Positions 1 to 32,462 of a stretch of 32,462 bases of DNA are shown here, piece by piece. The stretch covers positions 1-32,462 of the forward strand of contig JAKMFW010000076.1 in NCBI GenBank assembly GCA_022425325.1. The letters are read 5' to 3'. The position numbers and the translations under genes were made by a program. Source of the stretch: Acidimicrobiales bacterium. GTDB taxonomy: Bacteria; Actinomycetota; Acidimicrobiia; Acidimicrobiales; Aldehydirespiratoraceae. Numbering within the stretch: position 1 is the stretch's first letter; every line of letters starts with the position of its first letter. The notes beneath the pieces are model-generated. The model did no database searches and was not told the DNA's origin. It worked only from the letters and a program-made list of their open reading frames with translations.

Positions 1-77
1 CTCCGACCACGCCGATCATCGGTCGCAAGCGGGTGGCCGAAGAGCGAGCCCGTTCCGCGATGGCGCAGGCCTCCTGA
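1..77 (+). CDS. C-terminal end of an unidentified protein (partial)
   Basis: Reading from base 3, an open frame runs to a TGA at 75-77 and encodes 24 residues, beginning PTTPIIGRKR and ending RSAMAQAS. The basic/alanine-rich end looks like an ordinary C-terminus, but it is too short to assign to a family. It lies on the same strand as, and just upstream of, the formylglycine-generating enzyme gene. Hairpins follow at 91-108 and 145-175 and could terminate its transcript. The reading frame is the only evidence, so this is a tentative call. Confidence 0.4.
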   Translation, partial: PTTPIIGRKRVAEERARSAMAQAS

Positions 78-84
78 CCCGAGT

Positions 85-90
85 CAGGAT
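85..90 (+). promoter_or_regulatory. Candidate -10 hexamer for a leaderless FGE transcript
   Basis: CAGGAT ends 6 nt before the GTG at 97. It matches the NANNNT part of the actinobacterial -10 and has the same spacing seen before many starts in this window. No clear -35 is visible. Confidence 0.3.
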
Positions 91-108
91 GGGCGAGTGA
101 ACTCGCCC
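91..108. terminator. Short GC hairpin after the upstream gene
   Basis: GGGCGAG-TGAA-CTCGCCC forms a perfect 7-bp stem with a 4-nt loop, followed by TGTTGCT rather than a true T tract. It starts 13 nt after the upstream stop at 77, so it could be that gene's terminator. It also overlaps the proposed GTG start at 97. Confidence 0.4.
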
Positions 109-990
109 TGTTGCTCGCCCCAGCGCGAGCCACGTTCCCCCACGACGAACCGTCCGTCCCCCACGGACGGTTCGTTCGCGTCCGTGCCCGGTTCCGATGC
201 GGTTGAGATCCCGGAGGGATCGTTCCGGATGGGAACCGACGATGAACGCTTCCCGGCCGATCGGGAGGGCCCGGTCCGCAGCGTCGACGTGCCGGCGTTC
301 GCCATCGGTCGGGCCCCCGTCACCAACGCCGAATTCGCCACATTCGTCGAACGCACCGGTCTCGTCACCCTGGCCGAATCCGACGGATGGACCTTCGTCT
401 TCGCCGGCCTCTTACCCGATGATTTTCCACCGACCCGTGGTGTTGCCGGAGCCGAGTGGTGGCGAGCGGTTGAGGGCGCCGATTGGCGCCATCCGGCCGG
501 TCCACACTCTTGCCTCGACGGCCTCGACGACCATCCCGTGGTGCACGTCAACTGGTTCGAGGCCCAGGCCTATGCCGCGTGGGTCGGGGGTCGCCTTCCC
601 TCCGAGGCCGAGTGGGAGAAGGCCGCACGCGGTGGCCTCGAGCAGGCGCTCTACGCCTGGGGCGACGAACTGACACCCGGAGGCGAACACCGCTGCAACA
701 TCTGGCAGGGCACGTTCCCCACTGAGAATGCACTCGACGACGGCTGGTTGGGTACGTCTCCGGTCGGGAGTTATGAGCCGAATGGGTTCGGGCTCGTCGA
801 CGTCGCCGGGAACGTCTGGGAGTGGACCTCCGACTGGTGGGACGAGCGGGCGGAAGCCCGTGCGATGCGCGGCGGCAGCTATCTCTGCCACGACTCGTAT
901 TGCAATCGCTACCGGGTGGGTGCTCGGAGTTCGAACACGCCCGATACGCCGACGGGCAATCTCGGCTTCCGCGTCGCCTGGGATCGTTAG
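97..990 (+). CDS. Formylglycine-generating enzyme (sulfatase-modifying factor)
   Basis: This 297-aa SUMF1/FGE-family protein would oxidise the active-site cysteine of type I sulfatases to formylglycine, using O2 and copper. The domain runs from about residue 38 (EIPEGSFRMG) to the end. Family blocks are visible: PVTNAEFATFVERTG, RLPSEAEWEKAARGG, GNVWEWTSDWW and a C-terminal GGSYLCHDSYCNRYR. The last block keeps both catalytic cysteines, C264 and C269, as in human and Streptomyces FGE, which separates it from non-catalytic SUMF1 look-alikes. I chose the GTG at 97 because its short tail carries a Cys pair (NSPCCSPQR), a type of N-terminus I recall from actinobacterial FGEs. A GTG at 184 is the alternative and would place the hairpin at 145-175 outside the gene. 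No sulfatase is encoded in the window. The 3' end overlaps the convergent sugar kinase gene by 4 bp. Confidence 0.9.
   Translation: MNSPCCSPQREPRSPTTNRPSPTDGSFASVPGSDAVEIPEGSFRMGTDDERFPADREGPVRSVDVPAFAIGRAPVTNAEFATFVERTGLVTLAESDGWTFVFAGLLPDDFPPTRGVAGAEWWRAVEGADWRHPAGPHSCLDGLDDHPVVHVNWFEAQAYAAWVGGRLPSEAEWEKAARGGLEQALYAWGDELTPGGEHRCNIWQGTFPTENALDDGWLGTSPVGSYEPNGFGLVDVAGNVWEWTSDWWDERAEARAMRGGSYLCHDSYCNRYRVGARSSNTPDTPTGNLGFRVAWDR
145..175. repeat. Perfect 13-bp inverted repeat with C5 loop
   Basis: Positions 145-157 (ACGAACCGTCCGT) are exactly complementary to 163-175, separated by CCCCC. No T tract follows. It lies inside the FGE reading frame if translation starts at 97, or just upstream of it if it starts at 184. 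It could be a T-less terminator for the upstream gene or an mRNA structure. Confidence 0.6.
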
Positions 991-1868
991 AGCTCGTCGC
1001 GCCGAGGAGGGTCGGCGCCGACACGCTGGACCGTGATGCCGGCCACGCGGATGGCGAACGCAACGATCTCGCGCCACTCGGCGAGCGCAACAGTCGCGAG
1101 CGCACCGGGCGTGTGGATGCCACGCTCCCAGAGTTGGGTGAGGACGCCGCCACAGAACGAGTCGCCGGCACCGACGGTGTCGGCTACCGGGACAGGATCG
1201 ACGGCGACGGTCGCCGAGCCCTCGGCAGTGATCGTGGTGACCGAAGTGCTCGACGTCACGAGCACGGCCGCCACACCACGATCGAGCAGCTCGCCGGCGC
1301 AGTCGGCCGGATCACGATCCGGCCAGATCCAGGCGAAGTCGTCGTCGGAGCCCCGGAACAGCGAGCAGGCGGCGACCCAGCGGTTGAACCACGGATCCCA
1401 GTGCCGACGGCCGAGCGGTTCGATGATCTGGGGCCGGACGTTCGGATCGAACGACACGATGCCGTCGATCGTCTCGGCGACCTCGACGAGCACCGACGCT
1501 CCCGGCTCGCGGAAGATCCCGAGCGTGCCTCCGTGCAGCAGGTGTGGCCCACCCCCGAGCAGGCCCGGATCGGGCATCTCGACGAACCGGTCGGCGGTGC
1601 CATCGCCGTGGAAGTGAAAGGTGGGGGGATCGCCGATGACCTCGGCTCGGCAGGTCGCCTCGCCGCGTCGTTGGGTGAGCCGAAGATCGACACCGGACGC
1701 CTCGAGGTGAGCCCAGATGGCGTCGCCGTGCTCGTCGGTCGAGACGGCCCCGAGAAACGCTGTTGGTGCGCCGAGTCGGGCGCAGGCGACCGCCGTGTTC
1801 ATCGGGCCGCCCCCGGGCACGGCATGCGGGACGAGATCGGCGAGCGCCTCACCGGCCGTGATGATCAT
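987..1868 (-). CDS. PfkB-family carbohydrate kinase (fructokinase-like)
   Basis: This 293-aa ribokinase/PfkB kinase phosphorylates a sugar or a related alcohol with ATP. Evidence is the N-terminal strand MIITAGEALAD, the substrate-side motif GGGPMNTA (19-26) and the C-terminal PfkB signature DTVGAGDSFCGG (230-241), with D236 as catalytic base in the anion-hole GAGD. The family is clear and bacterial fructokinase is the closest look, but the substrate cannot be read from sequence. I start at the ATG at 1868, because codons further upstream overlap the preceding kinase gene and are low-complexity. It is the last gene of the minus-strand operon, 28 bp after the lipid kinase stop, and overlaps the FGE gene tail-to-tail by 4 bp (TAA and TAG share TTAG). 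Confidence 0.88.
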   Translation of the reverse strand: MIITAGEALADLVPHAVPGGGPMNTAVACARLGAPTAFLGAVSTDEHGDAIWAHLEASGVDLRLTQRRGEATCRAEVIGDPPTFHFHGDGTADRFVEMPDPGLLGGGPHLLHGGTLGIFREPGASVLVEVAETIDGIVSFDPNVRPQIIEPLGRRHWDPWFNRWVAACSLFRGSDDDFAWIWPDRDPADCAGELLDRGVAAVLVTSSTSVTTITAEGSATVAVDPVPVADTVGAGDSFCGGVLTQLWERGIHTPGALATVALAEWREIVAFAIRVAGITVQRVGADPPRRDEL

Positions 1869-1896
1869 GCCGATGCCCCAGCAGGTCCGTTCGCGA

Positions 1897-2760
1897 TCAA
1901 CGGACGATCCGGATCGCTGCGGGCACGGCCTCGAGCACGGTGTTGCCGGTGGTGATCGGCTCGCCGTCGCCCCAGAACGCGACCTCGGTGGCGATCTCGA
2001 TCCGGTGGCCACGATGGGAGTGCACCTTCGGGTGGTCGAGATGGGTGCCCTTGAACACCCGGTTGAAGAACCAGAGCAGCTCGATGCGGCCCACCCCGTC
2101 GACGACGGTCACGTCGAGCAGCCCGTCGTCAGGGTCGGCATCAGGGCAGATGTGCATGCCACCGCCGAACCAGGCCGTGTTCGCGACCGCGATCATCACC
2201 GCATCGTGTGCGTGTGCCGTGCCATCGACGGTGATCGTGGTGGGCCGCCGTTTGAGCGCAGGCAGTTCGAGCACGGTGGCGACGGTGTAGCGGCCCTGTC
2301 CCTTCGGACGACGCAACCGGTTGGCTCGATCGTTCACATCCGCGCTGAAGCCGGCGGTGGCGACCGACGCCACCCAGCGATCGCCGACACGAATCGCATC
2401 GATCGGGTCCGGGTCGCCGAGCGCGACAGCTGCGGCCTCGAGCGGATCCTCAGGGACACCTGGGAGTGCCCGGACGAAATCGTTGCCGGTTCCGACCGGC
2501 ACCACGCCGAGGATCGTGTCGGTGCCGGCGACGGCTTGCACGGCGAGATGGACCATGCCATCCCCGCCGAGCACGACGAGACGCTCGGCACCGGCGGCGA
2601 CAGCATCACGGGCGTTCGCCGCAGAGGCGGCGGCATCGGCACCGGAGAGATCGATGACATGACCACCGAGCGAACGGAGTCGGTCGAGCACCTCGCTGGC
2701 CGTACCGGCCGCGCGGCCTCGTCCCGCCTCCGGGCTCACGAGGACGTGGATGTCGCTCAC
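1897..2760 (-). CDS. Diacylglycerol kinase-family lipid kinase
   Basis: This 287-aa DagK/YegS-type protein transfers phosphate from ATP to a lipid hydroxyl (diacylglycerol or a sphingoid-like lipid) at the membrane face. It opens with a nucleotide-binding strand (IHVLVSPEAGRGRA, where family members usually have NPxAG). The catalytic GGDGMVH is at 65-71 and GTGNDF at 90-95, both diagnostic. The length is normal for the family. Translation starts with GTG at 2760, overlapping the stop of the upstream SDR in a GTGA junction, which suggests translational coupling. The exact lipid substrate is not inferable. Being in an operon with a crotonase and SDRs suggests a lipid-metabolic setting but does not prove it. 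Confidence 0.9.
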   Translation of the reverse strand: MSDIHVLVSPEAGRGRAAGTASEVLDRLRSLGGHVIDLSGADAAASAANARDAVAAGAERLVVLGGDGMVHLAVQAVAGTDTILGVVPVGTGNDFVRALPGVPEDPLEAAAVALGDPDPIDAIRVGDRWVASVATAGFSADVNDRANRLRRPKGQGRYTVATVLELPALKRRPTTITVDGTAHAHDAVMIAVANTAWFGGGMHICPDADPDDGLLDVTVVDGVGRIELLWFFNRVFKGTHLDHPKVHSHRGHRIEIATEVAFWGDGEPITTGNTVLEAVPAAIRIVR

Positions 2761-3521
2761 AGACCGAGGTAGCGGCCGCCGTCGACGGCCATGGTCTGAC
2801 CCGTCATGTGGCGGGCCATATCAGAAGCGAGGAAGACGGCGACGGGACCGATGTCGGTTTCGGGATCGCCGATACGGCCGAGTGGCGTGCGGGCCTCCAG
2901 CCGGGCCTGCAGGGTCGGGTTGGCCTGGGTGGCGGTGGTCATCGCCGGCGTCCAGGCGACGGGGGCGATCGCGTTGACCCGGATGCCGTCGGGTCCCCAT
3001 TCGCGCGCGAGTGATTTGAGCAGCCCTCGCTGAGCGCCCTTCACCGCGGCATAGACCGGCAGGTTGCCCGAGCCCTCCATGCCGGCCGGCGAGGTGAGCA
3101 GGATCATCGTGCCGCCGTTCGCGGCGAGGTGTGGGTGGGCAGCGCGGGCGAAGAGGTACGACGCAGTGGTCGATGTCGCGATCTGGGCGGTGATGACATC
3201 GGGATCGACCGCCTGTACCGGGCCAGGTGGACCCGGCGGGGAGACCGCGTTGTGCACCACGATGTCGAGCTGGCCATGGGTGTCGATCGTGTGCTCGATC
3301 GCCGCCGCCACATCGGCCTCGATGGTGACGTCGCACCGAACGAAGCTCGCTTCATGACCTCGTTCTCGAAGTGCGGCTGCGGCAGGTTCGCCGTTCTCGG
3401 CTCGGCGGGCTGCGATCACGACCGCCGCGCCTGCATCGGCGAGGGCGCGGGCGATCCCCTCGCCGACACCCTGGCCAGCACCGGTCACGATCGCGACCTT
3501 GTCGGCGAGCAGTCCGGTCAT
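2757..3521 (-). CDS. Short-chain dehydrogenase/reductase (active SDR)
   Basis: This 254-aa classical SDR uses NAD(P)(H) to oxidise an alcohol or reduce a ketone. The cofactor motif TGAGQGVG is at 13-20, and an NAV variant of the NNAG motif is at 91-93. The catalytic triad S144, Y157 and K161 sits in the context VYAAVKGA, and the usual MTGQTMAVDGG C-terminal block is present. The ATG at 3521 is the natural start, because it sits just before the Rossmann fold and overlaps the previous gene's stop (ATGA). It sits directly behind a degenerate SDR in the same operon, so the two may form one heteromeric enzyme (see findings). The substrate may be an acyl-CoA or similar compound, but that is inference from the adjacent crotonase only. 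Confidence 0.9.
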   Translation of the reverse strand: MTGLLADKVAIVTGAGQGVGEGIARALADAGAAVVIAARRAENGEPAAAALRERGHEASFVRCDVTIEADVAAAIEHTIDTHGQLDIVVHNAVSPPGPPGPVQAVDPDVITAQIATSTTASYLFARAAHPHLAANGGTMILLTSPAGMEGSGNLPVYAAVKGAQRGLLKSLAREWGPDGIRVNAIAPVAWTPAMTTATQANPTLQARLEARTPLGRIGDPETDIGPVAVFLASDMARHMTGQTMAVDGGRYLGL

Positions 3522-4126
3522 CCCGGCATCCAAAGGCCGCCGTCGACCACCAGCGACGATCCGACGAGTGGAGCAGCAGTGCCGCTGGCCAGCCACTCGA
3601 TGATGGGTGCGATGTCGTCGGTGTCATCGGGAACCCGCCCGAGGGGCGGATCGTGGAGCGCGTTGTCGGCTGCGATACCGGCTGCATCCCGCGCAGCGAG
3701 GAAGGCGTGGGGGTCGAGCGTGATGCTGTGGGCGGTGATGCCGTCGGCGCCCCACGTCTTGGCCAACGACTTGGCGAGCAGACGAATCGCTTCACCTAGC
3801 GACGCCAGCGCCGTGTACTCGGCGCCGCCAGCCGATGCCATCAAGGGCACGAGCACGACGAACGTGCCGCTGTTTGCCGCCAGGGCTTCATGCGTTTCGC
3901 GGGCGAGGTCGATCACCGCTCGCAGCGGGCGATCGCACGCCTCGTCCCACTCGGCCAGGCTCAGGTCGGTCAGGCGATGGGGTGTGCACGCCGCCGCCGG
4001 GTAGTCCGCCCAAACGACGAGATCGAGTGACTCGGCGCCCGGGGTCCGTTCGATCTCCCAGCCGGGCAGACCGGCGGCGATGCGGTCGGCGACGCCGGTG
4101 CCGACGATCAGCGCTCGTCGAGCCAT
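3518..4126 (-). CDS. Degenerate short SDR-like protein, probably non-catalytic
   Basis: This 202-aa protein has an SDR-type C-terminal half (LAKTWGADGITAHSI, then SSLVVDGGLWMPG). Its N-terminus is abridged: the nucleotide-binding loop reads VGTGVADRIAAG instead of TGxxxGxG, and the second Rossmann strand is shortened. Ser98 and Tyr104 of the active site are recognisable, but the catalytic Lys four residues after Tyr is Ala108. About 50 residues are missing compared with a normal SDR. It overlaps the upstream crotonase gene by 19 bp and the downstream active SDR by 4 bp (ATGA), so the three are probably co-translated. The likely role is a structural or regulatory partner of the active SDR. I start at the ATG at 4126, as in-frame codons further upstream only mirror the crotonase gene. 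Confidence 0.75.
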   Translation of the reverse strand: MARRALIVGTGVADRIAAGLPGWEIERTPGAESLDLVVWADYPAAACTPHRLTDLSLAEWDEACDRPLRAVIDLARETHEALAANSGTFVVLVPLMASAGGAEYTALASLGEAIRLLAKSLAKTWGADGITAHSITLDPHAFLAARDAAGIAADNALHDPPLGRVPDDTDDIAPIIEWLASGTAAPLVGSSLVVDGGLWMPG

Positions 4127-4932
4127 GTCGGCCAATCCTCGGTGGCGCTCAGCGACCACTCGGGGTCGCGCTTTTCTATGAATGCCTGGACGCCTTCTCG
4201 TGCGTCGACGGTGCCCATCAGGTGGAGGTGAAGGTCTCGTTCGAGGTCGTTGATCTCGTCGGGACTCGGCGCCGACATCCAGAGCAGTCGCTTCGAGACC
4301 CCGACCGACACGGGCGCGGTCTGGGTGGCGATTTCGGTGGCGAGCGCCATCGCTCGGGGGAGTACCTCGTCGGCGGGCAGGGCTTCGGTGGCGAGTCCCC
4401 ATTCGGCGGCGTCGGTGCCCCGGAACATCCGGCCGGTCAACAAGAGTTCTGTCGCCCGGCTGTGGCCGACGAGACGGGGGAGGGTCCAGTGCGCGTGGGC
4501 GTCGGGCAGCACGCCCCGCCGGTTCTGCACGATGCCGAGTTTCGCCTCCTCGGCAACGATTCGGAGGTCGCACTGCAGCGTCATCGTCATGCCGATCCCG
4601 ACGGCGTGGCCATTGATCGCCGCGATGACCGGCTTGCGGCACTCCCACGGATGGAACGGGTCGAGCGGATCGGACGAGAACGTTTCCTTAGTAGGTGTGG
4701 CGAACGCGCCGGAGCCCTTCGAGAAGTCGGCGCCTGCACAGAACGCTCGTCCCGAACCGGTGACCACGACGACCCGGATCGAGTCGTCGGTATCGGCGTG
4801 GCGGAGTGCAGCCGTGAAGGCGGCGCTCATCTCGCTCGAGAACGCATTCATCGTCTCGGGCCGGTTGAAGGTGACGACGAGCACGCCGGGATCGTGGCGT
4901 TCGATCAGGACGGCGTCGGTTGAGTCGGTCAT
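4108..4932 (-). CDS. Crotonase-superfamily protein lacking both hydratase glutamates
   Basis: This 274-aa enoyl-CoA hydratase/isomerase-fold protein would bind a CoA thioester. The oxyanion-hole loop GRAFCAGADF is at 61-70 and the second loop NGHAVGIGMTM at 107-117. The C-terminal helices (AREGVQAFIEKRDPEW) are typical. Aligning by the conserved CD that follows the second loop, the two catalytic glutamates of rat hydratase (E144, E164) correspond to T116 and Q136. Ordinary hydration is therefore unlikely; another crotonase chemistry (isomerase, hydrolase, dehalogenase type) fits better. I start at the ATG at 4932 because a TACGGT hexamer lies 8 nt upstream. A GTG at 4953 would add seven residues. 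This is the first gene of the operon that includes the two SDRs. Confidence 0.85.
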   Translation of the reverse strand: MTDSTDAVLIERHDPGVLVVTFNRPETMNAFSSEMSAAFTAALRHADTDDSIRVVVVTGSGRAFCAGADFSKGSGAFATPTKETFSSDPLDPFHPWECRKPVIAAINGHAVGIGMTMTLQCDLRIVAEEAKLGIVQNRRGVLPDAHAHWTLPRLVGHSRATELLLTGRMFRGTDAAEWGLATEALPADEVLPRAMALATEIATQTAPVSVGVSKRLLWMSAPSPDEINDLERDLHLHLMGTVDAREGVQAFIEKRDPEWSLSATEDWPTWLDER

Positions 4933-4940
4933 CGGCGAAG

Positions 4941-4946
4941 ACCGTA
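4941..4946 (-). promoter_or_regulatory. Candidate -10 for the crotonase operon
   Basis: TACGGT on the minus strand ends 8 nt before the ATG at 4932, giving an essentially leaderless transcript and supporting that start. Confidence 0.4.
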
Positions 4947-4997
4947 CCCCCACCCGTTGAGCCGTGCGGAACCGATTCGTCGACGACTCGGGAACGA

Positions 4998-5058
4998 GGT
5001 CAGCCGCTCCGGACTGACCGGCGCCCTCGCCCCAGTGGCCTGAGGTTCCCTGAGTTGG

Positions 5059-5063
<5 letters not shown>
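4998..5063. terminator. Two small hairpins at the 3' end of the P-ATPase gene
   Basis: GGTCAG...CTGACC (4998-5003 with 5014-5019, inner CCG/CGG pairs) and CCTGA-GTTGG-TCAGG (5049-5063, containing the ATPase stop codon) lie between the ATPase and crotonase genes. They may act as a weak terminator, but neither has a T tract. Confidence 0.3.
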
Positions 5064-7394
<2,331 letters not shown>

Positions 7395-7398
<4 letters not shown>

Positions 7399-8138
7399 GC
7401 GGGGACTCCGTCGTCTTCGTAGACATAGCCGTCGGTGGCCATGGTGAGCCGATGCCGCGGCCCCGCGACCGTGGCATCGCCGGTGTCGTAGCCGGCGTCG
7501 CCCTCCCACATCACGACCGGGAAGTCGCCGCCCGACGCGACCTTGGTGGCGTGGTGACGGGCGGGGCGTTCGTCGAGAAACTTGAGCAGCGAGGCGACCG
7601 TGTCGTGGCCGGTGAGGGTGTCGAGCGTGACCCAGGTTGGTGGCACGATCTCGATCTCACCGTCGTGATGCTTGGCCAGCACTGCGGCCGGGGTGGCCCA
7701 CGACATCTCGACGATTTCGCCGTCGTCGATGATCACGTCGTCGTCATCGACCGGAGCAGCGAAGAACCAGGTGGCGTACCGCTTCGGCGCGATCGCCGGC
7801 GGGATCCAGTGAGCGAACACGACCATCTCGTGGGCCTCGACCCTCAAGTGCGCCTCTTCGGCCGCCTCGCGGATGGCGGCGTTGCGGGCGGCGTCGACGT
7901 CCTCGTCGGCCCCGTCCCAATCCTCGTCGTCGACCTTGCCGCCGGGGAACACCCACATGCCCCCGAACGCGATCTTGGAGTTCTTGCGCAGCATCAGTGT
8001 CTCGGGGCCCTCGGGCCCGTCGCGCAACACGACGACCGTGGCGGCCGGCATGGCCGGCGTGTCGCCGGTCTCCTTTGCGAACTTCGCCCAGGCGGCGTGT
8101 CGCTTTCGATCGGTTTCGACACGGTCCTCGGCGCTCAT
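7395..8138 (-). CDS. Nudix hydrolase with an expanded Nudix box
   Basis: This 247-aa Nudix-fold phosphohydrolase would cleave a nucleoside-diphosphate-linked compound using metal bound by the REAAEEAHL helix (90-98). The box begins at FPGGKVDD (64-71), but about 17 residues separate the first conserved Glu from the RE pair instead of the usual seven. This acidic insertion (DWDGADEDVDAAR) resembles the NUDT19-type subfamily, some members of which hydrolyse CoA or acyl-CoA. The N-terminal strand AATVVVLRDG and a long C-terminal extension with conserved PPTW are also visible. The gene starts at the ATG at 8138, 8 nt after a TATCCT hexamer, and is followed with 4-bp overlap by the ATPase gene. 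The substrate is unknown. Confidence 0.85.
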
Positions 8139-8146
8139 CGGTTCCG

Positions 8147-8152
8147 AGGATA
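8147..8152 (-). promoter_or_regulatory. Candidate -10 for the Nudix-ATPase pair
   Basis: TATCCT (minus strand) ends 8 nt before the Nudix ATG at 8138, so this pair may be transcribed independently of the UGA-containing gene that ends at 8159. Confidence 0.4.
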
Positions 8153-8158
8153 CCGGTG

Positions 8159-8470
8159 TCAGCGGACCAGGTTGATCGGGCAGGGGGCGCCGTCGACCCC
8201 GTCGACATGCACACCGATACCTCGGCCGAGGAGACCGCTCTTCATCACCGTCACCTCGACCGGAAGTCGGGCGAGATCATGGTCGATCAAGACGACGATG
8301 TCGCCGACCTGTGTCCGGTGGTAGGCGTCGAGCCTGCGACCGGTTGCGCGAGTGTCGACCGACACCTCGAACTTCTTGCCTCAACCGTACGGCTCGAGCA
8401 GGTCGACGATGGCCGTGCCGCCCTTCCGGGCGATGTTGGCCACGGCGGTTTCGGTGACATCGAGTCGCAT
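8159..8470 (-). CDS. Candidate selenoprotein with in-frame UGA (HesB/IscA-like?)
   Basis: An ATG at 8470 opens a frame of 103 codons ending at TGA 8159-8161, interrupted only by TGA at 8381-8383 (codon 30). The flanking residues read LLEPYG-U-GKKFEVSVD. Before the UGA, 25 of 29 codons end in G or C, as in real genes here. Beta-strand-like character continues across it (TAIVDL, KKFEVSV, GDIVVLID, VEVTVM, GIGVHVDG). A SECIS-like hairpin starts 11 nt after the UGA (separate entry). The strand order, a G-Sec-G where A-type Fe-S proteins have a cysteine, and a C-terminal Cys97 recall the HesB/IscA fold, for which bacterial selenoprotein members have been reported. This assignment is tentative, because the usual C-terminal CxC pair is reduced to one Cys. 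Alternatives are a nonsense-mutated gene, or a 68-aa product from the GTG at 8365. The Nudix gene starts 20 bp downstream. No selenocysteine machinery gene lies in the window. Confidence 0.6.
8349..8369 (-). promoter_or_regulatory. Candidate bacterial SECIS hairpin
   Basis: On the minus strand, CGA-(G)-GTGTC-GGTC-GACAC-TCG folds into 3 bp, one bulged G, 5 bp and a GGTC apical loop. The loop begins 20 nt after the UGA at 8381-8383. The GGUC loop, short upper stem and single bulged 5' nucleotide match the general plan of the E. coli fdhF SECIS that binds SelB. There the bulge is a U and the loop lies about 18 nt after the UGA. GTT/AAC pairing can extend the base of the stem. Confidence 0.6.
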
Positions 8471-8494
8471 GACGGTGTGAACCGTTGTGCCTCT

Positions 8495-8507
8495 GAGGAA
8501 ATTCCTC
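8495..8507. promoter_or_regulatory. 13-bp palindrome in the divergent region
   Basis: GAGGAA-A-TTCCTC is a perfect odd palindrome between the UGA-containing gene (start 8470) and imuA' (start 8554). It is a candidate operator, but its binding protein cannot be named. The minus-strand GGAGG within it is too far from the 8470 ATG to be its ribosome binding site. Confidence 0.35.
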
Positions 8508-8528
8508 CATCACCCCCTTGCCATGAGG

Positions 8529-8542
8529 CGAACATATGTTCG
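8529..8542. promoter_or_regulatory. LexA (SOS) box of imuA'-imuB
   Basis: CGAACATATGTTCG is a perfect palindrome matching the actinobacterial/Gram-positive LexA consensus CGAACnnnnGTTCG. It ends 11 nt before the imuA' ATG at 8554 and abuts a GATACT hexamer (8542-8547), so bound LexA would block the promoter. The identical 14-mer lies before dnaE2. Confidence 0.92.
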
Positions 8543-8547
8543 ATACT
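8542..8547 (+). promoter_or_regulatory. Candidate -10 of imuA'
   Basis: GATACT ends 6 nt before the ATG at 8554. It partly overlaps the SOS box and favours this start over the ATG at 8536, which lies inside the LexA site. Confidence 0.4.
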
Positions 8548-8553
8548 CGCGCG

Positions 8554-9255
8554 ATGGCAACGGGCCACGCTCGAAATCTCGCCGTCGAGCTCGACGAGCG
8601 GGCGGATTCGGCGACCCGTCGCGCCGAGCTTCGGCTCGTCGGCGAACGGGTCACGCCGATGGCTCTGGCGCGCGAGCAGACCCTTCCGGTGCTCGGCCCG
8701 CTTGTTCCGCTGTTCCCCGAAGGGGCGTTGCGGCGGGGGAGCATCGTCGGCATCCGGGGCTCGGGCGCCACGTCGCTGGCGATGGCCGTCGCCGCAGGCC
8801 CGTCGACCTCGGGAGCCTGGACGGCCGCCGTCGGCGACCCCGATCTCGGGCTGGCTGCGGTCGGCGAACTGGGGGTGGCTCTCGAACGCCTGTTGATCGT
8901 GCGGCCCGAGCCCGGCAACTGGTCCTCGGCACTCGCCGCACTCGTCGGTGCCGTCGACGTCGTCATCGCCGCCCCCCGGCACCGCATCAGCGACACCGAT
9001 GCCCGGCGCATGGCGGCTCGTCTACGGGAACGGGGCTCGGTGCTGATCCATATCGGCGATCGTTGGCCGGTCGGTGCCGATGTGCAGCTCGACATCGCTA
9101 CCGGCGAATGGGAAGGGCTCGGCGACGGACATGGGGTGCTGCGGTCACGGCGCCTCGACATCCAGGGCGGCGGTCGAGGGTCGGCGTCGCGTCCCCGTCA
9201 GCTCGAAGTCCTCGTGCCTGGCCCCGGCGGGGCGGTGGCCGCACTCGCCGCGTGA
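8554..9255 (+). CDS. imuA': ImuA' mutasome accessory protein (RecA-like)
   Basis: This 233-aa RecA-fold accessory protein acts in the ImuA'-ImuB-DnaE2 translesion-synthesis mutasome, which is responsible for damage-induced mutagenesis. The identification rests on its length, the PLFPEGALRRGSIVGIRG block leading into the RecA-like core, and above all its position: an SOS box directly upstream and imuB overlapping downstream. The P-loop-like segment GIRGSGATS lacks the Walker A lysine (Ala in its place), so canonical ATP hydrolysis is doubtful. I start at the ATG at 8554, because the alternative ATG at 8536 lies in the LexA box and upstream of the likely -10. The stop overlaps the imuB GTG by 4 bp (GTGA). 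Confidence 0.85.
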   Translation: MATGHARNLAVELDERADSATRRAELRLVGERVTPMALAREQTLPVLGPLVPLFPEGALRRGSIVGIRGSGATSLAMAVAAGPSTSGAWTAAVGDPDLGLAAVGELGVALERLLIVRPEPGNWSSALAALVGAVDVVIAAPRHRISDTDARRMAARLRERGSVLIHIGDRWPVGADVQLDIATGEWEGLGDGHGVLRSRRLDIQGGGRGSASRPRQLEVLVPGPGGAVAALAA

Positions 9256-10808
9256 GCGCGCCGGTCCGCACCCTCGTCGCCTGGTGTCCCGACTGGCCCG
9301 TCGTCGCCACCGGTGTCGATCTCGCCGAGCCGGTGGCGGTCGTGTACGCCAACCGCATCGTGGCGGCCTCGCCCGGTGCTCGGGCCCAGGGGGTCGCCCG
9401 GGGCATGCGACGCCGTGCCGCCCAGGGTCGGTGCGCCACGCTTGCCCTCCACGAACGTGACGAGGCTCGTGAAGCCCGACTATTCGAACCGGTCGTCGCT
9501 GCACTCGACGACATCACCCCACGGGTCGAAGTCATCCGGCCCGGCACGTGTGCGCTCGTGATGCGGGGGCCATCGCGCTATTTCGGCGGCGACGCCGCCG
9601 TCGCCGACCTCGTCCACGAACGACTCGCCGAGGTCGTCGCCGAACGCACCGACGTTCGGGTCGGTGTGGCCGACGGCCCCTTCGCCGCCGAACTCGCTGC
9701 CCGCGCAGCCAATCCCACCCGTCTCGTCCCGAGTGGCGAGGTCGCCGGGTTTCTCGCTCCGATGAAGGTCGACGTCCTCGAACGCCCAGAGCTGGTCGAC
9801 GTGCTTCGCCGTCTCGGGGTGCGCACGCTCGGAGCGTTCGCCGACCTGCCGGCGTCCGACGTCCTCGCTCGTTTCGGCTCCGACGGTCTCGGCGCCCATC
9901 GCCTTGCGTGCGGGCTCGACGAGCGCCCACCCGACGCCCGCCGACCGCCGGTCGACTGGACCGTGTCGGACGAGATCGATCCGCCGGCCGACCGGGTCGA
10001 CCGGGTGGCGTTCCTCGCCCGCACCCTCGCCGACGAACTTCATCGCCGACTCGGCCGCGACGGAGTCACCTGTGTGCGGGTCGGCATCGAGGCCGAGACC
10101 GAACACGGCGAGCAGCTACTCCGCTTCTGGCGCCACGAGGGGACGCTGTCCGACGCCGCCGTCGCCGATCGGGTGCGATGGCAGCTCGACGGCTGGCTCA
10201 ACGGGTCGGCCGCCAGCCGTCCGAGCGGTGGCATCACCCGGTTGGCGTTGATCCCTGACGAACTCATCGCCGCCAAGGGTCGCCAGCTCGGGTTCTGGGG
10301 CGGTGAGACCGAGGTCGACCAGCGGGCGATACGGGTCGCCGCTCGGTTACAGGGCCAGCTCGGCGCCGATGCCGTTCTCGTTCCTGAACGCGAAGGCGGC
10401 CGTCACCCCGACTCGCAGCTCCGACTGGTACCGGCCGCCACGGTCGAACTGACGGGTCGGTCACTCGACCCCGAACCTGACACCGCACCGTGGCCCGGTG
10501 TGCTGCCGGCGCCGTCACCCACCAGAGTCCTGGCCGCGCCGATCCCGATCGAGGTGCTCGACGAGCGCAACCGCGCCGTCGTCGTCACCGGACGCGGGTT
10601 GCTGTCGGCATCGCCATTCGTGCTCGCCGCTCGTGGCAAACGGATCGAGGTGCGGCACTGGGCTGGGCCGTGGCCGATCGACGAACGCTGGTGGGATCCC
10701 GAGGCCCATACCCGTCAGGCTCGTCTCCAGGTGGTCACCGTCGACGGTCGGGCGCACCTCATCGCCCTCGCCGATGGGGCGTGGGCGATCACTGCCCAGT
10801 GGGATTAG
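9252..10808 (+). CDS. imuB: ImuB, catalytically inactive Y-family polymerase homologue
   Basis: This 518-aa Y-family DNA polymerase relative acts as the mutasome hub linking DnaE2 to the beta clamp. The N-terminus RTLVAWCPDWPVVA is characteristic of ImuB and replaces the DxD strand of active Y polymerases. The palm/finger region (residues about 25-170), a helix-hairpin-helix thumb (LGVRTLGAFADLP, 188-200) and a little-finger region follow. QLGFWG at 345-350 matches the clamp-binding motif position of mycobacterial ImuB (QLPLWG). Translation starts with GTG at 9252 inside the imuA' stop, so the pair is coupled and under the SOS box at 8529. The frame stays open upstream of 9252, but that part only shadows imuA'. 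Confidence 0.92.
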   Translation: MSAPVRTLVAWCPDWPVVATGVDLAEPVAVVYANRIVAASPGARAQGVARGMRRRAAQGRCATLALHERDEAREARLFEPVVAALDDITPRVEVIRPGTCALVMRGPSRYFGGDAAVADLVHERLAEVVAERTDVRVGVADGPFAAELAARAANPTRLVPSGEVAGFLAPMKVDVLERPELVDVLRRLGVRTLGAFADLPASDVLARFGSDGLGAHRLACGLDERPPDARRPPVDWTVSDEIDPPADRVDRVAFLARTLADELHRRLGRDGVTCVRVGIEAETEHGEQLLRFWRHEGTLSDAAVADRVRWQLDGWLNGSAASRPSGGITRLALIPDELIAAKGRQLGFWGGETEVDQRAIRVAARLQGQLGADAVLVPEREGGRHPDSQLRLVPAATVELTGRSLDPEPDTAPWPGVLPAPSPTRVLAAPIPIEVLDERNRAVVVTGRGLLSASPFVLAARGKRIEVRHWAGPWPIDERWWDPEAHTRQARLQVVTVDGRAHLIALADGAWAITAQWD

Positions 10809-10914
10809 GCGGTCTCCTCGCCTGCTCGTCGAGGACGTTCCGGATGTCGTCGAAGCGAGCCGTGGTGACGGAGATCATCTTGGTCAATCCGACAGCCTGA
10901 TCGCTATCGGTCAT
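10789..10914 (-). CDS. Possible 41-aa protein antisense to the imuB 3' end
   Basis: The imuB-membrane protein gap holds a minus-strand frame starting at the ATG at 10914 and encoding MTDSDQAVGL...PPNPTGQ (41 aa). Codons are GC-ended, with an acidic/amphipathic middle (TTARFDDIRNVLDEQARR). It overlaps the last 20 bp of imuB tail-to-tail. No convincing ribosome site or TANNNT promoter precedes it. It is the only coding-like content in that 138-bp gap. It may be chance. Confidence 0.3.
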   Translation of the reverse strand: MTDSDQAVGLTKMISVTTARFDDIRNVLDEQARRPPNPTGQ

Positions 10915-10946
10915 GATGGGCGTGTGCAGCGTGAACGCGAAACCTC

Positions 10947-12119
10947 GTGACCGCCATGACCGAACGTGACCGGTGTGAGCGGTGGTTCGTCCGACGCGGC
11001 CTCCCTCACCTGATCGACGATTACACCGCCACCGACGACATCTTCACTCGCATGGCACCGTTCCTCGCTGGCGTTGTCTTCCTCGAGTTCTTCCTCGCCT
11101 TCGGTGACCGGTGGACGGGCTGGTCTCAGGCGGTCGCCTTCCTCGGAGGCATCGCTGTGCTCGTCGGTGGTGTGGTGCTCGTGAACCGCATCCGGGGCCG
11201 TCGCTCGTTCCAGCTGCCCGATGACATCGGCGTGTGGGAACTCGCCCTCTATGTGGTGTTGCCGATCGTGCCGACGGTCATCGGCTCGCAGGGGAGTGCC
11301 GCAGACAACGCGATCTCGGTCGTGGCGTTCAACCTCGTGCTGTTGGTGGTCGGCTATGTCGTCACGTCATGGGCGCTGATCCCGATGATGCGCTGGTCGT
11401 TCGGGCAGGTCCGGCGCCAGGTCACCGATGTCGCAAACCTGGCGATGAAGTCGCTGCCGACCTTGCTCATCTTCTCTGCCTTCATCTTCATCAACGCCGA
11501 GATGTGGCAGGTCGCGAACGACTTCACCCTGCCGTTGTTCGGCATGGTCATGCTGCTCCTTGTGGGGATCGGCGGCATTTTCATCTTCGTGTCGGTTCGG
11601 CGTCTCACTGTCGATCTCGCCCGTTTCTCGGCGTGGGGTGATGTCCGTCCCCGATGTGCGAACACGCCGGTCGAGGAGATCATCCCCGCCGACGATGAGC
11701 CGGCCCCGGACACTCCGCCGCTGGTGCGCCGAGCCGAATGGAACGTCAATCTGCTGCTGTTCGTCGCCCAGGGAATCCAGGTTCTGCTGGTGTCGCTCGT
11801 GATCACGACGTTCTACGTGGTCTTCGGGTTGTTGACCGTTCGCGAGGAAACGCTGCTGCAGTGGACCACCGTCGGCGAATTGACCTACGAGCGAGATTGG
11901 GCGGTCGATATTGCGATCTTCGGTACCGACCTGATCTTCACCCGCCAGTTGTTGCTCGTCGCGCTCTTCATCGGGATGTTCTCGGGCCTGAACTTCGCAG
12001 TCCAGGTGATCACCGATGACACCTACCGCGAGGAGTTCATCGCCGATATGACTGCCGAGGTGCGTGACGCCCTCGCCGTCCGCGCCGTGTACCACCGCCG
12101 CCTGGTCGCAACGACCTGA
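10947..12119 (+). CDS. Multi-pass membrane protein of unknown function
   Basis: This 390-aa protein has about eight hydrophobic segments (roughly residues 36-52, 60-80, 97-112, 120-148, 168-185, 195-212, 272-296 and 330-350). A cytosolic-looking acidic loop lies at about 240-262 (EEIIPADDEPAPDTPP), and the N-terminus is charged (TERDRCERWFVRRGLPHLIDDY). No catalytic or transport motif is recognisable. It is inserted between imuB and dnaE2, on the same strand, with 138 bp before it and 58 bp after it. The GTG at 10947 or the ATG at 10956 could start translation, and neither has a clear ribosome site. Whether it is SOS-induced by read-through from imuB cannot be told from sequence. Confidence 0.8.
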   Translation: MTAMTERDRCERWFVRRGLPHLIDDYTATDDIFTRMAPFLAGVVFLEFFLAFGDRWTGWSQAVAFLGGIAVLVGGVVLVNRIRGRRSFQLPDDIGVWELALYVVLPIVPTVIGSQGSAADNAISVVAFNLVLLVVGYVVTSWALIPMMRWSFGQVRRQVTDVANLAMKSLPTLLIFSAFIFINAEMWQVANDFTLPLFGMVMLLLVGIGGIFIFVSVRRLTVDLARFSAWGDVRPRCANTPVEEIIPADDEPAPDTPPLVRRAEWNVNLLLFVAQGIQVLLVSLVITTFYVVFGLLTVREETLLQWTTVGELTYERDWAVDIAIFGTDLIFTRQLLLVALFIGMFSGLNFAVQVITDDTYREEFIADMTAEVRDALAVRAVYHRRLVATT

Positions 12120-12143
12120 ACGAAGGCGACAGTCGGGCCCCTT

Positions 12144-12169
12144 GTTAGGCGAACATATGTTCGCCTAAC
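12144..12169. promoter_or_regulatory. 26-bp perfect palindrome containing the dnaE2 LexA box
   Basis: The core CGAACATATGTTCG (12150-12163) is identical to the imuA' box. Here the symmetry extends six more bases on each side (GTTAGG...CCTAAC), giving a perfect 26-bp palindrome. The right arm merges into the proposed -10 (TAACGT, 12166-12171). It ends 8 bp before the dnaE2 ATG and could also form a hairpin at the 3' end of the upstream transcript. Confidence 0.93.
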
Positions 12170-12171
12170 GT
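12166..12171 (+). promoter_or_regulatory. Candidate -10 of dnaE2
   Basis: TAACGT ends 6 nt before the ATG at 12178 and overlaps the end of the LexA palindrome. This is the same arrangement as at imuA' and predicts a leaderless, LexA-repressed mRNA. Confidence 0.5.
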
Positions 12172-12177
12172 GCCCGG

Positions 12178-15100
12178 ATGGGTTTCAACAATCCCGACAT
12201 CTCGTGGGGCGAACTCGAACGCCGCTTGTCCGGCCGCCCCCACGACGGACGCCTCGTCGATCCGCTTGCCGGCGACGGCAGTGACAGCCCGGCCTGGTCG
12301 CGCAAACGGGCGCCCTACGTCGCCCCCGACACCGCACTTCGCGCCGGGCGAGTGCCCTACGCCGAACTGCACTGCCACTCGAACTTCTCGTTCCTCGACG
12401 GGGCGTCACACCCCGAGGAGTTGGCCGAAGAGGCCGCCCGGCTCGGTCTGGAGGCCCTTGCCCTCACCGACCACAACGGCTTCTACGGCGTGGTGCGGTT
12501 CGCCGAGGCGGCCAGAGCGGTCGATCTACCCACGATCTTCGGAGCCGAACTCACCCTGGCCGAGCCGGGTCGTGCGCTCAAGCGTCCCGGTCCGGCCGAC
12601 CCTGCCGGGCGTCACCTCGTCATCCTCGCCCGCAATCCCCGCGGTTACGCCCTGCTCGGTCGCGCGATCAGCGAAGGCCAACTGGCAGGGGAGAAGGGGG
12701 CGCCCCGGATCCCGTACGAACGCCTTGTCGAACTCGGCGGGCAGGGCACTGGCGATCACTGGGCGGTGCTCACCGCCTGCCGCAAGGGCCCGGTGCCGGC
12801 TGCGCTCATGACTGATGGGCCGGTGGCTGCCCGGCATGAACTTGCGCGCATGGCGAGCGACTTCGGGCAGTCCAACGTGTTCGTCGAACTGTGGGACCAC
12901 GGCCTGCCGATGGACTCGGTACGCAACGACGCCATGGCCGAACTGGCGGCACAGGTCGGGGTCGACATCATCGCCACCGGCAACGTCCACCACCACTCGG
13001 TCGCCCGGAAGCGACTCGCGTCGGCGATGGCGGCGGTTCGGGCCCGTCGCAGCCTCGACGAGATCGACGGTTGGCTGCCGCCCGCCGGCATGCACTTGCG
13101 TTCGGGGGAGGAACAGGCATTCCGGTTCCGGCGCTACCCGGGTGTGGTGCAGCGGGCATACGAGCTCGGGATGGACTGTGCGTTCGACTTCTCCCTGGTC
13201 GCTCCGAACCTGCCGCCATACCCGTGTCCCGGCGGCCTCGATGAGATGGGGTACCTCCGTCGGCTGGTCGAAGAGGGCGGTACCCGTCGCTATGGGCCCC
13301 GCAGCGCTGAACGGGTCGAGGGAGCCTGGGCACAACTCGACCGTGAACTCGACCTCATCAACGAACTCGGTTTTCCCGGGTATTTCCTTGTCGTGTGGGA
13401 CATCGTCGACTTCTGCCGGCGGGCCGACATCCTCTGTCAGGGCCGGGGTTCGGCAGCGAACTCGGCGGTCTGTTTCGCCCTCGGCATCACCAACGCCGAC
13501 GCCGTGTCGCTCGGGCTGTTGTTCGAGCGGTTTCTCTCGCCCGAGCGTGATGGTCCCCCCGACATCGACATCGACATCGAGTCCGACCGTCGTGAGGAAG
13601 TCATCCAGTACGTCTACGACCGCCACGGCCGTCACCACACCGCCCAGGTCGCCAACGTCATCACCTATCGGTCGAAATCGGCGATTCGCGACATGGCCAA
13701 GGCGCTCGGGTACGCCCAAGGTCAACAAGATGCCTTCTCCACGCAGGTTGACCGGTGGCGCGATGTGCTGTCGGGAGCGATTGAGGACGACACCACCATC
13801 CCGCTTCCCGTGGTCGAGTTGGCGGCCGAGATCGAACACTTCCCTCGGCATCTCGGTATTCACTCCGGCGGCATGGTCATGTGTGACCGGCCGGTGATCG
13901 AGGTGTGCCCGGTCGAGTGGGGACGCATGGAAGACCGCAGCGTCCTGCAGTGGGACAAGGACGACTGTGCGGCTGCCGGCCTGGTGAAGTTCGACCTCCT
14001 CGGCCTCGGCATGTTGTCGGTGCTGCACTACGCCACCGATCTCATCGCCGAACACCACGGCGTCGAGGTCGATCTCGCCACACTGCCGCAAGAGTCGTGC
14101 GTCTACGACATGTTGCAGAAGGCCGACTCGATTGGCGTTTTCCAGATCGAGTCCCGAGCCCAGATGGCCACCCTTCCCCGGCTCAAACCCCGCACGTTCT
14201 ACGACCTCGTCGTCGAGGTGGCCTTGATCCGGCCAGGCCCGATCCAGGGCGGCTCGGTGCATCCCTACATCCGCCGTCGAAACGGTCTCGAACCCGTCAC
14301 CTACCTCCATCCGTTGCTCGAGAACGCGCTGGCCAAGACCCTCGGCGTGCCGCTCTTCCAGGAGCAGTTGATGCAGATCGCAATCGACGTCGCGAACTTC
14401 ACCCCGGCCGACGCCGACATGCTGCGTCAGGCAATGGGTTCCAAGCGCAGCCGCGAGCGCATGGATGATCTCAAGGCCCGCTTCTTCGACGGGATGCGGA
14501 CCAATGGCATCACCGACGACATCGGCGAGCAGATCTGGCTGAAACTCGCCGCCTTCTCCAACTACGGCTTCCCCGAGAGCCACTCGGTGTCGTTCTCCTA
14601 TCTCGTCTATGCGTCGTCGTGGATCAAGTACCACTATCCGGCGGCGTTCTGTGCTGCGCTGTTGAAGGCCCAGCCGATGGGGTTCTGGTCGCCGCACACG
14701 CTGGTCGGCGATGCCCGTCGCCACGGGGTGGTAGTGCGGACCCCCGACCTCAACCGTTCGGCTGCCACGGCCACGTTGGAGCCGTGTGAGGGCAGCACCG
14801 GTTCGGTGAGCGTGCGGCTGGGGTTCGACTATGTGCGCGGTATCGGCCGCGATCTGGCCGAGGAGATCGACGCCGGCCGCCCGTTCGCCTCGGTCGAGGA
14901 TCTCCGCCGCCGGGTGCCGTCGTTGTCGCTCGCTCATCTCGAGGCGCTCGCCACCGCCGGAGCATTCGGGTGCTTCGGCATCGACCGTCGCTCAGCGCTG
15001 TGGGCAGCCGGAGCGATGTCGCAGACCTCGGCCGACCGTCTTCCGGGCATCGTCACCGGCGTCGAGGCGCCCACGCTGCCGGGCATGTCGCCCCAGGAGT

Positions 15101-15498
15101 TGTCACACGCCGACCTGTGGGCCACCGGCGTCGCCCCCGACGGCCATCCCACCTCGTTCATCCGAGGCGATCTCACCGAGCGGGGTGTGGTCACCGCCAC
15201 CGACCTGGCCGATGTGGCGTCAGGGGAGCGGGTGCTCGTCGGTGGGGTCGTCACCCATCGTCAGCGGCCAGCCACCGCCCAGGGCACGACCTTCCTCAAC
15301 CTCGAGGACGAGACCGGCCTGATCAACGTGGTTGTCTCCAAGGGCTGTTGGCAGCGTTACAGACAGATCGCCAAGGGGGCACCGGCACTGTTGATCCGAG
15401 GTCGGCTCGAGAAAGAAGAGGGCGTGATCAACATCGTCGCCGACAAACTCGAACCCCTACCGATTGGCGCTGCGCCGGCGTCACGTGACTTCCGCTGA
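12178..15498 (+). CDS. dnaE2: DnaE2 (ImuC) error-prone DNA polymerase III alpha
   Basis: This 1106-aa C-family polymerase performs damage-induced translesion synthesis with ImuA' and ImuB. The PHP domain is at about 60-330 (YAELHCHSNFSFLDGASHPE, LALTDHNGFYGVVRF). The polymerase active site PDIDIDIES is near residues 461-469, and a further conserved VKFDLLGLGML lies near 603. Then come the helix-hairpin-helix region (GFDYVRGIGRDLAEEI, SLAHLEALATAGAFGCFG) and a C-terminal OB fold (VLVGGVVTHRQRPATAQG, FLNLEDETGLINVVV). The short length and absence of a C-terminal clamp/tau-binding extension distinguish it from the replicative DnaE1. The ATG at 12178 lies 6 nt after TAACGT and just behind a LexA box. 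The promoter is its own, because the membrane protein gene separates it from imuB. Confidence 0.95.
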   Translation: MGFNNPDISWGELERRLSGRPHDGRLVDPLAGDGSDSPAWSRKRAPYVAPDTALRAGRVPYAELHCHSNFSFLDGASHPEELAEEAARLGLEALALTDHNGFYGVVRFAEAARAVDLPTIFGAELTLAEPGRALKRPGPADPAGRHLVILARNPRGYALLGRAISEGQLAGEKGAPRIPYERLVELGGQGTGDHWAVLTACRKGPVPAALMTDGPVAARHELARMASDFGQSNVFVELWDHGLPMDSVRNDAMAELAAQVGVDIIATGNVHHHSVARKRLASAMAAVRARRSLDEIDGWLPPAGMHLRSGEEQAFRFRRYPGVVQRAYELGMDCAFDFSLVAPNLPPYPCPGGLDEMGYLRRLVEEGGTRRYGPRSAERVEGAWAQLDRELDLINELGFPGYFLVVWDIVDFCRRADILCQGRGSAANSAVCFALGITNADAVSLGLLFERFLSPERDGPPDIDIDIESDRREEVIQYVYDRHGRHHTAQVANVITYRSKSAIRDMAKALGYAQGQQDAFSTQVDRWRDVLSGAIEDDTTIPLPVVELAAEIEHFPRHLGIHSGGMVMCDRPVIEVCPVEWGRMEDRSVLQWDKDDCAAAGLVKFDLLGLGMLSVLHYATDLIAEHHGVEVDLATLPQESCVYDMLQKADSIGVFQIESRAQMATLPRLKPRTFYDLVVEVALIRPGPIQGGSVHPYIRRRNGLEPVTYLHPLLENALAKTLGVPLFQEQLMQIAIDVANFTPADADMLRQAMGSKRSRERMDDLKARFFDGMRTNGITDDIGEQIWLKLAAFSNYGFPESHSVSFSYLVYASSWIKYHYPAAFCAALLKAQPMGFWSPHTLVGDARRHGVVVRTPDLNRSAATATLEPCEGSTGSVSVRLGFDYVRGIGRDLAEEIDAGRPFASVEDLRRRVPSLSLAHLEALATAGAFGCFGIDRRSALWAAGAMSQTSADRLPGIVTGVEAPTLPGMSPQELSHADLWATGVAPDGHPTSFIRGDLTERGVVTATDLADVASGERVLVGGVVTHRQRPATAQGTTFLNLEDETGLINVVVSKGCWQRYRQIAKGAPALLIRGRLEKEEGVINIVADKLEPLPIGAAPASRDFR

Positions 15499-15580
15499 GC
15501 ACAGCGGCTCATCGCCTCGGCCTTGGCCTCGGCCATCATGCGGCGCGGCGACATGCTCGCCGGGCCTGGGTTCGGTGACC

Positions 15581-15586
15581 TACGGT
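15581..15586 (+). promoter_or_regulatory. Candidate -10 of the nitronate monooxygenase-like gene
   Basis: TACGGT lies 27 nt before the TTG start. This predicts a short leader that includes the GAGGAGG ribosome site at 15602-15608. Confidence 0.35.
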
Positions 15587-15601
15587 CGGGCTCCTGCGCT
15601 C

Positions 15602-15608
15602 GAGGAGG
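15602..15608 (+). promoter_or_regulatory. Strong Shine-Dalgarno deciding a TTG start
   Basis: GAGGAGG sits 5 nt before the TTG at 15614. It is among the few strong ribosome sites in the window and is the reason for choosing TTG over upstream codons that lack one. Confidence 0.7.
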
Positions 15609-15613
15609 CCACG

Positions 15614-16561
15614 TTGAAGACCCGAATCACCAAGATGCTCGGCATCGAGATCCCGATCGTGCAGGCGCCGATGGGGTGGATCGCTCGAAGTCCGCTCGCG
15701 TCGGCTGTCTCCAATGCCGGTGGGCTCGGAATCATCGAGACCTCCTCGGGTGATCTCGACGCCATCAAGGGCGAGATCGCCGCGATGCGCACACTCACCG
15801 ACAAACCGTTCGGTGTGAATCTCGCCCAGATGTTCATTCGCGACCTGCCCGGCATGGTCGACTTCGTCATCAAGAACGAGATCTCGTTCGTGACGACCTC
15901 AGCCGGCGACCCGTCAGCACTCGCACCGCAGCTGAAGGACCTAGGCATCACGGTGTTCCACGTCGTTCCGACGCTCCGGGGCGCCGAGAAGGCAATCGCC
16001 GCAGGGGTCGACGGTTTGGTTGTCGAAGGTGCGGAAGGCGGAGGGTTCAAGAATGCCGACGGTGCATCAACCCTCGTGCTGGTGCCCGAGATCGCCAAGC
16101 GTTTCGACGTGCCGATCATCGCCGCAGGCGGCATTGTCGACGGCCCCTCGATGGCGGCAGCTCTGGCCATGGGGGCCGACGGCGTCCAGATGGGCACCCG
16201 CATGGTGGCGTCCGCCGAGTCGCCGATCCACGACAACTGGAAACAGTCGATCGTGAACGGATCCGAGGCCGACACGGTCATGGTCAACCGTCATCACCGA
16301 CCGGCGATGCGGGTCTTCGCCTCGGACAAGGCCAAGGCGCTTGAGGCGGCGAACGAGCCAGCCGCCCTCGACATCGACGCCATGATGGGCACCTACTTCG
16401 GCGGTGACATGGAGAGCGGCTTCGCGATGAGCGGCCAGGTCCAGGGCCGGATCGATACCATCCGCCCGGTCGCCGATGTGCTCCGCGAGGCATGGGACGA
16501 CTGTCAGTCGGTGTTGCGGACGCTCGGCACAGCCGCCGCCGAGGGTTCAATCTCCGCGTAA
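15614..16561 (+). CDS. Nitronate monooxygenase / 2-nitropropane dioxygenase family flavoprotein
   Basis: This 315-aa FMN-binding TIM-barrel protein of the NMO/NPD family oxidises nitronates or related substrates; relatives also include enoyl reductase-like enzymes. Blocks seen are PIVQAPMGWIA near the N-terminus, SNAGGLGIIE, a central GVDGLVVEGAEGGG, DVPIIAAGGIVDG and ALAMGADGVQMGTRM (FMN-phosphate site). The start is TTG at 15614, supported by GAGGAGG 5 nt upstream and by the N-terminus KTRITKMLGIEIPIVQAP, normal for the family. It follows dnaE2 after 115 bp and stands alone as a transcription unit. The substrate is not determined; many actinobacterial paralogues act on lipid-related compounds. 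Confidence 0.85.
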   Translation: MKTRITKMLGIEIPIVQAPMGWIARSPLASAVSNAGGLGIIETSSGDLDAIKGEIAAMRTLTDKPFGVNLAQMFIRDLPGMVDFVIKNEISFVTTSAGDPSALAPQLKDLGITVFHVVPTLRGAEKAIAAGVDGLVVEGAEGGGFKNADGASTLVLVPEIAKRFDVPIIAAGGIVDGPSMAAALAMGADGVQMGTRMVASAESPIHDNWKQSIVNGSEADTVMVNRHHRPAMRVFASDKAKALEAANEPAALDIDAMMGTYFGGDMESGFAMSGQVQGRIDTIRPVADVLREAWDDCQSVLRTLGTAAAEGSISA

Positions 16562-16582
16562 CGCTGTCGCGCGAACCCGCCG

Positions 16583-16603
16583 GGGCGCCATGCCATGGCG
16601 CCC
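16583..16603. terminator. 21-bp palindrome after the NMO-like gene
   Basis: GGGCGCCATG-C-CATGGCGCCC is perfectly symmetrical. As RNA it gives a 7-bp GC stem with a 7-nt loop, 21 nt after the NMO stop. There is no T tract. It contains the ATG at 16595 proposed for the next gene, so it may instead control that start or be an operator. Confidence 0.4.
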
Positions 16604-17869
16604 AATCGGCGCAGAAACAACCACACTAAAGGCGTGTCTCGGACCCGTCGACGCTCGACGCCGTGGCTTGTCTCCGCAGTCGGAGGCGACGCCATTGCGT
16701 ACCGCGACGCGTTCGTCGCCTTGTTCGTTGCGGTCATCGCGAGCCTGGTTGCGGGAATCACACTCGCCACCACGACCGACACGCTCGAGGAACTGCCGGG
16801 CCTGCTGCTGCTTGTCCCGGCAGCCCTGGCAGTGAAAGGCAATATCTTCGGTGCGCTCGGTAGCCGCCTCGGCACCTCGATCCACACCGGTGTGTTCCAA
16901 CTCTCGCCGCGCCTTGACACGGTGGTCGGCCAGAACACGGCTGCGGCGCTGATCCTCAGCCTTGTGGTCTCGGTCGAACTCGCCCTTCTCGCAAAGGGTG
17001 TTGCGATCGTTTTCAACGTGTCGCCGACGATGTCGACCGTCGACTTCATCACCGTGAGTGCGGTGGGCGGCGCGATCGCCTCCGTGGTCGTGCTTGGGAT
17101 CACCCTCGTCATGGCGAGCGGTTCGGTCCGCTTCGGGTGGGATCTCGACAACGTCGTGGCCCCGCTCGTGACCGCAACCGGCGACGTCATCACGTTGCCG
17201 GCTCTGGTGTGGGCGGCGGCCCTCACCGGCCGCGGCGGGATCAGCGGATCCATCGCTGTGGTCGTGTCGATCGTGTCCGTCATCGGTGTCGGGTGGTCGT
17301 TGCGCACCGACCACACCATCCTGCGCACCGTCATGCGGGAGTCACTTCCGATTCTCACCGTCGCTGGCATCCTCGATCTCATCGCCGGCATCACGATTGA
17401 GAAGCGGCTCGAGGACTTCGTCGAATTCCCCGTGCTCTTGATCCTGCTCCCCGGTTTCCTCGGCACAGCCGGTGCGCTCGGTGGTGTGCTGTCGAGCCGG
17501 CTGGCGACGAAGGTTCATCTCGGCCTCGTCCGTCCCGGCGCTCTTCCGCGTGGGCAAGCGGGTTCGGACATCGTGATGATTTTCACGCTGTGCGTTCCGA
17601 TTTTCGCGGTCGCTGGCGTCGTTGCCGAAGTCGGCGGGCTCATCACTGGCCAGGCGAGTCCTGGTCTCTGGCAGATCACGGCCGTGGCCGTACTCGGCGG
17701 GTTTTTGGCCTCGCTGGCGGTCGTGATCGTCGCGTTCTATTCGACCGTCGTGGCGATCCGGTTCGGTCTCGACCCGGATACCTACGGCATCCCGATGGTG
17801 ACCTCGTCGCTCGATTTCGTCGGCGCGTTCACCCTGATTCTCGCCCTCGTCGCTGTGGGCGTTGCATGA
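16595..17869 (+). CDS. MgtE/SLC41-type divalent cation transporter (two MgtE repeats)
   Basis: This 424-aa integral membrane protein is built of two homologous MgtE membrane units without the cytosolic CBS region of classical MgtE, that is, the SLC41-like layout. The first unit carries PALAVKGNIFGALGSRLGTS (75-94) and DNVVAPLVTATGDVITLP (185-202). The second carries LLPGFLGTAGALGGVLSSRL (about 284-303) and DPDTYGIPMVTSSLDFVGAF near 396-415. The Asp in each signature helps line the Mg2+ path in this superfamily. The N-terminal 28 residues are basic and probably cytosolic. The start is uncertain: the ATG at 16595 lies in a palindrome, and GTG at 16634 is an alternative. The downstream PhoU/TrkA-C gene begins 19 bp after the stop and probably regulates this channel. 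Confidence 0.88.
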   Translation: MAPNRRRNNHTKGVSRTRRRSTPWLVSAVGGDAIAYRDAFVALFVAVIASLVAGITLATTTDTLEELPGLLLLVPAALAVKGNIFGALGSRLGTSIHTGVFQLSPRLDTVVGQNTAAALILSLVVSVELALLAKGVAIVFNVSPTMSTVDFITVSAVGGAIASVVVLGITLVMASGSVRFGWDLDNVVAPLVTATGDVITLPALVWAAALTGRGGISGSIAVVVSIVSVIGVGWSLRTDHTILRTVMRESLPILTVAGILDLIAGITIEKRLEDFVEFPVLLILLPGFLGTAGALGGVLSSRLATKVHLGLVRPGALPRGQAGSDIVMIFTLCVPIFAVAGVVAEVGGLITGQASPGLWQITAVAVLGGFLASLAVVIVAFYSTVVAIRFGLDPDTYGIPMVTSSLDFVGAFTLILALVAVGVA

Positions 17870-17888
17870 TTGGTACAGGAGACCTCTG

Positions 17889-19121
17889 ATGGATGACAGA
17901 CCCCGAAATCTCCGGGAGATGCTCGCCGAGGCGAAGGACAGCTCCGAGCTGATGATCGACCTCGCCTACGCGGCGCTCTACTTCGGCGATCCCGATATGG
18001 CCGAGGAGGTCGGTGGGCTTGAGGAAACCCTCAGCGAACTGATCCAAGACATGCGGGGCATCTGCATCCTTGCGGTGCGCAACCCTCGTGAAGCCGAAGG
18101 CATGTCGTCGGTTCTCCAGGTCATCTCGGCGATCGAGCGCATGGCGAACGATGCCGTCGACATCGCTCGGATCGTCACCCACAAGGTCGGTATCCCGGCC
18201 GAGCTGGTCGCCGACTTGTCCCAGGCCGAGGAGATCTCGCACCGAGTACTCGTGTCGGAGGGTTCGCACCTCGCTCACCGGCCACTGTCCGCTCACGAAC
18301 TGCCCGTGCAGACCGGCATGCGGGTGATGGCCGTGCGCCGAGAGCGGCAGTGGATCACCGACGTCGGCGGCGACCTGATTGTCATGCCCGGCGATGCCTT
18401 GTTCCTGCGCGGGTCGCCTGACGGCATCACTCGTCTGCGGGAGCTCGCCGCCGCCGACAAATGGACACCGCCGGTCGTCACCGACGACCCGTTCGTCACC
18501 GATCTGGATCGGGCGGTCGACGTTCTCGTCGAGATGAAGGACATCTCCGAGGTCGCCGTCGGGCTCGCCTACTCGGCGCTCGTGCTTGGCGATCCAGGTC
18601 TGGCCGCCGAGGTGCGCCAGCTCGAGGATCGCCTCGACGAGATGAAGGACCGACTCGAGCTCTGGGTGCTGCGGGCCGCGAGCGGTAAGCCCGACCCGTC
18701 GCCGCTCCGCGGCTTGCTCCAGCTCGCCCAGGCGGCCGAGGACATCGGCGATCAGGCCCAAGCGATGGTCTGGCTCATCGAGCAGGACGAGGATGTCCAC
18801 CCGATCCTCGGGCTCGCGCTCGGTGATTCCGACGAGGTCGTCGTGCAGGTACCGGTCGGCACCGATAGCGAGGCCGACGGTCGGACACTCGCCGAACTCC
18901 AGCTCAACATCGAACCCGGCTTCACCGTGCTCGCCATTCGTCGCGGTGGCGGGTACCGCTACCGTCCGGGCGGCCGGGTGCGGCTGTTGGCCGGCGATGA
19001 GGTCATCGCAAGTGGCCCCGACGAGGGCCGCGAATTCCTGACCCGTCGCTTCGGCTGGGTCCTCGTCGACCCGGATGGTGACGGCGAGATGGAGCTCGAA
19101 CCGGTAGCCCCCCGAGCCTGA
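17889..19121 (+). CDS. Duplicated PhoU-TrkA_C regulatory protein
   Basis: This 410-aa soluble protein is made of two copies of the same unit: a PhoU-like helical bundle (about 5-100 and 205-300) followed by a TrkA C-terminal/RCK_C ligand-binding domain (about 110-186 and 318-390). The repeat shows in DLAYAALYFGDPDMAEEV versus GLAYSALVLGDPGLAAEV, and in VMAVRRERQW versus VLAIRRGGGY. TrkA_C domains bind small ligands and gate cation channels. The placement directly behind the SLC41-type transporter suggests that it is the gating or sensing partner. The ATG at 17889 is chosen because AGGAGA lies 7-8 nt upstream. An earlier in-frame TTG would overlap the transporter gene. It has no membrane segment. 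Confidence 0.88.
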   Translation: MDDRPRNLREMLAEAKDSSELMIDLAYAALYFGDPDMAEEVGGLEETLSELIQDMRGICILAVRNPREAEGMSSVLQVISAIERMANDAVDIARIVTHKVGIPAELVADLSQAEEISHRVLVSEGSHLAHRPLSAHELPVQTGMRVMAVRRERQWITDVGGDLIVMPGDALFLRGSPDGITRLRELAAADKWTPPVVTDDPFVTDLDRAVDVLVEMKDISEVAVGLAYSALVLGDPGLAAEVRQLEDRLDEMKDRLELWVLRAASGKPDPSPLRGLLQLAQAAEDIGDQAQAMVWLIEQDEDVHPILGLALGDSDEVVVQVPVGTDSEADGRTLAELQLNIEPGFTVLAIRRGGGYRYRPGGRVRLLAGDEVIASGPDEGREFLTRRFGWVLVDPDGDGEMELEPVAPRA

Positions 19122-19122
19122 G

Positions 19123-19128
19123 TATCGT
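19123..19128 (+). promoter_or_regulatory. Candidate -10 of mca
   Basis: TATCGT ends 7 nt before the ATG at 19136, a leaderless arrangement placed directly after the upstream stop. Confidence 0.4.
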
Positions 19129-19135
19129 CCTCTGC

Positions 19136-20008
19136 ATGACCGAGCCGCTCTGCGTCCTCACCCTGCACGCCCATCCCGATGACGAGGCGTCGAAGGGAGC
19201 CGGCACCATCGCGAAATACCAGGCTGAGGGGGTTCGCACGGTGCTGGTGTGCTGCACCGGCGGCGAGGAAGGCGACATTCTCAACCCGGCGATGGATCGT
19301 CCGGAGATCGTCGACAACCTTCAACAGGTCCGCCGAGAGGAACTCGATCGAGCCGCCGCAATCATCGGCTACGACGTCGTTCACATGCTCGGCTACCGAG
19401 ATTCCGGCATGCCGGACAGCGACGCCAACTTCCACCCCGACTGCTTCGCGGTCGCCCCGCACGACGAGGCAGTGGATCGCCTGGTCGCCATCCTCCGTGC
19501 AGAGCATCCCCAGGTGGTCGTCACCTATCCGGAGGATCAGGGCAACTATCAGCATCCCGACCATCTGCGGGTGTGGGACATCACCCTCCCTGCGGTCGAA
19601 CGGGCTCGTGACGCCAGCTACCGTCCCGAGCTCGGCGCAGCCTGGTCGGTCTCGAAGATCTATTACACGATGTGGTCCCGGGCCCGGATCCTTGCCCGCC
19701 ATCAGGCCTTTCTCGATCTCGGGCTCGAGTCGCCCTACGACGACAGCTGGTTCGAACGTCCCGACAAGGACGACCAGATCACCACCAGAATCCCGATCGA
19801 TGGCTTCACCCACGTCCGCCGTGATGGGCTGCTCGCTCACGCGACCCAGATCGATCCGGCGTCGGCGTTCTGGTTCGGACTTCCTGAGGAAGTCGACCAG
19901 CAGGTCCACCCGTTCGACGACTATCTCCTGGCCGTCGGCCCTGAGGGTGCCGTCATGCCCGAAGACGATCTGTTCGCCGGTTTGCGTCCGACGTCCGTGC
20001 CAACATGA
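19136..20008 (+). CDS. mca: Mycothiol S-conjugate amidase (Mca/MshB family)
   Basis: This 290-aa LmbE-like zinc amidase would cleave mycothiol-toxin conjugates to a mercapturic acid and GlcN-Ins. The zinc site is visible as HAHPDDE (H13 and D16) and QHPDH (H143). The blocks GEEGDILNPAMD, HATQIDP and a C-terminal DDLFAGLRP match mycobacterial Mca better than MshB, which lacks the Mca-type C-terminus. It implies that the organism makes mycothiol, an actinobacterial thiol. The ATG at 19136 is preceded by TATCGT at 7 nt. The stop overlaps the SCP2 gene start (ATGA). MshB-like deacetylase activity cannot be excluded. Confidence 0.85.
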   Translation: MTEPLCVLTLHAHPDDEASKGAGTIAKYQAEGVRTVLVCCTGGEEGDILNPAMDRPEIVDNLQQVRREELDRAAAIIGYDVVHMLGYRDSGMPDSDANFHPDCFAVAPHDEAVDRLVAILRAEHPQVVVTYPEDQGNYQHPDHLRVWDITLPAVERARDASYRPELGAAWSVSKIYYTMWSRARILARHQAFLDLGLESPYDDSWFERPDKDDQITTRIPIDGFTHVRRDGLLAHATQIDPASAFWFGLPEEVDQQVHPFDDYLLAVGPEGAVMPEDDLFAGLRPTSVPT

Positions 20009-20373
20009 GCGCCATGCTCTCGCCCGAATGGTTCGAGGCGGCCGCTCCCGTGCTCGCTGCACTACCGCCTGCCGGTGACACCTCGGCGACTGTGCAGTAC
20101 GCCGTGTCGTCGTCTCCCGATGGCAAGGTCACCTTCCATGCCGTCATCGAAGGCGGCGTGGTCGCCGAGTTCGCCGTCGGCAAGGGAACCGATCCCGATG
20201 TCGTGGTGTCCTGCAGCTACGACGCCTTCACCGGCGTGCTTGACGGCACCACGACGGCCGACGCGGCGTTCATGGACGGGTCGTTCAAGGTCGAAGGCGA
20301 CCACAAGGCCTGGCTGATCGACCTGCGCGACGTGCGGGCCGCGGTGTTCGGCGCGCTGGCGGCGCTCGACTGA
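20005..20373 (+). CDS. SCP2 sterol-carrier-like domain protein
   Basis: This 122-aa single-domain SCP2-fold protein probably binds a hydrophobic ligand such as an acyl-CoA or lipid. Features of the family are the strand pair VQYAVSSSPDGKVTFHAVIEGG, the acidic DPDVVVSCSYDAFTGVLDG and the AFMDGSFKVEGD segment just before the last helix. It starts at the ATG at 20005 overlapping the mca stop by 4 bp, so the two are co-translated, though their functional link is unclear. Its stop is one base from the stop of the convergent deacetylase gene. The ligand is unknown. Confidence 0.85.
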   Translation: MSAMLSPEWFEAAAPVLAALPPAGDTSATVQYAVSSSPDGKVTFHAVIEGGVVAEFAVGKGTDPDVVVSCSYDAFTGVLDGTTTADAAFMDGSFKVEGDHKAWLIDLRDVRAAVFGALAALD

Positions 20374-20374
20374 C

Positions 20375-21214
20375 TCAGCCTGCGGCGCGCTGTGCGTCGC
20401 GGAGTGCGCGATAGCCGATCAAGGTCACCCCGAGACCTTTGAGGCGAGCATGGAGTTCGCGATCGGTGAGGACGGCGAGGTCGTCGAAGCGGCCTGCTGC
20501 GGACGGGTCGATTGCTCGGATCTCCTCGGCGGCGAGCGCCGGTGCGAAGGCGACTTCGGTGACGCCGGGAGCAAGATCGGCCAGCACGGCCTCGAGATGG
20601 GCTCGGGTACCGCCGCGAACGAGCCGGAAGTGATCCGGCATCGACACGCCCTCTTCGGTGGCGAGGCGGCGGAACGGAAAGCCGGCGGTGGTTTCGGCGT
20701 CGCCGGATTCGAGTCGGATCGGGAGCTCGGTCTCGACGGCGATATCGAGCAAGACGTCGAAGAACTCGGGGCGTTGCTGCATCGCCAAGAGGTGAGTGGT
20801 GAGGTGGGTTGGTTCGACCCCCCAGCTGACCGCCCGCTCGACCTGGGCTCGGCATTCGCGGCGGACCTCGTCGATGTCGGCGTGGTCCCAGAGATCCTCC
20901 GGGGTGCGGGGGAACCCACCGTCGCCGTCGAGAAGGCTCGGTGCGTGGGTGAGCGGTGCCCAACGGAAGCTTTCGAGTTCGGCGTTGAGGGTCAGATGGA
21001 TGCCTACATCGAGGTCGTCGGCGTTGGCCAGGTGGTCGGCCGCATGGCGAGCCCATGGCCCAGGCATCATCAGCGTTGCTGTCGTGGCACAGCCATCCCG
21101 GAGGGCGCTCAGACCCGCTGCTGTCGCTGCGTGTGTGGACCCCATGAGGTCGGCAGACAGGATCAGGAGCCGGTCGTCGTTGTTGTGGCCGAGCGCCTGT
21201 GCGAGTGAGGTCAC
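20375..21214 (-). CDS. ChbG/HpnK (YdjC)-like carbohydrate deacetylase with altered metal motif
   Basis: This 279-aa YdjC-family protein would remove N-acetyl groups from amino sugars. HLTLNAE (H73) and THLTTH (H137, H141) give the expected histidines. The N-terminal motif, usually NADDFG, reads SADLMG, so only one of the two acidic residues remains (D22). The segments PEFFDVLLDIAVETELPIRL and MPDHFRL also fit the family. It starts with GTG at 21214, 6 nt after TAACGT, which lies within the end of the nuclease gene. The altered first motif means that metal binding or activity could be changed. The name rests on fold similarity. Confidence 0.75.
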   Translation of the reverse strand: MTSLAQALGHNNDDRLLILSADLMGSTHAATAAGLSALRDGCATTATLMMPGPWARHAADHLANADDLDVGIHLTLNAELESFRWAPLTHAPSLLDGDGGFPRTPEDLWDHADIDEVRRECRAQVERAVSWGVEPTHLTTHLLAMQQRPEFFDVLLDIAVETELPIRLESGDAETTAGFPFRRLATEEGVSMPDHFRLVRGGTRAHLEAVLADLAPGVTEVAFAPALAAEEIRAIDPSAAGRFDDLAVLTDRELHARLKGLGVTLIGYRALRDAQRAAG

Positions 21215-21220
21215 GGTGGG

Positions 21221-21226
21221 ACGTTA
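21221..21226 (-). promoter_or_regulatory. Candidate -10 of the deacetylase gene
   Basis: TAACGT (minus strand) ends 6 nt before the GTG at 21214 and includes the TAA stop codon of the upstream nuclease gene. Confidence 0.45.
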
Positions 21227-21763
21227 ACCGAGGGGCACATCAGGGCCACCGCACACGCCCCAGAGCCCGATGCCGGCCCGGAAGGCATCGTTCTCCGCGT
21301 TCTCGAAGAGCTCGCGGTAGAAGCTGTTGGGCTCGTAGATCATCACGCCGGCATATCCCCGCTCAAGCAGATCGAGGTTGATGAAGAGTTGGTCGGAGCT
21401 GCGAACGACGTAGGCGAGGAGTCGGTCGTACTGATCTCGGCTCTCGATGTCGCGGACCAGGGTGACCTCGGTTCCCTCTGGCAGGAGCGAGGTGAGATAG
21501 GCGGCGGATTCCTTGCCGTAGCACTGCTCGGGGCGGTTCACGGCCACGGACTCGGGCGTGTCGATCCCGAGGAGACGTACTCGTTCGCGGTTACCGATGA
21601 TGTCGACCACGATCGTGTCGCCGTCGACCACTCGCTCCACGATGGCATTTGCCTCTTCATGCTCGTGATCGGGAGTGGCGGCGACCGAAGCGCCGCCGGC
21701 CGTGTCGGCGCTGCAGGCGGCAGCGAGCAACGACAACGCAGCCACGGCCAGAAGACGACGCAC
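21224..21763 (-). CDS. Secreted lipoprotein thermonuclease (SNase domain)
   Basis: This 179-aa staphylococcal-nuclease-like protein would hydrolyse DNA and RNA phosphodiesters at the cell surface. The N-terminus MRRLLAVAALSLLAAAC is a signal peptide ending in a lipobox-like LAAAC (C17). The SNase domain shows VVDGDTIVV (D49), RVRLLGIDTPE (R63, D68, E71) and RDQYDRLLAYV (R114), covering the calcium and catalytic residues. It starts at the GTG at 21763, preceded by CACACT 6 nt upstream. The stop codon overlaps the promoter of the next gene. Lipid anchoring is inferred from the lipobox only. Confidence 0.9.
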   Translation of the reverse strand: MRRLLAVAALSLLAAACSADTAGGASVAATPDHEHEEANAIVERVVDGDTIVVDIIGNRERVRLLGIDTPESVAVNRPEQCYGKESAAYLTSLLPEGTEVTLVRDIESRDQYDRLLAYVVRSSDQLFINLDLLERGYAGVMIYEPNSFYRELFENAENDAFRAGIGLWGVCGGPDVPLG

Positions 21764-21800
21764 GACGCCAGTGTGGTGGCCTGCGCGCTGAACGGCGACG

Positions 21801-22019
21801 TCAGGCAGCGTCGGCGAGCGGAAGGGTGGGCTGCTCGACCGGCGGACCTACGAGCTCGGTGAGCTCGGGTGCGACCTCGTCGGCGGCCTCGGCCCGTTTT
21901 TTCTCGATGGAACGAAGGACAGCACGAGCGTTGGCGACGCCCTGCAGCCCCTGAGCCCGAGTGGCCTGATCCAGACGCCAAGCGGGGCGGGAATCGATGA
22001 GGAGGAGCTGGTTGGTCAT
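21801..22019 (-). CDS. Small conserved-looking hypothetical protein (72 aa)
   Basis: This is a 72-residue protein, MTNQLLLIDSRPAWRLD at the N-terminus, then an arginine/alanine-rich helix (TRAQGLQGVANARAVLRSIEKKRAEAADE) and a proline-rich tail. I do not recognise a named family. The RLDxxTRxxGxxGVAxAR pattern resembles small actinobacterial proteins of unknown role. Codons are GC-ended and it fills the space between two better-supported genes. It is divergent from the LLM oxidoreductase gene, with a 50-bp shared promoter region. The ATG at 22019 is the only sensible start. Confidence 0.65.
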   Translation of the reverse strand: MTNQLLLIDSRPAWRLDQATRAQGLQGVANARAVLRSIEKKRAEAADEVAPELTELVGPPVEQPTLPLADAA

Positions 22020-22069
22020 GGGTTCATCTTGCCGAGGGGGTGTGACACTGTCGGCCGTGAGGTGTCAGG

Positions 22070-23044
22070 ATGCGCCTCATGCAGCGCTTCGGCATGACCG
22101 TTCCCTTCGATGGACAGCAGCTTCACGAGCAGCGAGACCGTTTCGAACGACTCGAACGGCTGGGCTACACCGACCTCTGGACCGCCGAGGCCATGGGCGC
22201 CGATGGCCTCACCCCGCTGACCCTCGGCGCCGTCTGGACCCCATCGATGCGGCTCGGTACGGCGATCCTTCCGGCGTACACGCGTGGGCCGGCCCTGCTC
22301 GCCCAATCGGTCGCCGGGCTGGCATCGGCGGCACCCGGGCGTTTCGTGCTCGGCATCGGCTCGTCCTCCAACGTCATCGTGGAGCGTTGGAACGGAATCC
22401 CGTTCGAGAAGCCGTTCCAGCAGACCCGCGACATGGTCCGTTTTCTCAAGGCGGCGCTCGGCGGCGAGAAGGTCACCGAGACCTACGAGACCTTTGACAT
22501 CAAGGGCTTCCGGCTCGGCTTGGTGCCTGAGCAGCCGGTACCGATTCTCGTGGCGGCGCTTCGCGAGGGGATGTTGCGCATGGCTGGCCGAGAAAGCGAT
22601 GGCGCCATCATCAACTGGCTGTCGGCCGACAACGCCGCCACCGTGTCGAACATCGTCCGGGAGGAAAATCCCGATGCTGAGATCGTTGCCCGGCTGTTCG
22701 TCGCCCCGACGCCGGATACCGAGTCGGCTCGATCGATGGGCAAATTCGCGGCAGCTGCCTACCTGAACGTTCCGGTGTATCGGGCCTTCCACGAGTGGAT
22801 GGGTCGCAGCGACGATCTGGGCGAGCACTGGGAGCAGTGGGCGGCGGGCGATCGTCAGGGTGCGCTCGAGAAGATCCCCGATCACGTGGTCGACGAGTTG
22901 ATCATCCACGGCAGCTACGACGAGTGCCGGGCCCACATCCAGCGTTATGTCGACAACGGGGTGACCACGCCTGCGTTGGCGCTGTTGCCGTTCCCCGGCG
23001 TCGACATCGACGAGGCCATCGAGGGGCTTGCCCCGAGGGTGTGA
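22070..23044 (+). CDS. LLM-class (F420-type) oxidoreductase
   Basis: This 324-aa luciferase-like TIM-barrel protein resembles the F420-dependent branch of the LLM family in actinobacteria. Seen are ERLGYTDLWTAEAMGADGLTPL near the N-terminus, the LGTAILPAYTRGPALLAQSVAGL block, GRFVLGIGSSSNVIVERWNG (GxG cofactor region) and PVPILVAALREGMLRMAG. The substrate is unknown. The ATG at 22070 is chosen, though an ATG at 22079 is possible; GACACT at 22044-22049 could be the -10. The last codons (EGLAPRV) lie in a tandem repeat that also spans the end of the convergent gene. Confidence 0.85.
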   Translation: MRLMQRFGMTVPFDGQQLHEQRDRFERLERLGYTDLWTAEAMGADGLTPLTLGAVWTPSMRLGTAILPAYTRGPALLAQSVAGLASAAPGRFVLGIGSSSNVIVERWNGIPFEKPFQQTRDMVRFLKAALGGEKVTETYETFDIKGFRLGLVPEQPVPILVAALREGMLRMAGRESDGAIINWLSADNAATVSNIVREENPDAEIVARLFVAPTPDTESARSMGKFAAAAYLNVPVYRAFHEWMGRSDDLGEHWEQWAAGDRQGALEKIPDHVVDELIIHGSYDECRAHIQRYVDNGVTTPALALLPFPGVDIDEAIEGLAPRV

Positions 23045-23067
23045 GGCGAGGGGCTTGCCCCGAGGGT
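23020..23067. repeat. 27-bp-period tandem duplication between convergent genes
   Basis: A 21-bp sequence centred on GGGGCTTGCCCC occurs at 23020-23040 and again at 23047-23067, offset by 27 bp (nine codons). The first copy encodes the last residues of the LLM protein and the second lies in its 3' flank, touching the stop codon of the convergent gene. Each copy can fold into GGGG-CTTG-CCCC, so the pair may serve as a bidirectional terminator. Confidence 0.8.
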
Positions 23068-24152
23068 CACTGCGGTCCGGTGGCGGCGTGGCGAAGGTGG
23101 TCGGCGAGATCGGCGAGGGAGCTGTGGGCATTGAGCCCGCTAGTCGATGGCATCACATAGACGGGGGCGCCACCCAGGTCGGACTCCTGCCAGCCCGGCG
23201 TTGCCGTTCGGTCGGCTGCGGCTCGCCAGCCAGCGAGCCCGACGAAACACACCGCCTCGGGACGTAGCCACGCACACAGTTGCTCGACCCGTGCGAGGCC
23301 GGTCCGGTACTCGTCGGTGGTGAGTTCGTCGGCTCGGGGTGTGGCCCGCTTCACGAGGTCGGTCATGCCCATGCCGTGGTGGGCAAGGGCATGTCGAGGT
23401 TCGCGGTTGACGGTGGCGATGCCGGCGTCGAGCGCGGCCGGCCAGAAACGGTTGCCGGGGCGTCCGAACCCCACGAGCGTCTCAGCGGAGTACACGCTCG
23501 GGTTCAGCCCGCAGATCAGCAAGCGCATCCCAGGGCTGATGATGTCGGGAAGGGTAAGAGCTCGGCGAGCGGTGATGTCGATGACACCAACCTGGTCACC
23601 TTCTCGGATTGTGAGCGCTTCGATGTCGAAGCCCGCACCCTCGACCACGGTGCGAAGGAAGTCGGGCCGCCAGCCGGTGAAGCGGCGACCACCCATCGGA
23701 TCCGTCTCAAGCGGGGCGAGATCCTGATCGCCGGCGAAGAACTGGAGTTCGATCGGCCCGCCGACCTTGACAACTCGGTGAAGTTCGGCGAGGGCCATCG
23801 GTAGGAGAGGGCGGTCGACGTGAACATAGACCTTGGTGCCGAGCGCACCGGCGATCGATTCGGTGACGAACGGAAGACCATCAGCGGCTGCCCGCACGGG
23901 AACGGCCCCGGGGGCGTGGTCGGGAAGGAGTTCGAGCATCTCGGCGACCGGGTCGAGTCCGATCACGGTGCCGGGCAACCCGGGGATCAAGAGCCCCGGA
24001 CCACAACCGACGTCGAGCACCGGTGCCGCCGGAATGTCGTCGAATGCCGCAGCGAGCCGTTCGGCCGGGGCGAGCGATGTTCCGACTCTGGCGTCACGCC
24101 AGTCGACGGCCGTGCGTCGATAGATCGACGCGGTGATCGGGTCCAGGCTCAC
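23067..24152 (-). CDS. Fusion of SAM methyltransferase and Mug-type uracil-DNA glycosylase
   Basis: This is a 361-aa two-domain protein. Residues 1-195 form a class I methyltransferase with motif I VLDVGCGPG (45-53), an acidic motif II (VIGLDP, 63-68) and LAELHRVVKVGGP (121-133). Residues 200-361 form a mismatch-specific uracil/thymine glycosylase of the Mug/TDG type: LLICGLNPSVYSAE (N217 is the catalytic-site Asn), GFGRPGNRFWPAALDAG, and the DNA-minor-groove loop MPSTSGLNAH (334-343). There is no stop or frameshift between them. Translation starts at the GTG at 24152, 4 bp after the SDR stop, suggesting one operon. The glycosylase part would excise U or T from G mismatches. The methyl acceptor is unknown. 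Confidence 0.85.
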   Translation of the reverse strand: MSLDPITASIYRRTAVDWRDARVGTSLAPAERLAAAFDDIPAAPVLDVGCGPGLLIPGLPGTVIGLDPVAEMLELLPDHAPGAVPVRAAADGLPFVTESIAGALGTKVYVHVDRPLLPMALAELHRVVKVGGPIELQFFAGDQDLAPLETDPMGGRRFTGWRPDFLRTVVEGAGFDIEALTIREGDQVGVIDITARRALTLPDIISPGMRLLICGLNPSVYSAETLVGFGRPGNRFWPAALDAGIATVNREPRHALAHHGMGMTDLVKRATPRADELTTDEYRTGLARVEQLCAWLRPEAVCFVGLAGWRAAADRTATPGWQESDLGGAPVYVMPSTSGLNAHSSLADLADHLRHAATGPQ

Positions 24153-24156
24153 CGAC

Positions 24157-24933
24157 TCACGAGCCCGGCAGCGTCGCTTGGAGCTTGCGCATCCCGGCGA
24201 GCCAGCGACCCCGATCGCCAGCCCGGTTGAGCTCGTAGCGCGCGACTTCGGGGTGGGGGAGGATCAGGAAGTCGTCGTTGGCCAGGCCTGCGGATACGGC
24301 CTCGGCGACCTCCTCGGGTTCGATCATGCCCATGGCCTTCACGACCTCGACCGCCAGCTCGCCGTCCGCTTCGGTCATTGGCGTGCGAACTCCCTGCGGG
24401 CACAGGCACGAGACACCGACGCCTGCATCGCCGTGCGTGATTGCGATCCATTCAGCGAGCGCGACCGCACCGTGTTTCGTCACGGCGTACGGGGCGGTGC
24501 CCAGGTTGGTGAGCAGGCCTGCTGCGGATGCGGTGATGAGGAGGTGGCCGGAGCCTCGTTGGGTCCAACGGGGGACAAGATGACGGCAGGCCTTCACGTG
24601 AGCGAGCACGTTGACGTTCCAGTTGGCGTTCCACTCGTCGTCGCCCAGTTCGACCCCACCGTTCGCCCCGATGCCGGCATTGCCCGCCCAGAGGTCGATT
24701 GGGCCGTGGTCGCGTTCGACCTGCTCGATGAGGGCGACGATCGCAGCCTCGTCGGTGACGTCGATGTCCACGCCGACGCCACCGATCTCCTCTGCGACTG
24801 CGGCGGCGCCAGCGCCGTCGAGATCAGCGACGTACACGATCGACGCGCCGTCGGCGGCGAAGCGCCGAGCCATGGCTCGACCGATACCGCTTGCGGCTCC
24901 GGTGACGACGACGACTGCTCCCTGAATCTGCAT
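24157..24933 (-). CDS. Short-chain dehydrogenase/reductase
   Basis: This 258-aa classical SDR has the cofactor motif TGAASGIG, an AGNAGIG block and the catalytic region TASAAGLLTNLGTAPYAVTKHG (Ser, Tyr, Lys all present). CPQGVRTPM follows, as in typical oxidoreductases. The ATG at 24933 is preferred over the GTG/ATG codons upstream because TACGAT lies 7 nt before it and it directly precedes the Rossmann fold. The substrate is unknown. It is followed by the methyltransferase-glycosylase gene after 4 bp, but no functional link is evident. Confidence 0.9.
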   Translation of the reverse strand: MQIQGAVVVVTGAASGIGRAMARRFAADGASIVYVADLDGAGAAAVAEEIGGVGVDIDVTDEAAIVALIEQVERDHGPIDLWAGNAGIGANGGVELGDDEWNANWNVNVLAHVKACRHLVPRWTQRGSGHLLITASAAGLLTNLGTAPYAVTKHGAVALAEWIAITHGDAGVGVSCLCPQGVRTPMTEADGELAVEVVKAMGMIEPEEVAEAVSAGLANDDFLILPHPEVARYELNRAGDRGRWLAGMRKLQATLPGS

Positions 24934-24940
24934 GGTGCCG

Positions 24941-24946
24941 ATCGTA
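24941..24946 (-). promoter_or_regulatory. Candidate -10 of the SDR-glycosylase operon, with adjacent palindrome
   Basis: TACGAT ends 7 nt before the ATG at 24933. Immediately upstream (24947-24959) lies GGCCC-TTC-GGGCC in the presumed -10/-35 spacer, a possible operator. Confidence 0.45.
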
Positions 24947-25009
24947 GGCCCTTCGGGCCCTCGACGGTTTTCCACAGGAACTCGGCGATCGCGTGTCAGA
25001 GGCGTGGTC

Positions 25010-25015
25010 TAGGGT
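25010..25015 (+). promoter_or_regulatory. Candidate -10 for the 57-aa protein
   Basis: TAGGGT ends 6 nt before the ATG at 25022, the most regular leaderless arrangement on the plus strand of this region. Confidence 0.45.
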
Positions 25016-25021
25016 GCGCCC

Positions 25022-25195
25022 ATGATGGAAACGACCGACGTGGTTTCGGTGGCTGATGCTGTCGAGTTGATCGACAGCAACCTGAAGGATCTCCAGGGGC
25101 GTGAGCTCGTATCGGCAGCCGAGGTGGCCGACCTGCTTCTCGATCTCCGCATGCTGCTCGCCGCGGCGCAGGTCGAGCCGGCCCCGATGGGCTGA
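25022..25195 (+). CDS. Small acidic helical protein (57 aa)
   Basis: The ATG at 25022 opens a 57-codon frame (METTDVVSVADAVELIDSN...ending EPAPMG). The sequence is acidic and heptad-like (VADAVELIDSNLKDLQGREL, then AEVADLLLDLRMLLAAA), predicting a two-helix hairpin. Codons are strongly GC-ended and TAGGGT precedes the start at 6 nt. I do not recognise the family. It is the only plus-strand gene between two divergent/convergent neighbours (SDR and PAP2). It is short enough to be missed by length filters. Confidence 0.7.
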   Translation: MMETTDVVSVADAVELIDSNLKDLQGRELVSAAEVADLLLDLRMLLAAAQVEPAPMG

Positions 25196-25205
25196 ACCGA
25201 ACCGT

Positions 25206-25724
25206 CTAGGTCAGCGCGTCGGCCACCCGGCGCGCCACCGTTCCGAGCAACGCGCCTGCCACGATGCCTCCCGCGACATCGGAGGCGTGGTGGATTCGAA
25301 CATGGATGCGGCTGGTCGCGACAAGGCCGGCCAGTGCGTACCACGCTGCGCCACCACCGTTCCGGCTCAGCATGGCGGCGGCAACCATCGCCGCCGAGGC
25401 GTGGCCGGATGGGAAACTCGACGTTTTCGGCTGGCGCAGGTTGTAGGGGCGAGGTGCGTCCTGCACCGGTCGACTCCGCTTGAACATCGACTTCACTGGC
25501 CCGTTGATCAGCGCCGACTCAATGCCGAGTGCGGCGCTGAGGGCGATGGCCACCTTGGGATCGTTCTTCGCGATCGCCTGAGCGACACCGAGGGTGTGCC
25601 AGAGCACCGAGAAGTCGGCCGCCTCCGAGGCGGTGTAGAAGATTCGGTCGATCACCGGGTTGCCTCGAAGGGCCTCCCAGGCATCGTCGAGAGCGTCGTC
25701 GAGTCGATCGATCGCGTCGGGCAC
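25206..25724 (-). CDS. PAP2-family membrane-associated phosphatase
   Basis: This 172-aa type 2 phosphatidic acid phosphatase carries all three signature blocks: KSMFKRSRP (K78 to P86), FPSGHASAA (PSGH 105-108) and SRIHVRIHHASD (S138 to D149), with H108 and H145 as expected catalytic residues. Hydrophobic stretches (about 57-75, 110-120 and 127-138) suggest membrane association, though it is short. It would dephosphorylate a lipid phosphate or undecaprenyl-pyrophosphate-like substrate. It starts with GTG at 25724, 6 nt after TAGCCT. It converges on the small plus-strand gene with a 10-bp gap. Confidence 0.9.
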   Translation of the reverse strand: MPDAIDRLDDALDDAWEALRGNPVIDRIFYTASEAADFSVLWHTLGVAQAIAKNDPKVAIALSAALGIESALINGPVKSMFKRSRPVQDAPRPYNLRQPKTSSFPSGHASAAMVAAAMLSRNGGGAAWYALAGLVATSRIHVRIHHASDVAGGIVAGALLGTVARRVADALT

Positions 25725-25730
25725 AGGGTG

Positions 25731-25736
25731 AGGCTA
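25731..25736 (-). promoter_or_regulatory. Candidate -10 of the PAP2 gene
   Basis: TAGCCT (minus strand) ends 6 nt before the GTG at 25724, supporting a leaderless GTG start. Confidence 0.45.
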
Positions 25737-25783
25737 CGGCCTTCCGCAGCGGGGGAGGTGTCGGGCGAGGGAGCGAGGACGCG

Positions 25784-27001
25784 CTACTGGTCGGCGTCCT
25801 GGTAGGCCCCGGGTCCGGTGAACATGCCGCGGTGCCAGCGACGAGGGGTTGCGATCATGGCCCGCGGGTAGTCCTCGAACATCCAGCGTGCGAAGTTGCG
25901 ACGGGTCCACGCAGTGGCGCCCGTGGCCTTCAGCGCAGCGCCAGCGACGGTCGGCTTGGCCAAGAGCGGGATGAGGATCCGGGCCATACGGTCGTCGGCG
26001 ACAAGTTCGCGCCGAACGTCGTCTCGGTACTGCGCACAAGGTTCGCCATCGGCGAGCAGCGCCTCGGCAGCGAGTCGGCCGGTGAGGATCGCCTGTCCGA
26101 TGCCCTCGCCGGTCATCGGGTCGGTGACAGCGGCGGCGTCGCCGACGAACATGGTGCGAGGCCCGGTGAGCGGCACCCGCCCGACCCGGGCAGGGATCGG
26201 CCAGGCCTTGTGCGGCCCCTCCGGCCGGGCGTCAGGACCGAGTGCTTCGCGGATGTGTGGACGATCGAGGAGATCAGGCCAGAGCGTCTTCATGTCGCCA
26301 ACGCGGTAGTGCTTGCTGCCTCGCTGGATCCCGAAGCCGATGTTCGCCCGATTGCCCTCGAGCGGGAACGACCAGGCGTAGCCCGGGAGAAGATCCTTTT
26401 CGAACCAGACGATGAGTTCGGAGGCGGCTCTCGGGCTGACGTTCTCGTAGTACTGCCGGAAGGCATGCCACTCGCCCCGGTAGCCGTCGACCGACAAGCC
26501 GAGGAACTTGCGAACAGGCGACCACATGCCGTCGGCGGCGATGACGTGCTTGGCCCGGAACGGTTCGTGGTCGAAGACGAGGTCGGCCCCGTCTTCGTCG
26601 GTGGTCATTGCCGTCAGCTGCATGCCCTCGTGGATGACCGCACCATCGGTGCGGGCCATCTCGAGCATGGCGTTGTCGAGGTCGACACGGGTGGCGACTG
26701 CAGCGTGGTAGCCCTCGCCTTCCGGGAGGGCGTAGCGACGCTCGGTGCCGCGGGGTGAGCGGATGACAACGTCGTCGACCCGCCGCCAGCTCGCCACTGT
26801 CGAGGGGTCGAAGCCGAGTGCTTCCAACTCGCGGAGCGCAAGTGTGGTGAGGCCGTCGCCGCAGCATTTGTCTCGAGGGAATGTTGCCCGATCGAACACG
26901 TGAACGTCGCGGCCTGCTCGAGCCAGGAGAGCGGCCGCAGTAGTGCCAGCTGGGCCGGCACCGATGATCGCGATATCGCCGTCGAAGGACGTGGGGGGCA
27001 T
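25784..27001 (-). CDS. Geranylgeranyl reductase-family FAD-dependent oxidoreductase
   Basis: This 405-aa flavoprotein has an N-terminal FAD Rossmann motif GDIAIIGAGPAGTTAAALLARAG, the family-specific PRDKCCGDGL loop and the C-terminal FAD contact FVGDAAAVTDPMTGEGIGQA. Homologues reduce isoprenoid chains (menaquinone side chains, archaeal-type lipids, chlorophyll precursors) or hydroxylate aromatics. Which applies here is unclear, although reduction of the menaquinone prenyl tail is common in actinobacteria. The ATG at 27001 is preceded by TAGATT at 6 nt, and the stop codon of the upstream VanW gene lies inside that hexamer. The two genes are 9 bp apart. Confidence 0.85.
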   Translation of the reverse strand: MPPTSFDGDIAIIGAGPAGTTAAALLARAGRDVHVFDRATFPRDKCCGDGLTTLALRELEALGFDPSTVASWRRVDDVVIRSPRGTERRYALPEGEGYHAAVATRVDLDNAMLEMARTDGAVIHEGMQLTAMTTDEDGADLVFDHEPFRAKHVIAADGMWSPVRKFLGLSVDGYRGEWHAFRQYYENVSPRAASELIVWFEKDLLPGYAWSFPLEGNRANIGFGIQRGSKHYRVGDMKTLWPDLLDRPHIREALGPDARPEGPHKAWPIPARVGRVPLTGPRTMFVGDAAAVTDPMTGEGIGQAILTGRLAAEALLADGEPCAQYRDDVRRELVADDRMARILIPLLAKPTVAGAALKATGATAWTRRNFARWMFEDYPRAMIATPRRWHRGMFTGPGAYQDADQ

Positions 27002-27007
27002 CCCCCG

Positions 27008-27013
27008 AATCTA
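27008..27013 (-). promoter_or_regulatory. Candidate -10 of the flavoprotein gene, overlapping the VanW stop
   Basis: TAGATT ends 6 nt before the ATG at 27001 and begins with the TAG stop codon of the upstream gene. The flavoprotein may thus be transcribed separately despite the tight spacing. Confidence 0.4.
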
Positions 27014-28693
27014 CGGGACGGTTGTCGCCGGTGGCACCGTGGAGGTGGTGGTTGTCGTGCGGTCAGCCGGGTCGCTCGGGCTGCCGTCACAGCGCACACC
27101 CTCGGGCCGGTAGCGGGCAAAGACGGTATCGATCTCGGTGCGGCCGTCTTCGAGATAGGTGCGGGTGCGCTCGGTGGTTACCCGTATGCACGAAACGCCC
27201 TGGCGTCTCTCGGTCTGACCGGTCTGCGCACCCTCGACCCATTTGGTGCCGTAGAGCGTGACGGTGATCGATGTTTCGTCGGTGGTGGGCCACAGCAGGA
27301 CGCCATACGGCGTGGTGTTGAGAATCTCCAGATCGACGTTTGGGAAGTTCACGGTGGCTTCGCGGCCGTACGGATAGCGGCTGATGTAGATCGAGTGGGA
27401 CTGGTAGTCGCCGAAATCGAGGCCGGCGAAGAAGGCTGCGTTGAACAGTGTGGTGGCGTACTGGCTGATGCCGCCACCGACCGAGGTCGTGAACACGCCA
27501 TTGGAGATGACCCCTGCATCGACGAACCCGTTCTCTCGGGTTCGGCGGCCGACATAGTCATTGATCGAGAACTCGCCACCGGGTTCGATCACCGCCCCCT
27601 GGGTGAGCTCGGCGATGCGCTGGATGTTGATGTTCCGGGTCTGGTTCGGCTGGTAGTTGGTCGTGAACTCGCCGATCACCTCGACGATGCCGAGCGACTT
27701 GGCCCATTCGATGCCCCGTACACCGGGATCCTCGCGGGGTCGGAGTTCAACGATCCGCTCGCCTGCTTCCATCCCCGCCAGGATTCGCTCAGGCGTGTCG
27801 AGGGTGCAGCAGACTGCGCCAGGGGAGGAGCCGACAATACGAACGCGGCCGACGTCGTCGATGGTGAAGGTTGGCTCGTCACCGGCCTCGCCATAATCGA
27901 TGAAGAGGGCCTCGACGGTCGACTGCGCGAGCTGCTCGTCAAGCGAGATCGTGGGTTCGTCGATGGTCCCGCCGAACACAAGCCAGGAGCGAAGTGCCGA
28001 CTGTGAAACACGTCGTTGCGTGATGATTCCAGGGACCCGCAGCGCGATGCCATTCTTGGTGAGGCGATGAGCCTCGGCGATGAGCTCGTCGGCCCCTCGG
28101 TCGACGGCCTCGCTGCCGGTAATCGGGATTTCGATCACGGCGGTGCCGTTGCCTCCGGTGATCGCTGCGTCAAGAACGAGATCGCGGAGTTCGTCGGCGT
28201 CGACGATGGGCGATGAGGCGACATCAGCTTCGACGAAGCGGCCGTTGACGAGTTCGAGTTGAGGAAGACCGAAGTCGAGATCGAAGATCGAGTCGCTGCC
28301 TGCGACAACCTCGCCCAGCACGTCGACGTCGATCGTGTAACGGACGTCAAACGAGCGGTTCCCGAAGAGTGAACCGATCCACCGGATCGGCTGTGCAATG
28401 AGGTCCGGCTGCTCTGCCGCATCGGTGAGCGCCAACTCGGCATCGACCATCACACCGAGCTCGGCGGCGGTGATGGTGAGGCTGTTCGTGTCGTGGCGCA
28501 GCTCGATCGGACGGTCCGTGAGACGCCCATCGGTGAGCAGTTCGGCAGCCTCATCGATGTCGAGGCGACCTACGTCGACGCCTGCGATGGAGGTGTTCCG
28601 CGCAATGTCGCCACCAAGGACCTTGTCGTCGAGGACCCAGCCAGCGAAAACCGCGGCCACGACAGCCGCCACGGCCAGGAGAGCGTTGCGCAT
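27011..28693 (-). CDS. VanW-family exported protein with peptidoglycan-binding-like repeats
   Basis: This 560-aa protein has an N-terminal signal/anchor (LLAVAAVVAAVFAGWVL). Two segments resembling the PG_binding_4 (YoaR-like) domain occupy about 35-330 (GVDVGRLDIDEAAELLTDG in the first). A VanW domain spans about 360-500, with blocks NINIQRIAE, PGGEFSINDYVG and VGGGISQYATTLFNAAFFAG. A Thr/Pro-rich tail (TTTTTSTVPPATTVP) ends the protein. VanW proteins occur in some vancomycin-resistance clusters, but their biochemical role is not established; cell-envelope function is likely. The ATG at 28693 is preceded by TAAGGT at 9 nt. It has no resistance-gene neighbours here, so a housekeeping envelope role fits better. 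Confidence 0.85.
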   Translation of the reverse strand: MRNALLAVAAVVAAVFAGWVLDDKVLGGDIARNTSIAGVDVGRLDIDEAAELLTDGRLTDRPIELRHDTNSLTITAAELGVMVDAELALTDAAEQPDLIAQPIRWIGSLFGNRSFDVRYTIDVDVLGEVVAGSDSIFDLDFGLPQLELVNGRFVEADVASSPIVDADELRDLVLDAAITGGNGTAVIEIPITGSEAVDRGADELIAEAHRLTKNGIALRVPGIITQRRVSQSALRSWLVFGGTIDEPTISLDEQLAQSTVEALFIDYGEAGDEPTFTIDDVGRVRIVGSSPGAVCCTLDTPERILAGMEAGERIVELRPREDPGVRGIEWAKSLGIVEVIGEFTTNYQPNQTRNINIQRIAELTQGAVIEPGGEFSINDYVGRRTRENGFVDAGVISNGVFTTSVGGGISQYATTLFNAAFFAGLDFGDYQSHSIYISRYPYGREATVNFPNVDLEILNTTPYGVLLWPTTDETSITVTLYGTKWVEGAQTGQTERRQGVSCIRVTTERTRTYLEDGRTEIDTVFARYRPEGVRCDGSPSDPADRTTTTTSTVPPATTVP

Positions 28694-28702
28694 CGCCTGA
28701 AG

Positions 28703-28708
28703 ACCTTA
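28703..28708 (-). promoter_or_regulatory. Candidate -10 of the VanW gene
   Basis: TAAGGT (minus strand) ends 9 nt before the ATG at 28693. Confidence 0.35.
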
Positions 28709-28721
28709 CTGCGACGCGTCG

Positions 28722-29387
28722 CTAGAAAAGTTTCAGGTTCGGCGACTCGATGCCCCGCAACTCGTCGTAGTCGACCTCAACCCAGTCGATGTCGCGATCA
28801 GCGGCGAGCACCTTTGCTTGTGGCTTGATCTCTTGGGCGACGAACACGCCCCGGACCGGCCGCAGGAGTGGATCCCGGTTGAGGAACTCGAGATAGCGCG
28901 TGAGCTGCTCGACACCGTCGATCTCTCCGCGCCGCTTGACCTCGACAGCCACGGCGATGCCCTCGGCATCGCGACACATCAAGTCGACCGGGCCGATGTC
29001 GGTCGGGTACTCGCGACGTACGAGCTTGAGGCCGTCCTGGATCGAGGTCGGGTCGTCAGCGAGGAGTTGCTGCAAGTGCGCCTCGACGCCGTCCTTTTGC
29101 AGACCCGGGTCGATTCCCATCTCGTGGGCGACATCGCTCAAGATGTCCTCGAACGTGATCGTGAGGACTTCGCCCTTGGGGCTGGTGACCGTCCACACGC
29201 CGGCCTCGTCATCCATGGTGAGACGGTTGGGTGCGTTCATCCAGTTGAGGGGTTTGTAGGCGCCACCATCGGCGTGGATCGCGACACAGCCGTCAGCTTT
29301 CACCATCACCAACCGGACGGCGGAGGGCAGATGAGCTTGGAGTCGGCCGTCGTAGTCGACGGTGCACTGGGCCACCACGAGACGCAC
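28722..29387 (-). CDS. nucS: Endonuclease NucS (mismatch-specific EndoMS)
   Basis: This 221-aa NucS cleaves mismatched DNA in the non-canonical mismatch repair of actinobacteria and archaea that lack MutS/MutL. The N-terminal DNA-binding domain starts [23 protein letters not shown] and includes AYKPLNWM. The C-terminal PD-(D/E)XK nuclease core has D135 (GPVDLMCRD) and E149-V-K151 ([22 protein letters not shown]). The last residues, LKLF, resemble the clamp-binding tail of mycobacterial NucS. I use the GTG at 29387 because homologues begin at this point and TACGGT lies 7 nt upstream; a longer frame to 29411 adds only MCAPTVAC. Confidence 0.95.
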
Positions 29388-29394
29388 GCAGGCG

Positions 29395-29400
29395 ACCGTA
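29395..29400 (-). promoter_or_regulatory. Candidate -10 of nucS
   Basis: TACGGT (minus strand) ends 7 nt before the GTG at 29387, arguing for that start and a leaderless mRNA. Confidence 0.45.
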
Positions 29401-29451
29401 GGCGCGCACACCGGCCCGCGCGCGGCACTGCTCCTGTGGAAATCGATGGTT

Positions 29452-31032
29452 TCAGACGCGTTCCTGGAGGCGTTTGCGAATGGTCTCGCGACGCTCCTGA
29501 AGCTCTCGATACGTCATCTTCTCGACGCTGCCGTCGACCCCGAACGCAGCCTTCATGCCATCGGGGTCGAAGGCGTACTCCTCCGGATCCATACCGACCT
29601 CGGCGGCGAGGCGAGCACCGTGGGTCGTGGCGAAGTACGTGGCGACGTGAGCGATCTCGGCGAAGAGATCGAGATCGGGGGCAAGGCGGGCGATGGCACC
29701 GTCGAGGAAGACCAGGTTCTTCACGAAGAGCATGAGTTCTTTGGGCATGCGGGCGCCGTAGCCCAGGAGTGCCTTCACGACCCGCTGCAGCTCCTCGGTG
29801 AGCTGGTCGGGTGTCATCGTGGTCGGGTCGATGACGTCGTCGAGCAGGCCAAGGTCCTCGGCGACAGCCTCGAGGTCGGTGTCATCGGGGAGGGCGCCGA
29901 GGTCGCGCATGGCGGCGAGTTGATCGACGGGGTTGTTCATCATGCCCCCGATCAAGAGACGGACGAACGCGAGGCGCCGGGCCTCACTCATGCGTCCTGT
30001 GATGCCGAAGTCGAGGAGGGCGGTCTTGCCGTCGGGGCGAACGTAGAGATTGCCGCCGTGGAGGTCGCCGTGGAAGATCCCGTGCATCAGGGCGCCTTCC
30101 ATGAAGCCGATCATGCTGGCCCGCACGATTGCGTGGGTGTCGACACCGTGCTCTTCGTAACGCTCCATGTCGTCGAAGCGGAAGCCGTCGAGACGTTCCA
30201 TCACCAGCACTCGACGGGTGACGAGTTCCGGGTGAGGGCGAGGCACCACGAACTGACGCTGATCGAGATCGGCGAACACCGCCGCCACATCGATCATGTT
30301 GGCGGCTTCGACTCGGAAATCGAGTTCCTCGCTGATCGTTCGGGCGAAGACCTCGACCAACGCAGGCGGGTTGGCAAGCGACGCCACCGGGATACGGCCG
30401 ACGAGGAACGGCGACAGCCACGCCATGACCCTGAGATCCTTGTGCACGAGGTCGTCCACCGTCGGACGCTGCACCTTCACGACAACCGGGGTGCCGTCGT
30501 GGAGGGTCGCGCCGTGGACCTGTGCGATCGACGCTGCGGCGATCGGCTCCCGTTCGAAGGTGGCGAAAACGGATTCGAGCGACGCTCCGAGGTCGGACTC
30601 GACGACTCGGCGAACGAGGTGGAACGGCTCGGCCGGCACTTGGTCACGGCAGGCGATGAATTCCTGCACCAGCTCGGTGGGGAAGATGCCCTCGCCGCTG
30701 GAGATGATCTGGCCCAGCTTGATGTAGGTCGGACCGAGCGTTTCGGCGCCGTGGCGCATGCGACGAGAGAGGTCGGCCCGGCTGTCGCTGCCCCCCTTGC
30801 GCCGTCCGAGTACAAACCAGGCGATGAGCGCGCCACCCAGGACTCGGACGACGGTGATCGCTCGACGGATCGGCGGCACCTTCGGTGGCCGGATCAGCGA
30901 CGGCAGTCGTCGGGCGGTAGCGGCACGCAGGGTGGTGACGTCGCCGCCCCAGGCAGTGGTGGCGGGATCGAGATCCCAAGGAGGCGTATCGCTGAACACG
31001 CCGAATTCGAGGTCGGTGGGGGAACCGGACAT
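29452..31032 (-). CDS. ABC1/UbiB-family atypical kinase
   Basis: This 526-aa UbiB/ADCK-type protein belongs to a family needed for quinone biosynthesis or lipid homeostasis. The KxGQ motif appears in [11 protein letters not shown] (K105-Q108). The Ala-rich loop with the QVH motif is AAASIAQVH (165-173). The lysine of VVVKVQRP (K186), the catalytic [12 protein letters not shown] and the metal-binding [11 protein letters not shown] are all present. A membrane-prone segment lies at about 61-76 ([16 protein letters not shown]). The ATG at 31032 is chosen, with GGAGG just upstream and CACACT 6 nt before it; upstream in-frame codons are low-complexity. It stands alone, between nucS and cysQ, on the same strand. 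Confidence 0.92.
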
Positions 31033-31090
31033 GCCTCCAGTGTGGAACGGCGTCACCGGCACGCCAACGCGGGCCGCCGTGGCGTTCGGT

Positions 31091-31846
31091 TCAGTGGTCG
31101 AACGAGGCGAGGACGGTGAGGGCGGCGTCGGCGAGCTCGGGCCGACAGACCAGGAGATCTGGCAGGTAGACATCGCGCTGGTTGTAGCGCAGGGGCGATC
31201 CGTCGATTCGGCTCACGTGGCATCCGGCCGCCGCCGCGACCGCGACCGGAGCACAGGAATCCCACTCGTACTGGCCACCGCTGTGGGCATAGATCTCGCA
31301 CTCGCCGCGGACCACCGCCATGGTCTTGGCTCCAGCAGACCCCATCTCGACGAGATCGGCCCCGAGCGCTTCGGCGAGACGCAGCGCAGCGACAGGTGGT
31401 CGACTGCGGCTGACGATCATGCGAGGGGTCGGGGCGCCGTGAGTCGGCAGCGTCGGAGCGTCGCCGGTGTGGAGCGTGACACCGAGTCCGGGCAGGGCGA
31501 CGGCGCCCGCTACGGGTTCTTCGTCGACGACAAGTGCAACGTGCACCGCCCAGTCGGTGCGAGGCACCTCGGAGAATTCGCGGGTGCCGTCGAGCGGGTC
31601 GACGATCCAGGTGCGCTCGGCGTCGAGCCGGGCAAGGTCGTCCTTGCCTTCCTCGCTAAGCACCGCATCGTCGGGCCGCTCCTCGGCGAGTCGGCGCATC
31701 AGCAATTCGTGGGCCTGGCGGTCGCCTTCGGCTTTGAGCACGGACGGTGGAGCGTCTTCGGCAGTGAGTCGCTCGCGCACGGCGAGCAGGAGTTCACCTG
31801 CTTCGGCGGCGAGGCGGGCGGCGAGTTGGTGATCGTCGAGGGACAC
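31091..31846 (-). CDS. cysQ: 3'(2'),5'-bisphosphate nucleotidase CysQ (inositol monophosphatase family)
   Basis: This 251-aa lithium-sensitive-type phosphatase would remove the 3'-phosphate of PAP/PAPS (sulfur assimilation) or act on inositol-1-phosphate. The metal site is complete: SEEGKDD, WIVDPLDGTREF and YEWDSCAPVAVA. The combination EWDSCAP and the short N-terminus fit CysQ better than SuhB. It starts with GTG at 31846, 7 nt after TAGTGT. The neighbours, UbiB and EttA, give no pathway hint, so choice between nucleotide and inositol phosphate rests on motif style. Confidence 0.85.
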   Translation of the reverse strand: MSLDDHQLAARLAAEAGELLLAVRERLTAEDAPPSVLKAEGDRQAHELLMRRLAEERPDDAVLSEEGKDDLARLDAERTWIVDPLDGTREFSEVPRTDWAVHVALVVDEEPVAGAVALPGLGVTLHTGDAPTLPTHGAPTPRMIVSRSRPPVAALRLAEALGADLVEMGSAGAKTMAVVRGECEIYAHSGGQYEWDSCAPVAVAAAAGCHVSRIDGSPLRYNQRDVYLPDLLVCRPELADAALTVLASFDH

Positions 31847-31853
31847 GCCGCGG

Positions 31854-31859
31854 ACACTA
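31854..31859 (-). promoter_or_regulatory. Candidate -10 of cysQ
   Basis: TAGTGT (minus strand) ends 7 nt before the GTG at 31846, supporting that start. Confidence 0.45.
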
Positions 31860-31896
31860 CACGGCCGGTCTGGAGGAACGCGACGGCGACTCGCAG

Positions 31897-32462
31897 TCAG
31901 CCGCGAGTGACGGGCTTGTACTTGATGCGATGCGGACGCATGGCGTCGACACCGTGCTCACGCTTGCGGTACTCGGCGTAGTCGGTGAAGTTGCCTTCGA
32001 ACCAGCGCACCTGCGATTCGCCTTCGAAGGCGACGATGTGGGTGGCGACACGGTCGAGGAACCAACGATCGTGGGACACGATCACGGCGCATCCGGCGTA
32101 GGCCTCGATGGCATCCTCCAGCGCCCGCAGCGTGTCGATGTCGAGGTCGTTCGTGGGCTCGTCGAGAAGGAGCACATTCGCGCCTTCCTTCAGCACCTTG
32201 GCCAGGTGCACACGGTTGCGCTCACCGCCTGAGAGGTTGCTCACCAGCTTCTGCTGATCGGGCCCCTTGAAGTTGAACGACGCCACGTACGAGCGGCCGT
32301 GCATCTCCCGGCCGCCGACCTCGAGATGGTCGACACCGCCGGTGATTTCGTCGTACACCGTCTTCTCGGGATCGAGTGTTCGGTTCTGATCGACATAGCC
32401 GAGCTGCACCGTGCTGCCGAGCCGGATCGTGCCCGAGTCGGGGGCGGCTACCGGATCGTTGG
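31897..32462 (-). CDS. ettA: ABC-F ATPase EttA, C-terminal part (partial)
   Basis: The frame enters from the right edge and encodes the second ATPase domain of EttA, the ABC-F protein that gates translation initiation on 70S ribosomes. Visible are [19 protein letters not shown] after the missing Walker A, the signature [15 protein letters not shown], Walker [14 protein letters not shown] and switch His in [17 protein letters not shown]. The EttA-specific C-terminal block [15 protein letters not shown] and a final [10 protein letters not shown] are also present. The N-terminal domain and linker lie outside the window. It is separate from cysQ (50-bp gap). Confidence 0.93.

Follow-up and report, generated by a model that had tools for sequence, protein, structure and literature searches.

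Probable Selenoprotein Gene and Its Reading Frame

The window analyzed here is the whole contig (C51 of its genome) of 32,462 nucleotides, and its minus strand carries a coding-like frame that is broken once by TGA. The question raised by this locus is whether that TGA is read as a stop codon or as selenocysteine (Sec) and, in the latter case, what kind of protein is produced. From comparison with homologous sequences, the gene at 8470..8159 very probably encodes a selenium-containing protein. The gene and its internal UGA are located as follows.

8470..8159, minus strand: predicted selenoprotein gene; ATG at 8470-8468, 103 codons, stop TGA at 8161-8159
8383-8381, minus strand: in-frame UGA, codon 30; putative Sec by comparison (column match in homologues, Cys codons in a second class)

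An earlier sequence-only reading had described this frame, and its 103 codons with a single internal TGA at codon 30 were recovered. The 25 G/C-ended codons that it counted among the 29 before the UGA were also found, and 60 of the 73 codons after the UGA end likewise. A plain ORF listing retains just the 68 amino acids from GTG 8365, the remnant expected by that reading. Long open frames are frequent in this GC-rich window and, therefore, the open frame by itself is weak evidence; the UGA-containing frame stands above chance because the TGA is conserved in homologues.

Those near relatives that carry names are Acidimicrobiaceae and Acidimicrobiales MAGs. The window protein is 68% identical to L029 and 72% identical to L061. 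Before the UGA, the changes at codon positions 1, 2, and 3 number 6, 4, and 15 relative to L029 and 4, 3, and 13 relative to L061. After the UGA, with the hairpin codons excluded, the corresponding values are 19, 12, and 27 (L029) and 15, 13, and 26 (L061). The changed codons in this second portion are 25 nonsynonymous versus 15 synonymous for L029 and 23 versus 14 for L061.

Homologues with UGA or Cys at Codon 30

The read-through protein was used as the query against 395 genomes of the host's class. Matches were obtained in 31 genomes, and exactly one TGA is present in 30 of the 31. Alignment A1 was assembled from 27 of the 30 one-TGA genomes together with L061 (28 rows). The Sec column is invariant throughout A1, and the same UGA context appears in the remaining three translations. 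A search of the phylum with A1 (396 genomes) gave 14 matching genomes, and four genomes outside the host's class have Cys at the Sec column. Among the 66 genomes of a second, related class, that of G503, matches were obtained in 21, with TGA in 10 and TGC or TGT in 11; the four Cys genomes of the phylum search are included among these 11. The sequence-only reading would have been abandoned had homologues ended at the same TGA or lacked both Cys and Sec at codon 30. Instead, the homologues continue past the TGA into a conserved core and have TGA or TGC/TGT at that codon. The comparison supports a Sec/Cys exchange at codon 30.

The counts below cover 40 UGA genes and 11 Cys genes. G199 was dropped (E of 8.4e-4, no stop codon, outside the selA-positive rows), as were L073 (E of 9.7e-4, sequence unlike the family) and, from the second class, L125 (a contig-end fragment) and L126 (a relative with a CC motif). 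The CC relative L072 was kept outside the counts and used for the NF041239 score and the column comparison. L057-L061 are near relatives of included rows and were left outside the 40 rows; the UGA and the hairpin are present in all five.

A second in-frame TGA was observed in L111 (G796:C57:10045-10341), where it aligns with the last Cys and precedes Gln-His and a further TGA, as in relatives. This second TGA may be an ordinary stop, since many members end ...PT-stop at that place, or a second Sec, which is not claimed.

Candidate bSECIS Hairpin

The element proposed to direct recoding of the UGA lies inside the codons that follow it.

8352..8365, minus strand: candidate bSECIS hairpin core GUGUC-GGUC-GACAC; stem of 5 bp, loop GGUC, separated from the preceding UGA by 15 nt

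The hairpin core sequence occurs as a single exact copy in the window. The exact 14-mer is present in 38 of the 40 UGA genes versus none of the 11 Cys genes. The 5 bp stem with its GGUC loop is intact in all 40 UGA genes; none of the 11 Cys genes has all five pairs, and 2 to 4 of the five are retained there. The stem of L035 is kept via a compensatory change from U-A to G-C, which alters the peptide from EVSVDT to EVAVAT, and the stem of L111 is kept via a G-U pair. In L049, one extra codon precedes the hairpin and the loop is 3 nt further from the UGA. The hairpin codons are frozen in the UGA genes, with GTG in 40/40, TCG in 39/39 for Ser, GTC in 40/40, and GAC in 39/39 for Asp; elsewhere in the same genes these codons are used at 32%, 32%, 58%, and 77%, respectively.

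The bSECIS model, as given in PMC13188914, has an upper stem of 4-16 bp, a loop of 3-9 nt with G in the first two positions, a loop located 16-37 nt after the UGA, and an energy of -7.5 kcal/mol or lower. The stem (5 bp), the loop (GGUC), and the spacing (loop starting 20 nt after the UGA) fall within these ranges in 40/40 UGA genes. The energy of the 20-nt hairpin of the window is -7.2 kcal/mol versus the limit of -7.5, and that of 45 nt is -13.4. An energy of -7.5 kcal/mol or lower was calculated for the hairpins of 37 of the 40 UGA genes versus 0 of the 11 Cys genes, for which the best value is -7.3. The 45-nt energy does not separate the two sets, as the limit is passed by 40/40 UGA and 11/11 Cys genes. 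Folding of the 61-nt region shows no advantage over shuffled sequences (z of 0.13), and all matches in an Rfam scan of 8000-8600 are below the gathering scores. Recoding of the UGA by a SECIS element is supported by the comparison among genes.

Selenocysteine Machinery and Decoding of the UGA

The host genome (2.6 Mb, 102 contigs, 95% complete) was examined for the selenocysteine pathway. One tRNA-Sec was detected above the Rfam cut-off, with the anticodon tca assigned by ARAGORN. The genes for SelB (288 bits), SelA (371 bits), and SelD (364 bits) were each identified above the curated cut-off. The absence of selAB, selC, and selD, which had been named in advance as evidence against a selenoprotein, was thus not found. 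The selD gene (L025 1501-2427, minus strand, G000:C101) contains an in-frame TGA within GAGUGCKLAP, and SelD itself appears to be a selenoprotein. The sole PF01521 match of the genome, L094 (G000:C50:13611-13913), shares a contig with selA and selB and is some 2 kb away from selA.

A selA match is present in 30/30 UGA genomes of the host's class versus 275/395 overall (hypergeometric P of 1.1e-5, uncorrected for kinship); the match in G333 is weak (1.3e-8) and partial. In the second class, selA was matched in 9 of the 10 UGA genomes, 6 of the 11 Cys genomes, and 47 of 66 overall. No selA match was found in the UGA genome G737 (80% complete), and the match in the UGA genome G798 is weak and partial.

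Two other readings of the UGA were weighed against decoding as Sec. If the UGA were a true stop, it would mark a pseudogene or result from a sequencing error, or else the gene would start at GTG 8365 and encode 68 aa; that 68-aa ORF does appear in the plain ORF listing. However, the same UGA is found in 40 genes from 40 genomes of two classes with the protein conserved on both sides, and the Cys forms, the frozen hairpin codons, and the one compensatory change also argue against termination. In addition, GTG 8365 is the first codon of the hairpin itself. A plain stop or pseudogene was rejected on the conservation of the UGA in two classes, the Cys forms, and the retained hairpin, and is considered very improbable. 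Nothing was found in favor of a reassigned UGA, decoded in the host organism as an amino acid other than Sec (Trp, for example). The terminal stop of the gene is TGA, the column codon is Cys in 11/11 non-UGA genes of the second class, and the hairpin accompanies the UGA and is not intact in the Cys genes. This reading was also rejected, and its probability is close to negligible. For the preferred reading, SelB and tRNA-Sec would insert selenocysteine at the UGA of codon 30, and the bSECIS hairpin inside the downstream codons would direct the recoding.

Family Placement and Predicted Fold

The closest family model is NF041239, which matches 28/28 members of A1 at E ≤ 10, with a best E of 6.9e-8; the matches span almost the full length. 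The window protein scores 21.7 bits and the ten other printed scores range from 22.6 to 39.3, all below the curated cut-off of 40 bits. The value of 39.3 bits is that of the CC relative L072, whose second Cys falls on the Sec column. Sec is preceded in most cases by Gly or Ser; L072 and L126 do carry a CC motif. These two proteins (from G570 and G797, respectively) are actinobacterial CC-motif relatives that may link the subfamily with NF041239. The NF041239 profile gave no match at E ≤ 0.001 in the host's own genome, which is no evidence of absence because the controls gave no match either.

PF01521 (Fe-S_biosyn) matched 0 of the 28 A1 members at E ≤ 10. The Pfam search returned no match for the window protein and only weak, unrelated matches for the 28 members. 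TIGR01911 is unlisted for all 28 members at E ≤ 10 in a HMMER search whose filters discard most weak matches. No match was obtained in a sequence search of the PDB or in a tblastn search of plasmids with L037.

Structural models were generated with AlphaFold2 from two alignments, one headed by the window protein and the other by L065, with mean pLDDT values of 84.3 and 83.8, respectively. When each model was compared with the PDB using Foldseek, 6 of the first 10 rows were titled IscA or SufA; the remaining rows are HesB-type proteins, one of them titled putative Fe-S biosynthesis protein. The best E values are 1.3e-3 for the window model and 8.4e-5 for the L065 model. Alignment to SufA (2d2a) with VIA-align gave a Z of 8.5 and an rmsd of 2.9 over 84 aligned residues for the window model, and a Z of 10.2 and an rmsd of 2.4 over 85 for the L065 model. 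In the list for the L065 model, ten HesB-type rows have Z of at least 5.9, whereas Z is 2.8 and 2.6 for the other two rows. Alignment A3 (29 rows) was compared using hhalign with 16 carriers, namely E. coli IscA and SufA plus 14 sequences from the host's class. A probability of 84 and an E of 7.6e-6 were obtained over 86 columns, with Sec30 opposite Cys35 of IscA.

The predicted fold and the profile comparison support the HesB/IscA relationship guessed at in the sequence-only reading as far as distant homology is concerned, and the result with PF01521 speaks against membership in that family. On its predicted fold, the window protein is a remote homologue of the A-type carriers (IscA/SufA/HesB) outside the PF01521 family. 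It is described here as a remote homologue, perhaps carrier-like, and not as a family member because the fold and profile agree but PF01521 matches 0/28 members.

C-Terminal Tail and Possible Function

The second residue considered for function is in the C-terminal tail.

8180..8182, minus strand: codon for Cys97, C-terminal tail; might pair with Sec30 or serve as a second ligand

The lone Cys noted in the sequence-only reading is residue 97 of the translation. In alignment A2, its column is that of the last Cys of the relatives and of E. coli IscA. The tail region is poorly modeled (block pLDDT of 40-61). The tails of the 40 UGA forms contain Cys plus HxH in 13, Cys only in 9, HxH only in 17, and neither in 1 (L053), so that Cys and/or HxH is present in 39/40 and Cys in 22/40. 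A tail Cys is present in 11/11 Cys forms. Cysteine is absent from 18 of the 40 UGA forms in the stretch scanned, which begins 28 codons ahead of the UGA and runs to the stop, and 17 of these 18 have HxH. The pairing of Sec30 with Cys97 that had been suggested is, consequently, no general feature. Because of this distribution, a metal site formed by Sec30 and tail ligands is favored over a general internal Sec-Cys bridge.

The ligands of IscA are three cysteines, Cys35 and the two of the C-terminal CGC. These three are not matched here, with Sec at the Cys35 column and a tail that lacks CGC. By analogy with IscA, Sec30 would occupy the place of Cys35 in a small A-type-like fold, and the selenolate together with the C-terminal tail would bind a metal or Fe-S center. 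That the selenolate is such a ligand, with a variable tail (HxH, Cys, CxxC, or CC), is the likeliest role considered, although we give it somewhat less than an even chance; the protein would therefore act like an A-type carrier or metal chaperone. A more specific version is rather doubtful. It holds that these proteins form a branch of the A-type carrier fold in which Sec replaces the key ligand cysteine and HxH, HxH...C, CxxC, or CC replaces CGC, giving a metal or Fe-S carrier ligated by selenolate and histidine.

A selenoprotein of this fold could also function as a thiol/selenol redox enzyme. Sec30 would then be joined in a selenylsulfide to Cys97 or to a partner protein, and the IscA-like fold would be a mere scaffold. 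According to PMC13188914, a redox role is presumed for most uncharacterized selenoproteins, and both the single Cys near the end of the window protein and the tail Cys of 22/40 UGA forms fit such a role. Against it are the 18/40 UGA forms without cysteine in the scanned stretch, 17 of them with HxH instead, and the location of Sec on the cluster-ligand column of IscA; a redox function is possible but has the smaller share of our confidence. The novelty of the protein is affected by a different reading, in which it belongs to the known CC/Se family NF041239 as a divergent protein and is hence new in the host group only. The matches of 28/28 A1 members at E ≤ 10 (best 6.9e-8) and the 39.3 bits of L072, whose second Cys aligns with Sec, against the cut-off of 40 point that way. 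However, the window protein at 21.7 bits and ten others at 22.6 to 39.3 are all under 40, mostly Gly or Ser rather than Cys precedes Sec, and the Sec motif of NF041239 is given as CxxU in PMC13188914. Membership in NF041239 is considered unlikely. The preferred explanation as a whole, a selenoprotein with Sec30 directed by SelB and a bSECIS, remotely homologous to the A-type carriers and belonging to a subfamily related to NF041239, is held with high confidence.

Genomic Surroundings

The selenoprotein gene lies opposite an imuB-like ORF and is followed, after 20 nt, by a NUDIX gene in the same orientation. Crude ORF clustering showed that neighbors are shared only within small sets of loci, with no family-wide partner. 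Two identical perfect palindromes, CGAACATATGTTCG, were observed at 8529-8542 and 12150-12163 of the window, where they precede the imuB-like ORF (PF00817) and a DnaE-type polymerase ORF (12178-15498). We take these palindromes to be LexA/SOS-box-like, and the two ORFs with their palindromes are probably an SOS mutagenesis cassette. The selenoprotein gene, too, has the palindrome at 8529-8542 upstream of it. If one mismatch is permitted, the pattern occurs 4 times, near chance (mean 2.43).

Comparison with Known Systems

Actinobacteria were already reckoned rich in selenoprotein families in 2006 (PMC1794560). Table 1 of the 2026 review (PMC13188914) contains 119 families, as counted by the review itself, NF041239 and TIGR01911 included. 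No entry of that table could be matched to the window subfamily, and the strings Actinobact, Actinomycet, and Acidimicrobi are absent from the text of the review. Nothing on the subfamily was found in the full-text literature searched; a mention in Haft and Tolstoy 2025 or Haft and Gwadz 2023 is possible. The sequence comparisons point to a new actinobacterial selenoprotein subfamily, distantly related to NF041239 yet below the cut-off of that model. A well-supported selenoprotein subfamily from many environmental actinobacteria is thereby added, whose gene is truncated in a plain ORF reading.

The Sec form of SelD is the other UGA-containing gene seen in the host genome, but it is an enzyme of the Sec pathway unrelated to the window protein. 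TIGR01911 is a selenoprotein family named HesB-like, and its Sec motif is UxGP in Table 1 of PMC13188914; the 28 A1 members have no listed match to it at E ≤ 10. Sec/Cys conversions of HesB-like proteins are known (PMC1794560). Here, a single small protein occurs in both a Sec and a Cys version, with the SECIS kept in the former and broken in the latter.

NF041239 is listed in the same Table 1 as a predicted selenoprotein family (CC/Se motif family) with no stated function. It is the best profile match for 28/28 A1 members, and the CC of L072 aligns with the Sec column. The window subfamily differs in having G/S-U-G where NF041239 has CC or CxxU, and all 11 printed scores are below the cut-off. 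A predicted fold is now provided for the neighborhood of this unexplained CC/Se family and, therefore, a testable mechanism near it.

The predicted fold of the window subfamily resembles that of IscA and SufA (PF01521), and Sec is on the column of Cys35 of IscA. In place of the C-terminal CGC of IscA there is one Cys, HxH, HxH...C, CxxC, or CC, and PF01521 matches 0/28 members. If Sec does act as a cluster ligand, the Fe-S carrier fold would here put selenium to an unusual use.
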